Below, piece after piece: positions 1 to 64,000 of a DNA stretch of 64,000 bases. How positions within the stretch are numbered: the stretch's first letter is position 1; each line of letters opens with the position of its first letter. The stretch is from Microthrixaceae bacterium. GTDB taxonomy: Bacteria; Actinomycetota; Acidimicrobiia; Acidimicrobiales; Microtrichaceae. The DNA lies in contig JAMLGM010000010.1 of the NCBI GenBank assembly GCA_023957975.1, positions 1-64,000 on the forward strand. Direction: 5' to 3'. Made by a program: the position numbers and the translations under genes. Below the pieces are notes generated by a model. That model did no database searches and was not told where the DNA came from. It saw nothing but the letters and a program-made list of their open reading frames with translations.

Positions 1-1194
1 ACTTCGATAACCAGCGTTCCACTCAGCGCGGGCCAACAATTCGTCGAAAGTGATGATCTGAGGGTCAATGATGTTACGACGAAACATTTCGAAGCTGCGA
101 AATTTGCTGTCGACGACGCCGCCATGCTGTCCGGTCAGCTGGTCGAGCGAACCGACGACGACATATGAACGGGGGCGCAGGAGGTAGGTGCCTGAGGAAA
201 GCACTTCGCCCTCGTCAGATTTGTCAGCCAAAAAGGTCCCGAGACTCTCGCAAGCGGCTTGGACTGTTTGCTGGATCTGTACGACTGCACCAGTTAGGTG
301 CTTTGAAGGACCCCAGCAGTCGGCACGGTACTCAGAATTCTGTAGCAGTTCTGTCCGGTGGTGTTTGATTTCTGCGAAGACCATTGAGCTGATGAACCCG
401 GCGCTTCGGAGCAGAGCATCGACCCGCTTTCCGGAGCTATCGATGTTGTGTCCACGGCCCGTTTGTTCAAGTCGCCTCGGGTCCCAAGCAGTCAAGAGCT
501 GCTGTCCAAGCCCAACACCCAGCACCCACTGGTTGTCTTCAAGCAACTTCTGCCAAGCTCGTTCCTCGCCGCCTGCAGCACTGCTCGCAGTGTCGAACGC
601 CTCATCATCCGCTAGCCACTGGCGCATGGTGTCGACTACATCGCGCCGGCGTCGCAGGGCAATGATGTCCTCAGCGTCGGCGTCGCTCTCGACGACTGCG
701 CGAAAGCTACCTGGGTCCTTCCTGTAGAACTCAGCCACGGCACCCGGGTCGGAAAACACGGCATCGAGAAGGTCGTCGTCGACGCGTACGCCTTTGTCGC
801 CCTCCACCGGGATCGAGTCGAGCGATTTGATCACACTGATCAGCTTCGCGGCCTGTGAACGATCCAGGGTCAGCAGGTTCTCGAGCTGCGATGACTCTCC
901 GTTCACCTTGACCTTCTGCAGCCGAATCCTCCGTACGGCTCCGCGCTCCCGTGCGATATGCATTTCGATCTGTACGCGCTTCGCTTCCGTCACGTGAATG
1001 ACCTCACAACTCGTCTCCCACCCGTCGCCATCTTCGACCTCCACCTCGTCGAACACGCGATGCAGATACCGGCCGGGGTGCCCGCTGTCGCTACCGAATC
1101 GCGTAGAAAAGCTCTTGGTGAGGTACGTGCGAGTCGGAAGTCTGCCAAGCGCGTATGTCACGTCGGTAACGACGCCGTCGTCGAAATCAATCAC
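1..1194 (-). CDS. sduA: Shedu anti-phage nuclease SduA (DUF4263), C-terminus cut by window edge
   Basis: An uninterrupted reading frame runs on the minus strand from 1194 to the window edge (398 codons, no stop seen). The C-terminal half has the DUF4263/Shedu signature. The helix E210-E-R-A-W-Q with K-L-L-E-D-N-Q-W-V-L-G is followed by a PD-(D/E)xK-like core: D259 in 'KRVDALL', then E275-I-K277 in 'VFAEIKH', then a conserved region with 'CWGPSKHLTGAVVQIQ' and a tail 'NIIDPQIITFDELLARAEW'. SduA is a single-gene anti-phage nuclease. The N-terminal ~190 residues are a separate, unrecognised domain, probably sensory. GTG at 1194 is chosen because GGGAGG lies 8-9 nt upstream; GTG at 1221 or 1248 would also be in frame. 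Base composition looks less GC-rich than its neighbours, which fits transfer. It lies directly behind ssrA on the same strand. Confidence 0.88.
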   Translation of the reverse strand, partial: MIDFDDGVVTDVTYALGRLPTRTYLTKSFSTRFGSDSGHPGRYLHRVFDEVEVEDGDGWETSCEVIHVTEAKRVQIEMHIARERGAVRRIRLQKVKVNGESSQLENLLTLDRSQAAKLISVIKSLDSIPVEGDKGVRVDDDLLDAVFSDPGAVAEFYRKDPGSFRAVVESDADAEDIIALRRRRDVVDTMRQWLADDEAFDTASSAAGGEERAWQKLLEDNQWVLGVGLGQQLLTAWDPRRLEQTGRGHNIDSSGKRVDALLRSAGFISSMVFAEIKHHRTELLQNSEYRADCWGPSKHLTGAVVQIQQTVQAACESLGTFLADKSDEGEVLSSGTYLLRPRSYVVVGSLDQLTGQHGGVVDSKFRSFEMFRRNIIDPQIITFDELLARAEWNAGYRS

Positions 1195-1290
1195 CGAAGA
1201 AGCCCTCCCACCTCGTGTCACTTCGCCACACGGTGCGCCTGGAGTCACGGCCAGGCGCCACAGCAGTCGAATATAGGGGAAGGGATCCCC

Positions 1291-1326
1291 GAATTCAGGG
1301 GAACCCTCCCGCTGAATTCAGGGGAA
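1291..1326. repeat. 13-bp direct repeat between ssrA and the Shedu gene
   Basis: GAATTCAGGGGAA occurs at 1291-1303 and again at 1314-1326, just outside the 3' end of ssrA. The arms also give short GC-rich hairpins, so this could be part of the ssrA terminator. It could also be remnants of an attachment site, because ssrA 3' ends are common integration targets. No second att copy can be tested in this window. Confidence 0.5.
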
Positions 1327-1336
1327 ACCCCCGAAG

Positions 1337-1717
1337 TGGAGCTGGGGAGAATCGAACTCCCGTCCGCTCGGCGGTCACTTGACCTGCTACGACTATTCCC
1401 GTGAATGTGGCTCTACGGCTGCCACGCCGCCGGGTCAGTTGAACCGAGGTTCACCGCCGGGTCTTTCCCCGATGCCAGTGGTCTTTCTCACCGTCAGCGG
1501 TCTCTCCCTGCTGTCCACCGCTACTTCTGTTGCCGGGCTGTAGCGATCTGGCCCCGTGCGGCATTGCTGCTCACGATGTCTCTCTAGACCTGATCAGATC
1601 AGGCGGCGAGAGCGAAGTCGCTATTGGCGCTTCTTTTGGTTGCCCTGTTTAACGAGTCTGAGCAACTCGAGTCGCATGAACAAGCTTCCGGTCCCAACGT
1701 CGAAACCCTTCAGCCCC
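1337..1717 (-). ncRNA. ssrA: tmRNA (ssrA)
   Basis: The minus strand starts GGGGCTGAAGGGTTTCGAC and ends with a T-arm (GGGAGTTCGATTCTCCC) and CAGCTCC plus discriminator A. The 5' GGGGCUG pairs fully with the 3' CAGCUCC, one pair being G-U. CCA is not encoded. The tag frame lies at 1599-1643: resume codon GCA, then ATKRSANSDFALAA and TGA, giving the canonical ALAA degron. The RNA rescues stalled ribosomes together with SmpB, which is encoded 3 kb away, and tagged products go to ClpXP, whose subunits are also in this window. Length (~381 nt) is normal for a one-piece bacterial tmRNA. Confidence 0.96.
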
Positions 1718-1846
1718 TTGTTTGTGGCCTTCACGGTAGCGGTGGACGGCGCGTCCCGGCGAAACATTTCGAAGAGCCAGCTCAGCGTCGTCGTCGCGAC
1801 GTGCGTCACGACCTCGGCTCGCGTGGTGACGCCCTACGCTCCGACC

Positions 1847-2347
1847 ATGCCTGAGTACTCGATCCGCGATCTGACAAGTGCCGATCTCGCGAGCGCCACG
1901 GTCATCAACAATGCGAACGTCCCTGCGGTCGGAGCCGCCGATGAGGCCAAGATGGCGCACCTCTGCGAACTGGCCGAGGTGGCCCTCGCCGTCGTCGACG
2001 CGAACGACGTCGTGGTCGGCTTCTGTGTGGTGCTTCCAGCCGGCACGGCGTATGAGAGTGTGAACTACCGGTGGTTCGGTGAGCGTTTCGATGATTTCGT
2101 TTACCTGGACCGCGTCGCGTTCGCAGCATCAGCGTGCAACCAGGGGCTGGGCACGCGGCTCTATGGCGAGGTCGAACGGCGGGTGAGCGCTGCGCAGTTC
2201 TGTTGCGAGGTGAACCTGCGACCTCGCAACGACGGGTCGCTGCGGTTTCATGAGCGCCTGGGATTCGCCGAGGTCGGCCAATTGGAGACCGACTACGGCG
2301 TGCTCGTGAGCCTCCTCGCGAAACCGCTCAGGTCGGCTGGGGAGTAG
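1847..2347 (+). CDS. GNAT-family N-acetyltransferase
   Basis: The 166-residue protein beginning MPEYSIRDL has the GNAT fold signature. A hydrophobic beta strand (VALAVVDANDVVVGFCVVL) leads to the acetyl-CoA loop 'ACNQGLGTRLYGEVERR', a Q-x-x-G-x-G/A-type motif around residues 89-101, and the C-terminal 'LRFHERLGFAEVGQLE' element. The substrate cannot be told. The frame extends upstream, but 1847 is the first plausible ATG and leaves ssrA undisturbed. It is transcribed divergently from ssrA and is probably monocistronic. Confidence 0.8.
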   Translation: MPEYSIRDLTSADLASATVINNANVPAVGAADEAKMAHLCELAEVALAVVDANDVVVGFCVVLPAGTAYESVNYRWFGERFDDFVYLDRVAFAASACNQGLGTRLYGEVERRVSAAQFCCEVNLRPRNDGSLRFHERLGFAEVGQLETDYGVLVSLLAKPLRSAGE

Positions 2348-2600
2348 GTCCAGTGTGTCGAGGACACCACGGAGTAATTCGGTATCTCGTGCCACTCCAT
2401 GTCGGCTCGCCGGTCTTGAGTTGCGGATTTGCCGGGTTGCCGTTGCGGATTCACCAGGTTGAGCAGCGCAGCGATGCCTCGCCGTCCTCGAGCAGTATCT
2501 GACGAGCGGTGGTCCCGTTGTAGGGTCGCTCGGGTCGAAGGATCGCTCGACGGCACCTTGGGTGTCGGCGCGTTGCTCGCCGGTCTCGTTGGGAGTGGAC
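2348..2600. other. Intergenic stretch with a degenerate 20-bp repeat, no supported gene
   Basis: No reading frame here has recognisable homology. Two related 20-mers stand at 2420-2439 (GTTGCGGATTTGCCGGGTTG) and 2442-2461 (GTTGCGGATTCACCAGGTTG). A minus-strand frame crossing the stretch reads 'GIAALLNLVNPQRQPGKSA', which I do not recognise. It may be the eroded tail of an older gene. Confidence 0.3.
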
Positions 2601-3482
2601 ATGCAGATTTCGATGACGTTGCCGACGATGCTGCCGCACGGTCGCCGTGAGGTGGTCGAGTGGTGCCACGCCGTCGACGAGGGGCCATTTTCGAGTCTGG
2701 CGGTGCCCGAGCGCGTGACCTTCCCGAGCCACCACTGGGTCGTCGAACTCTCGGCGGCCGCCGCGCTCACGCAACGGGTTCGGCTCTGGACCACCATCGT
2801 GGTGTTGCCCGCACACGACGAGGTCGATGTCGCCAAGCAACTCGCATCCATCGATCGATTGTGTGAGGGGCGTCTCACCGTCGGCGTCGGTGTCGGCGGT
2901 CGCGATCACGACTACTTGGCGATCGGAGGGTCCCCGCGCCGCAAGTGGCAACGACTGGACGAGCAGGTGGCTCGCATGCGCTCGATCTGGGCCGGTGATC
3001 CGCCATTCGAGGGCGCAGATCCGGTCGGGCCCCCGCCGGTTCAATTTGGTGGGCCGCCATTGGTGTCGGGGTCGATGGGCCCCAAGGCGCTGGCCCGGGC
3101 AGCACGATGGGCGGACGGCATCGACGATGCATCGACCATCTTTCGGGTCGAGGCCGATGCGACGGCCGCAGCGTTCGAGCGCATCCGCACCGCGTGGACC
3201 GACGCCGGACGCAGCGATCGTCCACACATCTCGGTGAGCGTTTGGTATGCGCTCGGCGACGGCTCACAGGAGCGGCTTCGCGACTACGCGTACCGCTACT
3301 TGAGGATCATGGGCGAGGGGTTTGCGAAGTCGTGCGCCGGTCTGGTCGAGTGCTACACGCCAGAAGCGCTTCGTGGCGCCGTGGCGACCCTGCGAGACCT
3401 CGGGTGCGACGAGCTCTTCCTGGTACCGACGACGGCGGATGTGACCGAACTCGACCGAACCCGCGAAGCCCTCGGCATGTGA
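2601..3482 (+). CDS. LLM-class (luciferase-like) F420-dependent oxidoreductase
   Basis: The 293-residue TIM-barrel protein starts MQISMTLPTML. Typical luciferase-family elements follow: 'VRLWTTIVVLPAHDEVDVAKQLASIDRLCEGRLTVGVGVGG' near residues 55-95, 'QVARMRSIWAGDPPFEG' and 'GSMGPKALARAARWADGI'. Members usually use F420H2 or FMNH2 and oxidise or reduce small organic substrates; the substrate here is unknown. ATG 2601 is preferred over the in-frame 2562 because GGGAG sits 7 nt upstream and the protein then begins at the first barrel strand. The M24 peptidase gene follows after ~50 bp. Confidence 0.85.
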   Translation: MQISMTLPTMLPHGRREVVEWCHAVDEGPFSSLAVPERVTFPSHHWVVELSAAAALTQRVRLWTTIVVLPAHDEVDVAKQLASIDRLCEGRLTVGVGVGGRDHDYLAIGGSPRRKWQRLDEQVARMRSIWAGDPPFEGADPVGPPPVQFGGPPLVSGSMGPKALARAARWADGIDDASTIFRVEADATAAAFERIRTAWTDAGRSDRPHISVSVWYALGDGSQERLRDYAYRYLRIMGEGFAKSCAGLVECYTPEALRGAVATLRDLGCDELFLVPTTADVTELDRTREALGM

Positions 3483-3518
3483 GAAGCCCTCGGCATGTGA
3501 GACGCCCTCGGCATTTGA
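3465..3518 (+). repeat. Three tandem 18-bp units spanning the LLM stop codon
   Basis: Units GAAGCCCTCGGCATGTGA (3465-3482, 3483-3500) and GACGCCCTCGGCATTTGA (3501-3518) follow head to tail. The first unit contains the last codons and stop of the LLM gene. Because 18 is divisible by 3, the stop is repeated in frame (TGA three times). This looks like slippage or tandem duplication of the gene end. Confidence 0.9.
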
Positions 3519-3533
3519 AAGGCAACCCACGAC

Positions 3534-4289
3534 ATGGCTGATCAACCCCCGACCCCCGACCCCGTCCATCGGGTCGGACGCGAGCGCGACGAGCGTCGCC
3601 GCGTCGAACGCCTCAACGAGGCCCAGTCTCGAGCGTCGGAGTTGTTCGACATCGTCGAGCGCGAGGGGGTGATCGTTGCCGGCATCACCGAAGCCGAAGC
3701 CAGTCGACGGATCGCTGCCATCGCTGCCGATCGGTTCGGGGTCGTCAATCATTGGCACAAGCGCATCGTTCGCTCGGGGCCAAACACTCTCGCCACCTAC
3801 CGGGCGGACCCGCCCGACCGGGTCATCGAAGCCGACGACATCGTGTTCGGTGACTTCGGGCCGATCTTCGACGGGTGGGAAGCCGACTTCGGGCGCACGT
3901 GGGTCATCGGTGATGATCCGGTCAAGCTGCGCCTACGAGACGACCTTGAGGCGATCTTCGACCTGGGGGTCGCGTTCGCCAACACCCGTGCCGACGTGAC
4001 CGGGGCGGAGCTGTATGGATACGTCGTGGGTGAGGCGCTGCGCCGTGGCTGGACGTTCGGCAACTTCCACTGTGGCCATCTCGTCGGCGAGTTTCCCCAC
4101 GACGACTTGGAATCGTCGCATCCCCACGCGCATCTTGCTGCGAGCAACGACGCCCCGTTGCGGTGTCTCGACCCGGCCGGATTGGCCGCCCATTGGATTC
4201 TCGAGATCCATCTCGTGGACGAGGCCTTGGAAATCGGCGGGTTCTTTGAACAACTCCTCCCGCTGGAACAGACGACCCTATACCCATAG
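3534..4289 (+). CDS. M24-family metallopeptidase (Xaa-Pro/methionine aminopeptidase fold)
   Basis: The 251-residue protein has a pita-bread (M24) catalytic core. The metal ligands expected for the fold are visible in order: D in 'DIVFGDFGPIFDGW', D in 'EADFGRTW', H in 'NFHCGHLVGEFPH', E in 'WILEIHLVD' and the final E in 'GFFEQLLPL'. It lacks the N-terminal domain of creatinase or prolidase. It could be an aminopeptidase or a non-peptidase relative; the substrate is unknown. The stop codon lies inside a 16-bp palindrome that precedes the OsmC gene. Confidence 0.82.
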   Translation: MADQPPTPDPVHRVGRERDERRRVERLNEAQSRASELFDIVEREGVIVAGITEAEASRRIAAIAADRFGVVNHWHKRIVRSGPNTLATYRADPPDRVIEADDIVFGDFGPIFDGWEADFGRTWVIGDDPVKLRLRDDLEAIFDLGVAFANTRADVTGAELYGYVVGEALRRGWTFGNFHCGHLVGEFPHDDLESSHPHAHLAASNDAPLRCLDPAGLAAHWILEIHLVDEALEIGGFFEQLLPLEQTTLYP

Positions 4290-4295
4290 GGGTAT
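4280..4295. promoter_or_regulatory. Candidate CsoR/CstR-type operator
   Basis: ATACCC-ATAG-GGGTAT is a perfect inverted repeat with a 4-bp spacer, overlapping the M24 stop codon and 44 bp before the OsmC start. Sites of the form ATACCCC-N-GGGGTAT are bound by the CsoR/CstR family, which senses copper or persulfide. No csoR/cstR gene is in the window, so the assignment rests on the motif and the neighbouring gene. Confidence 0.5.
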
Positions 4296-4339
4296 ACTGG
4301 GGTCGGTACGAGACCACCATCTTGCGAAGGGATTCGAAC

Positions 4340-4783
4340 ATGAGCGAACACACCGCAGCAGTCGATTGGGAACGAGGCGACAAACCCTTCGGTCCCGACT
4401 ACGACCGGACCCACGTGTGGACCTTCGACAGTGGAGTGACCGTGCCGGCGTCATCCGCCCCGGGGCTGAACGGCGACCCCAGCCGCGTCGATCCTGAGGA
4501 GGCGCTCGTCGCCGCCCTCGCCGGGTGCCACATGATGTGGTTCCTTTTCCTTGCCCAGGCCGAGGGGCTCGTCGTCGATTACTACAGCGACGACGCGGTC
4601 GGGACCATGGAACGCGTCGATCGCGGGATCCAGGCGATCACCAGGATCGAACTGCGCCCGACCGTCGAATGGTCCGGCGACGCCCCGACGGCCGACGTCG
4701 TCGACCGCCTGCACCATGAGGCCCATCGGCGCTGCAACATCGCCAACTCCATCAAGGCCGAGGTCACCATCTCCTCGCGCTGA
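4340..4783 (+). CDS. OsmC-family peroxiredoxin-like protein
   Basis: The 147-residue protein begins MSEHTAAVDWERGDKPF. It has the two conserved OsmC cysteines, one in 'VAALAGCHMMWFLFLA' and one in 'HRRCNIANSIKAEV', which form the thiol peroxidase centre. OsmC/Ohr proteins reduce organic hydroperoxides or persulfides with thiol reductants in the cytoplasm. ATG 4340 is chosen over the earlier in-frame TTG because GAAGGG lies 8 nt upstream. The palindrome at 4280-4295 suggests control by a CsoR/CstR-like repressor, hinting at a role in sulfur or copper stress rather than osmotic stress. Confidence 0.85.
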   Translation: MSEHTAAVDWERGDKPFGPDYDRTHVWTFDSGVTVPASSAPGLNGDPSRVDPEEALVAALAGCHMMWFLFLAQAEGLVVDYYSDDAVGTMERVDRGIQAITRIELRPTVEWSGDAPTADVVDRLHHEAHRRCNIANSIKAEVTISSR

Positions 4784-4809
4784 GCCGGCGGCGACCCTCC
4801 GACGACCGA

Positions 4810-5286
4810 TCAGGCGCCGTACTTGAGGCGTCGGCCCATCTCGTTGCGGGCCTCTCGCTCGGCGTCCTTCTTCGCGATGTCCTGGCGGCGGTCGCCCTTG
4901 GTCTTACCCTTGGCCAGGGCGATCTCCACTTTGATGCGCCCATCTTTGAAGTAGATCCGCGTCGGCACGATCGAGAGCCGATCGGCCATCTGCTTGCGGC
5001 GGATCTTGTCGATCTCGCGCCGATGCAACAGCAGCTTTCGGACCCGAAGCGGATCGTGGCCTGAATGGGTCTGGCTGAACGCGTACGGCGCGATGTGCAG
5101 ATTGTGAATCCACAGTTCGCCGTTGGAGATCTGACAGAACGCCTCTTTGATCTGCACCTGCGCCTCGCGCATCGCCTTCACTTCGCTTCCGCGCAAAACG
5201 ATGCCGGCCTCGAACTCGTCGAGGAGGTGATAGTCGTGGCGGGCGGCCCGATTGGTCGCGACCACCTTGATCTCGGGCGTTTCCAT
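4810..5286 (-). CDS. smpB: SsrA-binding protein SmpB
   Basis: The 158-residue protein has the whole SmpB family pattern: 'ATNRAARHDYHLLDEFEAGIVLRGSEVKAMRE', 'IHNLHIAPYAF', 'RKLLLHRREIDKI' and the basic tail 'ALAKGKTKGDRRQDIAKKDAEREARNEM'. That tail folds in the ribosomal mRNA channel. SmpB binds tmRNA and is needed for trans-translation. The gene lies about 3 kb from ssrA on the same strand, a short actinobacterial spacing. It converges with the OsmC gene. Confidence 0.97.
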   Translation of the reverse strand: METPEIKVVATNRAARHDYHLLDEFEAGIVLRGSEVKAMREAQVQIKEAFCQISNGELWIHNLHIAPYAFSQTHSGHDPLRVRKLLLHRREIDKIRRKQMADRLSIVPTRIYFKDGRIKVEIALAKGKTKGDRRQDIAKKDAEREARNEMGRRLKYGA

Positions 5287-5344
5287 AAGGGAGCCATGCT
5301 ACCCGTGGCCCGAGCGCGCCGATCGAGCGGCCTATCGTGATGAC

Positions 5345-5764
5345 GTGTTGCGCCTCACCGTCGATATCCACCGTGCGATGCTCGCCCACGCCTTCGACGG
5401 ACTGCCCGACGAGGCCTGCGGGCTGATGGTCGGGTCGCTCGGAGGCGACGACGGCGTCGCGTCACTCGTTCGCTTCGAGCCATGTCGCAACGCGGCGCAG
5501 TCGTCGCGGATCTACTCGATCGATCCCAAGGAGTGGATGCGCATCGAGCGCGACGCCGACGACGACGAACTCGACATCGTCGGGGTGATGCACAGCCACA
5601 CCCACACCGAGCCGTATCCGTCGGTCACCGACGTCGACCAGGCTCCCGACCCCGCGTGGCACTACGTGATCGTGTCGCTGCGCGATTCGTCGCCGATCCT
5701 GCGTTCCTATCGCATCGTCGACGGTGAAATCATCGAAGAACCGGTGGAGATCGTTCCCGCCTGA
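5345..5764 (+). CDS. mec: Mec-type JAMM/MPN+ metalloprotease (M67)
   Basis: The 139-residue protein carries the zinc JAMM motif 'HSHTHTEPYPSVTDVD' near residues 82-97 and the upstream catalytic Glu region 'GLPDEACGLMVG'. It matches Mec, which in mycobacteria clips cysteine from the C-terminus of the sulfur carrier CysO in the O-phosphoserine pathway. GTG 5345 is taken as start; the longer frame overlaps smpB and has no homology. cysM follows after 95 bp, but no cysO frame lies between them, which is unusual for this neighbourhood. Function in cysteine synthesis is therefore inferred from family and position. Confidence 0.8.
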   Translation: MLRLTVDIHRAMLAHAFDGLPDEACGLMVGSLGGDDGVASLVRFEPCRNAAQSSRIYSIDPKEWMRIERDADDDELDIVGVMHSHTHTEPYPSVTDVDQAPDPAWHYVIVSLRDSSPILRSYRIVDGEIIEEPVEIVPA

Positions 5765-5859
5765 CCCGGCCGACGCCAGCGGGGAACCTGCTCGGATTTC
5801 TTACCAAAAGGGTCGGGATTTAGACTGGGCGAGTCCCGGCAGTCGCGAGGTATGCCCGA

Positions 5860-6807
5860 ATGACCATCTTCTCTTCCGTGTTCGACATGATCGGCAATAC
5901 GCCGATGGTGGACGTGTCGCGTCTCAGCCCGAATCCCGACGTGCGGATCCTGGCGAAGATGGAGGGGCAGAACCCTGGCGGCTCGGTGAAGGACCGCATC
6001 GCCCGCCAGATGATCCTCGAGGCCGAAAAGGACGGACGCCTCACCCCCGGGGCAACGCTGCTCGAACCGTCCTCGGGCAACACCGGCATCGCGCTCGCCA
6101 TGATCTGCCAGGAGCGCGGCTACCACCTCAAGATCCTCATGCCCGAGTCGGTGTCGATCGAACGCCGCCAGATGCTCGAGGTGTTCGGAGCCGAAATCAC
6201 CCTCACCCCGGGCGGCGAAGGTTCGAACGGCGCGGTGCGTCGGGCCGTCGCGCTCGCCGAGGAACATCCCGAGTGGGTGTTCCTCTACCAGTACGCGAAC
6301 GAGGCCAACCCGCGGGCCCACTATCTGACGACCGGGCCGGAGATCTGGGCGGACTGCCCCGAGATCACCCATTTCGTGGCGGGCCTTGGCACCTCGGGGA
6401 CGCTGCTCGGCGTCGGCACCTACCTCAAGGAACGAAACGCGAACGTGCAGATCCTCGCCGTCGAGCCTCCCGCCGGTGAGCTCGTCGAAGGGCTTCGCTC
6501 CCTTGATGACGGCTACATCCCGCCGGTGTTCGAGAAATGGAAGGGTCTCGAGTTGCTGAACGGCAAGTCGATCGTGCGCCCACTCGAATCGCTTGAATAC
6601 GCCCGCAAGCTCACCACCGTGGGGGTGTTTCCCGGCATCTCGGCGGGTGCGGCGTTCGCCGGAGCCTGCAAGGTCGCCAACCGCATCGACTCGGGCACGA
6701 TCGTGTTCATCGTCAGCGACTACGGCTGGAAGTACCTCTCCACCGGAGCCTTCACCGACGACCTCGAACAGGCCGCGGCCAACGCCGAGTCGATCATCTA
6801 CTTCTGA
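5860..6807 (+). CDS. cysM: Cysteine synthase CysM (O-phosphoserine sulfhydrylase type)
   Basis: This 315-residue fold-type II PLP enzyme carries the PLP lysine in 'NPGGSVKDR' (about residue 45) and the substrate loop 'PSSGNTGIAL'. Mycobacterial CysM features are present: 'GLRSLDDGYIPPVF', whose Arg corresponds to the phosphoserine-binding Arg of M. tuberculosis CysM, and the C-terminal 'DYGWKYLSTGAF'. It makes the C-S bond of cysteine from O-phosphoserine and either a sulfur-carrier thiocarboxylate or sulfide. O-phosphoserine is also the SerB substrate encoded at 28.3 kb. Confidence 0.88.
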   Translation: MTIFSSVFDMIGNTPMVDVSRLSPNPDVRILAKMEGQNPGGSVKDRIARQMILEAEKDGRLTPGATLLEPSSGNTGIALAMICQERGYHLKILMPESVSIERRQMLEVFGAEITLTPGGEGSNGAVRRAVALAEEHPEWVFLYQYANEANPRAHYLTTGPEIWADCPEITHFVAGLGTSGTLLGVGTYLKERNANVQILAVEPPAGELVEGLRSLDDGYIPPVFEKWKGLELLNGKSIVRPLESLEYARKLTTVGVFPGISAGAAFAGACKVANRIDSGTIVFIVSDYGWKYLSTGAFTDDLEQAAANAESIIYF

Positions 6808-6891
6808 GCCCGCACTTCCTCGGCGGAGAACCACCAATTTGCGGTGTGGCCGCCCTAATGTCGACCGTACTGTCGGCTGGGAGGGTTGCTC

Positions 6892-9726
6892 GTGCGAGCG
6901 CGAGGTTCTCGAGGACGAGTTGGTCGTGGAGGTGTGTTCGTCGGCGCGGGCGTGCGCAGCCGAATCGACCCCGTGATCGAACAGTTGACCCGCACCCGAG
7001 CCCCGTCGAACGGTGAAACCGACGAGCCGACAGCAGCAGCCGAGGCGGCATCGACGGCCGCGGCAACCGAGGCCTTGTCGCTGTTTCAGGCAACCAATGA
7101 CGAAGAGTTCAGCCGCGTTCGTCTCGACAACGAACAGGTCCATGCGGACGAAGTGGCGGCGACCGAAGCTGCGGGTCGAGCCGGCGAGCGCCCGACCGCT
7201 CGTCCGGTGTTGTTCGGGCGCCTCGATCTGGTCGACCCCGAAGGTCTCACCGAGACGGTGTATCTGGGCCCGGCGGGGCGATGGGACGCGAAGTCGGGAC
7301 GTCAGCTCGTCGTCGACTGGCGCAGCGATCTGGGTGCGACCTTCAACCGTGCAACACGGCACGACCCCATGGGCGTCGGCCGGCGCAGGGTTGTGGCGAT
7401 GCGCGACGACGAGGTTGTCGGCGTTCACGACGAGACGTTGACCGACGGGTTCCACGCAGGCGACCCGGGCGACGCCATGCAACTCGTACTCGACCTGACC
7501 GACGGCTCGAACCCTCCGTCGCTCACGCAGCCGGTCACTTCAGCGGTTACCGCAGCGGTCACGCCGGTGGGAATCTTCGATCTGGGTCTCTCCACCGACG
7601 GCGATGTCAGCGGTCCCGCAGCGGAGTGGGCCAACTCGGCCGGTCGGCCATCGGTGTGGGCGAGCGAGGTCGAACTCGACCGAATCGGTGTTTCGCTTCG
7701 CCACCCGGTCGGGCTCGTTTCGGCGCTGTCCCGGCCGACCGCACAACGCCGTGGCCATGTCCTTGAGACCATGCAGGCCGACCAGGACTGGCTCGTGCGT
7801 TGCGACCCGACCACGGCGATCGTGATCGAGGGCCCGGCCGGCACCGGCAAGACCACGGTCGGGTTGCACCGTGTGGCCTGGGTTCTGCATGAACTGGGGG
7901 TCGGCGCACCAGGTACGGCCGCGAGCGCGCTCGTGTTGACGCCCAACGAGTCGGCGCGCCAACACGCGCTCGAAGTGCTCGAAGGGCTCGGCGTGTCCAG
8001 TGCTTCGGTCGACACGATCGAAACGCTCCTCGGGCACAAGGCAGGCGACCCGGCGGCGGGTGCTCAAACGCTTTCGCGGCCCCGAGCCGACGACGAAGCG
8101 GAAGCCCTCAAAGGCGACGTGCGACTCGCTGGGCTACTGCGGGTCGCGGTCTGGATGGGCTGTCGCGCCAACGCGGTCACGGTCGTGGAACGCGGCGTGC
8201 GCGCCGTGCTCGGGCGGGCGAGGGTTGAGGCGATCATCGAGTCGGTGTTCGACACCGGGGTGTCCTACGACGACGGCCGCCACGGCGTGATGGCCACCCT
8301 TGCCACCGAACTCGCCGATCAGATCATCGCCCGTAAGGTCGATGGCCTTGACGGCGGTGCCTTCGGTCTCGCCCCCCAAGCCGACCAGAACGCCGCGAGC
8401 GCGTCGGAACGACGCGTGGCGATGGTGCAGCGAATCGCTCGAGAGTTGCGCTCGTCTGGGCAACTCGATGCGCTGTTGCCGGATCAGCAGGCGGCCGAGG
8501 TGTTGGAACGGCTGCTGGGCGACGACGGTTTCCGGCAGCGGGCCAACGACGATCTGAGCGCCGCTGAGGTGGCGCTCCTGGGTCGTTCGAAGGGTGCGAT
8601 ACGCGCCTGGACCGCCGCGGATCTGGTCTTGATCGACGAGCTTTCCTTCATCCTTCACGGCCGATCCGATCGCTTCGATCACGTCTTCGTCGACGATGCG
8701 ACCGACCTGTCGCCGATGCAATGGCGGTGCGTGGAGCGGCGCCTGCTCGGCGAATCGATCACGATCGCCGGCGATCTCGGCCAGGACGTTTCGCCGTGGA
8801 GCGACGGCACCACAGACCGGTCGTGGTCGCGCATCGGCGAACTGCTTGAGTTGGAAAACGGCCTGGACGTGAAGCGTTGTGTGCTCGCCTACCGTCGCCC
8901 GCTCGATCTCGACGATCCCGTCGCGGTGCTCGAACCGATACCGATCGAGGAGCGCAGTGTCGAGCCGGGCGAAGTGGAGCAGTGGATTCTGCAGACAGTC
9001 ATTGAACGGGCGGAAACCGGGGGGAGTGTGGTCGTGATCACCGAAGAATCAAATGTCATACGTATCGACCGTCTGTTGCGACGACCGGTGCTCAACGACG
9101 CTGACATCAGCGTGGTTGCCGATCGGGACATCAGCGGACACGAGGCCGACCACGTGGTGCTCGTGAAACCCACCGAGGTCGTTCGCTCTGACGGAGAGCG
9201 CGGTCGCCGCCGACTTCGCAGGGCGTTGAGCCGAGCGACGCATTCGGTGACGGTGATCGCGGAGCGTGACTCGGTCTCGGCTCGCGATCTCGTGTCTCGA
9301 AGCGTGCCGCGCCCGGCCGCCACCGGGGCGTCGGAGTTGCTCGAGTTCGCGTTGCTGGTCCGCCTGCGCGCTGCCCTGTCGGTGGGCGCCATCATCGAGA
9401 CGGTCAGTCATGGCCGCCGTTTCCGAATCGAGTCGATCGGCGACGTCGGCGTCGTGTTGTCGCCGGCAACCCCCGGCATCGCCCGCGCCGGGGCAACCGA
9501 TCGCGTCACCCTGGTGCCGGCCTGGATGTTTCGCGAGACCTGGCGACTTCTCGGCGAACGAACCACACTGCGCCAGAGTGATCTCGCCGCCGGGACCTTC
9601 GGCGACCCGGTCGCTCACAGCGCCGAGGTGTTCGCCGTGCTCGCGAGGCTTGCCACGGTCGAGGTCGTCAACGCGAACCCGGCGGAACTGCGACGCCTCG
9701 AAATCACGGGGCCATGGCGTTGGTGA
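6892..9726 (+). CDS. helD: HelD-like RNA polymerase-associated UvrD/SF1 ATPase
   Basis: This ~944-residue SF1 protein shows, in order, an N-terminal helical arm, the HelD-type region 'VYLGPAGRWDAKSGRQLVVDWRSDLGATF' and Walker A 'GPAGTGKTTVGLHR' near residue 314. A Walker B-like 'VFVDDATDLSPMQW' near 598 follows, where HelD/UvrD normally has DEAQD, then 'TIAGDLGQD' and a motif VI-like 'RRALSRATHSVTVI'. HelD removes stalled RNA polymerase from nucleic acid, and some actinobacterial members give rifamycin tolerance. About 130 extra residues follow motif VI. GTG 6892 is preferred over TTG 6886 because GGGAGGG then has proper spacing. The altered acidic motif could weaken ATPase activity. Confidence 0.78.
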   Translation: MRARGSRGRVGRGGVFVGAGVRSRIDPVIEQLTRTRAPSNGETDEPTAAAEAASTAAATEALSLFQATNDEEFSRVRLDNEQVHADEVAATEAAGRAGERPTARPVLFGRLDLVDPEGLTETVYLGPAGRWDAKSGRQLVVDWRSDLGATFNRATRHDPMGVGRRRVVAMRDDEVVGVHDETLTDGFHAGDPGDAMQLVLDLTDGSNPPSLTQPVTSAVTAAVTPVGIFDLGLSTDGDVSGPAAEWANSAGRPSVWASEVELDRIGVSLRHPVGLVSALSRPTAQRRGHVLETMQADQDWLVRCDPTTAIVIEGPAGTGKTTVGLHRVAWVLHELGVGAPGTAASALVLTPNESARQHALEVLEGLGVSSASVDTIETLLGHKAGDPAAGAQTLSRPRADDEAEALKGDVRLAGLLRVAVWMGCRANAVTVVERGVRAVLGRARVEAIIESVFDTGVSYDDGRHGVMATLATELADQIIARKVDGLDGGAFGLAPQADQNAASASERRVAMVQRIARELRSSGQLDALLPDQQAAEVLERLLGDDGFRQRANDDLSAAEVALLGRSKGAIRAWTAADLVLIDELSFILHGRSDRFDHVFVDDATDLSPMQWRCVERRLLGESITIAGDLGQDVSPWSDGTTDRSWSRIGELLELENGLDVKRCVLAYRRPLDLDDPVAVLEPIPIEERSVEPGEVEQWILQTVIERAETGGSVVVITEESNVIRIDRLLRRPVLNDADISVVADRDISGHEADHVVLVKPTEVVRSDGERGRRRLRRALSRATHSVTVIAERDSVSARDLVSRSVPRPAATGASELLEFALLVRLRAALSVGAIIETVSHGRRFRIESIGDVGVVLSPATPGIARAGATDRVTLVPAWMFRETWRLLGERTTLRQSDLAAGTFGDPVAHSAEVFAVLARLATVEVVNANPAELRRLEITGPWRW

Positions 9727-9727
9727 C

Positions 9728-10516
9728 TCAGCGCTCGGCGATCAGCAGGTTCTGTGTGGCGGCGCCGATACGGCCGGTGGCGTCGTAGAGCGCGCCTTCG
9801 GCCACAGCCGTCCCGCCCGGCTGCAGCCACGTGCGGGCATCGTTCGCCACCCAGTCGCCGACCGGGAGCCGGTGCAGGTTCACCGTGAGGTCCGGGTTGA
9901 TGAACAGGTGCGTCTCGATGGAAACGACACTTGAGATGCCGTTTCCGAAATCGGCGGGGATCATGACGCGGGTGAGCGGTGAAATGGGTTCATCGTCGAC
10001 GAGGGGCTTGTGAACCCGGAACCAGAAGGTCGCAGGGCCGGGTACGAGTGGTGATCCGCTGACCGCCCGAATCTCCAGCCCGTCGAGGATGCCGACGCCG
10101 CGCTCGACGAGCGGATCGGCGAGGTGCTGGCCCTCATGGGACGCGAACGGTACCCCCGGCGCCGGTTCGCTGAGGGGCGCGCTCGGCGCTGCGTTGCGAA
10201 TGCGAAGCGCCGTCGCCCGTGCGACCTCGACGCCCTCGTGGCGAAGGGACACCCCGATCAGACGCACTCGCTTCCCTGGTCGCAGCATCGTGGTTTCGAC
10301 GTTCAGAAACGACAGCGGGACTGGCCGCAGCAACTCGATCGTGAACCGTATGGTCGACAGGTCGGGATCGGGGTCGAAGCGCTCGACCTCGTGGCCGATG
10401 AGGGCCGCCACCGGTCCGCCGTGGGCCGCACCCGGATCCCACGGACCACGCGACAGGGCGGTTCCGACGTAGCCGTCGCGGTGTGTTTCGAAAAAGGAGT
10501 GGGGAATCTCGGCCAT
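9728..10516 (-). CDS. Acyl-CoA thioesterase-family protein (double hotdog)
   Basis: The 262-residue protein beginning MAEIPHSFFETHRDG has the TesB-like/thioesterase superfamily pattern. 'GPWDPGAAHGGPVAALIGHEVER' leads to 'RFTIELLRPVPLSFLNVETTMLRPGKRVRLIGVSL', and the second hotdog half ends in 'LHRLPVGDWVANDARTWLQPGGTAVAEGALYDATGRIGAATQNLLI'. It probably hydrolyses acyl-CoA; chain-length preference is unknown. ATG 10516 is the family-like start; the frame upstream is unrelated. Its stop is one base from the HelD stop (convergent). Confidence 0.82.
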   Translation of the reverse strand: MAEIPHSFFETHRDGYVGTALSRGPWDPGAAHGGPVAALIGHEVERFDPDPDLSTIRFTIELLRPVPLSFLNVETTMLRPGKRVRLIGVSLRHEGVEVARATALRIRNAAPSAPLSEPAPGVPFASHEGQHLADPLVERGVGILDGLEIRAVSGSPLVPGPATFWFRVHKPLVDDEPISPLTRVMIPADFGNGISSVVSIETHLFINPDLTVNLHRLPVGDWVANDARTWLQPGGTAVAEGALYDATGRIGAATQNLLIAER

Positions 10517-10565
10517 GTCTCCACCATGTCCGCCCGGCCCGTCGACTGGCAATCCCGGGCGGGTG

Positions 10566-11663
10566 CTACAGCGCTTTGCGGAACACGTCGAAGTAGAGGT
10601 CATCGCGTCGCGGCAGGCCGAAACGTTCGTCTCCGTAGGGGAACGGCTGGGTCTCGCCTGTGGGTTCGAAGCCGCGCCGCAGATACCACGCCTGGAGGTC
10701 GTCGCGCTGGTGGAGCACTTCGAGTTCCAGCGATGGGCAGTGCCACTCGCGGGCCTGAGCCTCGGCGGCACCGAGGAGGAGGGCGCCGATTCCGCCGCTC
10801 TGGCGTTCGGGGTCGACGGCGAACAGGCCGAAGTGCGCGCCGTCGCGCTCGCTGCCGTCGCTGCGATCGACGCGGACACACCCCAAGATGTTGTCAGCGG
10901 TATCCACGGCGACAATCAGCACCGCGTCGTGGGCGGAGATCGCCGCATCGACCTCGGTGGGATCGGTCCGTTGCCCGCCGAGCAGGTGGGATTCGGTGGT
11001 CCAGCCGGCGTCGTCGCCACGCCCGCGATAAGCCCGGGTCACGACGTCGACGATGGTGTCGCGATCGTCGGGGACTGCGGCGCGGAGTCGAACGGTACCC
11101 AACTGCTGAGTGAACCCGGAGATGAGCGCTTCGATGCCGGATTCAAACACCTGGTGTGCTTCCTCGCTGTGGTGGTCGATGCCCAGCCCGCCGAACCCTC
11201 CGACCTCGCCGAGGGTCGACCCCAGCAGGAACCGCACGGTGCAGCGAAACACGGTCGAGGCGAATTCGGGCGCCAACCCCCGGTCGATCAGCACGGTGCG
11301 GACATTCGCCGAGGTGACGAGCATGCCCGCCGGCCGCGGGCGTGCCAGAACCAGGCGAAATACCGCTGGGTGCTGGTGGGTGAGCGAGCGAAACGACCAG
11401 GCCATCGTCCGCACGGCGTCTTGCCAGCTGGCGTCGTGGCTGGGGAGACGCAGTTCGCTCATCACCCGGTCGGTGACGAGGTCGAGCAACGTTTCCTTGT
11501 CGCTGACGTGGTGATAGGTCGACATGGTCGAGGCCCCGAGGCGTTGGGCCAGCCTTCGCATGCTCAACGCCTCTTCGCCCTCCTCATCGAGTAGGGCGAG
11601 GGCCTCCTCGACGATGCGTTCACGCGAGAGTGAGACGTTGCTGCTGGTGGAGTCGTGTGCCAT
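10566..11663 (-). CDS. TetR-type regulator fused to a GNAT acetyltransferase domain
   Basis: The 365-residue protein joins two domains. Residues ~10-60 are a TetR helix-turn-helix ('RIVEEALALLDEEGEEALSMRRLAQRLGASTMSTYHHVSDKETLL'), followed by a TetR C-terminal ligand domain to about residue 200. Residues ~205-360 form a GNAT domain with 'FGLFAVDPERQSGGIGALLLGAAEAQARE' and 'WYLRRGFEPTG'. The frame is continuous, so the fusion is not an overlap artefact. It sits divergently to the diiron protein gene, with two copies of a palindrome between them, so autoregulation and control of the neighbour are likely. GNAT substrate unknown. Confidence 0.85.
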   Translation of the reverse strand: MAHDSTSSNVSLSRERIVEEALALLDEEGEEALSMRRLAQRLGASTMSTYHHVSDKETLLDLVTDRVMSELRLPSHDASWQDAVRTMAWSFRSLTHQHPAVFRLVLARPRPAGMLVTSANVRTVLIDRGLAPEFASTVFRCTVRFLLGSTLGEVGGFGGLGIDHHSEEAHQVFESGIEALISGFTQQLGTVRLRAAVPDDRDTIVDVVTRAYRGRGDDAGWTTESHLLGGQRTDPTEVDAAISAHDAVLIVAVDTADNILGCVRVDRSDGSERDGAHFGLFAVDPERQSGGIGALLLGAAEAQAREWHCPSLELEVLHQRDDLQAWYLRRGFEPTGETQPFPYGDERFGLPRRDDLYFDVFRKAL

Positions 11664-11672
11664 CGGATGTCA

Positions 11673-11722
11673 TCGTACGGCGTACGAGCTATGCTGAAGT
11701 GATTCGTTTGTACGCCGTACGA
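11673..11722. promoter_or_regulatory. Paired TetR-type operators between the TetR-GNAT and diiron genes
   Basis: TCGTACGGCGTACGA (11673-11687) and TTGTACGCCGTACGA (11708-11722) are near-perfect palindromes. One is essentially the reverse complement of the other, with centres 35 bp apart. They fill the divergent intergenic region and are the obvious binding sites of the TetR-like protein. Confidence 0.75.
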
Positions 11723-11746
11723 ATTCGCCGATCAGAGGGGGCTGCG

Positions 11747-12871
11747 ATGGCTGAGAGCCATGACCATGACCACGATGTCAACGATGTCAGTTGGATTATG
11801 GAGGAGTACTCCCGTCGCGACCTCGACGAGATCGCTCACGCTGTCGACGTCAACGCGGACGCGTTGTTCACCTGGGATTACGACCGTTCGCGTCCTGCGC
11901 TGTCGAAGCTGTATGAGAAGGCGAAGACCTCGCAGTGGAACGGGGCCACCGACCTGCCGTGGGAGATCGAGGTCGACCAGGAGAAGGTCGCCACGATGTT
12001 GGTGTCGGGCAACGTCGAGCGCTTCAAGGCGTTGTCGTCGCTGCCGGGTTCGCCGGTGAAGAACTTTGGTGACGCCGAGTGGTTGCAGGTCGGTATCGAG
12101 ATGCAGAACTGGCAGCTCAGCCAGTTCCTGCACGGTGAGCAGGGTGCGCTGATGTGTACCGGTCTCATCACCGCGACGACGCCGTGGATTGACGCCAAGT
12201 ATTACGCAGCGACCCAGGTGATGGACGAGGCGCGCCACGTGGAGGTGTTCGCCCGGTATCTCTACGAGAAGCTCAACAGTGCGTATCCGATGAACGCGAA
12301 TCTCGGAAATCTGATCGACGACACGATTCGTGACTCGCGTTGGGACATCACCTATCTCGGCATGCAGATCATGGTGGAGGGGCTTGCGCTTGCGGCGTTC
12401 GGTGCGATCCATATGGTGACTCCCGAGCCGTTGCTCAAGCAGCTGTTGCGCTACGTGATGAGCGATGAGGCCCGCCATGTCGCGTTCGGGGTGTTGAGCC
12501 TGCAGGAGTACTACCAGGGGCTGAGCGCGGCGGAGCTGCGCGAGCGTCAGGAGTTCGCGTTCGAGGCGGCGGAGCGTCTGCGCAACCGCTTCTTCATGAT
12601 CGAAGTCTGGGAGCGCATGGGTGTCGAGGCGGCGCCGCTCATCAAGTTGATGCTCGACAACCCGCCGCCCGAGCGCAACGAGTTTCAACACATGCTGTTT
12701 TCGAAGATCGTGCCGAACTGCAAGAAGCTCGGTCTCCTCGATGCCGGCGACGGGTGGTTGCGGACCAAGTTCGAGGAACTCGGCATCATCCAGTATGAGA
12801 ACTGGACCGACACCTCTGATGAGTACGAGCAGTTCGCCCTCGAGAACCTTCCCGCTGCCGCAACCGCATAG
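11747..12871 (+). CDS. Ferritin-like diiron carboxylate protein
   Basis: The 374-residue, mostly helical protein has two diiron half-sites typical of the ferritin-like superfamily: 'HGEQGAL' with '[19 protein letters not shown]' (E/ExxH, near residues 130-175), and '[13 protein letters not shown]' with '[19 protein letters not shown]' (near 220-260). Such proteins include R2-like oxidases, N-oxygenases and acyl desaturases; which reaction this one catalyses is not visible. ATG 11747 follows the operator pair with GAGGGGG upstream. A His/Asp-rich N-terminus (SHDHDHD) may touch metal. Confidence 0.75.
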
Positions 12872-12930
12872 GGGGTCGACCCAGACGGTCGACGTCGCGA
12901 TGCGCATGCTTGGTGCTAGCATTGTACGAC

Positions 12931-13152
12931 ATGAGGACGCTGTATCTGCGGAACGTGCCGGACGACGTCGGTGAACGATTGGAGCGCTTGGCGAAGCGGG
13001 CGGGGATGTCCGTCTCAGCGTTCGCGACCCGGGAGCTGGCGATGATCGCCCGTCGGGAGGGCAATCCCGCCCTGCTGGCGGAGCTACCCGACCTCGGGAT
13101 CGAAGCGGCAGCCGTCGTGGGTGATGTCGAGGCTGGTCGCTCCGAGCGGTGA
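12931..13152 (+). CDS. Ribbon-helix-helix antitoxin of a VapBC/FitAB pair
   Basis: The 73-residue protein '[36 protein letters not shown]' is a FitA/VapB-type ribbon-helix-helix DNA-binding antitoxin with a C-terminal toxin-binding tail. The stop overlaps the toxin GTG by 4 bp (GTGA), so the two are translationally coupled. The region just upstream (12901-12930) holds small palindromes such as TGCTAGCA, likely the autoregulatory operator. ATG 12931 is used; a TTG at 12910 is also in frame. Confidence 0.85.
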
Positions 13153-13532
13153 TCGTCATCGATGCCTCGGCGGCGATCCTCGGTCTCCTCAACGACGGCG
13201 AGGCGCGTTCAATACTCCGAGAGGGCGCCGTTGCGTGCCCTCACCTGGCTGACTCTGAGGTGGCCCACGCTCTACGGTCGCAAGTCCTGCGAGGCACGCT
13301 CGGGGCTGAGGATGCCGGGCGGGCCATCGACGTGTGGCGGCGCCTCGGTATCGAACGGATCGGCGTGTCGGGCCTGCTCCCGCGGATCTGGGAGTTGAGG
13401 GAAAATGTGAGCGCCTACGACGCCACCTACGTGGCGGTGGCCGAGGCGCTCGATGCACCGCTTGTCACCGCGGATGGGCGCCTCGCTCAAGCGCCCGGGC
13501 CTCGATGCCCGATCACCGTGGTCCCGCGTTGA
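13149..13532 (+). CDS. vapC: PIN-domain ribonuclease toxin (VapC)
   Basis: This 127-residue PIN domain has the acidic residues of the active site in place: D5 in '[11 protein letters not shown]', the Glu in '[11 protein letters not shown]', the Asp in '[16 protein letters not shown]' and the last in '[10 protein letters not shown]'. VapC toxins cleave tRNA or rRNA when released from VapB. The gene starts with GTG inside the antitoxin stop and is therefore co-translated. Confidence 0.9.
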
Positions 13533-13657
13533 CCGAGGGCAGGGACCGGCTGTGACTCGCGCCTGGCACGAAGGTCGATGTAAGCGAGTACGGGGACGCC
13601 CGTCACCGATGACGACGTGTTGGCGCTGATCGACGCTGGCCGTCGCCCTCGCAGCCG

Positions 13658-15211
13658 TCAGTTGACCATCCGGTCGCGGCCCTCCCAGTAGGGGGCGCGA
13701 AGCTGGAACTTCTGCAGCTTGCCGGTTGCCGTGCGCAGGAGTGCCTCGCGCACCTCCACCGAGGTCGGCACCTTGTAGCCAGCCAACGAGTTGCGACACC
13801 AAGCCCGCAACTCGGCCTCGACCTCCTCAGGGCCGAGCTGCGACAGGGGACTCCCTGCACGCAACACGACAAGGGCCTTGACTGTCTCACCCCACTTGTC
13901 GTCGGGCACGCCGATGACCGCCACCTCATCGACATCCTCGTGGCGGAAAACCACGTCCTCGACCTCGATCGAGCTGACGTTCTCGCCACCCGACACGATC
14001 ACGTCCTTCTTGCGGTCGCTGATCGTGAGGTACCCGTCGTCGTCGATCGTGCCGCCGTCGCCGGTGTGGAAGTACCCCCGGTAGATCGCCTCGGATGTGG
14101 CGCCCGGCTTGTTCCAGTACCCGTTCATGACGTGGTTCGAACGCACGGTCACCTCGCCCATGTCGTCGACGCGCAGGTCGACGCCGAGCAGCGGTGCCCC
14201 CGCCCGGCTGAGCCTCACCGCCCGCTCGTGGGCCGACAGATCGTCCCATTCGCTGCGGGATCGGCTCATCGTGATGACCGGTGCGGTCTCGGTGAGCCCG
14301 TAGATCTGGATGAACTCCCAGCCAAGTTCCTCCTCGACCCGTTCGATGGTTCGCGTGGGCGGCGGGGCACCCGCCATCACCATGCGGACGCGGTCGCGGC
14401 CCGGCACCGGATTGAATCCCTGGGCGGCCTCCAACACCATCGCCCCGACCGCCGGAGCCCCGCACAGATAGGTGACACCGTGAGTGTCGACTCGGCGCAG
14501 GATCTCGGCGCCGTCGACCTTGCGCAGGATGACGTGGGTGCCGCCCATCGCCGTGACAGAGAACACCTGACCCCACCCGTTGCAGTGAAACATCGGCAGG
14601 GTGTGGAGATAGACGTCGCGGTCGTTCACCCCGAGGGTCCAACCGGCCACCGAGGCGTGAATCCACTCCTGGCGGTGGGTGCACTCGACGCCCTTGGGTC
14701 GAGCCGTCGTCCCGGAGGTGTAGTTGATGGTGGCGATCGCATCCTCGTCGGCCTCCCATGGCACGGGGTCGACGCCGAACCGGAACAGCGCGGCATCAGA
14801 CTCGTCGCCGATGATGAACCGGTGTTCGCAGTCGACATCGGCGAGCGAATCGGCCAACTCCGGATCGATCAACAACACCCGAGCGCCCGATTGCTCGACG
14901 ATGTAACGAACCTCCTCGGCGGCGAGGCGAAAGTTGACCGGAACGGCAACACGGCCCCATCCACACACCCCGAAGAACGCGACGAGGAGCCGGGCCGAAT
15001 TGTGGCTGACGATGGCGACGCGGTCGCCGCGGTCGATGCCGAGCGCGTCGAGTCCGGCGGCCATCGCTCGTGCGTGTTCGCCGACCTGGCGATACGTCAG
15101 CGGCCCGAGCGGCGGTGCCGGCTGGTCGGGTTCGTCGATGACCGCGACCCGGTCGCCGTAAACGGTCTCGGCCCGGGTGAGGAAGTCCAAGACGTTGAGT
15201 TGCACCTTCAT
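13658..15211 (-). CDS. Fatty-acyl-CoA synthetase family (AMP-binding) protein
   Basis: This 517-residue ANL-superfamily enzyme carries the P-loop 'TINYTSGTTARPKGVECTH', the adenine site 'IQIYGLTETAPV' and the hinge 'YFHTGDGGTIDDDGYLTISDRKKDVIVSGGENVSSIEVED', and it ends with the catalytic lysine in 'TATGKLQKFQLR'. It activates a carboxylic acid to acyl-AMP and then acyl-CoA; the chain length is not deducible. ATG 15211 has GGAGCG upstream. It is transcribed divergently from the Fic cassette and, beyond it, murI. Confidence 0.9.
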   Translation of the reverse strand: MKVQLNVLDFLTRAETVYGDRVAVIDEPDQPAPPLGPLTYRQVGEHARAMAAGLDALGIDRGDRVAIVSHNSARLLVAFFGVCGWGRVAVPVNFRLAAEEVRYIVEQSGARVLLIDPELADSLADVDCEHRFIIGDESDAALFRFGVDPVPWEADEDAIATINYTSGTTARPKGVECTHRQEWIHASVAGWTLGVNDRDVYLHTLPMFHCNGWGQVFSVTAMGGTHVILRKVDGAEILRRVDTHGVTYLCGAPAVGAMVLEAAQGFNPVPGRDRVRMVMAGAPPPTRTIERVEEELGWEFIQIYGLTETAPVITMSRSRSEWDDLSAHERAVRLSRAGAPLLGVDLRVDDMGEVTVRSNHVMNGYWNKPGATSEAIYRGYFHTGDGGTIDDDGYLTISDRKKDVIVSGGENVSSIEVEDVVFRHEDVDEVAVIGVPDDKWGETVKALVVLRAGSPLSQLGPEEVEAELRAWCRNSLAGYKVPTSVEVREALLRTATGKLQKFQLRAPYWEGRDRMVN

Positions 15212-15231
15212 TGAGCGCTCCACGGAATTGG

Positions 15232-15333
15232 CCGTCCCCCTGCGAGACCGGCGGCGATGGCCGTATCTTGCCACGCAGTCGCGGTCGGTAGCTTGGTGGC
15301 GATGGTCGTGCCCGCGAATCCTTGTCTCGATGC
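15232..15333. repeat. Left copy of a 102-bp direct repeat (murI 5' region)
   Basis: This 102-bp stretch matches 16263-16364 without gaps and with 7 mismatches. The right copy holds the real murI start (ATG 16333); this copy has the same ATG context (15302) but the frame is lost after about ten codons. The two copies bracket the Fic/antitoxin genes. Confidence 0.95.
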
Positions 15334-15370
15334 TCGTGAAACGTGCAGCGAGGAGCCGGCGGATCGCCGG

Positions 15371-15376
15371 TAGAAT
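15371..15376 (+). promoter_or_regulatory. Likely -10 element of the Fic-antitoxin operon
   Basis: TAGAAT lies 33 bp ahead of the antitoxin ATG in otherwise GC-rich sequence. No convincing -35 box is seen. Confidence 0.4.
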
Positions 15377-15408
15377 CTCGCCACGGCCAATCGTTAGCGA
15401 GCATCGTC

Positions 15409-15564
15409 ATGAAGCCCAAGAACCCCACAAAGGAACAGATCCACGTCAGTGCCGAACGGGCAACTCGTGACTCCGCAAAGCTCGAAGGCCGTTCTGTTCC
15501 GTCGGGATACCAGCGCTCGACGGTCGTCAAGAAGTACATCGACCGAGTGACCCGGCCGAAGTAG
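15409..15564 (+). CDS. Class I Fic antitoxin (VbhA/FicA-like), short
   Basis: A 51-residue basic protein ends 7 bp before the Fic gene. It contains 'SAKLEG', an exact match to the (S/T)xxxE(G/N) inhibitory motif with which class I Fic antitoxins push the glutamate into the ATP site of the partner. This makes it a credible antitoxin despite its small size. Codon use is less GC-biased than in neighbouring core genes. Confidence 0.75.
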   Translation: MKPKNPTKEQIHVSAERATRDSAKLEGRSVPSGYQRSTVVKKYIDRVTRPK

Positions 15565-15571
15565 CGGCCAG

Positions 15572-16198
15572 ATGTCGCTTCCGCCCAGCTACGGCGACAC
15601 CCCGGTCGAGGAAGACGATCTTGCTGCGTTCATCCCCGAGGTGTTGAAGGTTCTCGGCGAATGGCCAACGAAGGCCGACGTCTACGAAATCGAACAAGCG
15701 ATCCAGACTTTCGTTGCCTCCGAATGGATGACGCGGGTGTTGTACTCAGACGTTGGATTGGCCGAGCTTTGCTCGGACCTTACGCTGATGCAGCTTCACC
15801 AGGAGCTTTACGAGGACGTGTGGAGTTGGGCAGGCATTTACCGGACGAAGGAATATTCCATCGGGATAGACCCGCTCCTCATCGTCTCCGCGGTTCGAGA
15901 CTCTCTTGCCAACGCGTTGTATCGGTGGGAGCACGCTGGAGAATGGACGCCGAAGCGATTCGCCGCGTTTGTGCACGCAGACCTCGTGCGGATTCATCCG
16001 TTCGTCGATGGGAACGGCCGAACGACCCGGCTGCTCGCCGATCTGGTCTACCTCGCTGCACAGGGTGACGGTCCCTTCCACGTTTTCGACTGGGACATCA
16101 ACAAACGTCGCTACATCGACCTTCTTCGGGCATTCGACCGTGATCGCGACGAAGGTCCGCTGTCCGAGTTTCTTGGGGATCTGGAGCTCGACGTGTGA
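15572..16198 (+). CDS. fic: Fic-domain AMP transferase toxin
   Basis: The 208-residue protein has the full Fic active-site motif 'HPFVDGNGRTTRLL' near residues 147-160 (HxFx(D/E)GNGRxxR) and the typical upstream helix 'LHQELYEDVWSWAGIYRTKE' near residues 72-91. Fic enzymes transfer AMP from ATP onto target hydroxyl groups; known bacterial targets include gyrase and topoisomerase IV. The partner antitoxin is encoded immediately upstream. The pair lies between two copies of the murI 5' region, pointing to acquisition as a cassette. Confidence 0.93.
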   Translation: MSLPPSYGDTPVEEDDLAAFIPEVLKVLGEWPTKADVYEIEQAIQTFVASEWMTRVLYSDVGLAELCSDLTLMQLHQELYEDVWSWAGIYRTKEYSIGIDPLLIVSAVRDSLANALYRWEHAGEWTPKRFAAFVHADLVRIHPFVDGNGRTTRLLADLVYLAAQGDGPFHVFDWDINKRRYIDLLRAFDRDRDEGPLSEFLGDLELDV

Positions 16199-16262
16199 CG
16201 GGGGAAGTGGGGTGGGTGGCAGCGAAGCCGCTCATCGTGATGACCGCCGCGGTCTCTGTGAA

Positions 16263-16364
16263 CCGTCCCACTGCGGGACCGGCGTCGATGGCCGTATCTT
16301 GCCACACAGTCGCGGTCGGTAGCTTGGTGGCGATGGTCGTGCCCGCGAATCCCCGCCTCGATGC
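16263..16364. repeat. Right copy of the 102-bp direct repeat, carrying the murI start
   Basis: It is the counterpart of 15232-15333 (about 93% identity, no gaps). This copy continues into the intact murI reading frame, so it is the ancestral one or an equally functional duplicate. Confidence 0.95.
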
Positions 16365-17178
16365 CGACGCGCCGATCGCCATGTTCGACTCGGGGTTCGG
16401 TGGGCTCACCGTGGCCCGGGCGGTCATCGACCTGTTGCCCCACGAGCCGATCGTGTACCTGGGCGACACCGCGCGCTACCCCTACGGTCCGCGTTCCCAA
16501 GACGAGGTGCGGGCGTTCTCCCATCAGATCGCCGAGCATCTCGTCGACGAATGCGGGGCGAAACTGTTGATCGTCGCCTGCAATACCGCGGCGGCGGCAG
16601 CGCTCGACGAGTTGCAGGACCGCTTCGACATCCCGGTCATCGGCGTCATCGAGCCGGGGGTTCGTTCGGTGCTCAAGGCGACCGAGAACCGCCGCGTCGG
16701 GGTGATCGGCACCGTGGGCACGATTGAATCCGGCGCCTACCAGGACACGGTTGCGGATCACGCGGCCTGCACCGGCCTCGATGACGTGGAGTTGTGCGCG
16801 CTGTCGTGTCCCGGTTTCGTCGAGTTCGTCGAGCGGGGCGAGTTCGACAGCCATCAGGTACACGTGCTCGCCGAGCGACTCCTCGCGCCCGCCGTCGAGT
16901 TCGGGGTCGACAGCCTCCTGCTCGGCTGCACCCACTACCCGTACCTGGCCCGCACGATCGCCGAGGTCATGGGGCGCGAGGTCGTGTTGGTGTCGAGCGC
17001 AGATGAGACGGCCTTCGAGATCGCCGATCTGCTGGTCGAGCGCGGGCTCGATCGCGACGAGGCGGTGCCCACCCCGGCACCCCGGTTTTTGACGACCGGC
17101 GACGTCGACTGGTTCCAGCACCTCGGCAGCCGCCTGCTCGGACCCGAGTTGGAACGGGCGGAGCGGGTCACCTTGTAA
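16333..17178 (+). CDS. murI: Glutamate racemase MurI
   Basis: The 281-residue protein contains '[14 protein letters not shown]' near residue 17, the first catalytic Cys in '[17 protein letters not shown]' and the second in '[12 protein letters not shown]'. It converts L- to D-glutamate for peptidoglycan. ATG 16333 lies in the right-hand 102-bp repeat; another in-frame ATG precedes the 'FDSG' motif at 16381. It leads the murI-rph-rdgB-galT run, conserved in actinobacteria next to mec-cysO-cysM; here ~9.5 kb separates the two parts. Confidence 0.95.
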
Positions 17179-17189
17179 CGTCGGGGCCC

Positions 17190-17930
17190 ATGAGACCAGA
17201 CGGCCGTCGACCCGACGAATTGCGCCCCATCACCATCGAACGCGACTTCACCACCACCTCGCACGGCTCTGTGCTCGTCGCCTTCGGCGAGACCCGAGTG
17301 TTGTGCACGGCGACGGTTGAACTCGACGTGCCGCGTTGGATGAAGGGCACCGGAAAGGGCTGGGTCACCGCCGAGTACTCGATGCTGCCCGGCTCGTCCC
17401 CCGAACGAATCCGTCGCGAACGCAAAGGGCCCAAGGGCCGCACCCAGGAGATCGAGCGGCTGATCGGACGATCGCTGCGAGCGGTGGTCGACATGAAGGC
17501 ACTCGGCGAACGTCAGGTGTTGTTGGACTGCGACGTGTTGCAGGCCGACGGCGGCACCCGCACCGCCTCGATTTCGGGTGCCTGGATCGCCCTACACGAC
17601 GCGTGTGAACGCATGGTGCAGGCCGGCATCATCAAGGCGAATCCGGTGGTCGACCACTGCGCGGCGATCTCGGTGGGGATCATCGACGGCGAACCCCGAC
17701 TCGACCTTCCCTACGTCGAGGACTCGACCGCACAGACCGACATGAACGTCGTGATGACCGGTGCCGGCGGGCTCGTCGAGGTGCAGGGGACCGCGGAGGA
17801 CTCGCCGTTCTCACGTGCCGAACTCAATGCGCTGCTCGACCTGGCCGAGGGTGGCATCGCTGAGATCGTCACCCGTCAACGCGAGGTGGTCGCGGCCGCT
17901 CCGACGCCGAAGTCGTTCACGGCCCGGTAG
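17190..17930 (+). CDS. rph: Ribonuclease PH
   Basis: The 246-residue protein matches RNase PH along its length: '[44 protein letters not shown]', the phosphate-binding '[27 protein letters not shown]', '[23 protein letters not shown]' and '[16 protein letters not shown]'. It trims tRNA 3' ends phosphorolytically. It starts 11 bp after murI, so the two are one transcript. Confidence 0.96.
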
Positions 17931-17940
17931 GGGCGCAGTG

Positions 17941-18561
17941 ATGAGCGCGACCCCGGTGGCATCGGCAACCGCGAACCCCAAGAAGCTCGTCGAGTTGCAG
18001 GTGCTCTTCGACGAGGTGGCCGCTGGATGCTTCGAGTTGGTGCCTCGGCCGGCCGACCTGCCCGACGTGGAGGAGACCGGCGACACGTTGGGCGACAACG
18101 CCCGGCTCAAGGCGGTTGCGGTGATGGAAGCGACCGGATGTGCCGCGATCGCGGATGACACGGGCCTGGAGGTCGACGCACTCGACGGGGCGCCCGGCGT
18201 TCGCTCGGCCCGCTTCAGCGGCGGCGACCACGACGACGACGCCAATGTGGCACTGCTGCTGTCGAAACTGGCGGGCGTCTCGGAGCCGACGGCTCGGTCG
18301 GCGCGGTTCCGCACCGTCATCTGCATCGCGCGGCCCGACGGGGAGATTGCCTTTGCTGAAGGGGTGTGCGAGGGCACGATCGCAGATGAGCGGCACGGCG
18401 ACGCGGGATTCGGGTACGACCCGGTGTTCGTCCCGGTCGAGGGGGATGGCCGCACGTTTGCGGAGATGGCGCCCGACGAGAAGAACGCCATCAGCCACCG
18501 GGGTCGGGCGATACGCGCGGCTGGCGACCTGCTCGTGGATTTCGTGGGACTCGGATCATGA
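17941..18561 (+). CDS. rdgB: XTP/dITP pyrophosphatase (RdgB/Ham1)
   Basis: The 206-residue protein has the Ham1 signatures: 'ASATANPKKLVEL' (usually SxNxxK), 'DTLGDNARLKAVAVMEATGCAAIADDTGLEVDALDGAPGVRSARFSG', 'GDAGFGYDPVFVP' and 'EMAPDEKNAISHRGRA'. It removes deaminated purine triphosphates. It is translationally close to rph (10 bp) and overlaps galT by 4 bp. Confidence 0.95.
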   Translation: MSATPVASATANPKKLVELQVLFDEVAAGCFELVPRPADLPDVEETGDTLGDNARLKAVAVMEATGCAAIADDTGLEVDALDGAPGVRSARFSGGDHDDDANVALLLSKLAGVSEPTARSARFRTVICIARPDGEIAFAEGVCEGTIADERHGDAGFGYDPVFVPVEGDGRTFAEMAPDEKNAISHRGRAIRAAGDLLVDFVGLGS

Positions 18562-19520
18562 GCGGAGAGTTGCGATTCGATCGCTTGACGGGGCAGTGGG
18601 TCAACATCTCGGCTCATCGTCAGAGCCGCCCCAACCTTCCCTCGACCGGCTGCCCGTTCTGCGTCGGAGGGCTCGAGGCGCCCGAACCCTACGACACCTT
18701 GGCATTTGTCAACCGCTGGCCGGCATTCGTTCCCGGCGACCCGGTCGACCTCGGCGCGCTCGAGGCCGCTGGAGTCGATCTCGGCGCCGCGGTCGGAGCG
18801 TCGGAGGTCATCTTGTACTCGCCGGTCCATGACGCGTCGTTGGCGTCGTTGGGATGGCAACAGGTGCGCAAGGTCGTCGACCTGTGGGCGCAGCGCAGCG
18901 AGGAGCTGCTGGCCCGCCCGGAGGTGGAGTACGCCCTCGTGTTCGAGAGCCGCGGCGCCGAGGTCGGGGCGACGATTCATCATCCCCACGGGCAGATCTA
19001 CGCGTTCGGATTCACCCCGCCCGCGGCGCTCGTCGAAGCCGAGCGGACGCGCCACGACGGCGGCTGCGTCGTGTGCGCCGAGGTGGAACGTGAACGTGGC
19101 GACGGCGACCGGGTGCTGTGGGATGGCGACGGGGTGGTGGCGTGGGTGCCGTATGCGTCGGCCCACCCGTACGGGGTGAACATCGTCGCCGCCGATCACC
19201 TCGGGCGCCTCGGGGATCTCGACGATGCCGCCCGCGACGGCCTCGCTCGGGCGCTCACCGCGGTTCTGAGCGGTTATGAAAACCTCTGGGCCGACGACCC
19301 GAATCGCAGCGAGATCTTCCCGTATCTCATGTGGTTCCACCAGGAACCCTCGACGCGCACCGGCGACTATCACCTGCACGTCCACCTCGCTCCGCCCCAG
19401 CGCGCCCCGGGGGTGTCGAGGTTCATCGCTGCCGGTGAGGTCGGGTCGGGAACGATGTCGAACCCCGTCGCCCCCGAAGCGGCCGCGCAAGTGTTGCGCG
19501 ACGCCATGGGGCTGGGATGA
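18558..19520 (+). CDS. galT: Galactose-1-phosphate uridylyltransferase-like protein
   Basis: This 320-residue HIT-superfamily transferase has the Zn ligands 'CPFC' near residue 35, the catalytic 'HHPHGQIYAFG' (HPHxQ) near 141-147, and the second half with 'CVVCAEVE' and 'HLHVHLAPPQR'. GalT moves UMP between glucose-1-P and galactose-1-P. No galK or galE lies nearby, so a different sugar-1-phosphate is possible. It starts in an ATGA overlap with rdgB. Confidence 0.88.
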   Translation: MSGELRFDRLTGQWVNISAHRQSRPNLPSTGCPFCVGGLEAPEPYDTLAFVNRWPAFVPGDPVDLGALEAAGVDLGAAVGASEVILYSPVHDASLASLGWQQVRKVVDLWAQRSEELLARPEVEYALVFESRGAEVGATIHHPHGQIYAFGFTPPAALVEAERTRHDGGCVVCAEVERERGDGDRVLWDGDGVVAWVPYASAHPYGVNIVAADHLGRLGDLDDAARDGLARALTAVLSGYENLWADDPNRSEIFPYLMWFHQEPSTRTGDYHLHVHLAPPQRAPGVSRFIAAGEVGSGTMSNPVAPEAAAQVLRDAMGLG

Positions 19521-19527
19521 AGCTGCG

Positions 19528-20055
19528 ATGACCAGGTCGGTGGCGTTGATCCGTGGCGTGGGCGGTGCCACGGCGATGAAGATGGCGGATCTGAAGGCTG
19601 CTGTCGTGGCCGCCGGCTTGGGAGACGTTGCGACTCTGCAGGTCGCTGGCAACATCGTGTTCGACGACTCCGGGCACGATTCGGCGTACTGGGCTCAGTT
19701 GGTCCACGACGCGGTGTTGTCGCAATTCGGCCACGACCTCGCCGTTCTCGTTCGAACTCACCGCCAGCTCGTCGACTTGGTGGCCCGGCATCGGTTCGCC
19801 GGAACCCAGGAAGGCAAGTGGTTGATGACGGTCGTGCTCGACGCTCAGCCCACCCCCGAGCGGATCGCTTCGATCGATCCGACGTTCGGGTCTCCCGACC
19901 AATTCGTCATCGATGGTGCCGAAATCTTCATCCGCTACGACGGCGGCGTCGCCGGGTCGAAGCTGCAGACGGCGGCGTTCGAGCGCCAATTGGGCGTCGT
20001 GGGCACCGCGCGTAACGCGAACACCCTCGCGAAGCTTGTCGAGATGACCGCCTGA
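19528..20055 (+). CDS. DUF1697 family protein
   Basis: The 175-residue protein 'MTRSVALIRGVGGATAMKMADLKAAVVAAGLGDVATLQVAGNIVF' has the DUF1697 pattern, normally 'RGINVGG...M..L......G...V.TyiqSGNvvf', continuing with 'VLVRTHRQLVDLVARHRF'. No biochemical role is established for the family. It follows galT by 7 bp and is probably the last gene of that operon. Confidence 0.75.
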   Translation: MTRSVALIRGVGGATAMKMADLKAAVVAAGLGDVATLQVAGNIVFDDSGHDSAYWAQLVHDAVLSQFGHDLAVLVRTHRQLVDLVARHRFAGTQEGKWLMTVVLDAQPTPERIASIDPTFGSPDQFVIDGAEIFIRYDGGVAGSKLQTAAFERQLGVVGTARNANTLAKLVEMTA

Positions 20056-20089
20056 CTCTTCGGGTGCAGGTCCGCGTTCACCGCGGCGC

Positions 20090-21196
20090 TCACCAGTTGC
20101 GCAGGTCGATCGGCCAGGTGTCGAGCACCTCGGCGTCGAGTTCGATGGTGCCGTCCTCGTTGCACTCGGCGACGACATACATCCGCTCGTGTAGGGCCAT
20201 CGTGGGGTCGACATGCGCCGGCACCAGGTGCACGCGTTCGCCGACCGCAGGCAGCGCTCGGCCGGAGTCATCCGCGTTCGCGACGAACGTGACGTGCTCG
20301 TCGGAACAAAAGAAGGTCGTGTGGCCGATCGTGGTCGGATCACCGTGATCCATCCCGAACGCCTTCAGCCCTGCGTCTGCGACGCCATATCCGTCGGTGC
20401 GATTGGTCGAAATCACGGTGGAGAGCACCGACACCGCCTGGCGAAACGGCAGGCCGAGCGTGGCGTAGGAGGTGTCCATGAGTAGGTACGAGCCGGCCTG
20501 GACCTCGCTCACCAGCGCCGTGCCATCGGGCGGGGCGTCGTGGAGGTCGAAGGTTCCGGTTCCACCCGCGGACACGATGTCGCCACCGACGTCGTCATGG
20601 GCAGCACGTAGCTGTTGCATCGCCAACGCGACCTGCTCGATTCGCCAGGATCGATCGGGGTTGCCGACGACGTGGCCCTCATATCCCATCACGCCTCGGA
20701 CCTCGAGACCGGCCGACCTGGCCCGGTGCGCCAGTTCGCCGGCGCGCTCGGGCGCCACCCCACAGCGGGGCATCCCGACGTTGACGTCGATGAGGACGTT
20801 GAGCGGTCCGCGTCGGCGTGCGGCGGCAGCGACGTCGAGCGTCTGAACCGAGTCGATGGCGACGGTGATTCGGGCGTCGCCATCGGCAGCGGCCTGGACG
20901 ACCGCGGCCTGCACGACCGCGGTGAGCCCGGCGACGTCGAGGGTTTCGTTGGCCAGCAACAGGTCGGCGCCGAGCCCGGCCCGGATCATCCCCGACAGTT
21001 CTCGAAGGGTCGCGCAACACGCCGAGTGGCTGGCGGATCGTTCGGCTGCGTAGCGGGCGAGGCGGGTGGACTTGTGCGCCTTGACATGCGATCGAACCGA
21101 GGGGCCCGGGCGAATCTTGGCCATGGCGTCGATGTTGTGGTTCAACGAGGCCAGATCGACGACGAGCGCTGGGGTCGGTAGGTCGGCGACGAGCAT
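20090..21196 (-). CDS. D-threonine aldolase-like PLP enzyme (alanine racemase fold)
   Basis: This 368-residue fold-type III PLP protein starts 'MLVADLPTPALVVDLASLNHNI'. The PLP lysine is in 'VRSHVKAHKSTRLA' near residue 39. Later elements are 'LIDVNVGMPRCGV' and 'MGYEGHVVG', and the metal-site motif 'VPAHVDPTMALHERMYV' near the C-terminus resembles the H-x-D/C metal ligands of D-threonine aldolase and D-serine dehydratase. It should cleave a D-beta-hydroxy amino acid; which one is uncertain. Divergent from the thiolase gene. Confidence 0.85.
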   Translation of the reverse strand: MLVADLPTPALVVDLASLNHNIDAMAKIRPGPSVRSHVKAHKSTRLARYAAERSASHSACCATLRELSGMIRAGLGADLLLANETLDVAGLTAVVQAAVVQAAADGDARITVAIDSVQTLDVAAAARRRGPLNVLIDVNVGMPRCGVAPERAGELAHRARSAGLEVRGVMGYEGHVVGNPDRSWRIEQVALAMQQLRAAHDDVGGDIVSAGGTGTFDLHDAPPDGTALVSEVQAGSYLLMDTSYATLGLPFRQAVSVLSTVISTNRTDGYGVADAGLKAFGMDHGDPTTIGHTTFFCSDEHVTFVANADDSGRALPAVGERVHLVPAHVDPTMALHERMYVVAECNEDGTIELDAEVLDTWPIDLRNW

Positions 21197-21255
21197 CGCC
21201 GCACCCTACCCACGCCGGGCGAGTGTGGTTGGGCCGATCGGTAAGGTTGAGGCCC

Positions 21256-22425
21256 GTGAGGGGACAGGCCGCCATCGCGGGCATCGCTGAGACGCCGTTC
21301 TACCGCGGGTCGCCGCGTCTGCCGATCGAGTTGATGCTCGACGCGTCGCTCGAAGCGATCGCTGATGCCGGGCTGGCTCCGAGTGATATCGACGGCATCT
21401 GCGCTCCGCCAGGGTTCACGAGCGCGGAGGAGCTCGCTGCGAACCTCGGCATCGAGGACCTGGGATTCTCCGCGATCACCGCCGTCGGGGGCGCCTCGAG
21501 CGTGGCCGGCATACGCAACGCAGCGATGGCGGTGGCCACGGGTGTCGCGACCTCGGTGCTCGTCGTCGTCGGATGGAACGGGTATTCGTGGATGCGGCCA
21601 CGCGACGGGGTGGCGGTGCCTCGCCATGGGCTGGCGATGAGTTCGGCCCAGGACGTCGTGGTCGACGTGATGGTTCCCCAGGGTGCCATCGGCGCGACCC
21701 AGTTCTATGCGCCACTCGCGAATGACTACCGCCGCCGACGGGGTATCACCGACGACGACGGGGCTGCGTTCGCGATGGCGATGCGGCGCCACGCGCACCG
21801 TCACCCGCTCGCGGTGATGCGTGACACGCCGATGACCACCGAGGACTACTTCGAGTCGTCGATGCTGTCGGAACCGTTCCGCAAGCTCGACTGCTGTCTC
21901 GAGACCGACGCGGCGGCCGCAGTCGTGGTGACCTCGGTGCAACGCGCGGCCGACGCACCCCACGGGGTGGTGGCGATCCTCGGCGTGGGGGAGGGGCGAC
22001 CCGAACCCGCCGACGACATCGCCGGGCGCAGCGACCTGCTGCGCATCGGGCTGAGTGGGGCGGCTCCGAGAGCCTTCGCGATGGCGGACCTCACACCAGC
22101 GGACCTCGACGTGGTGGGCGTCTACGACTGTTTCACCTACGTGGCGATGCTGCAGTTGGAGGTGCTCGGTGTCGTGGGCGAGGGGGAGGCGGGCATCGCG
22201 GCGCGCGAGGGACGTTTCGACCTCGGTGGTGCACTCCCGGTGAACACCCATGGCGGATTGTTGAGCCAGGGACACATGTGGGGAATGAACCACGTCATCG
22301 AGATGACCCGCCAGATTCGTGGCGAGGCCGGGGAGCGCCAGGTGCCCGGCGCTCGGTTGAGTGCGGTGACCGGGTGGGGCGACTTCGGCGATGGAACCGT
22401 GGTCGTGTTGGGCTCGAAGCCATGA
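21256..22425 (+). CDS. Thiolase-fold lipid-transfer-type acetyl-CoA acetyltransferase
   Basis: The 389-residue protein begins with GTG and 'RGQAAIAGIAETPF', the usual start of SCP-x/lipid-transfer thiolases. It has 'ITAVGGASSVAGIRNAAMAVATG' at the nucleophile region, where the classical Cys is replaced by a Gly/Ala-rich segment. Also present are 'YDCFTYVAMLQLEVLG', 'PVNTHGGLLSQGHMWGMNHV' (the HGG motif) and a C-terminal 'VTGWGDFGDGTVVVLG' where GWG replaces the CGGG loop. This resembles non-decarboxylating aldolase-like members (Ltp/ChsH-associated). It overlaps the DUF35 gene by 4 bp; the two are expected to form a complex. Confidence 0.82.
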   Translation: MRGQAAIAGIAETPFYRGSPRLPIELMLDASLEAIADAGLAPSDIDGICAPPGFTSAEELAANLGIEDLGFSAITAVGGASSVAGIRNAAMAVATGVATSVLVVVGWNGYSWMRPRDGVAVPRHGLAMSSAQDVVVDVMVPQGAIGATQFYAPLANDYRRRRGITDDDGAAFAMAMRRHAHRHPLAVMRDTPMTTEDYFESSMLSEPFRKLDCCLETDAAAAVVVTSVQRAADAPHGVVAILGVGEGRPEPADDIAGRSDLLRIGLSGAAPRAFAMADLTPADLDVVGVYDCFTYVAMLQLEVLGVVGEGEAGIAAREGRFDLGGALPVNTHGGLLSQGHMWGMNHVIEMTRQIRGEAGERQVPGARLSAVTGWGDFGDGTVVVLGSKP

Positions 22426-22841
22426 CTCAACACGACGGATTCCCGTGCCAGCCGATCGGTGCTGCCGGGCTCCACCAGCAGTGGTATGACGCCAACGCAT
22501 CGGCCGGCCGGCTCACCGCACAACGGTGCGAATGTGGACGCTGGCGTATGCCTGCTCGCTACCGATGCGCGAGCTGTCATGGGGAGGCGTGGTCGTTTGA
22601 ACCGGTTGGCGACCATGGGCGGGTTGTCGGGTGGACCGTCACCCATCGGCCGTTCCATTTCGGGTTTGCGCAGGTCGTTCCCTATGCGTTGGTGATCGCC
22701 GAGGTCCCCGAAGGAATTCGCGTGCTGTTGCACGTGCGCCCGAGCCTGACCGACGTTGGGGGCGACATCGATTGGCACGGACGCGAGGTTGTGATCGCGG
22801 TTGACGAGTTCGGCCTGCCCTACGCCTCGTTGGTCGGTTGA
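22422..22841 (+). CDS. DUF35 OB-fold zinc-ribbon acyl-CoA-associated protein
   Basis: The 139-residue protein has a rubredoxin-like zinc ribbon 'CECGRWRMPARYRCASC' near residues 36-52 followed by the OB-fold 'GRVVGWTVTHRPFHFGFAQVVPYALVIAEVPEG'. DUF35 partners of thiolases shape the acyl-CoA pocket. The ATGA overlap with the thiolase stop supports a two-protein enzyme. It converges with the DUF222 gene, with 2 bp between stops. Confidence 0.88.
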   Translation: MTQHDGFPCQPIGAAGLHQQWYDANASAGRLTAQRCECGRWRMPARYRCASCHGEAWSFEPVGDHGRVVGWTVTHRPFHFGFAQVVPYALVIAEVPEGIRVLLHVRPSLTDVGGDIDWHGREVVIAVDEFGLPYASLVG

Positions 22842-22843
22842 GT

Positions 22844-24580
22844 TCATGGTCGGGGTGGCTGTTTGTAGCGGGGGGTGTTGGTGATGGTGGTGCCATCGGG
22901 TCGAGTGGCGTGGAGCGGCTGGTTGGGGTTGCCGGAGATGACGGCGTCGCCGTTGTGGTGTCGATGGTGGTGCCCGGGACAGACGTTGGCGAGGCCGTTG
23001 GGGTCGGTGGTTCCGCCGTCGCTGTAGTGGACGAGGTGGTGCAGGTCGCAGCCGATGGTGTTGCGCTCGCATCCGGGGAACCGACATCCGCGGTCGCGGT
23101 GAGCGAGGGCGCGCCGAAGGACATCGGGAGCGAGGCGTCGTGTTCGTCCGTAGGACAGGGGCGTGCCGTCGCGGGTGAAGGTGGGGATGACATCAGCGTT
23201 GGCGAGGAGGGCCCACAGGGTCTCGTCGGTGATGTCGAGGTTGGTTTCGGTGTGGGCTGGGCCGGAGACGTCGGGTTCGCCGTGGTGTTCGCTGAAGAGC
23301 GCGGCGAGGCCTTCGTCGGCGCGGTTGAGTTTGTCGAGGTCGATGTGGATGTAGGCGCCGACGCGGCCGGGCCGGGTCAGACCGGCCGCCGCGAGCAAGG
23401 CGTCGCGCAACGCTGACGCACGGCGTTGCGCCATGGTCGGCAGGTGTGGTGGGTCGGCTTCCTGCCCAGCGACGGTCCCGCGGTTCCGTCCGCCTGCGGC
23501 CTCGCCGTCGGTCTGGCCGCCGGTATTGGCTTCGTGCTCGCCGCCGGTCTGGCCACCGCTCTTGGCATCGCGCTCACCGCCGGTCTGGTCGTCCTGTCGG
23601 GCGGTCTCGCCATCGCGCTTGGCGGCGGTCGTGTCTCGGCCGTCCCGACCGGCGTCTCTGGTGGCGCGTTTCCCGTCGGTCGCACACCCGCCTTCCCGGT
23701 CAGCGGCGTGCGCGTCGTGAGCGGCGTCGGTGGCAGCGTTCTCGCTGACGGGGTCCTTCCCCGAATCGCTCTGTGCCGTGTGGAGTTGGCGGTTGATGAG
23801 GTCGTGGAGGATGGTCGCGAGGAGTGCGCCGTCGTCGGGGGTGAGATCTCCATGGAGGTGCCATCGACCGTTGAACGTTTGAGACAACGTGATGTGGGAC
23901 GGGTCGGTACTCGGATCACCCGGGCCGTCTTGGTCGAGACGGTCGCGAACGTTGTGGCAAAAGCCTTCGAATCGGTTGAGCGAACACCGCGAGGCGGCAT
24001 CGAGCAACAGCGGTTGGATCTCGCGGATGGCGTCGATTGCAGCATCGAGGTGGTCGCCCTCGAACGTCTGGGGGATGATCTTGGCGATGGCATCGAGGTG
24101 CCCGAGGGTGAGTTCGCCAGCCTCGAACGCGGTGCGGACTTCTCCGAAACGCTCGGTGACGACCCCGGCACGCAGCAAACGGTATGCGTCGCGCCTGGTG
24201 ATGCCGTGATGGAGCGCGAGCCACAAGCCGATGGTGCCCATGCCATCGAGTTCGTGGACACGTTCCGAGGCTGCAAGCCCGGAAGCGGCGACGTGCAAAC
24301 GCTCGACGATGTGGGTGAGGCGTGCCGCAGCAACCGACAAGTCGGCAGCAATCTGCGAGCGGTTGGCGCCTGCAGGAGTGCGGACTGCGGCCTTCGTGCC
24401 CCGCACTCCCGCGAGCACTGCATCGACGAGCGCCGAGGCCGCTTCGCCAAGGTCGCCGCACGCGCCGATAGCGCCAACGAGGACATCCCAACCACCATCC
24501 GGACAGCCATCTGGACCGGCGTTCTCGCCGCGACGGAAAGCACCTGAATCGATTTGAGATGCACCGGCGTAGTCGTACAT
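22844..24580 (-). CDS. DUF222/13E12-repeat-family HNH endonuclease protein
   Basis: The 578-residue protein has an N-terminal DUF222 domain (residues ~20-300, including '[47 protein letters not shown]'), an Asp/Gly/Gln-rich low-complexity linker of ~90 residues, and a C-terminal HNH domain. That domain reads '[45 protein letters not shown]'. The function is unproven; the HNH core implies DNA cleavage. ATG 24580 is favoured because an actinobacterial LexA box ends 13 bp upstream, and this family is SOS-controlled in mycobacteria. Confidence 0.88.
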
Positions 24581-24592
24581 GTCGCCATAGTA

Positions 24593-24608
24593 TCGAACAG
24601 GCGTACGA
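24593..24608 (-). promoter_or_regulatory. LexA/SOS box of the DUF222-HNH gene
   Basis: TCGAAC-AGGC-GTACGA differs at one base from the mycobacterial LexA consensus TCGAAC-N4-GTTCGA. It overlaps the expected promoter of the minus-strand gene starting at 24580. A further half-site (AAGTTCGATC) lies at about 24641. Confidence 0.72.
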
Positions 24609-24802
24609 TACGCAAGTCGAAATGCGGAAGAACCAAACAAAAGTTCGATCCGAAGTGTGGGCGTCGTCTGGGTGCAAGGGCAGCGCAGGCAGCAAGGGCA
24701 GCACAGGCCCCGGCGGCGCGGAGGTGCTCTCGCGCCGCCCGCGTTGGCTCGTTCGCTCGACCGGTGCCGGAATCGTCAAGGTGCCGACTAACCTTCACTC
24801 CA

Positions 24803-25396
24803 ATGGCTAACCCACTTCCGATCTCCGAACTGAGCGGCGGCTTCGACCCGATCTCCGACGTGTCGAGCAAGCTGCTGAAGAACCGCATCGTGATCCTCGG
24901 CTCCGAGGTCAACGATCAGGTCGCAAACCTGATCTCGGCGCAGCTCCTGTACCTCGACGGACAGGACGACAGCTCCGACATCTGGCTGTACATCAACAGC
25001 CCGGGCGGATCGGTCACCGCCGGTCTGGCTATCTACGACACGATGAACTTCATCAAGCCGAACGTTGGCACGGTCTGCATGGGACTCGCGGCGTCGATGG
25101 GGCAGTTCCTGCTGTCGGCGGGAGCGAAGGGCATGCGGTTCGCGTTGCCGAGCAGTCGGATCATGATGCATCAGCCCTCCGGCGGGTTTCAGGGCAACGC
25201 GGCCGACATCAAGATCCAGGCCGAGCAGATGATCTACATCAAGCAGATGCTGTCCGAGCGCATCGCCGAGCACACCGGCCAAACCGTTGATCAGATCATC
25301 AAGGACTCCGATCGCGACCGTTGGTTCACCGCTCCTGAGGCGAAGGATTACGGCATCATCGACCAGGTGATCGTGCGCCGCGGCGAAATGCACTGA
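24803..25396 (+). CDS. clpP: ATP-dependent Clp protease proteolytic subunit (copy 1)
   Basis: The 197-residue serine protease has the catalytic Ser in '[17 protein letters not shown]' and the His in '[17 protein letters not shown]', and the Asp region '[23 protein letters not shown]'. Actinobacteria commonly make mixed ClpP1P2 tetradecamers; the second subunit is encoded far away at 53.6 kb beside clpX. The frame extends upstream, but ATG 24803 gives the family start. The 194 bp between the LexA box and this ATG contain no other gene. Confidence 0.95.
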
Positions 25397-25451
25397 GTTT
25401 TCTTGGCGGGGCCAGGGCCGGCGGTTGGCGCGCCCGTACCCCGCGAGCTGC

Positions 25452-25513
25452 CGCATCGCAGACGGCACTCGCGCTGCGCATCGCAGACGGCACTCGCGCT
25501 GCGCATCGCAGAC
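25452..25513. repeat. 25-bp tandem repeat downstream of clpP (2.5 units)
   Basis: Two identical 25-bp units (25452-25476, 25477-25501), beginning CGCATCGCAGACGG, are followed by a third partial unit that diverges after 12 bases. They are not in a gene. The whole 25397-25685 gap contains only this repeat, TTGCAATA-type motifs and the terminator. Confidence 0.9.
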
Positions 25514-25600
25514 CGGCAGTTGCGACTCCATGACGGACGTGTTGCGACGCGAGTGTTGCAATAGTCACGATTGAATGCCGGGTCGAATATTGCAAACGTC

Positions 25601-25631
25601 AAACGGCCCGCTCGAGATGAGCGGGCCGTTT
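25601..25631. terminator. Bidirectional intrinsic terminator
   Basis: AAACGGCCCGCTC and GAGCGGGCCGTTT pair as a 13-bp stem around a GAGAT loop, with A and T tracts on both sides. It separates clpP (+) from the convergent CAP lipoprotein gene (-). Confidence 0.93.
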
Positions 25632-25685
25632 CATGTCATTTCGACGAGTTGTGTCGGGTCGGTGGCCCGGCCGGGCCGCCGTGGC

Positions 25686-26129
25686 TCAGCCCTTGAAGAC
25701 CTGGACCACGTAATAGGAGCCGTTGGCCTGGGCGACGCCCACCCCGATGGAGGTGTACTGGCCACCGAGGATGTTCTTGCGGTGCTGGGAGGAGTTCATG
25801 AACAGATCGTGCACCGCTTCGACGCTCGACGCGTAGCCGACGTTTTCTGCCAATGCCGAGTAGCCGGACATCCCGTCCGTCAGGCGGCTGTGGGCGAGCG
25901 ACCCCTGTGATGCAAGGTGATTCGCCCAAGCCTGGGCCTTGGTTGCGGCCTGTTCGTCCCACACCAGCGAGTGCGTTCCTCGCGCATTGCGGGCTTCGTT
26001 GGCCAGCGTCTGTGAGCGACCCGCCATGGCCCGGTCGCAGCCTGTTGAGGCAAGTAGTGCGATCAGGGTGGTGAGCACCAACGCAACGGTTCGGCGTGAT
26101 GTTGACGTGGTGCGGATGGTGGCGTGCAT
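25686..26129 (-). CDS. CAP/SCP-domain lipoprotein
   Basis: The 147-residue protein has a lipoprotein signal ending 'LIALLASTGC' (Cys near 31). A bacterial CAP domain follows: 'LANEARNARGTHSLVWDEQAATKAQAWANHLASQGSLAHSRL', 'ALAENVGYASSVEAVHDLFMNSSQHRKNILGGQYTSIGVGVA' and 'YYVVQVFKG'. The histidines and Glu of the CAP cleft are present. Extracellular role unknown. ATG 26129 gives the signal peptide; a longer frame upstream adds nothing recognisable. Confidence 0.88.
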   Translation of the reverse strand: MHATIRTTSTSRRTVALVLTTLIALLASTGCDRAMAGRSQTLANEARNARGTHSLVWDEQAATKAQAWANHLASQGSLAHSRLTDGMSGYSALAENVGYASSVEAVHDLFMNSSQHRKNILGGQYTSIGVGVAQANGSYYVVQVFKG

Positions 26130-26173
26130 GCTGTGATTGCTCCCCTCAGCTCGCCCTAGTCTGGCGTGTAAAC

Positions 26174-26204
26174 AGTCTACCACGCTATTGCAATAGTGTT
26201 GCAA
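26174..26204 (-). promoter_or_regulatory. Probable promoter of the CAP lipoprotein gene
   Basis: On the minus strand TTGCAA (26199-26204) and TAGACT (26174-26179) are 19 bp apart, in an unusually AT-rich patch with two TTGCAA copies. The same TTGCAATA word recurs at 25555-25562, and its inverse at 25588-25595, beyond the gene's other end. Confidence 0.4.
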
Positions 26205-26219
26205 TTATGTGACGGAATG

Positions 26220-26648
26220 TTACGGATTGAGCGAGATTCCACAGTTCTCTTCGGCAAATTCCGCAACGTTGTGAGCCGGAGCGTCAATCTTTTCGAGCTG
26301 AGCGGTGAGTTCGGTCGCATCGACCTGGCCCGTTGTACCCATCTCGTCGGGGGTGTTCAGGGTGATCTGCACCGTCGCACTCAACGCGTCCACGAGGGCT
26401 CGGAAATCGTCGAAGATCTCGGACGGCGCGATGTCTTGCAGCTTGCGGAGCTGGTCGAGGCCGTTGGTGATGCTGCGCTCATCACGACGTTCGATCGCCG
26501 TGATGAGGCTCGACAGGCTCTCGATGTGTCGAAGGTCGTTGCAGAACCGGTCCGTGTCGCTGGTGCATGCGGACGCGGTCAGGCCGACGAGAAGGAACGA
26601 GGCGGCGGCCGCAATCGTGCGCGTGGCGAAGAGAGGACGAGGCTTCAC
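26220..26648 (-). CDS. Small putative lipoprotein of unknown function
   Basis: The 142-residue protein starts at GTG 26648, 7 bp after the rpe stop. It has a signal peptide with lipobox 'LTASAC' (Cys near 29) and a helical mature part with two cysteines ('FCNDL', 'EENCGI') that may form a disulfide. No family recognised. Spacing says it is co-transcribed with rpe. Confidence 0.65.
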   Translation of the reverse strand: MKPRPLFATRTIAAAASFLLVGLTASACTSDTDRFCNDLRHIESLSSLITAIERRDERSITNGLDQLRKLQDIAPSEIFDDFRALVDALSATVQITLNTPDEMGTTGQVDATELTAQLEKIDAPAHNVAEFAEENCGISLNP

Positions 26649-26655
26649 CGGGTCG

Positions 26656-27357
26656 TTATCGAGTTGCCGCGGCGGCTTGGCCGATCGCTCGAATCTCGGT
26701 GGTCGCCGCAGCGAGCCCGCCGGGGTGGTTGAACAGGGCGCTGCCCGCAACCAGGACGTTCGCGCCGGCACTCGCCGGCCCGGATGCGGTGGCCGGCCCG
26801 ACCCCGCCGTCGACCTCGATGTCGCAGTCGTAGCCCTCCTCGACCACCCAGCCGCGAATCTCGGCGACCTTCGGCTCCATGGTGGAGATGTAGGCCTGCC
26901 CACCGAAACCGGGATTCACCGTCATGACCAGGACCATGTCGAGCAGATCCATGACGTGGCGAATGGCCGAGGCTGGGGTTGCGGGGTTGAGCGCGACCGC
27001 CGCCTTGGCGCCGGCCTTGTTGATCGCGTCGAGGGTGCGGTGCAGGTGAAGGCAGGCTTCGGCGTGCACGATGACGATCTCGCAGCCGGCATCGATGTAG
27101 CGGCCCATCAACTTGTCGGGCTCGACCACCATCAGGTGGGCCTCGAACGGCAAGCTGACGAGATCGCGCACCGACGCGATGACATCGGGGCCGAAGGTGA
27201 GGTTCGGGACGAACACGCCGTCCATCACATCCCATTGGATCCGGTCGACGCCCGCCTTCTCCAACGCCTGGCATTCCTCGCCGAGTCGGGCGAAGTTCGC
27301 TGGCAACACCGAGGGGGCGATCTGGATCGGTCGGTCGGTTCCGGGCGTGGAGATCAT
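26656..27357 (-). CDS. rpe: Ribulose-phosphate 3-epimerase
   Basis: This 233-residue TIM barrel has 'IAPSVLPANFARLGEECQALEKAGVDRIQWDVMDGVFVPNLTFGPDVI' (catalytic Asp in WDVMDG), 'HLMVVEPD', 'VLVMTVNPGFGGQAYI' and 'DIEVDGGVGPATA'. It interconverts ribulose-5-P and xylulose-5-P in the pentose phosphate pathway. ATG 27357 is used; GTG 27366, three codons upstream, is also possible. Confidence 0.95.
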   Translation of the reverse strand: MISTPGTDRPIQIAPSVLPANFARLGEECQALEKAGVDRIQWDVMDGVFVPNLTFGPDVIASVRDLVSLPFEAHLMVVEPDKLMGRYIDAGCEIVIVHAEACLHLHRTLDAINKAGAKAAVALNPATPASAIRHVMDLLDMVLVMTVNPGFGGQAYISTMEPKVAEIRGWVVEEGYDCDIEVDGGVGPATASGPASAGANVLVAGSALFNHPGGLAAATTEIRAIGQAAAATR

Positions 27358-27413
27358 GGGGGCCACGCTAGTTGGCTGCGATGGCAGGGGCGTTCGCGCC
27401 GTAGCCTCAGGTG

Positions 27414-28247
27414 ATGGAATCGCTTGAGTTCGTGGTCGAAGCGGACGAGGTGGAGTTCGCCTGTGGCCTGTGCTGGTCGTTGGGAGTCGCCGGGATTGAG
27501 GAGCGCGACGAACCCCATGGCAGGGTGCGTCTGCTCGTGGGGGTCGAATCCGACGCGGCCGATGACGCCGTCGACGAACTCGGGACCCGTTGGGAAGTCA
27601 CGCGCAGCGAGATGAACGTCGAGGCGTACCTCGATGCGTGGCGCCCGTTCGCCCGTGCGGTGCGAGTGGGGGAGCGGCTGGTGATTCAACCGCCATGGGT
27701 GGACCCGATCGCTCGCCCCGGCGACCTGGTCGTGTCGGTCGATCCCGGACGTGCCTGGGGCCATGGAGCACATCCGACAACCGTGCTGTGCGTCGAGGCG
27801 ATTCTGAGGATCGGAGACCTCGACGGGTGGCGGGTGCTCGACGTCGGCTGTGGCAGCGGCGTGCTGAGCGTGGCGAGCGCGTTGTTGGGGGCGAAGGCGG
27901 TGGTCGGGATCGACGTCGACTTCGCAGCGGTCGACGCAACGCTCGCGAATGCCCTGGTCAGTGGCGTTCCCGAGTTGGTCGAAGCCTCCACCACGCCGGT
28001 GGGCTCCATCGTCGAGACCTTCGAGATCGTGCTCGCGAACATCGGCCTGGGGACACTGTGCGAGTTGGCCGGACCGATCGGAGCTCGCGTCGCTGCCAAC
28101 GGGATCTTGATCCTGAGCGGGCTGCTCGTCGAACAGGTCGACGATGCGCTCGAAGCCTACGGAGACTTCGAACCGGTATGGCGGCGGGATCTCGACGGTT
28201 GGAGCACTGTGGCGTTGCGGCGGCGCAGCTTCCGCGTCGGACGTTGA
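27414..28247 (+). CDS. prmA: Ribosomal protein L11 methyltransferase-like (PrmA)
   Basis: The 277-residue protein has an N-terminal substrate domain ('VEFACGLCWSLGVAGIEERDE'), the linker 'AWRPFARAVRVGERLVIQPPW' and a class I SAM domain. The SAM domain includes 'DPGRAWGHGAHPTTVLCVEAI', motif I 'VLDVGCGSGVLSVASALLGAKAVVGIDVD', and 'IVLANIGLGTL' (NxxxxxL in place of the NILA loop). It matches PrmA, which trimethylates L11. GTG 27411 is an alternative start. Confidence 0.88.
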   Translation: MESLEFVVEADEVEFACGLCWSLGVAGIEERDEPHGRVRLLVGVESDAADDAVDELGTRWEVTRSEMNVEAYLDAWRPFARAVRVGERLVIQPPWVDPIARPGDLVVSVDPGRAWGHGAHPTTVLCVEAILRIGDLDGWRVLDVGCGSGVLSVASALLGAKAVVGIDVDFAAVDATLANALVSGVPELVEASTTPVGSIVETFEIVLANIGLGTLCELAGPIGARVAANGILILSGLLVEQVDDALEAYGDFEPVWRRDLDGWSTVALRRRSFRVGR

Positions 28248-28299
28248 TCGCGGCGGCAGTCGCCGGCAGTCGCCGGCAACCGCCGTGGGACGTGTCCGT

Positions 28300-29559
28300 T
28301 CAGTTCACGGGCGGGGGTTCCTCGACGATGCCCTCGGCCGCATCGGCGGCCTCGACCTCGCCGCGGCTGACACCCAACATGAACAGCACGGCATCGAGAT
28401 AGGGAACATTCAAGGTCGCCGCCGCGGCGTCTCGAACGACCGGCTTGGCGTTGAATGCGATCCCCAGCCCGGCGGTGGCCAACATGTCGAGGTCGTTCGC
28501 GCCGTCGCCGACGGCCACGGTCTGGTCGAGGGCGATACCTTCGAGTTCGGCCACGTGGCGCAGCAGTTCGGCCTTCCGCGCCCGGTCGACCACCGGACCG
28601 ACGACCTCGCCCGTCAACCGGCCGTCGACGACCTCGAGCTCGTTGGCGAACGCGTAATCCAGTTCGAGGTCGGCCTTGAGCGCGTCGGTGAAATAGGTGA
28701 ATCCGCCGGAGACGATCGCGATGCGGAACCCGAGGCGTCGCAAGGTGCGGGTGAAGGTGCGGGCTCCGGGGGTGAGGCGGACTCGGCCGAGCGCGGTGGC
28801 CAGGTCTTCGCAACGTTGCCCCTTGAGGAGCCGGACCCGCTCGCGTAGGGACTGCTCGAAATCGAGCTCGCCGGCCATCGCCCGTTCGGTGATGTCTCTG
28901 ACCTGTTCGCCGCAGCCGCACAGCTCGGCGATGAGTTCGATGACCTCGTCTTGGATGAGGGTCGAGTCGACGTCCAGCACCACGAGCCGTTGCGCTCGGC
29001 GTGCCAGGCCACCGGGCTGGATGGCGACGTCGATGTGGAACTCCCGTGACACGGCCACGAGCTGGGTCCGAAGCGCCTCCTCGTCGCCGCGTTGGACCTG
29101 GATCTCATAGGCCGAAACCGGATAGCGCGCCAGGCGGACGATGCGATCGATGTTTCCGCCGGCGGTTGCGATGGCCCGGGCGACGGCGTTGAAATGCGTC
29201 GAGGTGATCGAGCGGGCGACCACGGTGACGACCATGCCGTGGTCGCGTCGCGTCGGCGTGGGATCGGTTGCTGCGACGGTGATCTGCAGCCCACGGTCGA
29301 CGCCCATGGACTCGAGGTCATGGGTGAGCGCGGCCTGCCGGACCAGAGGTGCGGTCGCCACGACCCCGAGCACGAGGTGGCCGCGAACGACCACCTGTTC
29401 CACGTCGTCGATGACGGCGCCGTGCAGTGCAAGCAGTTCCATCAGCGTCGAGGTGATCCCCCGCTGATCGGGGCCCGACACCGTCACCAGGACCGTCGAG
29501 GTGGGATCCGCCGTGTGGTTCTCGGTGCGCTCGGGGTCCTCGGGTTGGGGGTCGCTCAC
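28300..29559 (-). CDS. serB: Phosphoserine phosphatase SerB with two ACT domains
   Basis: The 419-residue protein has two N-terminal ACT-like domains (residues ~20-180) that sense amino acids, then a HAD phosphatase domain. Its motifs are 'VLDVDSTLIQDEV' (catalytic DxDST), 'IAIVSGGFTYF', 'DRARKAELL' and 'AVGDGANDLDML'. It makes serine from O-phosphoserine, the same metabolite CysM uses, so the two enzymes compete for a substrate. GTG 29559 is the start. Confidence 0.95.
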   Translation of the reverse strand: MSDPQPEDPERTENHTADPTSTVLVTVSGPDQRGITSTLMELLALHGAVIDDVEQVVVRGHLVLGVVATAPLVRQAALTHDLESMGVDRGLQITVAATDPTPTRRDHGMVVTVVARSITSTHFNAVARAIATAGGNIDRIVRLARYPVSAYEIQVQRGDEEALRTQLVAVSREFHIDVAIQPGGLARRAQRLVVLDVDSTLIQDEVIELIAELCGCGEQVRDITERAMAGELDFEQSLRERVRLLKGQRCEDLATALGRVRLTPGARTFTRTLRRLGFRIAIVSGGFTYFTDALKADLELDYAFANELEVVDGRLTGEVVGPVVDRARKAELLRHVAELEGIALDQTVAVGDGANDLDMLATAGLGIAFNAKPVVRDAAAATLNVPYLDAVLFMLGVSRGEVEAADAAEGIVEEPPPVN

Positions 29560-29645
29560 GCCCTTACGCTACCGGCGCCCGAAGTGGTGGCTCCACCGCC
29601 GCGCCCGCGCGCGAGGGCGGGCTTGGGGACGCGTAGCGTGACGAC

Positions 29646-30875
29646 GTGCGTGTTCTTCTCGAAACGACCGGATTGGCGACGGGCGGCGAGGCGTTCGGGC
29701 GCGACGACAGTGGCCGGGTCGTGTTCGTCGCCGGTGCGTTGGCGGGCGAGCAGGTCGTCGTCGAGATCCTGGAGGAAAAGAAGCGGTTTGCCCGGGGCCG
29801 GGTCATCGAGGTTGTGGCTGCGTCGCCCGAGCGCATCGCACCGACATGTGCGGAAGTGGCCAACGGATGTGGGGGTTGCGACCTGGCGCATTCCACCCTC
29901 GGGGCTCAACGCGACGCGAAGGTGTCGATGATTCGCGATGCCGCCACCCGAATCGGCCGCCTCGATGCGATCCCCTCGGTGAACGTCGTCGAGTTGGCGA
30001 CGGTTGGATTCCGCACGACGCTTCGCGCGGGGGTCGCCGGTGGGCGGGCCGGGCTGCGGCGTCGTGGTTCCAACGACCTGGTCGAGGTTGCCGCTTGCGA
30101 GGTCGCGCATCCGCTCGTCGAGGAGCTACTGGTGGAGGGCCGATTCGGCGATGCGAGTGAGGTGATGATCCGGGTCGGTTCGCGCACGGGGGAGCGCATG
30201 GTCCTCACCGATGGCGACCCGTCGACGGTGTCGGTGCCAGATGATGTGTCGGTCGTGAGCCGAGACGACCTGCTGGTGGGTGCCAACGACGGTCGCCAGG
30301 ATCCTGGTGGAGTGATCCATGAGATGGTCGCCGGCAGCCGGTTCCGCATTTCGCCGCGGTCGTTCTTCCAGACGCGACCCGACGGGGCCGAGGCGCTGGT
30401 CGAGGCGGTTCGCCGAGGTATCGACACGGCTGGGGGGTCGTCGCCGCGGCGCCTCGTCGACCTGTGTTGCGGTGTCGGGTTGTTCGCGGCGACGGTCGAG
30501 GCCGACCGGGTGGTCGCGGTCGAGTCGAACCGTTCCTCGGTTGCTGATGCTCGCGTGAATCTGGCCGAACTGGGGCAGCGGGCGAAGTTGGTCCGTTCGA
30601 CGTTCGAGCGGTGGAGGCCCGACCCCGCAGATGTCGTGGTCGCCGACCCGAGCCGATCCGGCCTGGGAGCGATCGGCGTGTCGAAGGTTTCGGCCACCGG
30701 GGCGGAGGTCGTGGTGCTGGTCAGCTGTGACGTCGCCGCCATGGGCCGCGACGTCGGGCTCTTCGCAGATCAGGGCTATGCGCTCGTCTCGGTCGAGATG
30801 ATCGATCTCTTCCCCAACACCTCCCATGCCGAGGTGGTATCGACGTTGGTGCCGGTCGCCGGGGCGCCACGGTGA
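29646..30875 (+). CDS. TrmA/RlmCD-family RNA m5U methyltransferase
   Basis: The 409-residue protein opens with a TRAM-like OB domain ('TGLATGGEAFGRDDSGRVVFVAGALAGEQVVVEIL') and a cysteine cluster 'PTCAEVANGCGGCDLAHS' for an Fe-S cluster. It continues with 'RSFFQTRPDGAEALVEAV', SAM motif 'VDLCCGVGLFAATVEADRVVAVESN' and catalytic 'VLVSCDVAAMGRDVGL'. The family methylates uridine in rRNA or tRNA; which site is not decidable. It overlaps the next gene by 4 bp (GTGA). Confidence 0.88.
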   Translation: MRVLLETTGLATGGEAFGRDDSGRVVFVAGALAGEQVVVEILEEKKRFARGRVIEVVAASPERIAPTCAEVANGCGGCDLAHSTLGAQRDAKVSMIRDAATRIGRLDAIPSVNVVELATVGFRTTLRAGVAGGRAGLRRRGSNDLVEVAACEVAHPLVEELLVEGRFGDASEVMIRVGSRTGERMVLTDGDPSTVSVPDDVSVVSRDDLLVGANDGRQDPGGVIHEMVAGSRFRISPRSFFQTRPDGAEALVEAVRRGIDTAGGSSPRRLVDLCCGVGLFAATVEADRVVAVESNRSSVADARVNLAELGQRAKLVRSTFERWRPDPADVVVADPSRSGLGAIGVSKVSATGAEVVVLVSCDVAAMGRDVGLFADQGYALVSVEMIDLFPNTSHAEVVSTLVPVAGAPR

Positions 30876-31714
30876 GGACAGCACAGGTGTCGTCGCCGAG
30901 GACGGCCCGGGTGCTGTTGGTGGTCGCGTGCTGCACGCTGGTCGCGTGTGGCCGCGGCGACAACGGTTCGGACGAATCGCCGCACACCGAGATCGAGGCA
31001 GCGGCGGCCAAGCGCTATCGGGTGGAGGTCGTCGAAACACACCCACACGACCCGGAGGCCTTCACACAGGGACTGACCTTCGACGACTCGTCGGTGCTGT
31101 GGGAGGGGACCGGTCTGGTCGGGCGGTCGCAGTTGCGTCGGATCGTTCCGGAAACAGGCGAGGTCGAGGTGGTGCAGAACCTGCCGGAGTCGGTCTTCGG
31201 CGAAGGGTTGGCGATCGGCCCCGAGGGATTCGTGCAGCTCACCTGGCAACAGCGCCGGGCATATCGATGGAGCTACGACGCCCGCGACGACCTCGGTACG
31301 TTCACCTACGACGGCGAAGGGTGGGGGTTGACCTACGACGGAACGCAGTTCATCCAGAGCGATGGATCAGCGACACTGACATTTCGCGACCCGAGCGATT
31401 TCACGGTCGTCAAGACGCTGCCCGTCACCATCGACGGCGAGCCGCTCGATCAGTTGAACGAACTCGAGTGGGTCGACGAGATGGTGTGGGCCAACGTGTG
31501 GCATTCCGACACGATCGTGGGGATCGACCCGGCGAGCGGGGAGGTCGCAGCGACCGTCGACGCATCCGGCCTGTGGGCCGATTCGGCTCGGACGCAGGAG
31601 ATGACCCTGAACGGCATCGCCCATCGACCGGGAGATCCGCCGACGCGCCTGTGGCTGACGGGCAAGCTGTGGCCGACATTGTTCGTCGTCGATCTTGTGG
31701 AGGTGCAGCCATGA
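30872..31714 (+). CDS. Glutaminyl-peptide cyclotransferase (plant-type), lipoprotein
   Basis: The 280-residue protein starts with a lipoprotein signal ('LLVVACCTLVACG') and then a five-bladed propeller QC domain: 'VETHPHDPEAFTQGLTFDDSSVLWEGTGLVGRSQLRRI', 'EGWGLTYDGTQFIQSDGSATLTFRDP', 'LNELEWVDEMVWANVWHSDTIVGIDP' and 'LNGIAHRP'. It cyclises N-terminal Gln to pyroglutamate outside the cytoplasm. Translationally coupled to both neighbours. Confidence 0.88.
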   Translation: MRTAQVSSPRTARVLLVVACCTLVACGRGDNGSDESPHTEIEAAAAKRYRVEVVETHPHDPEAFTQGLTFDDSSVLWEGTGLVGRSQLRRIVPETGEVEVVQNLPESVFGEGLAIGPEGFVQLTWQQRRAYRWSYDARDDLGTFTYDGEGWGLTYDGTQFIQSDGSATLTFRDPSDFTVVKTLPVTIDGEPLDQLNELEWVDEMVWANVWHSDTIVGIDPASGEVAATVDASGLWADSARTQEMTLNGIAHRPGDPPTRLWLTGKLWPTLFVVDLVEVQP

Positions 31715-32196
31715 CCGTCGAGGTCGATCGTTCGAGTGGGCGTCGGGGCCGTTCTCGGGTTGCCCTCGGGTCCATCGCCGCAGGTCTGTTGATCGTATCG
31801 ATGGGATGTGGGGCCGATTACCGGTCGCTGTCGCCGGGCGAATGCCTACCTTCGACCGCCAAGGTGGTGGGGCGACGGGAGGCCGACCCGCCGACGACGA
31901 GCTGTGAGGGGCCGCATCGATACGAGGTGTTCGCCGTCGGCCGTCTCACCGGCGACGAGTTTCCCGGGCAGGAACAGCTCGACGCCGATTCGCGTATGTT
32001 GTGTTACGAGGCGTTCGAGCCCAGTGTCGGCTTTCCGGCGGCGGAGATGGGCGATGAGATCCGCGTGGTGTATCTGGCGCCGACCGAGCAGAGTTGGACC
32101 CGAGACGACGATCGCGAGGTCGAGTGCCTGCTGATCTTCACCGAGGATCGCGAGGGGCGGGTTGCGACGCCGCTCAAGGGTGGCGACAGCGGCTGA
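31711..32196 (+). CDS. Septum-formation-like lipoprotein
   Basis: The 161-residue protein has a signal peptide with Cys in 'LLIVSMGCGADY'. The mature pattern is 'LSPGECLP...CEGPHRYEVFAVGRL...FPG...CYEAFEPSVGF...W...CLLIF', which matches the actinobacterial 'septum formation' family with its paired cysteines. ATGA overlap with the glutaminyl cyclase gene. Role in division is inferred from the family name only. Confidence 0.65.
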   Translation: MTVEVDRSSGRRGRSRVALGSIAAGLLIVSMGCGADYRSLSPGECLPSTAKVVGRREADPPTTSCEGPHRYEVFAVGRLTGDEFPGQEQLDADSRMLCYEAFEPSVGFPAAEMGDEIRVVYLAPTEQSWTRDDDREVECLLIFTEDREGRVATPLKGGDSG

Positions 32197-32240
32197 ACGG
32201 GCTGAAAGCGGGTCCAGCGCAAAGCCCAGCGCCAGACTCG

Positions 32241-32274
32241 GAACACGTGTTCGAAATAATCCGAACACGTGTTC
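32241..32274 (+). promoter_or_regulatory. Two LexA-type SOS boxes before the SNF2-SWIM operon
   Basis: GAACACGTGTTC occurs twice (32241-32252, 32263-32274), 22 bp centre to centre, each extended toward the actinobacterial form CGAAC-N4-GTTCG. Only 25 bp separate the second box from the SNF2 GTG. TAGGGT at 32286-32291 could be the -10 of a leaderless transcript. Binding would occlude the promoter. Confidence 0.72.
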
Positions 32275-32299
32275 GTTGACCGTGCTAGGGTCTCGACCC

Positions 32300-35197
32300 G
32301 TGACGAACGAATGGAACTGGAACAACCAGGTCACCTTCGTGCCGGCCGACCCGCCCCGAGCCGGTTCGCTGGTGTTGTGGGATGAACGTGATACCGGCGG
32401 GCTGTTCGCCGCGTCATCCAGCGAACGGTTGGCGATCCGGCGCGGTTCGCGCATCGATGTCGAAGCTCAGCCGGTGGCGCGGGTTCCGCTCGATGCCGCC
32501 CTCGAGGCGCTGCTCGACGTCGATACCCCGATGTCTGAATCGGCTCAGACCTATCGGCGTGCGACCAGGTTCGCGCTCGAGTTGATCGAACGGGGCCGGT
32601 TCGTTCCGGCGGTGAGCACCGCCGGCTACGACGCCTGGCAGATCGACCCGTTCGACCCACTCGACTATGCGGTGCTGGCCGATCTGGCGGCATCTGCCCC
32701 GCCGCAGGCGTTCGCCCTCGCTGCAGAGATTCCACTCGACGGGTCGAACAACACGGCGGCGATGGTCGACCCGGCCTGGCTGTTGCGGGCCTACCTCGAT
32801 GCGGTGGTCGACCGGTTTGTGCGTTCCGCGGCAGCGGGCGAGGTGGCAGGGTCGCACTTGTGGGCGGCGCTCGATGCTGCGCCGGCCGAACCCGCTCGGC
32901 CATGGACGACGTGGGCCTACGGGCATCTGATCTCGTCGACCAGGCTCGGGCTACGCGTCGAGGCGCTCGACATCGTCTCCGACGGGCTCATCGAAGGAGA
33001 TGCCGCGGGCCAGGGGGCGCTCGACGACGGTCACCTGACCCGGGCCCAGCGCGAGGAACTGGCTCGCTTCAAGGTCATCCCGCAGTTGCGCAGCACGCGG
33101 GAGGGGTCGCTGGTGGTCGACATGACGAGGCTCGGTCGTCTGTCGGACCCGGTGCGCCGTCGGTTCGGGGCGGCGACCGAACTCGAGTCGCTCGTCGCGC
33201 TCGGACGAGCGGCGACGATGTGGGCTCCTCTCGAGCCGGCGACCGGAACCGAACCCGGCGAGCCCATCGAGGTCGACCTCGACGGGCTGTTGGAGTTCAT
33301 CGAGGTCGCCGAGGGCCTCGAGGCAGCCGGGATCGAGGTCCTGTGGCCCGCCAGTTTCGACGCCGATTTCACCCCGAGCCTCGTGGGCACGGCCACCGCG
33401 GCGCCGCGCGGAGCAGACGACACCGCGACGCTGGGGCTGTCGACGTTGTTGAAGTTCCACTGGAGAGTGTTCTGCGACGGCGAGCGACTCACCGACCGCG
33501 AACTCGAGGTCCTCGCGGATGCCAAACGGTCGGTCGTGTTCCTGCGCGGCCGGTGGGTTCGCACCGACCCCGCCCTGGTCGAGCGGTTGCGCACGGTTCC
33601 CGACGCCGTCGTGGGGGCCGGAGCGGTCGCCGGGGCCATGGCCGGGTCGACCGTCGACGACGACGGCGAGGTCATCGAGGTCGAATCCGACGAGTACTTC
33701 GACGAGTTGCGTGCCCGGCTCAGCGATCCGGATGCGCTGGTGGAACTGGCTGCGCCGCCCGGGCTGCGCGCGCAGCTCCGGCCCTATCAGCGGCGCGGGA
33801 TGTCGTGGATGGCGGAGTTGTGCCGCATCGGGCTGGGAGGGATCCTTGCCGACGACATGGGGCTCGGAAAGACCCTCCAGGTCATTGCGTTGCACCTGAC
33901 CCTCGCGGCCGAGGGCTGGGCGCCGACCCTGGTCATCGTGCCGACGTCGGTGTTGGGCAACTGGCGCCGTGAGTTCGAAAAGTTTGCTCCGGATACCCCG
34001 GTTCGGGTGGTCTCCGGCTCCTCTGACAGTCTCGAGGCGCCGGCCGACGGCGGTGTCGTGGTGATGAGCTACGGGGTCGCTCGCCGCAACGCCGATCGTC
34101 TGGCGCAGATGCGCTGGGGACTCGTCGTGGCCGATGAGGCGCAGCACATCAAGAACCCGCGTAGCCGCGTTGCGAGGGCGCTGCGGGAGATCCCGAGCCG
34201 CGCACGGATTGCGCTCACCGGAACTCCGGTCGAGAACCGACTCACCGAACTCTGGTCGGTGATGGACTGGGCGGCACCGGGTCTGCTCGGCTCGGCCGAG
34301 AGATTCAGAACGGCCTATGTCGTTGCGATCGAAAAGCACCGAAGCCCGCTGGCTGCCGAGCGCCTCCGGGAGCGGATCGCACCGTTCATGTTGCGTCGGC
34401 TCAAGACCGATCCGGGGGTTGCCGACGATCTGCCCCCGCGAATCCATTCAGACGTCACGGTGACGCTCAGCGCCGAACAGCTGTCGTTGTACGAGGCCCT
34501 CGTGCGCGAATCGCTCGCCGAAATCGCACGCGCCGAAGGGCCGAAGCGATCGAGCATGGTGTTTCGACTGCTCACCGCGCTCAAGCAGATCGCCAATCAT
34601 CCGGCCCACTACCTTCACGAAGCCGATGGGGTGCTCGCCGGCCGGTCCGCCAAACTCGAGGCGGCCTGCGACCTGGTGACCGATGCCGTCGACAACGACC
34701 GCCAGGTACTGGTGTTTTCCCAGTACGTCGAGATGTGTTCGCTGCTCCAGCGGAGGTTCGCCGAACAACACGTTCATTCCGAGGTGCTGCACGGTGGGTT
34801 GCCGGCTGCGGCGCGCGACGCGCTCGTCGCCAGATTCCAGGCGGGCGAGCTCGGCGTGCTCATCATCTCGCTGAAAGCGGGCGGCACCGGGCTCAACCTG
34901 ACCGCGGCATCGCAGGTCATCCACTTCGACCGTTGGTGGAACCCCGCCGTCGAAGATCAGGCCACCGACCGGGCCTGGCGAATCGGCCAACGAGAAACGG
35001 TCATCGTTCATCGCCTCATTGCCGCGGGCACGATCGACGAGCGAATCGCGGAGATGATCGAACGGAAGCGTGATCTCGCAACCTCGATCGTCGGAGCGAG
35101 CGAAGAGGCGTGGATCACCGAACTCGACGACGACGCGCTGGGTGAACTCGTCGAGTTGCGATCCGAATCCCGCGAATCGATGGAGGTGCTTCGATGA
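32300..35197 (+). CDS. SNF2/SWI2-family helicase (HelZ-like)
   Basis: The 965-residue protein has a ~450-residue N-terminal SNF2-associated region and then the SF2 ATPase. Motif I is 'GILADDMGLGKTLQVIALHL' near residue 520, motif II 'VVADEAQHIKNPRS', motif III 'LTGTPVENRLTELWSVMDW'. The C-terminal lobe holds 'VLVFSQYVEM' and 'SLKAGGTGLNLTAASQVIHFDRWWNPAVEDQATDRAWRIGQ'. Bacterial members translocate on DNA. It begins with GTG 32300 behind two LexA-type boxes and overlaps the SWIM gene by 4 bp, so the two act together, probably in DNA-damage response. Confidence 0.92.
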   Translation: MTNEWNWNNQVTFVPADPPRAGSLVLWDERDTGGLFAASSSERLAIRRGSRIDVEAQPVARVPLDAALEALLDVDTPMSESAQTYRRATRFALELIERGRFVPAVSTAGYDAWQIDPFDPLDYAVLADLAASAPPQAFALAAEIPLDGSNNTAAMVDPAWLLRAYLDAVVDRFVRSAAAGEVAGSHLWAALDAAPAEPARPWTTWAYGHLISSTRLGLRVEALDIVSDGLIEGDAAGQGALDDGHLTRAQREELARFKVIPQLRSTREGSLVVDMTRLGRLSDPVRRRFGAATELESLVALGRAATMWAPLEPATGTEPGEPIEVDLDGLLEFIEVAEGLEAAGIEVLWPASFDADFTPSLVGTATAAPRGADDTATLGLSTLLKFHWRVFCDGERLTDRELEVLADAKRSVVFLRGRWVRTDPALVERLRTVPDAVVGAGAVAGAMAGSTVDDDGEVIEVESDEYFDELRARLSDPDALVELAAPPGLRAQLRPYQRRGMSWMAELCRIGLGGILADDMGLGKTLQVIALHLTLAAEGWAPTLVIVPTSVLGNWRREFEKFAPDTPVRVVSGSSDSLEAPADGGVVVMSYGVARRNADRLAQMRWGLVVADEAQHIKNPRSRVARALREIPSRARIALTGTPVENRLTELWSVMDWAAPGLLGSAERFRTAYVVAIEKHRSPLAAERLRERIAPFMLRRLKTDPGVADDLPPRIHSDVTVTLSAEQLSLYEALVRESLAEIARAEGPKRSSMVFRLLTALKQIANHPAHYLHEADGVLAGRSAKLEAACDLVTDAVDNDRQVLVFSQYVEMCSLLQRRFAEQHVHSEVLHGGLPAAARDALVARFQAGELGVLIISLKAGGTGLNLTAASQVIHFDRWWNPAVEDQATDRAWRIGQRETVIVHRLIAAGTIDERIAEMIERKRDLATSIVGASEEAWITELDDDALGELVELRSESRESMEVLR

Positions 35198-36552
35198 GTG
35201 CCGAGACGACCGGTATCGGCAGCCGTTGGATGGAGCGGCTCGTTGCGGAGGGTCTGGCGACGAGCGGCGACGTGAGTCGCGGTCGTGGGATGAACACCCG
35301 TGGTGCGCTCCACGAGGTGTCGGTCGAACCCGGTCTGGTGAGCGCGTCGGTCGCCGGCCGGGGCAGCGAACCTCGGCGTGCCAGCGTCGGTTTCGCCCGG
35401 GTGGCGAACGAGGACTGGACGGCCGTCGCGGCGGTGGTGAGAAGCGACGCCCGCTGGCAGGTCGCGGTGGTCGAGGGCCGCCTGCCCGACGACCTGTTGG
35501 AGGCGGCCGCGGAGGCCGGGGTGACCATGTGGCTCGACTCGGCGACGACCTCGGTCGACTGCAGCTGCGAACGCGGCGGCACGCTGTGCACCCACGCGTT
35601 GGCGCTGTGTGATCACATTGCGACGATGCTCGACGACGATCCGCTGCTCGTGGTCACGCTGCGAAACGGCGACCGCGGGGCATTTGTCGAGGGAGCCGTC
35701 GGGGTGACGGGTGCCGGCAGGGGTGGAGTTGGCGGGGGCGGAGCTTCTGTGGTGCTCGCATCAGCGAACGCTGAGTCGACCGATGCCGCCACGTCGGGCG
35801 GTGGCGCTCTCGTTGTCACCCCCCGAGGCGCTGGCGTTGACGTCGTCGGCGGCGTTGTCGGATCCGGCGGGTTCCGAAGCGGGGTGGTGAGCCCCATCCT
35901 CACCCGCGGCGATGCGGAATTCGTCGACGCGGCACCTGCGTGGCGGCGCAGCCCATCGGTCTCGAACTGGGAGCCGTCGACGCGGCGGCTGGTAGGCCGG
36001 CCACGCCTCGCTGCAACTCCGCCGCCGGCCGAACTCGGCGTGAGCCAGCGCGGCATCGACGCGCTGGCGGCCGATGCGGTCGCTCGTGCGAGCGCTGCGC
36101 TGGCGGCGATCGACGGGGCGACGGCGGCCGAGGCTCGCACGGCGGCAGGTCTTGGCCTCGACCGCGACCTCGACATGATCCGGCTCGTCGTCGCCGGACG
36201 CATCCCGGCCGACCACGCCGCGTCGCGTCTCGATGTCGCTCCGGAACTGTTGGCGGCGATCGTCGCCCACTGGCCGAGCGTCGGCCCCGACGCATTCGAC
36301 CTCTTGGCGCGCCCCCGACGGTTGAGCGAGTTGGAGGTCGAGCAGCTCGGTCGTGTCGTCGACGGCCGGTTGCGGACCCGTTCGACGGGGGTGCTGCTCG
36401 ACGACGGGCGCCAGATCCGACGGGCGCCGAGCGGACGGTGGGCGATCGTGGCCACCCGCCGTAGCGGCCGTCAGGTCATCGAGGCGATCGGCGAGGATCT
36501 CGTCGAACTGCTCGACGGCGCCGAGGTCGACCTTCGCGATCCCGATCGATGA
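35194..36552 (+). CDS. SWIM zinc-finger protein partnered with the SNF2 helicase
   Basis: The 452-residue protein has a SWIM zinc motif 'CSCERGGTLCTHALAL' (CxC-x6-CxH) near residues 123-138. A Gly/Ala/Ser-rich linker follows, then a helical C-terminus with 'LDMIRLVVAGRIPADHAASRLDVAPELLAAIVAHWP'. SWIM domains bind DNA or proteins and are known partners of bacterial SNF2 ATPases. It is translationally coupled (ATGA) and shares the SOS-type promoter. Confidence 0.87.
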   Translation: MSAETTGIGSRWMERLVAEGLATSGDVSRGRGMNTRGALHEVSVEPGLVSASVAGRGSEPRRASVGFARVANEDWTAVAAVVRSDARWQVAVVEGRLPDDLLEAAAEAGVTMWLDSATTSVDCSCERGGTLCTHALALCDHIATMLDDDPLLVVTLRNGDRGAFVEGAVGVTGAGRGGVGGGGASVVLASANAESTDAATSGGGALVVTPRGAGVDVVGGVVGSGGFRSGVVSPILTRGDAEFVDAAPAWRRSPSVSNWEPSTRRLVGRPRLAATPPPAELGVSQRGIDALAADAVARASAALAAIDGATAAEARTAAGLGLDRDLDMIRLVVAGRIPADHAASRLDVAPELLAAIVAHWPSVGPDAFDLLARPRRLSELEVEQLGRVVDGRLRTRSTGVLLDDGRQIRRAPSGRWAIVATRRSGRQVIEAIGEDLVELLDGAEVDLRDPDR

Positions 36553-36559
36553 GAGCGGC

Positions 36560-37579
36560 TCAGCGCAGGTGTCGGCCGCACTGAGGCCAGGGACGCCAAC
36601 CCCTCGACGCATACAGCAAGCGCGCTCGACGGTCTTGTTCGGCCGGCGATGCTGCCGCCGGATCGCCGGGAGGTCCGAGGGTCGCCCAGGTCTGGTAGTC
36701 GAACTGGTAGGCGCCACGGTACTTTCCCGATGCGGACACGGCCTGGTAGTTGCCGGTCGCTTCACAATGGCGCAGGCGTTCCCACTGCTCCTCGGTCGGT
36801 CCGCCGGCCGGAGCGGGAGCGCCCTGGACGGCACCGTCGCCGGGTCTATCGCTGCTCGAGGCGCCAGCGCCGGTGTCGGCGTCGGCATTGGTGTTGGGTT
36901 GGGCGTGGGTCGGCGCCTGGGTCGCTCGGGTTTTGAGCGTCTTGGCGGCCGCCGCCTGGCGTTGGGCCTCGGCGTGAAGCCGTTCGGCCTCGGCCTCCAT
37001 CGCTCGTGCGGCAAGGAGGGCGTTGTCGGCCGACTGGCGGTCTGCTGCGAGTTGGTCGATCCCGTCCGCGAGTTCGACGAGCGCCGGCTCGACCTGAGCT
37101 TTGAGCCGTTCGTAGTGACGCACCGCCTCGTCAAATTGGCTGGCCGTACTCGAGGCGAACGTGAGGCGGGCGGATCGCTCCATCGGGTCGGATTGTTCTG
37201 CCAGCAACTGCGCGAGGCCGTGGCGGTCCGAGGTGTAGGCATCGACGGTCCAGCGGCGCATTTCCCGGCGGGCGGCCGCAATCTGTTCGACGAGCGAGGC
37301 CTCGCTGAGGTTCAGCCCTTCGAGTCGATGCTGCGCGGCGGTCTGCATGCGAGCGACCGCATCGACCTGGGCCTCGGCTGCCACGACGGCGGCTTGGGCG
37401 TCGCTGAGCGAAGGCAATGGCGCGGTGCTCTGGGCTGCCGCCTCGGGGAGGGTCATCGGCACCGGGAACTCGCCGGCGCCGGGGAGGTTGAGCCCGCCGG
37501 TGACGCCGAGGGAACCGGCGACGGCGAGCGAGAGCGCAGCGATCCACCGCTTCGAGCGCGTCACCATGGTGCTGGGCAT
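36560..37579 (-). CDS. rpf: Resuscitation-promoting-factor-type transglycosylase
   Basis: The 339-residue protein has an N-terminal signal/anchor ('WIAALSLAVAGSLGVTGGL'), a long coiled-coil region rich in Ala/Glu/Gln (residues ~55-220), a Pro/Thr/Asn linker and a C-terminal Rpf domain. That domain reads 'EEQWERLRHCEATGNYQAVSASGKYRGAYQFDYQTWATLG...WPQCG', with the catalytic Glu after the Cys. Such enzymes cleave peptidoglycan during regrowth and division. ATG 37579; an internal ATG four codons later is possible. Confidence 0.88.
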   Translation of the reverse strand: MPSTMVTRSKRWIAALSLAVAGSLGVTGGLNLPGAGEFPVPMTLPEAAAQSTAPLPSLSDAQAAVVAAEAQVDAVARMQTAAQHRLEGLNLSEASLVEQIAAARREMRRWTVDAYTSDRHGLAQLLAEQSDPMERSARLTFASSTASQFDEAVRHYERLKAQVEPALVELADGIDQLAADRQSADNALLAARAMEAEAERLHAEAQRQAAAAKTLKTRATQAPTHAQPNTNADADTGAGASSSDRPGDGAVQGAPAPAGGPTEEQWERLRHCEATGNYQAVSASGKYRGAYQFDYQTWATLGPPGDPAAASPAEQDRRARLLYASRGWRPWPQCGRHLR

Positions 37580-37799
37580 GTGTCACCGATCGGCATGGTT
37601 TCGACAGACATTGAAGCGATCACCTGATACTCGGGCGTAGCGAACGGGAACCCGAACAGCGAGACATTCGCGCGCCGAGGGTGACGATGAGAAATCGATG
37701 GGAGTGATCGGCGGTGAACGGGGCCGGTCAAGGCCGCCTCGCGCAAATGAGCCGAACGGCCCAACCGCAACGGAGAATTTCGCTCCTACCGTGGCCCGA
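37580..37799 (+). other. Divergent leader region, possible structured RNA
   Basis: These 220 bp separate rpf (-) from the solute-binding protein gene (+). Read on the plus strand it contains CGAACGGGAACCCGAACA, GAGGGTGACGATG and CCGAACGGCCCAACCGC. These weakly recall segments of the ydaO (c-di-AMP) riboswitch, but the conserved AGCTAAC block is missing. I cannot assign it. Confidence 0.2.
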
Positions 37800-39440
37800 A
37801 TGATGTGCACGAAACGACTCGTCGTCGTCATTTCCGCGCTGGCGCTGTCGGCCTCGGCCTGTTCGAGCGCGACAGCGGATGAAGGTCCCGACCAGCGGCC
37901 GGCCGGTGCCTCGAACACCACGTCGCTGGAACAGGCAGCGGGAATCGGTCCCGCCGGGTCCGGGCCGGCTCCGGCGACGGTCACCCTGGGGCTGCTGCTC
38001 GACGTCGATTCATTCGACCCGCTCGGATCGCTCGGAGACTCTGGCGCACTTCAGGCATTCCGGTTCGTCTACGACACGATGGTGAGGGTGGACCGCGACG
38101 GAAAGGTGGTTCCCGGAATCGCCGAGTCGTGGACCACCGAGGGGACCTCGACCACCTTCCAGATCCGCTCGGGGCTGACGTGCTCCGATGGAACGGCGCT
38201 CGATGCCGCTGCGGTCGGTGCGTCCATTCGAACCCTCGGTACCGAGGGCGGAATGGGTGGAGCAGGGGTGTTCGGCCCCGGCGGACTCAAGGAGGTCCGT
38301 GTCGACGAGGGGGCGAACACCGTGACGATCGAGACCGGTGCCTTGTACAACGAAATGCTCCCGGCGATGACCAGCAGCAGCCATATCGTGTGCCCAGCAG
38401 GTTTGGTCGATCGGGAGGCCCTGCGGCGCACCCCGCAAGGTTCGGGCCCCTACGAACTGATCAGTTCGCAGCCCGGCACCTACCTGTTGAAGCGCCGCGA
38501 TGCCTACACCAATCTGCCCGCCGGAACCGCCATCACCGACCTGCCTCAGACCGTGACGCTGTCGGTGATCGGCGATGACGCGACGGCGGCGGACCTGCTC
38601 GCTCAGAACCGCGTGCAGATCATCGCGACGCAGTCGTCGATCTCGAGCTTCCTGGCGAGCGACCCGACCCTGGTCGCCGTCCCAGCAGCAGGATGGGGGA
38701 CCAATGCGGTGACCTTCATGCAGCGTGAGCAGTCGGCCACCGCGGACCCGCAGCTGCGGCGAGGGATGGCCATGTTGCTCGACAGCGTCGAGGGGTCGGC
38801 CGCCGAGACGGGAGGCACCGGCATCAGCCGCCGGACGATGTTCACCCCCAACCTTGCGTGCTACAGCGAGGACCTGGCCAAGGCCGCACCGGCCTATGAC
38901 CCGGCTGCGGCGGCCGCGCTGCTCGATTCGGCGGGCTACGTCGTCGGCGCCGACGGGTTTCGGACGCGCCCGGACGGGACCCCGCTCGTCATCCGAGTCG
39001 TCGGAAACAACTTCCAGGGGATGGCCCCGCAGTACATCGCCGACGCGCTCGAAGCGGGCGGCTTCCATGTCGATCTGTTCGTGGGCACCTACGACGAATC
39101 GATCGCCAAGCTGCTGAGCGACAACTTCGACGTCGGCATGTACCCGTACGTCTCCTCGGACCCCTCCCTGAGTTCGTGGCCGAACCAGATCGGCACCTCC
39201 GCCGTCGCGAATTTCTCGCGGATCAGCAACCTGGAATTCGACGCGTATGCGGCGGCGGCGCTGGCTGCAGACGTTGACTCAGAGCAGCGATGCTCCTCGT
39301 GGCACGAAGCCGAGCGCGCTGCGCTGTCGGCGGCCGATATCGTGCCGTTCTCGCAGCCGGTGAAGCACTGGTTCGGCAACGGCGTGACCTTCGACGCCAC
39401 CTACTTCACCGTCGATCCCTTCTCGATCCGAACGGCGTAG
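37800..39440 (+). CDS. Family 5 extracellular solute-binding lipoprotein (ABC peptide type)
   Basis: The 546-residue lipoprotein has signal 'LVVVISALALSASAC' (Cys near 20) and the SBP family 5 fold. The mature protein opens 'LGLLLDVDSFDPLGSLGDSGALQAFRFVYDTMVRVDRDGKVVPGIAESWTTEGTSTTFQIRSGLTCSDG', typical of Opp/Dpp-type receptors. It continues with 'GSGPYELIS' and 'GYVVGADGFRTRPDGTPLVIRV'. No permease or ATPase gene lies next to it, so it is an orphan receptor. Two consecutive ATGs (37800, 37803). Confidence 0.88.
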   Translation: MMCTKRLVVVISALALSASACSSATADEGPDQRPAGASNTTSLEQAAGIGPAGSGPAPATVTLGLLLDVDSFDPLGSLGDSGALQAFRFVYDTMVRVDRDGKVVPGIAESWTTEGTSTTFQIRSGLTCSDGTALDAAAVGASIRTLGTEGGMGGAGVFGPGGLKEVRVDEGANTVTIETGALYNEMLPAMTSSSHIVCPAGLVDREALRRTPQGSGPYELISSQPGTYLLKRRDAYTNLPAGTAITDLPQTVTLSVIGDDATAADLLAQNRVQIIATQSSISSFLASDPTLVAVPAAGWGTNAVTFMQREQSATADPQLRRGMAMLLDSVEGSAAETGGTGISRRTMFTPNLACYSEDLAKAAPAYDPAAAAALLDSAGYVVGADGFRTRPDGTPLVIRVVGNNFQGMAPQYIADALEAGGFHVDLFVGTYDESIAKLLSDNFDVGMYPYVSSDPSLSSWPNQIGTSAVANFSRISNLEFDAYAAAALAADVDSEQRCSSWHEAERAALSAADIVPFSQPVKHWFGNGVTFDATYFTVDPFSIRTA

Positions 39441-39511
39441 ATCACGGCGGTCGGCCGCCCGTCACAGGCCATGGCACCCGCGGCGGGCGTCGGGTTTGGG
39501 AGGATGTTCGG

Positions 39512-40615
39512 GTGACGTCGGTGAACCCCAAGAGTCGAACGTGGGTGAAGGGGTCGCCTCGGCGCCCGAACAAGACCCAGATCGTTGCACTGACGGTGGT
39601 GTCGCTGTTGTGTCTGGGGCCGGTGGTCGCCCTCATCGTCGCGATGAATCGGCCGTCGAACCCGCTGCATCTGTTGTCCGAGGAGACCGAGATTCCGAAC
39701 GACGGAGCGCGGGTGCGGGTCACGGTGGTGTCGATCGCCCCGACGTCGGGCATCGCTCGGGTGCAGATGTCGATCCTGCCGTCGATCGGACTTCTCGACG
39801 GCAGCGGTCTCAAAGACCCGTTGTTGCTGAGGGTCAACGACGCCCGAGGCGACAACACGGTCACCTTCGCCGAGGGTGAAGCGGTGCGCGCGGTCGACGT
39901 GTCGGTCGACTTGAGCGGCAATTCGGTGGAGCGGTACCCCTTCGACGAGTACGAGTTCGGGTTGTTCTTCCGTCTGGAGTTGGTGGTGAGCAACACCGAG
40001 CAGTCCGCGGATGGCAGTGTGATCGTGACCGGCACCACCAAGACCGAATCGGTTCCGATCACCGTCGAACTCGCGGCCGAGGTGAGCGACTTCAACGTCG
40101 ACGTCAACGAACTCGACCAGGATCTCGCGGTGCCCAACGAGGCGGTGGGCGTTGCGTACCTCGTGCATCGGCCGTTGACGACGACGGTGTGGGCGATCGG
40201 GGTCATGGCCCTCATGTGGGGTTTGGCGATCGTCGGCGTGATGATCGTGTGGGCGATTCTCATCTGGCGAATCGACCTGCCGTTCTGGGCGATGGGCTAC
40301 TTCGTCGGCGTGTTGTTCGCGTTGCCGCCGCTTCGCGATTCCCTACCGGGGTCGCCCCCGCCGGGGACCCTGCTGGACTTCGTCGCGTTCTATTGGGCGG
40401 TGGGGATCACCGGAATCACCCTCATCACCACCGTCGGAGTCTGGCTGCAACGGGCCAAGCCGGAGGTGGTGGCCCCGCCGGCCGTCAAGAAGCTCGATGC
40501 CAAATCGAACAAGGGCAGCGCCGGCGACGGCCGCGAGGATCTCACGACCAAGGAACACGCGGCGATCACCGACGCCCGGCCGCCCGAGCCTCGGCCCGAT
40601 GGCGGAGGGGTGTAG
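39512..40615 (+). CDS. DUF4436 membrane protein
   Basis: The 367-residue protein has an N-terminal transmembrane helix ('QIVALTVVSLLCLGPVVALIVAM'), an extracytoplasmic beta-rich domain including 'VDVSVDLSGNSVERYPFDEYEFGLFFRLEL', and three C-terminal helices around residues 230-320. This is the DUF4436 layout, common in actinobacteria and of unknown role. GTG 39512 has GGGAGG 8 nt upstream. A basic/acidic cytoplasmic tail ends the protein. Confidence 0.8.
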   Translation: MTSVNPKSRTWVKGSPRRPNKTQIVALTVVSLLCLGPVVALIVAMNRPSNPLHLLSEETEIPNDGARVRVTVVSIAPTSGIARVQMSILPSIGLLDGSGLKDPLLLRVNDARGDNTVTFAEGEAVRAVDVSVDLSGNSVERYPFDEYEFGLFFRLELVVSNTEQSADGSVIVTGTTKTESVPITVELAAEVSDFNVDVNELDQDLAVPNEAVGVAYLVHRPLTTTVWAIGVMALMWGLAIVGVMIVWAILIWRIDLPFWAMGYFVGVLFALPPLRDSLPGSPPPGTLLDFVAFYWAVGITGITLITTVGVWLQRAKPEVVAPPAVKKLDAKSNKGSAGDGREDLTTKEHAAITDARPPEPRPDGGGV

Positions 40616-40616
40616 C

Positions 40617-41759
40617 TCAGGTCGTGGGACCCGGCGCAGGCACGGCGCGTCGCGCGTGTTGCCCGTAGGCCCAGCCCGGTCCGCGGTACGCATAACTCAG
40701 GCGCTCGCTCCATCTACGGGATTGAGCGATGTCTCTCATGATGTCGGCGTATTCGCGAAACGCGATCGCCGGCAGTGAGAAGGTATTGAGGTTCTTCGTG
40801 AGGCCGTAGGTCGGGCGCTCCTCCTCCTTGCGGAAGGTGCCGAACAAGCGATCCCAGACGATGAAGATCCCGCCGTGGTTCCGGTCGATGTAGTTCGGGT
40901 TCACGCCATGGTGGACCCGGTGATACGAGGGCGTGTTCATCGGCCCTTCGAACGGACCCATAGTGTCGATCGCCTCGGTGTGAACCCAGTACTGGTAGAC
41001 GAGGTTGATCGATCGGGACAGTTCGATCAGCCGTGGTCGCACCCCGAGGTAGGCGAGCAGTCCGTTCGGCACGAAGATGCCGACGATGTCGAGCACGGGC
41101 TGGCGCAGCGCAACCGACAGGTTGTAGCGCTCGGAGCTGTGATGCACGACGTGGATCGCCCAGAGGAAGCGGGTTTCGTGCTGGAGTCGATGGTTCCAGT
41201 AGTAGATGAAATCCCACCCCACGATGGCGAGGGTCCAGGCGGCGATCCCCGTGCCGAGGTCGCCGCGACGCCTGGCCCACAGCCGCTGTGGTGAGGTCCG
41301 TTCGGTCCAAGTTGCGGACGCGACGACCGTCGCGATCCCGATCGCCGCGGCGGCCGCGGTTCCACCGACCCGTTCGACAGTGTCGCGTTCGGTGGCGTCG
41401 CGTTCGGTGGGTGTGGTCGGTCGGTCGCTGTCGGGGGCAGCGGCGACTCGTCGGGAGCGGCGGCGACGGGTCGATACTGCGTCTGCGACGGTGGCAATCG
41501 CCGCCCCGGCCGCGGCCAGGGTCAGCAGCGGTTTGGCGGCCTTGCCTCGGCCGACCTCGAGGTGCGGTCGAACCTGGGAGTAGGCGAGGGGCACCACGAC
41601 CGAGCCGACGGCGAGCGCGAGGTTCGCCCGGGTGTCGCGACGCTCGAATCTGGCGGCGTCGAGGGTGTGGTCGTCGGGGCGGCGTTGGAGCCAACGGTTC
41701 TCGAGCCACATCGTGGCGAAGAACCACGGCGTGGCGGCGACGGTCGGATCGATACTCAT
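40617..41759 (-). CDS. Sterol desaturase/fatty acid hydroxylase family protein (long form)
   Basis: The 380-residue membrane protein has the histidine boxes of the diiron fatty acid hydroxylase superfamily: 'WNHRLQHE', 'HVVHHSSERYN', and 'YHRVHHGVNPNYIDRNHGG' with 'DRLFGTF' afterwards. An N-terminal extension (~130 residues) with a polar linker is unusual. Substrate unknown. Its stop is adjacent to that of the DUF4436 gene (convergent). Confidence 0.87.
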   Translation of the reverse strand: MSIDPTVAATPWFFATMWLENRWLQRRPDDHTLDAARFERRDTRANLALAVGSVVVPLAYSQVRPHLEVGRGKAAKPLLTLAAAGAAIATVADAVSTRRRRSRRVAAAPDSDRPTTPTERDATERDTVERVGGTAAAAAIGIATVVASATWTERTSPQRLWARRRGDLGTGIAAWTLAIVGWDFIYYWNHRLQHETRFLWAIHVVHHSSERYNLSVALRQPVLDIVGIFVPNGLLAYLGVRPRLIELSRSINLVYQYWVHTEAIDTMGPFEGPMNTPSYHRVHHGVNPNYIDRNHGGIFIVWDRLFGTFRKEEERPTYGLTKNLNTFSLPAIAFREYADIMRDIAQSRRWSERLSYAYRGPGWAYGQHARRAVPAPGPTT

Positions 41760-41795
41760 CGGACACCCTCCGGCACTGCCTGTTTTCCGGCACTG

Positions 41796-41851
41796 CCTGT
41801 TCTCCGATAACCAGTGGTCGTGATCACGACCACTGGTTATCGGAGAACAGG
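41796..41851. repeat. 56-bp perfect palindrome, copy 1
   Basis: The sequence is self-complementary over all 56 bases, starts CCTGTTCTCCGATAACC and is centred on TGATCA. An identical copy is at 47463-47518. Here it lies in a divergent intergenic region 18 bp before an ATG. A partial tandem of its flank (CCGGCACTGCCTGTT) is at 41770-41800. Confidence 0.97.
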
Positions 41852-41869
41852 CCTCGGTAGCATCAGGCT

Positions 41870-42547
41870 ATGGCAGCCCTCGTCGTTGCGGCGCTCGCGA
41901 TCGTCGGTTGTTTCGCGGCGGGTGCGTTTGCGTGGACGCTCGGCGAGTACCTCCTGCATTCGAGCTTTCACTGGGCCAAGGGCAAGGGGCTGGCGTCGCG
42001 GGAGCACCTGGGCCACCACGTGCGGGCGAGTTGGAGGTTCGACCCGGTGCTGCTGCTCGCCTGGCTGGGGGTCGTGCTCGTCGGAGCCGGGCTCGCTTGG
42101 CTCGGGTCTCGGTGGGTGCCATCCGTCGTGGCGTTCTCCTTCTCTGCGGGGTGGACGGTTGGGTACTTCTTCTACGAGTGGCATCACCGTGCCGCTCACC
42201 TGCGCGGGCCGCGGAACCGCTGGGAACGGTGGCTGCGGATCAACCACTTTCAACATCATTTCGGGCATCCGACGAAGAACCAGCAGGTGACGATCCCATT
42301 GTGGGACCACGTCTTCGGCACGGCCTACACCGCAGACGTCGTCAGGGTTCCCCGGCGCTTGGCGATGCCGTGGCTCCTGGACGAGGACGGGAACCTGCGT
42401 CCCGAGTTTGTGGGGGACTACGTGATCGTTGGCGATGACCGTTCGACGACCGAGCGCGGCATTGCGCTCGACACGGCGAGGGCCTTTGCGAACCTCGCTC
42501 CGACGTCGAACGACCCCGCCTCGGAGGTCGGCGCAAGGGTACGCTGA
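41870..42547 (+). CDS. Sterol desaturase/fatty acid hydroxylase family protein (short form)
   Basis: This 225-residue membrane protein has histidine boxes 'EYLLHSSFHW', 'SREHLGHH', 'FYEWHHRAAH' and 'NHFQHHFGHPTKN', and the family end 'PLWDHVFGTAY'. It is divergent from the long paralogue at 40.6-41.8 kb. The two may hydroxylate or desaturate related lipids. The 56-bp palindrome lies directly upstream of its start. Confidence 0.85.
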   Translation: MAALVVAALAIVGCFAAGAFAWTLGEYLLHSSFHWAKGKGLASREHLGHHVRASWRFDPVLLLAWLGVVLVGAGLAWLGSRWVPSVVAFSFSAGWTVGYFFYEWHHRAAHLRGPRNRWERWLRINHFQHHFGHPTKNQQVTIPLWDHVFGTAYTADVVRVPRRLAMPWLLDEDGNLRPEFVGDYVIVGDDRSTTERGIALDTARAFANLAPTSNDPASEVGARVR

Positions 42548-42613
42548 GGCGGTCTCATCCCGTCGCTACGCCCGGCGCGAATCCGTATGGGACCACAACA
42601 ACGGGGGGTGTAG

Positions 42614-43251
42614 GTGGGAACGTTCATCGCTACGTGGAATCCTAAGAAGTCGGAGCTGTCGCCGCAGGACTTGGCGGCCGCGATCACGGACACATCCGCC
42701 GGCAAGGTGTGGCGCGGCGCGTGGTCGATGGGAGCGCGCACACAGGGGATCGTGCCGGGTGACCGGGTCTTCCTGCTTCGCCAGAACGTCGATCGTGGTC
42801 TGATCGCGAGCGGCGTCGCGGCCTCGGATATCTATCTCGCCGAGAAGTGGGACGGCTCGGGTGCCGACGCTCCCTACGTCGATGTGGAATGGGATCGGGT
42901 GCTCGACCCGGCGGACCGGTTGCCGACCGAGTTGCTTCAGGGTCTGGTTCCCGGTGTCCCGTGGAGATTTCTCCGAGCGTCGGGTGGCGAAGAAGAAGGA
43001 CTCGGTGCGCAAGAAGACCGGGAAACTGGCATGTGAGGCATGTGGATTCGACTTCGCGGCGATCTACGGGCAACTGGGGGGAGAACTTCATCGAGTGTCA
43101 CCACACTCGCCCGCTGGCCCAGTTCGGCGCCGGCACGACGAAAGCGTCCGATCTGGCGCTCCTGTGTTCGAACTGCCACCGGATGGTTCACCGAAATCGG
43201 CAAGGTGCGTTGTCGGTCGAAGAGTTGAAGGCCATCTTGGCGGCGCCTTGA
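42614..43251 (+). pseudogene. EVE-domain HNH endonuclease broken by two frameshifts
   Basis: The first frame (GTG 42614) gives an EVE/PUA-like domain 'MGTFIATWNPKKSELS...GARTQGIVPGDRVFLLRQ' to about residue 125 and stops at 43036. Homology continues in a second frame ('CEACGFDFAAIYG', about 43030-43075) and then, after a G6 run at 43076-43081, in a third ('ENFIECHHTRPLAQFGAGTTKASDLALLCSNCHRMVHRNRQG') to 43251. Together these form a McrA-like HNH: CxxC, CHH and CxxCH. EVE-HNH proteins are thought to recognise and cut modified DNA. Either the gene is dead, or the two indels are sequencing errors or switches. Confidence 0.8.
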
Positions 43252-43317
43252 GCCTGGCGACCGGCCTGCCGAGGTGAACTTGAGGATCAGCGTCGACACG
43301 CTTCTCCGAAAACGCCA

Positions 43318-43341
43318 AAACCCGCCATTTCTGGCGGGTTT
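43318..43341 (-). terminator. Intrinsic terminator after tRNA-Lys
   Basis: On the minus strand AAACCCGCCA, a GAAA loop and TGGCGGGTTT with a T tract follow the tRNA 3' end by ~7 bp. Confidence 0.9.
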
Positions 43342-43347
43342 GCGCTG

Positions 43348-43420
43348 TACGCCCCCTGGGACTTGAACCCAGAACCTGCGGATTAAGAGTCCGTTGCTCT
43401 GCCAATTGAGCTAGAGGCGC
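43348..43420 (-). tRNA. tRNA-Lys (CTT)
   Basis: The cloverleaf reads GCGCCTCTAGCTCAATTGG at the 5' end. The anticodon loop of ACGGACTCTTAATCCG has anticodon CTT, and the T-arm is CTGGGTTCAAGTCCCAG. The acceptor closes with G-U and U-G pairs. No CCA encoded. Confidence 0.95.
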
Positions 43421-43550
43421 ATCTGCCATCGGGGGCGGCTTCGTGGAGGCCGACCCGTCAAGGGCGTTGGTCATGTTACTGCCTCAGCCGTTGGGGTCGC
43501 CAAATGCAAATGGGGCCCAAGTCGGGCGTCCGTTCAACCGGGTCGTCCGT

Positions 43551-44810
43551 TCAACCGGGTCGTTGTGTCGAGGCGTTCGCGGTGCGGTGGATGGCCTGGC
43601 CACGGAAACGCAGCGGTTGTTCGTCGTACTCCTCCTGTGCGTGGGCAATCCAACCGGCCGTTCGGGCAATGGCGAACACCGCCGTCGACGCACCGACGGG
43701 CATTCGACCGACGTAGGCGAGGGCGGCGAGCGCCAGATCGATGTTGGCGCTCCCACCCGCCTCGGTGGCGACGGCCTCGATGAGTTGACGATCGCCCGCC
43801 GTTGCGATGGCCGAGACCGCGTCGAGCAACATTGCGGTACGGGGATCGTTGCGGTGGACGACGTGGCCGACACCGAGCGACGGTGAAGGTTCGTCGGCGC
43901 GAGACCTCCCCGACTCGACAAACTCTCGATGCACCGCGGCGCTGGCGCGCCCATGGAGCGCCCCGTCGAGCGCGGCCAGGCCGGCGATGAGACAGGTGTC
44001 GGGTCGTGCTCGCGCCGAGGCGGCGACTCGAACCGCCAGCGCTGACAGGGCGAGGCCGTGTTCCGCGAGCAGGACGAGAGCGGTGTTCATCGCCCGGACC
44101 CGGGCAGGGGTCGCCTTGAGCGGCGACCACAGATGCCACAGTCGTGTAGCGACGCCGAATCGTGTCGAGACTCTCCCGGAACCGGCGCTTCCGGAACCGG
44201 CGTTTCCGGAACCGGCGCTTCCGGAACCGGAGTCGCTGGTGACGCCCTCGACCGTGAGCATCGCTTCGATCGCTCGCCGTCCCGCATCGGTCCAGTCGAC
44301 GCACTCATCACGGTCACCAAAGTTCGATAGCGGCGCACGGTCGGAATCGAGTTGTCGTCGGGTAATGACCTCGATGAGCCGGGGGATGGTCGTCGACTCA
44401 TCGATGTGGGGCGCGGGCGAGCGCCGGCGCCCGCGGCTGGCACACTCGGTCGTCCATCCTTTGCCGACCTGTGTGGCCGGCGTCTGCCACAGCAGCTCCG
44501 CGACCGTCTCGAACGGGAGGTGATCGTCGATGAGTTCCGACAGGTCCATCCCTCGGTACCGCACGACGCCGTTGGTCACGGTGCTGATTTCGGTGGCGAC
44601 CAGGAGGTCGATGCTGGCGGGTGCCCGACGTTTGGTCCGCGGGCGTGACCGGCTTGCCAGCGCATCGATCTCGTCGGCGTCGTACAGGCTCGTCTTGCCG
44701 TCGGGGCCAGGAACCCGACGCAGAGCGCCACGGCTGACGTAGGCGTAGAGGGTGTTGACGTTGACACGAAGTCGTAGCGCGGCTTCGCGGGCCGGGACCA
44801 GCTCTCCCAT
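43551..44810 (-). CDS. Citrate synthase-like enzyme with N-terminal HTH domain
   Basis: The 419-residue protein begins with an excisionase/MerR-like HTH (residues 1-60: 'LVPAREAALRLRVNVNTLYAYVSRGALRRVPGPDGKTSLYDADEIDAL'), followed by a citrate synthase body. 'GVVRYRGMDLSELIDD' precedes the catalytic regions 'LAEHGLALSALAVRVAAS', 'GALHGRASAAV' and 'NIDLALAALAYVGRM', covering the expected His, His and Asp. A Ser/Gly linker near residues 194-213 comes from 15-bp repeats at 44178-44233. A 17-bp tandem repeat (43527-43560) covers the stop. It may make citrate or methylcitrate and also bind DNA; divergent from a CoA transferase gene. Confidence 0.83.
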   Translation of the reverse strand: MGELVPAREAALRLRVNVNTLYAYVSRGALRRVPGPDGKTSLYDADEIDALASRSRPRTKRRAPASIDLLVATEISTVTNGVVRYRGMDLSELIDDHLPFETVAELLWQTPATQVGKGWTTECASRGRRRSPAPHIDESTTIPRLIEVITRRQLDSDRAPLSNFGDRDECVDWTDAGRRAIEAMLTVEGVTSDSGSGSAGSGNAGSGSAGSGRVSTRFGVATRLWHLWSPLKATPARVRAMNTALVLLAEHGLALSALAVRVAASARARPDTCLIAGLAALDGALHGRASAAVHREFVESGRSRADEPSPSLGVGHVVHRNDPRTAMLLDAVSAIATAGDRQLIEAVATEAGGSANIDLALAALAYVGRMPVGASTAVFAIARTAGWIAHAQEEYDEQPLRFRGQAIHRTANASTQRPG

Positions 44811-44820
44811 CTGGACATTC

Positions 44821-44855
44821 TCATCAACAACATTGACGTAAATCAATCTTGATGA
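44821..44855. promoter_or_regulatory. Nested inverted repeats between the HTH-citrate synthase and CoA transferase genes
   Basis: TCATCAA (44821-44827) and TTGATGA (44849-44855) enclose ATTGA (44832-44836) and TCAAT (44843-44847), all sharing one centre. The region is AT-rich in a GC-rich genome and sits in the divergent promoter. The HTH domain encoded next door is the obvious candidate binder. Confidence 0.6.
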
Positions 44856-44883
44856 GGGGATGTGCCGGGCGGAGGATCGTGCC

Positions 44884-46311
44884 ATGAACGATCTGCACGG
44901 AACCATGAACTCCAACGAGGCTTTGGCGGCCTTCGGTGATGTCGTCGACCGCGTGAGCAAGGGGCACGAGACCGGCTCCGGCGACCCCGGCATCCAAACC
45001 TCGGCGCTTTCGGTGAGCGGGTCCCGCGTGGTGTGGCCGTCGTCGTTCGACATCACTGGGCTCGCCTTGGGCGCCGTGGCGAACGCGACGCTGGCGGCGG
45101 CACGGCTTTGGGAACTTCGAAACGACCTGGGCACGACACCGCGGGTGTTCGTCGACAGTCGGGCTGCGTGTGCGGCCTTCGCACTCGAGTCGCGTTTCGA
45201 GCCCATCGGCTGGGAGCGGCCGCCGATCTGGGATCCGATCGCCGGCAACTATCAGACCGCGAACGGATGGATCCGGCTGCACACGAACTACGCGTCGCAC
45301 CGATCGGCGGTTGAGGAGGTTCTCGGGGCACACGATCGCGCCGGGGTTCAGGCCGCGGTCGCCACGATGGACTCGAACGAACTCGAAGATGCCGTGGTCG
45401 ACAACGGGGGAGCGGCTGCGGCGATGCGAACCCGCGAACAGTGGCTGGGCTCCGAAGCCGGTTCGGCCACCGCCGCGCCGACCGCACTGGCGACCACCTG
45501 GGCCCGGGCCGTTGCGGCCCCGAAATGGTCGGGCGGCGGTGCGCAGCCGTTCAGCGGAGTGCGGGTGGTCGACCTGACGAGGGTGATCGCCGGGCCGACG
45601 TGCACGAGGTTCCTCGCGGGATACGGCGCCGACGTGGTGCGGGTCGACCCCCGAGGATTCGAGGAGGTGACCTCGCTGCTGCCGGAAACGACGTTGGGCA
45701 AGCGGTGCGCGGCACTCGACCTTCGAAGCCCAGACGACCGGATCGCTTTCGAGGAACTGGTGGCGGGCGCGGACGTGTTGGTGTGCGGCCTTCGGGCCGC
45801 CGCGCTCGAGCGGCTGGGATACGGGCACGATCGACTCCGTACGCTCAACCCGGACCTGATCATCGCGCGGGAGAATGCCTACGGATGGGAGGGGCCGTGG
45901 GTCGACCGTCGAGGTTTCGACAGTCTGGTGCAGATGAGTTGCGGCATCGCCGATCGAGAGCGGGCATCGGATGGAGCGCCGGGTGCGCTGCCGGTGCAGG
46001 CGCTCGACCACGCGACGGGGTGGCTGCTGGGCGCGGCGGTCGCCCAAGCGCTCACCCAGCGGCTCGTCGACGGTCGGGTCGCCACGATTCACGCATCCCT
46101 CGTCGGCATGGCCAACCTGCTGTGGTCGCTACCTGTCCCCGACGTGGAGGCCGCCCCAACCTCGCTCGACGAAATTCCACCCGTCGAGCGGTCGACTCAT
46201 TGGGGCCCCGCTCGCGTCGTCGGGCCAGCGGCAGGTGTCGATGGTGCGCCCCAGGTGTGGGCCTACGAGGCCGGCCCGCTCGGCCGTCATCAACCTCGCT
46301 GGTCGAACTGA
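44884..46311 (+). CDS. CaiB/BaiF (family III) CoA transferase-like protein
   Basis: The 475-residue protein carries a C-terminal CaiB/BaiF domain: 'GVRVVDLTRVIAGPTCTRFLAGYGADVVRVDP', 'GKRCAALDLRSPDDRIAFEELVAGADVLVCGLR', 'NPDLIIARENAYGWEGPW' and 'RRGFDSLVQMSCGIA'. About 230 N-terminal residues look like a degenerate second half of the fold. The canonical catalytic Asp position is not certain. ATG 44884 has GGAGG at good distance; the ATG at 44860 does not. Confidence 0.82.
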   Translation: MNDLHGTMNSNEALAAFGDVVDRVSKGHETGSGDPGIQTSALSVSGSRVVWPSSFDITGLALGAVANATLAAARLWELRNDLGTTPRVFVDSRAACAAFALESRFEPIGWERPPIWDPIAGNYQTANGWIRLHTNYASHRSAVEEVLGAHDRAGVQAAVATMDSNELEDAVVDNGGAAAAMRTREQWLGSEAGSATAAPTALATTWARAVAAPKWSGGGAQPFSGVRVVDLTRVIAGPTCTRFLAGYGADVVRVDPRGFEEVTSLLPETTLGKRCAALDLRSPDDRIAFEELVAGADVLVCGLRAAALERLGYGHDRLRTLNPDLIIARENAYGWEGPWVDRRGFDSLVQMSCGIADRERASDGAPGALPVQALDHATGWLLGAAVAQALTQRLVDGRVATIHASLVGMANLLWSLPVPDVEAAPTSLDEIPPVERSTHWGPARVVGPAAGVDGAPQVWAYEAGPLGRHQPRWSN

Positions 46312-46371
46312 AGGCTGCGAGCCTCCATGGTCTCGGCCTGTCCCCGAAGTTTGAAATCGGGGGCGGTTCCG

Positions 46372-46449
46372 TGGGGTGAGTGAGGGGATTCGAACCCCCG
46401 GCCTCCAGTGCCACAAACTGGCGCTCTAACCAACTGAGCTACACCCACC
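46372..46449 (-). tRNA. tRNA-His (GTG)
   Basis: The cloverleaf carries an extra G-1 pairing with C73, as expected for tRNA-His. The anticodon loop CCAGTTTGTGGCACTGG has anticodon GTG. Acceptor GTGGGTG/CACTCAC; CCA is encoded. Confidence 0.96.
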
Positions 46450-46615
46450 ACGGGCGGTGGCGACTATAGCCGGACCGCCCGATCGGCACGAAACCGATTC
46501 GCGGCCGCGTTCACAGCCGTGTGAGCGCCCCTCCGGCCCGACGGACCGCACGAGACCGGGCGTCCATTCGTCCAGTACAGCGCCAGTATCGTCCTGTGGA
46601 CCAAAGGAGGGTGCG

Positions 46616-47428
46616 ATGAAGGAATTCGTGGATCGGGTCGCCGTTGTGACCGGCGGCGGGAGCGGGATCGGCCGAGCGACGTGTCTGGCGTTGGCCGAGC
46701 GCGGAACCCGCGTTGCGGTGGTCGACCGGAGCGAGGCCGCAGCCCATGAGACCGCCGACCTGGTCAAGACCATCGGGCCGGCCGCCTCGGTGCACACCGT
46801 CGACGTGAGCGATGTCGCTCAGCTCGAAGCGTTGCCGAACGAGGTCCTCGAAGCACACGGTGCGGTGAACATCCTCATCAACAACGCCGGGGTGACCTCC
46901 GCTGGTTCGTTCGAACGGGAGTCGGTCGAGGACCTGCAGTGGATCGTCAACATCAATATGTGGGGAGTGGTGCACGGGTGCCGCGTTTTCCTGCCGCACC
47001 TGCACGAGGCAGACGAGGCCCACATCGTGAACCTCTCGTCGATGGTCGGACTCGTCGGGCTGCCACACAACGTCGCGTACTCACTGACCAAGGGAGCGGT
47101 GCGCGGGTTCACCGAGGGGCTTCGAGCGGAGCTCATCCGTACCAGCATCGGTGTCACCACGGTGTTTCCGGGGTCGATCAACACCAACATCACCCAACAC
47201 GCGCGGGGCGCGGAACGAGATCGGCTCGCTCGCATGGGCAAGAACCGGCTCGCACCCATCGTGATGCGTCCACCCGCAGCCGTGGCGAACGGCATCGTGA
47301 AAGGCATCGAGCGCAACAAGGCCCGTGTCGTCGTCGGTCCCGACGCTCACATGGTCAGCCTGATCACCCGCTTCGCGCCCGGCCGCTCGGGACTCATCGG
47401 ACGGCTCACCAGCCGCGTCGCCGAGTAG
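46616..47428 (+). CDS. Short-chain dehydrogenase/reductase
   Basis: The 270-residue Rossmann protein has 'VAVVTGGGSGIGRA' (TGxxxGIG, residues ~9-22), 'NILINNAGVTSAG', and the catalytic triad in 'IVNLSSMVGLVGLPHNVAYSLTKGAV' (Ser, Tyr, Lys). It oxidises or reduces an unknown alcohol or carbonyl with NAD(P). A perfect AAAGGAGG RBS lies 5 nt before ATG 46616. Confidence 0.92.
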   Translation: MKEFVDRVAVVTGGGSGIGRATCLALAERGTRVAVVDRSEAAAHETADLVKTIGPAASVHTVDVSDVAQLEALPNEVLEAHGAVNILINNAGVTSAGSFERESVEDLQWIVNINMWGVVHGCRVFLPHLHEADEAHIVNLSSMVGLVGLPHNVAYSLTKGAVRGFTEGLRAELIRTSIGVTTVFPGSINTNITQHARGAERDRLARMGKNRLAPIVMRPPAAVANGIVKGIERNKARVVVGPDAHMVSLITRFAPGRSGLIGRLTSRVAE

Positions 47429-47462
47429 CCAGCGCTGACCGGCCAGCGCCTGCCCGCGCCAG

Positions 47463-47518
47463 CCTGTTCTCCGATAACCAGTGGTCGTGATCACGACCAC
47501 TGGTTATCGGAGAACAGG
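47463..47518. repeat. 56-bp perfect palindrome, copy 2
   Basis: Identical base for base to 41796-41851. It lies between the SDR gene and the SRPBCC gene, 45 bp before the latter's ATG. There is no T tract, and copy 1 sits between divergent genes, so a simple terminator role is unlikely. Confidence 0.97.
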
Positions 47519-47563
47519 TAGTGTGCGGCGGGACGTGTTCGGCGTGAAGGGGACGGGGCAGCG

Positions 47564-48082
47564 ATGGGTAAGGGCGAAATCGTCGAGTGTGAACGGGTGG
47601 ATCTGGGGTTCCTCTCGGACGCCCCGATCAAGGTGACGGTGAATCAGGTCGTCGCCTGCACCGGACAACGACTCTGGGACATTCTCGCCGACGGCGAGTC
47701 GTGGACCCGCTGGGTCAAGCCGATCGTCGGGGTCGAATGGACCTCGCCGAAACCGCTCGGCATCGGCACCACCCGAACCGTGACCATGGTCGGCGGCCTC
47801 GTCGGCTACGAGGAGTACCTCGCGTGGGATGCGCCCCGTCATTTCGCCTTCCGGTTCAACCAGACCACCAAGGGCGGCCCGGAAGCCTTCGTCGAGGAGT
47901 ACCGCATCTACGACCTCGGCAACGGAAGCTGCAAGGTGTCCTGGACGATGGCGATGCGGATCGGCGGCCCGTCGGCCCGGATGCCGGGGGTCGTCGCTGC
48001 GGGCATGAAAAAGGCGAACGCCAGCTTCCTCAAGAAGCTGGCGTCCTATGCCGCGTCGAACCCGGTGCTTGCCGACGACTGA
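47564..48082 (+). CDS. SRPBCC-family (polyketide cyclase/START-like) protein
   Basis: The 172-residue protein has the helix-grip pattern: 'KVTVNQVVACTGQRLWDILADGESWTRWVKPIVGVEWTSPKPLGIGTTRTVTM' and 'EYLAWDAPRHFAFRFNQTTKGGPEAFVEEYRIYDLGNGSCKVSWTMAMRI'. Such proteins bind hydrophobic ligands. Its stop abuts the P450 stop (convergent), suggesting a shared lipid or aromatic theme. Confidence 0.82.
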   Translation: MGKGEIVECERVDLGFLSDAPIKVTVNQVVACTGQRLWDILADGESWTRWVKPIVGVEWTSPKPLGIGTTRTVTMVGGLVGYEEYLAWDAPRHFAFRFNQTTKGGPEAFVEEYRIYDLGNGSCKVSWTMAMRIGGPSARMPGVVAAGMKKANASFLKKLASYAASNPVLADD

Positions 48083-49330
48083 TCAACCCACGGGGGTGAA
48101 CGTGGCGGGCAGCGAGTGAATGCCGGCCACGAAGGCGGAGGGTGAGCGGTCGATCGGGCCGTGCGGATCGCTCAACGTGATGTCCGGCAGTCGCCGGAAC
48201 AGTTCCTCGAAGACCACCTTGATCTCCATGCGGGCGAGGTTGGATGCCATGCAGTAGTGGGTGCCGAACCCGAATGCGACGTGCGGATTCGGGTTCCGGT
48301 CGATCCGGAACTCCTCCGGATTGTCGAACACCCGGTCGTCGCGGTTGGCCGACTGATAGAGCATGAACACCACATCGCCTTCGACGAGGTCGACCCCGTG
48401 CAGTGTGATCGGCTTCGCCACGGTGCGGGTGAAGTTCATGACCGGGCTCGTGAAGCGGACGATCTCCTCGACCGCCGAGTCGATCAGATCGGGGTTCGCG
48501 ATCAGCAGGTCCCGCTGATCCGGGTTCTGGCTGAAGGCGCGCATTCCGCCGGCGATGGCGTTGCGGGTGGTCTCGTTGCCGGCGACCATCAACAGCACAC
48601 AGAACATCAGCAGCTCATCGCTGCTGAGATCCGAAACCGTTTCACCGCCCTCGTAATTCTGAAGGTGGCCCTCCTCGTATTTCAGCTCCCCGGCGTCGTA
48701 GGCAGCGGTGAGGATGGAGATGAGATCCTCGCCAGGGTCGGCTCGGCGGGCCTCGATCAGCCCGGCGATGTGGCTGGTGTATCCCTCGAATGCCTCGGCA
48801 CCCGCCATGAGCGCTTCGACGTCGTCGGGGCCCGCCGCTTCGGCGCCGATCATCTGATCGGACCACTGGTACAGCGTGCGGCGCATGCTCGGATCGATGC
48901 CGAGCAACTCCGAGATCACCATCAGCGGTACGTGCATCGCCAGGTCGCCGACGAAATCGATCTCGCCGGAGCCTTCCACCTCGTCGATGACCTCGTTGGT
49001 GAGTTCCCGAACGTGTTCGGTCATCTTGCGCACCTGTCGCGGCGTGAATCCCCGCGACAGCAGGCGTCGTTGACGTGTGTGTTCGGGGTCGTCCATCGAC
49101 ACGATCGACAACGGCACGGCGTTGACCGGACGCACACCGAGCCCGGAGATGAAGTGCTCGGTGTTGCGCGACACCTCGATGACGTCGGCGTGGCGGCTGA
49201 TGGCGTACATATTGGTATTCGCGTCGAACCAGACAGGATGTTCGTCGCGAAGCCACGCGTAATAGGCCCACGGGTCGTCGTAGAGCGCGGGATCGGTGAG
49301 GCTGATCGAGGCGAACTCGTCGTTGGGCAT
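48083..49330 (-). CDS. Cytochrome P450
   Basis: The 415-residue bacterial P450 has an I-helix 'LLMVAGNETTRNAI', ExxR in 'VEEIVRFTSP' and the heme-binding 'HVAFGFGTHYCMASNLARMEI' with the proximal Cys. It resembles CYP families acting on steroids or other hydrophobic substrates in actinobacteria. AGGGGGAA precedes ATG 49330. A 16-bp palindrome lies ~47 bp upstream. Confidence 0.93.
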   Translation of the reverse strand: MPNDEFASISLTDPALYDDPWAYYAWLRDEHPVWFDANTNMYAISRHADVIEVSRNTEHFISGLGVRPVNAVPLSIVSMDDPEHTRQRRLLSRGFTPRQVRKMTEHVRELTNEVIDEVEGSGEIDFVGDLAMHVPLMVISELLGIDPSMRRTLYQWSDQMIGAEAAGPDDVEALMAGAEAFEGYTSHIAGLIEARRADPGEDLISILTAAYDAGELKYEEGHLQNYEGGETVSDLSSDELLMFCVLLMVAGNETTRNAIAGGMRAFSQNPDQRDLLIANPDLIDSAVEEIVRFTSPVMNFTRTVAKPITLHGVDLVEGDVVFMLYQSANRDDRVFDNPEEFRIDRNPNPHVAFGFGTHYCMASNLARMEIKVVFEELFRRLPDITLSDPHGPIDRSPSAFVAGIHSLPATFTPVG

Positions 49331-49376
49331 GGATTCCCCCTGCGAAGCGGTGATGCGCCGCCAACCGACGACGCTA

Positions 49377-49392
49377 TTGAACGAGCGTTCAA
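49377..49392. promoter_or_regulatory. Palindromic operator candidate upstream of the P450 gene
   Basis: TTGAAC-GAGC-GTTCAA has perfect 6-bp arms around a 4-bp spacer, 46 bp before the P450 ATG. It is TetR-operator-like and differs from the LexA form at the outer bases. No regulator gene is adjacent. The remaining 49393-49622 stretch holds nothing I can name. Confidence 0.5.
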
Positions 49393-49622
49393 CGGCTCGC
49401 AGCATAGCTGGACACGCGCTCAAGCCGTCCATCACTTCCAAGCCGGCCACGACCAACCGCTCCACTGCGGTGAACAAGTGCTGCGGTGAACAAGTGAAGG
49501 TGGGGGGCCAAGGGCGGCGGGAGCCCCGGCCACGCCCACCTTCGCGGCTGAGTCTGCCGCACTTTCGCGCGATATGCCAACACCACGGCGTAATTGGTCG
49601 CCGTGGTCGAATCGCCGCGTTG

Positions 49623-49696
49623 CGCCCCCGGTAGGAATCGAACCTACGACCTAGAGATTAGAAGGCTCCCGCTCTATCCAACTGAGCTACGGAGGC
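49623..49696 (-). tRNA. tRNA-Arg (TCT)
   Basis: The cloverleaf runs from GCCTCCGTAGCTCAGTTGG through the anticodon loop CTTCTAA (anticodon TCT) to the T-arm GTAGGTTCGATTCCTAC and acceptor CGGGGGC. The anticodon stem has one C-U mismatch. Confidence 0.9.
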
Positions 49697-49772
49697 AGGC
49701 GTGACAAGTGTACTCAGCGGTCACCCGGCGACGCCTCGTGGCCAGGCCCGGACCGGGCAGTAGTGTCGGGTG

Positions 49773-50201
49773 ATGGCCACGAGTCCACTCGGAATGCCCC
49801 GTGGGGTGAACGAACCCACCGTCTATGACACCGTCGGAGGGGAAGCGTTTTTTCGCGAGCTCGTCGATCACTTCTACGACAACGTCGAGGCCGACGAGCC
49901 GCTGGTCGCGTTGTACCCAGAACGCGACGACCTCGGCCCTGCCCGAGAACGATTCCGCCTGTTCCTGAGCCAGTTCTTCGGCGGGCCGCGCACCTACACC
50001 GACACTCGCGGCCACCCGCGCCTGCGGATGCGCCACCTGCCCTTCACCGTCGATGAGGACGGTCGCGACCGTTGGCTTCGGGCGATGCGTTCGGCGATGG
50101 ATGTCATGGACATCGACCCGGCCATCGATGCGACGATGTGGGAGTACTTCGTGCAGAGCGCCGAGTTCATGCGCAACGACCGCATCCCGGAACAGGACTG
50201 A
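49773..50201 (+). CDS. glbO: Truncated hemoglobin, group II (GlbO-like)
   Basis: The 142-residue globin has 'TVYDTVGGEAFFRELVDHFYDNV' (B10 Tyr in HFYDNV), 'QFFGGPRTYTDTRGHPRLRMRHLPF' with the proximal His (RHLPF), and G8 Trp in 'RDRWLRAM'. Group II globins bind O2 and help against NO or oxidative stress. ATG 49773 follows a short GC-rich leader. Confidence 0.93.
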   Translation: MATSPLGMPRGVNEPTVYDTVGGEAFFRELVDHFYDNVEADEPLVALYPERDDLGPARERFRLFLSQFFGGPRTYTDTRGHPRLRMRHLPFTVDEDGRDRWLRAMRSAMDVMDIDPAIDATMWEYFVQSAEFMRNDRIPEQD

Positions 50202-50245
50202 TCCCGCCCCACCGGCGGCGTCCACACAACAGCGAGGAGGCTCGG

Positions 50246-51160
50246 ATGGGTCACGGTCACGACCATCACCACGCGACCGCGGCACGTGGCGGGCAGCGCC
50301 ACCGCCGGCCGCTCGCGATCGCGTTAGCGCTGACCGTCGCGTTTCTTGTCGTGCAGGTTGTGGTCGGGTTCGCCACCGGATCGTTGGCGCTCATCTCCGA
50401 CGCCGGTCACATGGCCACCGATTCGCTGGGGCTGGCGATGGCGCTCACCGCGATCGTGGTCGCGTCGCGGGGCAGCAGCCGCTCAACGCACACCTTCGGC
50501 ACCTACCGTCTCGAGATCCTCGCGGCGCTGGCCAACGCCGTGCTGCTATTCGGCGTTGCAGGCTATGTGCTCTACGAGGCGGCGGTTCGGTTGGGCGACC
50601 CACCGGAGGTCGCCTCGATGCCGGTCCTGATCGTCGGGGTGATCGGCCTCGGCGTCAACGTCGCGGCGTTCGCGCTCCTGCGCGCCGGTGCCAAGGAATC
50701 GCTCAACATCGAGGGCGCCTATGTTGAGGTGTTGAGCGACGCGTTGGGATCGCTCGGCGTGATCGTGGCGGCGGTGGTGATGCACGTCACCGGATGGAGG
50801 TGGGTCGACGCGGCGATCGGCAGCGCCATCGGGCTGTTCATCCTGCCGCGGGCCTGGCGTCTCGGTGCCGAGGCGTTGCGGGTGCTGCTCCAGGTCGCCC
50901 CCGGCCACATCGATATCGACGAACTGCGCCGTGACCTCGCCGCGCTGGACGGCGTGGTGGACGTGCACGACCTGCACCTGTGGACCCTGACCTCGGAGAT
51001 GGAGGTGTTGACCGCACACCTCCGCACCGCCCCCGGGGCCGACGCTCACTCGGTGCTCGACGACGCCCGCTCGATGCTCGCGGCCAAACACGGGCTCGAT
51101 CACGCGACCCTTCAGGTCGAGCCGCTCGACCACGAAGGCTGTGACGCGGTCGATTGGTGA
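50246..51160 (+). CDS. Cation diffusion facilitator (zinc/cobalt efflux)
   Basis: This 304-residue, six-helix CDF protein has metal site A residues in 'LALISDAGHMATDSLGLAMAL' (HxxxD) and 'EVLSDALGSLGVIVAAVVMH', and a C-terminal cytoplasmic domain 'VHDLHLWTLTSEMEVLTAHL'. The His-rich N-terminus (GHGHDHHH) likely binds metal. A GAGGAGG RBS precedes ATG 50246. Confidence 0.93.
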   Translation: MGHGHDHHHATAARGGQRHRRPLAIALALTVAFLVVQVVVGFATGSLALISDAGHMATDSLGLAMALTAIVVASRGSSRSTHTFGTYRLEILAALANAVLLFGVAGYVLYEAAVRLGDPPEVASMPVLIVGVIGLGVNVAAFALLRAGAKESLNIEGAYVEVLSDALGSLGVIVAAVVMHVTGWRWVDAAIGSAIGLFILPRAWRLGAEALRVLLQVAPGHIDIDELRRDLAALDGVVDVHDLHLWTLTSEMEVLTAHLRTAPGADAHSVLDDARSMLAAKHGLDHATLQVEPLDHEGCDAVDW

Positions 51161-51190
51161 AGATCGCATGGCTCGGTCGAGGCACGTCGT

Positions 51191-51772
51191 TCAGATGATG
51201 TCGAGCAACGTCCACAGAGCAAACCCGGCGAACACGGCGGCCCCGACGTAGTTCAACTTGTCGAGGCTGAACCGCTCGGTGAGCTTCGACCCGAAGGTGG
51301 CGGCAAGCCCAGACACCGCCAACAGCGCAGCGAACGCTCCGAGGGCCACGCCGAACGGGTCGCCGGTGCGCGCTGCGAGCGATGCGGTGGTCAACTGGGT
51401 GAGATCGCCGAGTTCCGCGAGCCCGATCATGGCGAACGCCGCGAGTGCTGCCGCCTTGGCCGAGGTGTCACCGGTGGCGCCGAGATCGTGTTCCTCCTCG
51501 TCGCGGCCCGACAGGGCCTCGCGCAGCAGGAATGCCGAACCTGCGGCGAACATGAAAAACACGACGACGTTGACGACCCGGTCGGGCAGTTTGGCGAGCA
51601 GGCCGCCGGCGGCTACGGCGATCGTGACGTGCATCGCGAACGCCGCCGCCGAACCCACCCACACGGCGAGGGGCCGTCGATATCGCGTCGTCAACACGAT
51701 CGTGGCGAACATCGTCTTGTCGGGTAGCTCGGCGGGAAACACCGCGGCGAACGCCGTCAGGGCGGAACTCAT
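51191..51772 (-). CDS. TMEM165/GDT1 (UPF0016) family cation transporter
   Basis: This 193-residue membrane protein has two copies of the family motif: 'FPAELPDKTMF' near residue 12 and 'GLAELGDLTQLTT' in the second half (E-x-G-D-K/R-S/T). The family moves Mn2+/Ca2+ against H+. It converges with the CDF gene, so two metal transporters lie tail to tail. The leader holds a strong stem-loop. Confidence 0.9.
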   Translation of the reverse strand: MSSALTAFAAVFPAELPDKTMFATIVLTTRYRRPLAVWVGSAAAFAMHVTIAVAAGGLLAKLPDRVVNVVVFFMFAAGSAFLLREALSGRDEEEHDLGATGDTSAKAAALAAFAMIGLAELGDLTQLTTASLAARTGDPFGVALGAFAALLAVSGLAATFGSKLTERFSLDKLNYVGAAVFAGFALWTLLDII

Positions 51773-51817
51773 TTTGCATCCCCGATGGTGGTCGGTGCGG
51801 GAGTTTCGAGGCCGGCG

Positions 51818-51862
51818 ACCGGTTGGTGGTTCGCCGAGGATCTCAGCCAACCACCAACCGGT
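51818..51862 (-). other. 14-bp stem-loop between tRNA-Gly and the GDT1 gene
   Basis: ACCGGTTGGTGGTT pairs perfectly with AACCACCAACCGGT across a 17-nt loop. It starts ~14 bp after the tRNA-Gly 3' end and precedes the GDT1 ATG by 45 bp. It has no U tract. It could process or terminate the tRNA transcript or act as a leader element; it does not match yybP-ykoY. Confidence 0.6.
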
Positions 51863-51875
51863 CACGCCGTTTCGA

Positions 51876-51950
51876 TGGAGCGGGTGACGGTAATCGAAAC
51901 CGCATAGCCTGCTTGGAAGGCAGGGGCTCTAGCCATTGAGCTACACCCGC
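51876..51950 (-). tRNA. tRNA-Gly (TCC)
   Basis: Acceptor GCGGGTG/CACCCGC. The anticodon arm CCTGCCTTCCAAGCAGG has anticodon TCC, the T-arm is GGTTTCGATTACC, and CCA is encoded. It follows tRNA-Pro by 22 bp on the same strand. Confidence 0.95.
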
Positions 51951-51972
51951 AGGAGTTGGCCACTATAGCGGT

Positions 51973-52050
51973 TGGTCGGGACGGAGAGATTCGAACTCTC
52001 GACCCCCGGCTCCCAAAGCCGGTGCGCTAGCCAGACTGCGCCACGTCCCG
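51973..52050 (-). tRNA. tRNA-Pro (TGG)
   Basis: Acceptor CGGGACG/CGTCCCG. The anticodon arm CCGGCTTTGGGAGCCGG has anticodon TGG, the T-arm is GAGAGTTCGAATCTCTC, and CCA is encoded. It is first in a Pro-Gly tRNA pair. Confidence 0.96.
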
Positions 52051-52163
52051 ATGGCCCCGAACGGGCCGCGCCTACCGTACATGACCGAGGACGTCGCGAA
52101 CGGAATCCGTCGCAGGCGGCCGATTCCGGCGCCCCTCGGTCGACAGAGTAAGCTTCCGTCCCT

Positions 52164-53567
52164 GTGAAGTCCTCCATCGAGCCCCAAGAGGGCAACAAGG
52201 TCAAAATCTCGGTCACGATCGAGGCGGAAGAGTTCGAGCCGGCGATCGCCGCCGCCTGGCAGGCCATCGCCCGAGAGGTCCGTATCCCCGGGTTCCGTCC
52301 GGGCAAGGCCCCTCGCAAGGTGCTCGAGGCTCGGATCGAGCCTGGGTATGCCCGCAGCGAGGCCATCAACAAGGCCGTGCCGGAGTTCTACTTCCGGGCC
52401 GTGCGCGAGCACGACGTCGACGCCATCGATCAGCCCGACGTCGAGGTGACCGGCGGAGAGGAAGACGGCGACGTCACCTTCGACGCCGTGGTCGAGGTGC
52501 GCCCAGAGATCTCCCTCAGCGGCTATGAAGGCCTGACGATCGAGGTCCCCAACCCGATTCCGAGCGACGACGACGTGACCGAACAGATCGATCGCCTCCG
52601 TGGCCAGTACGGCGACCTGGTCGCGGTCGAGCGTCCGGTGCAGCGCGACGATTACGTCACGATCGACCTGTCCGCAAAGCAGGGCGACGAGGTCGTCGAA
52701 GGTCTCACCGTCGACAACTACAGCTATGTCGTTGGTTCCGGAGTGATCGTCCCCGAACTCGACGACCACCTCGTGGGCGCCGAGGTCGACAACGAACTCA
52801 GCTTCACCGCACCGCATCCGCGCGAGGGCGAAGACCCGGTCGACTTCTCGGTAACGGTGCGCGGGGTCAAAGAACAACAGCTTCCCGACCTCACCGATGC
52901 GTGGGTGAGCGACGCCACCGAGTTCGGGTCCGTGGCCGACTTCCGCGACGATGTGGTCGAGCGTCTAAGCGCCGCGCGAAAGTCCGAGGCATCGGTCGCC
53001 GTGCAGAACGGCCTCGGCGAAAAGCTTGCCGAGCTCGTGCTCGACGAGGTACCCGAGGCATTGCTGAATGCGGAACTGCGGGCTCGACTCGAAAACATGG
53101 TTGGGCGTCTCCAACAACAGGGGCTGTCGCTCGACACGTACCTTCAGGTGACCGGAACCGACCCGGCGACATTCACCTCGGATCTCAAGCGCGACGCCGA
53201 GGTGGCGATCAAGGTCGATCTTGCGTTGCGTTCGGTGGCCCGCCAGGAGTCGCTGGATCCGACCCAGGACGACATCGACGGCGAGATCGTCAAAATCGCC
53301 GAGCGTGTGGAACTCGATCTCGACACGGTTCGTGAGCGCCTCGATGCGGCCGATCAACTTGTCGACCTTCGTTCCGAGATGGCGCGACGCAACGCGATGC
53401 GTTGGATGATCGACCGGGCGGAGATCGTCGACGCAGACGGTCACGCGGTGTCCCGCGACGAACTCGACCTGAACTTCGACGATGATGAAGACGACTTCGG
53501 TCACGATCATGATCACGATCACGATCATGATCACGACCATGATCACGACCACGATCACGATCACTGA
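52164..53567 (+). CDS. tig: Trigger factor with an Asp-His repeat tail
   Basis: The 467-residue chaperone has the ribosome-binding domain with 'REVRIPGFRPGKAPRKVLEAR' (GFRxGKxP), a PPIase-like domain ('RPVQRDDYVTIDLSAKQGDEVVEG...VPELDDHLVGAEV') and the helical C-domain. The last 21 residues are H followed by (DH)10, a clear metal-binding tail encoded by near-identical GATCAC/GATCAT hexamers. It folds nascent chains at the ribosome exit and heads the tig-clpP-clpX order. GTG start at 52164. Confidence 0.96.
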   Translation: MKSSIEPQEGNKVKISVTIEAEEFEPAIAAAWQAIAREVRIPGFRPGKAPRKVLEARIEPGYARSEAINKAVPEFYFRAVREHDVDAIDQPDVEVTGGEEDGDVTFDAVVEVRPEISLSGYEGLTIEVPNPIPSDDDVTEQIDRLRGQYGDLVAVERPVQRDDYVTIDLSAKQGDEVVEGLTVDNYSYVVGSGVIVPELDDHLVGAEVDNELSFTAPHPREGEDPVDFSVTVRGVKEQQLPDLTDAWVSDATEFGSVADFRDDVVERLSAARKSEASVAVQNGLGEKLAELVLDEVPEALLNAELRARLENMVGRLQQQGLSLDTYLQVTGTDPATFTSDLKRDAEVAIKVDLALRSVARQESLDPTQDDIDGEIVKIAERVELDLDTVRERLDAADQLVDLRSEMARRNAMRWMIDRAEIVDADGHAVSRDELDLNFDDDEDDFGHDHDHDHDHDHDHDHDHDHDH

Positions 53568-53608
53568 ACGTTGACCCGTCGCTGACCTCAACAGAACGGA
53601 CTCGCACT

Positions 53609-54256
53609 ATGGCCCTTGCCGCGCAGAACTCGATCATCCCGAACCCGGGCGTCATCTACAAGGATTCGCAGGGTCGAGAGACCGTGACGGATCTCTACAC
53701 GCGCATGTTGCGGGAAAACATCGTCTTTTTGGGCACCCCCATCAACGACGATGTCGCCAACATGATCTGCGGTCAGTTGCTGTATCTCGAAGCCGAGAAC
53801 CCCGACCGACCGATCAGCCTGTACATCAACAGCCCGGGTGGAGACATCAACGCCCTGTTGGCGATCTACGACACGATGCAGTACATCCGCCCCGAGGTGT
53901 CGACCCTGTGTTACGGGCAGGCCGCGTCGGCCGCGGCGGTGCTGCTTGCCGCCGGGGCCCCCGGGCAACGCCTGGCGCTGCCGAACGCCCGCATCCTGTT
54001 GCACCAGCCGTACGCCCAGAGCTACGGCCAGGCCTCCGACGTCGTGTTGGCAGCATCGGAGATCATGCGTCTGAAGGACGCACTCGAGAGCATCCTTTCC
54101 CGCCACACCGGCCAATCCATCGAACGCATTGCCGCGGACACCGACCGCGACTTCGTGATGACGGCCCATGAGGCGAAGGAATACGGCCTCATCGATGAGG
54201 TGTTGGAAGACCGTACGGTCGTCGACAACAGCGCTGCGATCAGCGCGGTCGTCTGA
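53609..54256 (+). CDS. clpP: ATP-dependent Clp protease proteolytic subunit (copy 2)
   Basis: The 215-residue ClpP has the nucleophile region 'LCYGQAASAAAVLLAAG', the His in 'LPNARILLHQPYAQSYGQ' and 'DTDRDFVMTAHEAKEYGLIDEVL'. It differs from copy 1 (24.8 kb), as expected for ClpP1/ClpP2 heterocomplexes. It sits between tig and clpX and is likely the main partner of ClpX. Confidence 0.95.
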   Translation: MALAAQNSIIPNPGVIYKDSQGRETVTDLYTRMLRENIVFLGTPINDDVANMICGQLLYLEAENPDRPISLYINSPGGDINALLAIYDTMQYIRPEVSTLCYGQAASAAAVLLAAGAPGQRLALPNARILLHQPYAQSYGQASDVVLAASEIMRLKDALESILSRHTGQSIERIAADTDRDFVMTAHEAKEYGLIDEVLEDRTVVDNSAAISAVV

Positions 54257-54439
54257 GGCCCAACCGAGATCCTCAGCGTCATCGGTCCACCGAGGGGCCA
54301 TCGAGGGAGCCAGGACAGTACGGCCCCGGTCGTCACAAACGGTGCCATCGGCACGTGAACATGGTAAAAGTGTGCGGACCAACCGGGGACATCCCATGGC
54401 TCGCACCGGTCGGGCAGCAGTAGGAACGGGGAGAGAAGC

Positions 54440-55714
54440 GTGGCCAAATTCGGAGACGGCGGGGAGCTGCTGAAGTGCAGCTTCTGTGGCAAGTCGCAGA
54501 AGCAGGTCAAGAAGCTGATCGCCGGTCCGGGGGTCTACATCTGCGACGAGTGCATCGAGCTGTGCAACGAGATCATCGAAGAGGAGCTCACCGAGGCCCC
54601 CGAGCTCGGCCTCGAGGAGCTTCCCAAACCCCGCGAACTGTCGGCATTTCTCGACGAGTACATCGTGGGTCAGGATCGGGCCAAGAAGATCCTGTCGGTC
54701 GCGGTTTATAACCACTACAAGCGCGTGCAGCACGGCGGCCGTTCCGAGGGCGAGGTCGAACTCGCAAAGTCGAACATCTTGTTGATCGGCCCCACGGGTT
54801 GCGGCAAGACGCTGCTGGCGCAGACGTTGGCCAGGGTCCTCAACGTTCCCTTCGCCATCGCCGATGCGACCGCGCTGACCGAGGCGGGCTACGTGGGCGA
54901 GGACGTCGAGAACATCTTGCTGAAGCTGCTGCAGGCCGCCGACTTCGACGTCAAGAAGGCCGAGACCGGCATCATCTACATCGATGAGATCGACAAGGTG
55001 GCCCGTAAGGCCGAGAATCCGTCGATCACCCGCGACGTGTCCGGCGAGGGCGTGCAGCAGGCACTGTTGAAGATCCTGGAAGGCACCCAGGCCTCGGTTC
55101 CTCCCCAGGGCGGTCGCAAACACCCGCATCAGGAGTTCATCCAGATCGACACGGTCAACGTGTTGTTCGTGTGCGGCGGCGCGTTCGCCGGCCTCGACAA
55201 GATCATCGAGCAACGCATCGGTCAGCGCAGCATCGGTTTCGGCGCCGACGTGCGGACCTCCCAGGAACGCATCGACGGCGACATTTTCTCCGAGGTGCTG
55301 CCGGAGGACCTCATCCGCTTCGGCCTGATCCCCGAGTTCATCGGTCGTTTGCCCGTGACCGCGGTGGTCGAACAACTCGACCGCGCCGCGATGGTGAACA
55401 TCTTGACCGAACCGAAGAACGCGCTCATCAAGCAGTACCAGAAGTTCTTCGAGCTGGAAGACGTCGAACTGGAGTTCACCGACGATGCCCTCGACGCGGT
55501 GGCGGAACAGGCACTCGCGCGCGGCACGGGCGCCCGTGGCCTGCGGGCGATCCTCGAAGAGGTTCTGCTCGGGGTCATGTACGACCTGCCGAGCCGCGAT
55601 GACGTCGGCCGTTGTGTGATCGACGGCGACACGGTTCGCGACAAGGTGTTGCCGACGCTGGTGCCCCGCACCGAACTGGCGCGCACCTCGCGCCCACGTC
55701 GCGCCGCGAGCTGA
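54440..55714 (+). CDS. clpX: ClpX unfoldase
   Basis: The 424-residue AAA+ protein starts with the zinc domain '[30 protein letters not shown]'. It has Walker A '[12 protein letters not shown]', Walker B '[11 protein letters not shown]', and pore and ClpP-docking regions including 'FIGRLPV' and 'IGFGADV' (the IGF loop). It unfolds ssrA-tagged and other substrates for ClpP. GTG 54440 has GGGGAGAG upstream. The 183 bp before it carry no gene. Confidence 0.97.
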
Positions 55715-55717
55715 GCG

Positions 55718-57067
55718 GTGTCGGCTCGCGTCGGCGGCAGCGACCCCGAACGGGTCGCCGACGCGCTCGAGTATCTGCGCCGCCTCGTCGATCACGAGAT
55801 CTCCTCGGTCGGCATCAGCGCGGGATCGGTCGAGGGGCTCAGTCTCGAACGGCCGGCCAAGGTGCTCGAGGCGCTCGGGCGCCCCGACAAGGCGCTGCGC
55901 ACCGTGCACATCACCGGCACCAACGGCAAGGGATCGGTCGCTCGGATGGTGGAGGCGCTCGTCACCGCGAGCGGGCTTCGAGTGGGCACCTATCTCAGTC
56001 CCGAGGGCACGGTTCAGGAACGCATCCGCATCGATGGAGCACCGATCGACGACGCCTCACTGGCCGACGCGGTGTTGACGGTGCGCAATGTCGCGGACGC
56101 CATCGACGTGACACTGTCGGCGTTCGAGGCGGTGACGCTCACGGCACTCGTCGCCTTCGCCGATGCTCCGGTCGACGTCGCGGTGGTCGAGGTCGGGTTA
56201 CTCGGCCGATTCGATGCGACCAACATCATCGATGGTGATGTGGCCGTGGTGACCTCGGTGGGCGGCGATCACACCGACTTTCGCGACGGCTGGCTCGAAC
56301 GGGTTGCGGCCGAGAAGGCTGGAATCATCAAACCATCATCGGTCGTGGTGCTCGGCGACCTCGATGACGCACTGGTGCCCATCTTCGCCGGCGAGGACCA
56401 CGAGCACCTGACCCGGTTCGGACACGATTTCGAACTTGTCGACGACCGGGTGGCTCTCGGCGGCCGTCAGATCGAGGTCGTGACGTCGCACCGTAGCCAA
56501 CTCGGCGCACTCGTCCCGTTGCACGGGGCACACCAGAGTGTGAATGCGGCGGTCGCGCTCGAGGCGACCGAGGCGGTGCTGCACGTGAATCTGACCGACG
56601 AGACCGTCGCCGCAGCGTTCGACAGCCTGTCGTTGCGCGGCCGAGTCGAGGTCGCAGCCGTCGAGCCACTCATCGTGCTCGACGGCGGCCACAACCCCGA
56701 TGCGGCTGCAGCGTTGGGCTCGACGCTGGCGGAGTCCTTCACGGTCGCCGGCCGTCGAGTCGGGGTGGTGGCCATGTTGGCGGGCCGTTCGCCCCATCGG
56801 TATCTCGAGGCGCTGACCTCGCACTTTCCGCTCGATCTCGTCATCGCAGCCTCGCTGGGCGGCGAGCGTGGACTCGACGGTTCGGCGATCGTCGACGCGG
56901 CGCAGGCCCTCGGTCTGGCGGTGGTCGAGTCGCCGACGCTGGAGGCCGGCCTGAGACGTGCGATCGAGGGTGGCGATGAATCGGACCTGATCGTGGTGTG
57001 CGGGTCGTTTCGGGTGCTCGAACCGGCGCATCGGACACTCAAGGCGCTCCAACACGAACACCCCTAG
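55718..57067 (+). CDS. folC: Folylpolyglutamate synthase/dihydrofolate synthase
   Basis: This 449-residue Mur-ligase-fold enzyme has 'VHITGTNGKGSVARMVEALVTASGLRVGTYLSPEGTVQERIRI' (P-loop and substrate site), 'VAVVEVGLLGRFDATNI', 'VTSVGGDHTDFRDGWLERVAAEKAGIIKP' and 'VLDGGHNPDAAAAL'. It adds glutamate to folates. GTG 55718 is 3 bp after the clpX stop, so the two are coupled; valS, the frequent folC neighbour, is absent here. Confidence 0.93.
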   Translation: MSARVGGSDPERVADALEYLRRLVDHEISSVGISAGSVEGLSLERPAKVLEALGRPDKALRTVHITGTNGKGSVARMVEALVTASGLRVGTYLSPEGTVQERIRIDGAPIDDASLADAVLTVRNVADAIDVTLSAFEAVTLTALVAFADAPVDVAVVEVGLLGRFDATNIIDGDVAVVTSVGGDHTDFRDGWLERVAAEKAGIIKPSSVVVLGDLDDALVPIFAGEDHEHLTRFGHDFELVDDRVALGGRQIEVVTSHRSQLGALVPLHGAHQSVNAAVALEATEAVLHVNLTDETVAAAFDSLSLRGRVEVAAVEPLIVLDGGHNPDAAAALGSTLAESFTVAGRRVGVVAMLAGRSPHRYLEALTSHFPLDLVIAASLGGERGLDGSAIVDAAQALGLAVVESPTLEAGLRRAIEGGDESDLIVVCGSFRVLEPAHRTLKALQHEHP

Positions 57068-57144
57068 CGGGGTTCCGCTCGGAAAATTCGTCAAGTCGCG
57101 GCCGCGGGCTGTCGATACGACGGGTGCACGCCGAGGAGGAGCCC

Positions 57145-57897
57145 ATGTCTCGACCGAGCGGTCAACCGACCGATTCCAACAGCTCACGTCGCCGCTCTCG
57201 TCGGCCACAGCGGCACCAGCGCGGTCAGCGCGGGGCAACCCTGGTCGAATACACGCTGTTCGTGGCGCTGTTCGTGCTCGTCGCCGTCGGCGCGGTCGGT
57301 GGGCTCAACAGTGGTGCCAAGTCGTACTTCGCCAACTCCTCCTCGCGAATCGGCGAGCCGATCAACAATCGCACCGAGGTCGACCTGACCGGCACGACGA
57401 CGGTCGGTGGTGGCTGGGGCGGTGGCGGCGCCACGACCACGATCGCCCCAGCATCCACGACCACGGCTGCATCCACGACCACGGCTGCGCCCACGACGAC
57501 GGCTGCGCCCACGACCACGGCTGCGCCCACGACGACGGCTGCGCCCACGACCACGGCTGCGCCCACGACGACGGCTGCGCCCACCACGACGACTGCAAAG
57601 CGCGTGGTGTCGGCGTCAGTCAGCGCAAAGAAGGCCCGAAAGCGCAACGGCTACAAGTCCACCGCGACGGTCACACTGTCGGCGACGACTTCGCCGTCGG
57701 TGTCGGGCACCTCAGTCATCATCGGCCTGTACGCCTCGAACAATTCGAAGCTCGGTGAAGGTAACTGCACGATCTCCGGATCGACATGTACCTTCAACGT
57801 CACCCTTGCGTCGGGGTATTCAGGCACGTACTGGAAGATCATCTCGGTCGGCTCATCGGATTGGGACGGAGTGAAGCCGTCGGCGACCGCGATGTGA
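57145..57897 (+). CDS. Flp/TadE-like prepilin with Thr-Ala-Pro repeat linker
   Basis: The 250-residue protein has a basic N-terminus, then 'QRGATLVEYTLFVALFVLVAVGAVGG', which has the G|xxxxEY cleavage pattern and hydrophobic helix of Flp-type prepilins. A linker with six TTTAAP units (residues ~110-150, 18-bp DNA repeats at 57460-57600) leads to a C-terminal beta domain with two Cys (NCTI, TCTF). Far larger than ordinary Flp pilins and without tad genes nearby. Likely a surface-anchored, possibly minor, pilin-like protein. Confidence 0.7.
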   Translation: MSRPSGQPTDSNSSRRRSRRPQRHQRGQRGATLVEYTLFVALFVLVAVGAVGGLNSGAKSYFANSSSRIGEPINNRTEVDLTGTTTVGGGWGGGGATTTIAPASTTTAASTTTAAPTTTAAPTTTAAPTTTAAPTTTAAPTTTAAPTTTTAKRVVSASVSAKKARKRNGYKSTATVTLSATTSPSVSGTSVIIGLYASNNSKLGEGNCTISGSTCTFNVTLASGYSGTYWKIISVGSSDWDGVKPSATAM

Positions 57898-57955
57898 GAT
57901 TCGGTGGCGCGAGATTCGGTGGCGTCGGGGAACTGCGCCTAGCATCTTCGCCGCC

Positions 57956-58363
57956 ATGAATCGCACCTTCATCATCTGCAAACCCGACGCCGTCGAACGT
58001 GGCCTCGTCGGAGAGATCCTCACCCGTTTCGAACGCCGCGACCTCAAGGTCGTCGCCGCCGAACTCCGCACGATCGACCGTGAGACCGCGTCGAAGCATT
58101 ACGCCGAACACGAGGGCAAGCCGTTCTACGAGGACCTCGTCACGTTCATCGGGCGTTCGCCGGCGCTGTGTGCGGTGATCGAGGGCCCGACCGACACGTG
58201 GCAGATCGTGCGCACGATGATGGGTGCCACCAACCCCGCGGAGTCGGACCCAGGGACGATCCGTGGCGATTTCGGACTGGAAATGTCGGAGAACCTCATT
58301 CACGGTTCAGACTCCGCCGAGTCGGCGGCGCGCGAGATCGCCATCTTCTTTCCGGGCCTGTGA
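57956..58363 (+). CDS. ndk: Nucleoside diphosphate kinase
   Basis: The 135-residue protein matches Ndk: 'TFIICKPDAVERGLVGEILTRFERRDLKVVA', 'HYAEHEGKPFYEDLVTFI', 'MMGATNPAESDPGTIRGDFG' and the active-site His in 'ENLIHGSDSAESAAREIAIFF'. It equilibrates NTP pools. Confidence 0.97.
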   Translation: MNRTFIICKPDAVERGLVGEILTRFERRDLKVVAAELRTIDRETASKHYAEHEGKPFYEDLVTFIGRSPALCAVIEGPTDTWQIVRTMMGATNPAESDPGTIRGDFGLEMSENLIHGSDSAESAAREIAIFFPGL

Positions 58364-58497
58364 GCCTCGGCGCCCAACGCTGCTGAGACCGCATCAGGTC
58401 TCGCGATGGAGGGGTCCGGAGTGCTGGAGTACCATGGCTGGCGTTGTTAGTCGCGGATGCCGACGCCGCGCCGGCCGACCGGAGGAGTAGCGAAGCC

Positions 58498-59538
58498 ATG
58501 GCATCACGGTTTTCCTCGTTCTCCGGTTTCATGGGTCGCGACATGGCCATCGATCTCGGCACCGCGAACACGCTGGTGTACGTGCGTGGCGAGGGAATCG
58601 TCCTGCGCGAGCCATCGGTGGTCGCCGTCCACGCCACCACCGGCCAACCGGTGGCGGTCGGGGCGGAGGCGAAGCGCATGATCGGGCGTACGCCCGCACA
58701 CATCGTGGCCGTTCGCCCGCTGCGCGACGGCGTGATCAGCGACTTCGAGGTGTGCGAGAAGATGCTGCGGTATTTCATCCAGAAGGTGAACCACCGCCGT
58801 TTCGCCCGCCCGCGCATGGTGATCTGTGTGCCGTCGGGGGTGACGGGGGTGGAACAACGCGCCGTGCAGGAGGCCGCCGAATACGCGGGGGCCGCCAAGC
58901 CGGTCGACATCATCGAAGAGCCGATGGCCGCGGCGATCGGGGCGAATCAGCCGGTGCACGAACCGCGCGGCAACATGATCGTCGACATCGGCGGAGGCAC
59001 CACCGAGGTTGCGGTCATCTCGCTCGGCGGTGTGGTCGCCAGCCAGTCGGTGCGGGTCGCCGGCGACGAACTCGACGAAGCGATCATCCAGTTCGTCAAA
59101 AAGGAATACAGCCTCGCGCTCGGCGAGCGTACGGCCGAGGAAGTGAAGATGTACCTCGGCTCCGCCTACCCGCTCGAACAGGAAATGCAAGCGGAAATCC
59201 GCGGCCGCGACCTCGTCAGCGGACTGCCCAAGACGATCGTCACCTCCACCGAGGAGATCCGCGACGCCATCGAAGAACCGGTCTCGGCCATCGTCGACGC
59301 GGTGAAGTTCACCCTCGACAAGACCCCGCCGGAACTCGCCGCCGACATCATGGAACAGGGCATCGTGCTCGCCGGCGGCGGGGCGTTGCTCGCGGGGCTC
59401 AACACCCGGATCGCGAACGAAACCGGCATGCCGGTGCGCGTCGCCGACAACCCGCTCGACGCGGTGGCGCTCGGTTCGGGTCAGTACCTCGAACTTCCCG
59501 AGGCGGCGCGAGGCGTGTTGCACGGCGCCCGCGGCTAG
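58498..59538 (+). CDS. mreB: Rod shape-determining protein MreB
   Basis: The 346-residue actin homologue has '[29 protein letters not shown]', '[17 protein letters not shown]', '[17 protein letters not shown]', '[18 protein letters not shown]' and '[14 protein letters not shown]'. Filaments guide lateral wall synthesis, implying a rod-shaped cell. GGAGGAG precedes ATG 58498. First gene of mreB-mreC-mreD-mrdA-rodA. Confidence 0.97.
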
Positions 59539-59553
59539 GCCTCGATCCGACGA

Positions 59554-60387
59554 ATGCACGGCTCGAACCCGCGTCGACCCCGCACGACACTGATCATCGC
59601 CGTTCTTGCCTCGCTGACGGTCATCACGATCACGGCCAAGGACGTGCCGGTGATCGGCAGCGTGCGATCGGCGATCGTCGATGCGACATCGCCGATCAAC
59701 GGCGCGTTTCGCTCGGCGACCAAACCGTTGCGCAACTGGTTCGGAAGCGTCACCGACCACGAGCGTGTGGTCGAGGAGAACGAGCGGCTGCGCGATGAGG
59801 TTGCGGTGCTCAAGTCGAAACAGATCGCCAACGCGAACGCCGCCACCGAACTCGAAGCGATCAAGGAGCAGGAGGGGCTTCCGACCGAGGAGCACTTCGA
59901 CTCGTTGTTGGCGCAGGTGGCGACCGGCCCGTATTCGAACTTCGATGAGCACACGCTGATGTTGACTCGCGGCGCTCGCGACGGGGTGAAGGTCGGAAAC
60001 CCCGTCGTGACGAGTGTCGGCCTGGTGGGCAAGATCGAATCCACGACCGATTCGACCTCCATCGTGCGCCTCATCACCGACCCCGAGATGGCCATTTCGC
60101 TGCGCATCGCCACGAAGGGCACCTACGTTGCCGGTCATGGAACCGGCCCGAACAGCCCCTTCGTCGTCGATTACGGAGTCCCGCTGACCGAGGAGATCGC
60201 CGAGGGCGAGACGATCGTCACGAGCGGGCTCAACACCGCCCAGTTTCCGCCTCATATCCCGGTGGGTACCGTGACGAAGGTATCGACGAGTCGATCCGAC
60301 ATGACCCAGGTGCTCGAGGTGGCCTACCTTGCGGACTTCACGCGCCTCAACTATGTGCGCGTGCTGCTCTGGGTGCCGAACAAATGA
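59554..60387 (+). CDS. mreC: Rod shape-determining protein MreC
   Basis: The 277-residue protein has one N-terminal transmembrane helix ('TLIIAVLASLTVITITA'), a coiled coil (residues ~65-105: 'ENERLRDEVAVLKSKQIANANAATELEAIKEQEG') and the double beta-barrel MreC domain ('RGARDGVKVGNPVVTSVGLVGKIESTTDSTSIVRLITDPEMAISLRI'). It links MreB to PBP2 and RodA. Confidence 0.95.
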   Translation: MHGSNPRRPRTTLIIAVLASLTVITITAKDVPVIGSVRSAIVDATSPINGAFRSATKPLRNWFGSVTDHERVVEENERLRDEVAVLKSKQIANANAATELEAIKEQEGLPTEEHFDSLLAQVATGPYSNFDEHTLMLTRGARDGVKVGNPVVTSVGLVGKIESTTDSTSIVRLITDPEMAISLRIATKGTYVAGHGTGPNSPFVVDYGVPLTEEIAEGETIVTSGLNTAQFPPHIPVGTVTKVSTSRSDMTQVLEVAYLADFTRLNYVRVLLWVPNK

Positions 60388-60896
60388 CCCCCCTCGACGT
60401 CGCCGCACGCTGGGGACTCGTCGTGGTCATCGCCTTTTTGTTGCAGATCGGCCTCGTGACCCAGATGCGTCCGTTCGGCGTGGTGCCCGACATTCTCGTC
60501 GTGCTCGCGGTCTGTGCAGGATTGAGCGGAGGAGCCCAACGCGGCGCGGTCGTCGGGTTCTGGGTCGGGGTGCTCTTCGATGCCGTGCGCCCCCAACATG
60601 CGATGGGGCTGTCGGCGCTGGCCTACTCGCTCGTGGCCTTCGCTGCGGGGACCGCACAGGTCGCGATGTTTCGTTCGGCCCGGCTCATGAGCATGCTGAT
60701 CGTCGCCGTCGGTTCGGTGATCGGCGTGTTGTTGTTCGCCATCGGCCATCAGTTCTTCGGGGGGACCGCGCTGACGAATCCCGACCTGGTTCCTATCCTG
60801 TGCGTGTCGTTCTTCGTCGGTCTGGCCTTGTCCCGCCTTGGGTTGTGGGTCGCTGGTTGGGCCGACGGCCCCGAGACCCGAAGCGTCGCCGAATAG
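60384..60896 (+). CDS. mreD: Rod shape-determining protein MreD
   Basis: The 170-residue polytopic membrane protein has five or so helices, with 'PFGVVPDILVVLAVCAGLSGGAQRGAVVGFWVGVLFDAV' as the MreD signature. ATGA overlap with mreC. Part of the elongasome. Confidence 0.88.
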   Translation: MTPLDVAARWGLVVVIAFLLQIGLVTQMRPFGVVPDILVVLAVCAGLSGGAQRGAVVGFWVGVLFDAVRPQHAMGLSALAYSLVAFAAGTAQVAMFRSARLMSMLIVAVGSVIGVLLFAIGHQFFGGTALTNPDLVPILCVSFFVGLALSRLGLWVAGWADGPETRSVAE

Positions 60897-60911
60897 GAAT
60901 CAGCACCAGCC

Positions 60912-63185
60912 ATGGTCGAGGACAGTTCACAGACGAGCCCCGTTCGACTCGCCGTGCTCGGCGTCATTTGCGTCGCGTTGTTCTCCGCGATGTTCGCCAG
61001 GCTCTACTACCTCCAGATCATCGATCATCAGACCTACCAGGAGGTATCCCAGGCGGTGCACCAACGCACCAAACAGGAGGAGGCCCCGAGGGGCCGGATC
61101 CTCGACCGCAAGGGGCGGGTTCTGGTCGACAACGAGACGATCGTGGTGGTCGGCCTCGATAAGGAAGCGGCCCGCGGCGCCGGCCTCGGCAACGGCGAGG
61201 GAAGTGACCGCCAGTCACAAATCGACCTGCGCACCGAGATGTTCAACCGTCTCGCATCGGTGATGACCCGCCTGCAGCAACCGGTCAAGGTGCTGGAACT
61301 CGAGACCCTCTACACCGATCGACGCTACGGGCCCAACGATTTCATCCCCATCGCCAGCGACGAGGTGACCGAGGAGCTTCAGGCATTCCTGATCGAGAAC
61401 AAAGCGGATTTCCCCGGGGTATCGGTTCGAACTCGCACGGTCCGCTCCTACCCCTACGGCACGCGGGCGGCACACATCCTCGGCTATGTCGGGCGGGTGA
61501 ACGCGCAGGAGTTGGAATCCGAGCTCGTCACCTCCCAGGGGACCCCGGAGCAGCCGGCCGACGAGAACGCGAAGCCGTATGCGGCCTCCGACGAGATCGG
61601 AAAGGCGGGAATCGAACGCACGATGGAGCGGTACCTTCGCGGCAAGCCGGGAATCACGGTGATCCAGGTGGATGCTCGAGGGCAGCGCATCGGCACGATC
61701 AAAGAGCCAGAACTCGAACAGGGCGACGACGTCTGGCTCACGATCGACATCGACGTTCAGGCGTACCTCGAAGACGAGTTGCGCAACACCGTGTTGTCGC
61801 GGCGGGGGAACCTGGCCGGATGCAACCCGGACCCGTGCAACTCCACCGATGGAACTTCGGTCATTCTCGATCCGCGCAACGGTCAGGTGCTCGCCATCGC
61901 GAGTTACCCGAGCTTCGATCCCTCCGAGTTGGTCAACGGCATCAGCACCGAGGCCTGGGAGCGGCTCACGGCGAAGGAGTACGGCGAGCCCATGTTGAAC
62001 CGGGCGACCTCCAAGCTGTTCGCCCCGGGTTCGACCTACAAGCTCATCACCAGCATCGCCGGATTGAGAGCCGGGGTGACCACGGCCGATGAGTGGTACC
62101 AGGACCGCGGCGTCTATGAGATCCAGAACTGCAAGTGGGCATGTACACGGCAAAATGCTGGCAAGGCCAGGCTCGGCAGCGTGAACCTCGAAAGTGCGAT
62201 CACGAAGTCGTCTGACACGTACTTCTATCGGATGGGCGATCTGCTGTGGCAGCGCCGCGATGTGCTTGGAGAGAGCCCGATTCAAGACGTCGCCGCCGAG
62301 TTCGGGTTCGGCGCCAAGACCGGAATCCAGGTGACCACCGAGGCGACGGGGCGGATCGGCACACCTGCCTGGTTGCGCGACGCCTACGACGCGAACCCGG
62401 GGGCCTTCGACCACCGGGACTGGACGGTGGGTGACAACGTCAATGCCTCGATCGGGCAGGGCATGACCGACGTGACCGCCATCCAGTTGGCGAATGCGTA
62501 TGCTGCGTTCGCGAACGGCGGCACCCTGTTTCAGCCACAGATCGTCCTACAGGTGACCCATCCGATGTCGATGGCGCGCACCCCGGCGGACCTCGAAAAC
62601 ATCACGACCGTGCTCAGTTGGGACCCAAGAACCCTGCGGAGCGAACGAATCGCCTTCAACGAGGTCGACTACCAGGCGATGTACCGGGGGTTCATCGGCG
62701 TGACCCAGAGCGGTTCGGGCACGGCGAGAAAGTCATGGCAGACCTTCACCCCGGATTTCTCCGTCGCCGGCAAGACCGGTACCGCTCAGGTTCACCGCAA
62801 GGCTGACACCTCGCTGTTCGTCGGCTGGGGACCCGCCGATCCGACCGGTGCGGTGCCGGCGGCCTACGTGATCGCATCGATCATCCCCGAAGGCGGCTTT
62901 GGCGACGTGGCCTCGGGCGCGTTGACCATGAAGGTGTTCCGCACCTTGTCGCGCATGGAATGGCCCGTCGCATCGTTTACCCCGACCAGGTCGGCCGCGG
63001 CGGGTCCGACCACCAATATTCCGGAATCGGTGTCGACGACCACGACCACGATCCCGATCGCCGGATCCGAACCACCGCTCGGATCGACCGGCGAGGCGAT
63101 GCCGACCGAATCGAGCGTGCCGGCAACCGATGGTGAATCTCCCGAGGTCGCCCCGGCCGGTGCCGCGGAGGCGCAGACCCCGTGA
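60912..63185 (+). CDS. mrdA: Penicillin-binding protein 2 (elongasome transpeptidase)
   Basis: The 757-residue class B PBP has an N-terminal membrane helix, a dimerisation domain ('RGRILDRKGRVLVDNE') and transpeptidase motifs 'FAPGSTYKL' (SxxK), 'SSDTYFYRMG' (S-S-D as in PBP2) and 'AGKTGTAQV' (KTG). A Thr/Pro/Ser-rich C-terminal tail of ~70 residues follows. It cross-links lateral wall peptidoglycan with RodA. GTGA overlap with rodA. Confidence 0.96.
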   Translation: MVEDSSQTSPVRLAVLGVICVALFSAMFARLYYLQIIDHQTYQEVSQAVHQRTKQEEAPRGRILDRKGRVLVDNETIVVVGLDKEAARGAGLGNGEGSDRQSQIDLRTEMFNRLASVMTRLQQPVKVLELETLYTDRRYGPNDFIPIASDEVTEELQAFLIENKADFPGVSVRTRTVRSYPYGTRAAHILGYVGRVNAQELESELVTSQGTPEQPADENAKPYAASDEIGKAGIERTMERYLRGKPGITVIQVDARGQRIGTIKEPELEQGDDVWLTIDIDVQAYLEDELRNTVLSRRGNLAGCNPDPCNSTDGTSVILDPRNGQVLAIASYPSFDPSELVNGISTEAWERLTAKEYGEPMLNRATSKLFAPGSTYKLITSIAGLRAGVTTADEWYQDRGVYEIQNCKWACTRQNAGKARLGSVNLESAITKSSDTYFYRMGDLLWQRRDVLGESPIQDVAAEFGFGAKTGIQVTTEATGRIGTPAWLRDAYDANPGAFDHRDWTVGDNVNASIGQGMTDVTAIQLANAYAAFANGGTLFQPQIVLQVTHPMSMARTPADLENITTVLSWDPRTLRSERIAFNEVDYQAMYRGFIGVTQSGSGTARKSWQTFTPDFSVAGKTGTAQVHRKADTSLFVGWGPADPTGAVPAAYVIASIIPEGGFGDVASGALTMKVFRTLSRMEWPVASFTPTRSAAAGPTTNIPESVSTTTTTIPIAGSEPPLGSTGEAMPTESSVPATDGESPEVAPAGAAEAQTP

Positions 63186-64000
63186 TCACCTCGCGTCCTG
63201 CGCCGACCGCGGTGAAGAGCCGCGACATGAATGCCGCATGGCGTCATGTCGATCTCATCATGTGCGTGCTCGTCGGGCTCACCTGCCTGGTGGGAACGCT
63301 GATGGTCTACAGCGCGACCCGGACCAAGCCGGCGCTCAGCGGCTACGTGGACAAACACATCATGTTCATCGTGATCGGCATCGGCGTCGCGGCGCTCGTC
63401 GCTTCGTTCAACTACGAGCGGCTACGGGCGCTGTCGCCGATGATGTACCTGGTCGTGGTGGCGATGTTGGTGGCGGTGTGGAGGTTCGCCCGGCCGATCA
63501 AAGGTATTCGAGCCTGGTTCGAGCTCGGCCCGATTCAGATTCAGCCCGCCGAGCTTGCGAAGTTCGTCGTCATCGTGTTGGTGGCTACGTACCTCGGCAG
63601 CATCGACGGCCAGCTGAAACTGAGGCACCTGATCACCTCGCTGGTGATGTTCGCGATTCCGATGGGCCTCATCATGTTGCAGCCCGACCTGGGAACCAAC
63701 CTGGTGTTCGTGATGATCGCCGCAGGCATGCTGGTGTGCGCCGGGTTTCCGCTGCGCTACATCGTGACCCTGGTGCTGGTGGTGGTCGTCGGGGTGGTGG
63801 CGATCCTCAATTCCGACACCCTGGAGGACTATCAACGCGATCGCCTGACGTCGTTCGCGAGCGCGGACAGCGACAGCTACAACACCCGCCAGAGCCAGAC
63901 CGCGATCAGCCTCGGCGGCCTCGCCGGCGCCGGGTACCTGCAAGGTGAATACACCAAGGGCGGTTCGGTCCCCGAACAGCAGACCGACTTCATCTTCACC
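63182..64000 (+). CDS. rodA: RodA SEDS glycosyltransferase, cut by window edge
   Basis: A frame opening with GTG 63182 (inside the mrdA stop) runs to the edge (273 codons). It has several membrane helices and the SEDS signature 'GIRAWFELGPIQIQPAELAKFVVIVLVATYL', then 'LIMLQPDLGTNLVF' and, at the edge, 'QQTDFIFT'. RodA polymerises lipid II in the elongasome with PBP2. The C-terminus is outside the window. Confidence 0.95.
   Translation, partial: MITSRPAPTAVKSRDMNAAWRHVDLIMCVLVGLTCLVGTLMVYSATRTKPALSGYVDKHIMFIVIGIGVAALVASFNYERLRALSPMMYLVVVAMLVAVWRFARPIKGIRAWFELGPIQIQPAELAKFVVIVLVATYLGSIDGQLKLRHLITSLVMFAIPMGLIMLQPDLGTNLVFVMIAAGMLVCAGFPLRYIVTLVLVVVVGVVAILNSDTLEDYQRDRLTSFASADSDSYNTRQSQTAISLGGLAGAGYLQGEYTKGGSVPEQQTDFIFT

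Follow-up and report, generated by a model that had tools for sequence, protein, structure and literature searches.

The window, i.e. the whole analysed stretch of 64,000 nucleotides, starts with the first base of contig C10 of a Microthrixaceae bacterium, whose genome of 3.6 Mb is assembled in 28 contigs. At its left end the minus strand reads ssrA, a spacer with direct repeats and then a gene for a Shedu nuclease, in the order given by a preliminary description made from the sequence; all three were confirmed, ssrA with ARAGORN and Rfam and the Shedu gene with Pfam and PADLOC. The features are as follows:

1336-1717, minus strand: ssrA (tmRNA; ARAGORN, Rfam), the 3' end of which is the presumed target site
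1333-1337, minus strand: ACTTC, putative left target duplication; the right side, on contig C19, is ACCCC
1321-1332, minus strand: GGGGGTTTCCCC, outer left tip, with inverted counterpart GGGGAAACCCCC on contig C19
1314-1326, minus strand: TTCCCCTGAATTC (also given as GAATTCAGGGGAA), first terminal repeat copy, at the outer end of the element
1291-1303, minus strand: TTCCCCTGAATTC (also given as GAATTCAGGGGAA), second terminal repeat copy (motif search)
1269-1281, minus strand: TTCCCCTATATTC (also given as GAATATAGGGGAA), third, degenerate terminal repeat copy (sequence)
1235-1258, minus strand: GCGCCTGG-8-CCAGGCGC, perfect 8-bp hairpin between the array and sduA (sequence)
1203-1209, minus strand: GGGAGGG, probable ribosome-binding site of sduA (sequence)
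1-1194, minus strand: sduA (Shedu nuclease, SduA_C domain), probable start GTG 1194, 3' end lost at the contig start

The tmRNA was called by ARAGORN with the tag ANSDFALAA and matched Rfam RF00023 with 92 bits. A homologue of smpB, identified by sequence reading, is situated about 3 kb upstream of ssrA (window 4810-5286, minus strand), with several unrelated genes in between.

The sduA gene is cut shortly before its stop codon by the start of contig C10, and its start is probably GTG 1194 and not 1248, as chosen from the ribosome-binding site and the N-termini of homologues. Its product matched Pfam SduA_C (SduA_C/DUF4263 nuclease domain; 9.6e-28), the PADLOC SduA model PDLC00394 over nearly the whole protein (6.7e-121) and the solved SduA of B. 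cereus, 8ti8 (3.7e-11). The D/E/K nuclease core noticed at the outset is kept: D277, E293 and K295 (D-x15-E-x-K), together with E261, are invariant in eight aligned sequences, the seven relatives being from Corynebacterium, Actinomyces, Dermacoccus, Kribbella, Corallococcus, Agromyces and Caulobacter. A role of SduA in host defence is putative. The N-terminal half, which had been thought to be a new type of sensor, has no Pfam domain, yet it is conserved in most of the seven aligned relatives and is covered by the PADLOC Shedu model; for these reasons it is not peculiar to the present gene, and the idea of a new sensor type is not supported. The predicted fold (pLDDT 44) was too poor to judge this domain. 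As for occupancy of the ssrA site in related genomes, a comparison proposed in the preliminary description, it is sporadic, SduA having been detected in 2 of 198 genomes of the order.

The spacer begins its repeats about 10 bp past the ssrA 3' end. The 13-bp direct repeat reported earlier is real, and it belongs to an array of three copies, TTCCCCTGAATTC, TTCCCCTGAATTC and TTCCCCTATATTC, which are 23 and 22 bp apart from start to start. The array matches itself at 12/12 positions at an offset of 23, a value equalled in 0 of 200 shuffles, and the 13-mer, allowing at most one mismatch, occurs three times in 3.6 Mb (C10:1291, C10:1314 and C19:23203; control 0); the array is not due to chance. The hairpin at 1235-1258 may possibly serve ssrA as a replacement terminator, a function suggested by its sequence and position.

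The occurrence at C19:23203, located 500 bp from the end of the 23.7-kb contig C19, supplies the second repeat copy that the preliminary description had proposed to look for, and it marks the other end of the insertion; the interior side of the repeat copies faces a contig end on both C10 and C19. Towards the contig end, an AAA_15 ATPase gene (Pfam 1.4e-13) begins after the C19 motif; its best PADLOC matches, from 57 residues only, are AriA and GajA. On its outer side stand the inverted tip GGGGAAACCCCC, then ACCCC and then a perfect terminator hairpin (C19:23158-23189). With up to three mismatches this hairpin was found three times in 33 genomes of the bacterial family, namely in G211 and G218, directly after ssrA in both, and on C19; because it otherwise occurs only directly after ssrA, C10 and C19 are taken to bracket one insertion. 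Outside the right end, ACCCC-AAGATCCGCAG aligns gap-free with ACGAT-GAGATCCGCAG of the sisters G211 and G218, in which the latter comes directly after GCTCC of ssrA. Moreover, the ORFs downstream of ssrA in genome G192 resemble DUF2207, prfB and secA (as judged by reading), and their counterparts are on host contig C19. The simplest reading of these sequences is that C19 would be the original downstream flank of ssrA, now parted from it by an element.

The insertion between ssrA and its terminator would thus hold sduA, an assembly gap and the AAA_15 (GajA/AriA-like) gene; C10 and C19 are not physically joined, and the end of C19 had no overlap beyond chance with other contigs of the host genome. 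No copied ssrA 3' end, which had also been looked for on the earlier proposal, was present at the C19 junction, where about 5 bp precede the ssrA terminator. The two sides of the target duplication, ACTTC and ACCCC, are identical in three of five bases; in four related elements the 5-bp duplications are exact. These observations favour a transposon that entered between ssrA and the terminator of this gene and produced a short target duplication.

C19 also carries, immediately beyond the right end, a broken frame resembling the HsdR C-terminus (by eye; no Pfam match) and an ISL3 transposase (L007:8999-10780; G000:C19:20998-22779), which may be what is left of an earlier defence island.

Arrays follow ssrA in 10 of the 22 ssrA 3' flanks of the bacterial family and are of several sequence types. 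When the 33 genomes were searched with the array pattern, ten matches were obtained. Seven of them, from five genomes, come after ssrA, and two are at head-to-head junctions; the remaining one, in G213, comes after tRNA-Ala and is almost identical to the array of the host. At the head-to-head junctions (L074, G222:C116:4303; L073, G220:C19:768) two element ends are a few bases apart, an arrangement that tandem insertion at a single site, or the junction of a circle, would give. A DDE transposase gene or its remnant adjoins the array in G203, G222, G213 and G167, and G019 has another type of array with a transposase relative that is 37% identical. The transposase has invariant D156, D282 and E460. 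Its C-terminal part gave a match to DDE_Tnp_1_6 and a weak one to the NCBIfam IS1182 model (39 bits for the G203 protein, with a cut-off of 270); no solved structure related to its profile was found.

Directly upstream of intact transposase genes, commonly with a 1-base overlap, there is an accessory gene, translationally coupled to that of the transposase. The profile of its product matched the tyrosine recombinase XerA (4a8e; 1.6e-7). Among catalytic residues assigned by eye, the first Arg is kept in 1 of 13 sequences, His and Tyr in none of 13, and the second Arg is invariant; by these residues, the protein is predicted to be a catalytically dead homologue of tyrosine recombinases. A further divergent gene of tyrosine-recombinase type (L075:11818-12582; 1.3e-15) accompanies the G203 element, and the G210 element has a DUF6788 gene in its place. 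Single-protein scans of viral contigs returned no matches. Neither the transposase nor the accessory homologue was found in the host assembly, so that the host element is either non-autonomous or has these genes in the assembly gap. The array, the ends and the target strongly suggest that the host copy belongs to this family of tRNA/tmRNA-end transposons.

Target preference was counted for the 32 transposase genes that have 350 bp of flank or more. A tRNA or tmRNA 3' end faces 23 of them at a distance of 78-272 bp, where about 0.1 of 32 would be expected by chance, at about 50 tRNA genes per 3.5 Mb by our own estimate; the RNA genes are tRNA-Ala, -Arg, -Gly, -Leu, -Met, -Ser, -Tyr and -Val, and tmRNA. 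For ten of the 32, which come from a search across the phylum, the accessory protein was the sole basis of selection, and six of these ten have such a facing end. A repeat with a period of 20-26 bp (p <= 0.05) was present in 15 of the 23 flanks facing a tRNA or tmRNA. For the other 9 of 32 transposase genes no tRNA was detected within 350 bp. Two of these nine adjoin an apparent interrupted tRNA-Met (L107:7157-7677 and L110:2444-2800; read by eye); the sequence reads as the 3' half of tRNA-Met, broken near the anticodon, perhaps by an intron, and received no ARAGORN call.

Right ends were located for five related elements only, in G110, G142, G210 and G461 (two). Exact 5-bp duplications flank four of them: GCCAC in G142 and GCCAC in G110 (both at tRNA-Ser), ACCAA at tRNA-Met and ACAAG at tRNA-Gly of G461; at the tRNA-Met of G461 a terminator-like hairpin stands on the far side of the element from the tRNA. 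The gene nearest to the tRNA in complete relatives is that of the transposase, not one of the cargo. Restriction or Abi genes are carried by three of the four elements with exact duplications: the G110 element has an EcoRI-type methylase, a GmrSD_N/HNH nuclease and AbiD (type II RM plus AbiD), and of the two G461 elements one has restriction and specificity subunits of type I, the other restriction and methylation subunits of type III. The G142 element has an AlbA_2 protein, weakly linked to defence, and no cargo was seen in the 3.1-kb element of G210.

With a probability of roughly 0.75, we regard the region as the left end of a transposon that entered at the ssrA 3' end, presumably moved by the machinery of this family, and that carries sduA as its first cargo gene. 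Most likely, the transposase would bind the two to three left terminal repeats (spaced by ~23 bp) and their inverted right-end copy. Recognition of the tRNA-like 3' end would fall to the inactive recombinase, which would recruit the transposase, and insertion would then take place at the final bases of the RNA gene with a 5-bp duplication. The RNA gene would stay intact and be parted from its own terminator. The roles of both proteins are proposed from homology and from the anatomy of the elements, and the same applies to which protein binds what and to the presumed mobilisation of the host copy by the family's machinery. That sduA belongs to the cargo of these transposons is suggested by one genome: outside the host genome, no transposase of the ssrA-end family was found beside sduA relatives. 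A pairing of ssrA and sduA in Actinomyces oricola (L127) was taken as coincidence, the two genes being 6.5 kb apart with no family transposase nearby.

The presence of mobile DNA at the ssrA 3' end with sduA as its first gene, as supposed in the preliminary description, is upheld; what the evidence does not favour is an integrase island with a copied ssrA end, and the repeat, rightly connected with the insertion machinery, is best read as a terminal array of a transposon. In a classical integrase island, i.e. a prophage or integrative element, the array would represent arm-type integrase sites. Such sites of the lambda type are likewise short direct repeats, and ssrA 3' ends are classic sites of integrases, but on the far side the ssrA terminator stands after about 5 bp, with no copied end, and in relatives the arrays adjoin transposase genes, not integrases, with 5-bp duplications; we regard this origin as improbable. 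A native role of the repeats at ssrA, as a regulatory element or as its terminator, would agree with their beginning at its 3' end and with their G/C-rich inverted stretches, but it is scarcely credible: 12 of the 22 flanks have no repeats after ssrA, the repeat sequences are of several different kinds, the same array stands after tRNA-Ala in G213 and the native terminator is located elsewhere, and on these grounds the explanation was rejected.

More weight, although it is still unlikely, should be given to an old transposon end beside which sduA arrived separately, for example by recombination in a hotspot of defence genes. The transposase is missing and sduA occupies its usual place, relatives of sduA elsewhere are located in unrelated contexts, and the HsdR-like frame and ISL3 transposase are just outside the right end. 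Against this, both ends persist and bracket sduA and a second gene of defence type, with the displaced terminator outside. The transposon carrying sduA as cargo thus remains our preferred reading, and it accounts for a defence gene behind ssrA.

Beyond this locus, and with somewhat less assurance, we favour the existence of an Actinomycetota-wide transposon family with independently evolved Tn7-like targeting, in which an IS1182-like DDE transposase is guided by an inactive tyrosine recombinase to the 3' ends of ssrA and of many different tRNA genes, so that restriction, Abi and Shedu genes spread from one safe site to another. No description of such a family was found in the open-access papers searched, and it is apparently undescribed. 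The combination of array, tRNA/tmRNA end and 5-bp duplication provides a way to find and bound defence elements missed by integrase-based searches.

The cargo of the host element is, like other Shedu systems, a single-gene system having the DUF4263/SduA_C nuclease domain with D-x15-E-x-K; it differs in its N-terminal half, which is that of one subgroup (PADLOC PDLC00394), mostly from Actinomycetota here. Specificity for tRNA and other small RNA genes is known from the Dada transposons (PMC8869645), which are eukaryotic and to which no relation of the present family is shown. IS1182 resembles it in the C-terminal DDE_Tnp_1_6 match and the weak NCBIfam match of the transposase, whereas the present family is far below the cut-off and is set apart by its accessory gene, by its cargo and by targeting tRNA/tmRNA genes. 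Tn7-like transposons produce 5-bp duplications and have several transposase sites per end. They are site-specific DDE elements using safe sites, including those downstream of tRNA genes, with defence cargo (PMC8649781), and the selector of Tn6022 is TnsF, with an inactivated tyrosine-recombinase domain (PMC10293859). Tn7, CASTs and Tn6022 thus share with the present family safe-site DDE transposition and defence cargo, but here the transposase has a distant likeness to IS1182, and its gene is coupled directly to that of the inactive recombinase; in elements L124, L082, L172 and L173, for which part of the ORFs were scanned, no protein matched TnsA/B/C or TniQ. The family would be a second case, independent of TnsF in Tn6022, in which an inactive tyrosine recombinase selects the target; it is paired here with a simple two-gene transposase module, which makes the choice of tRNA ends directly testable.
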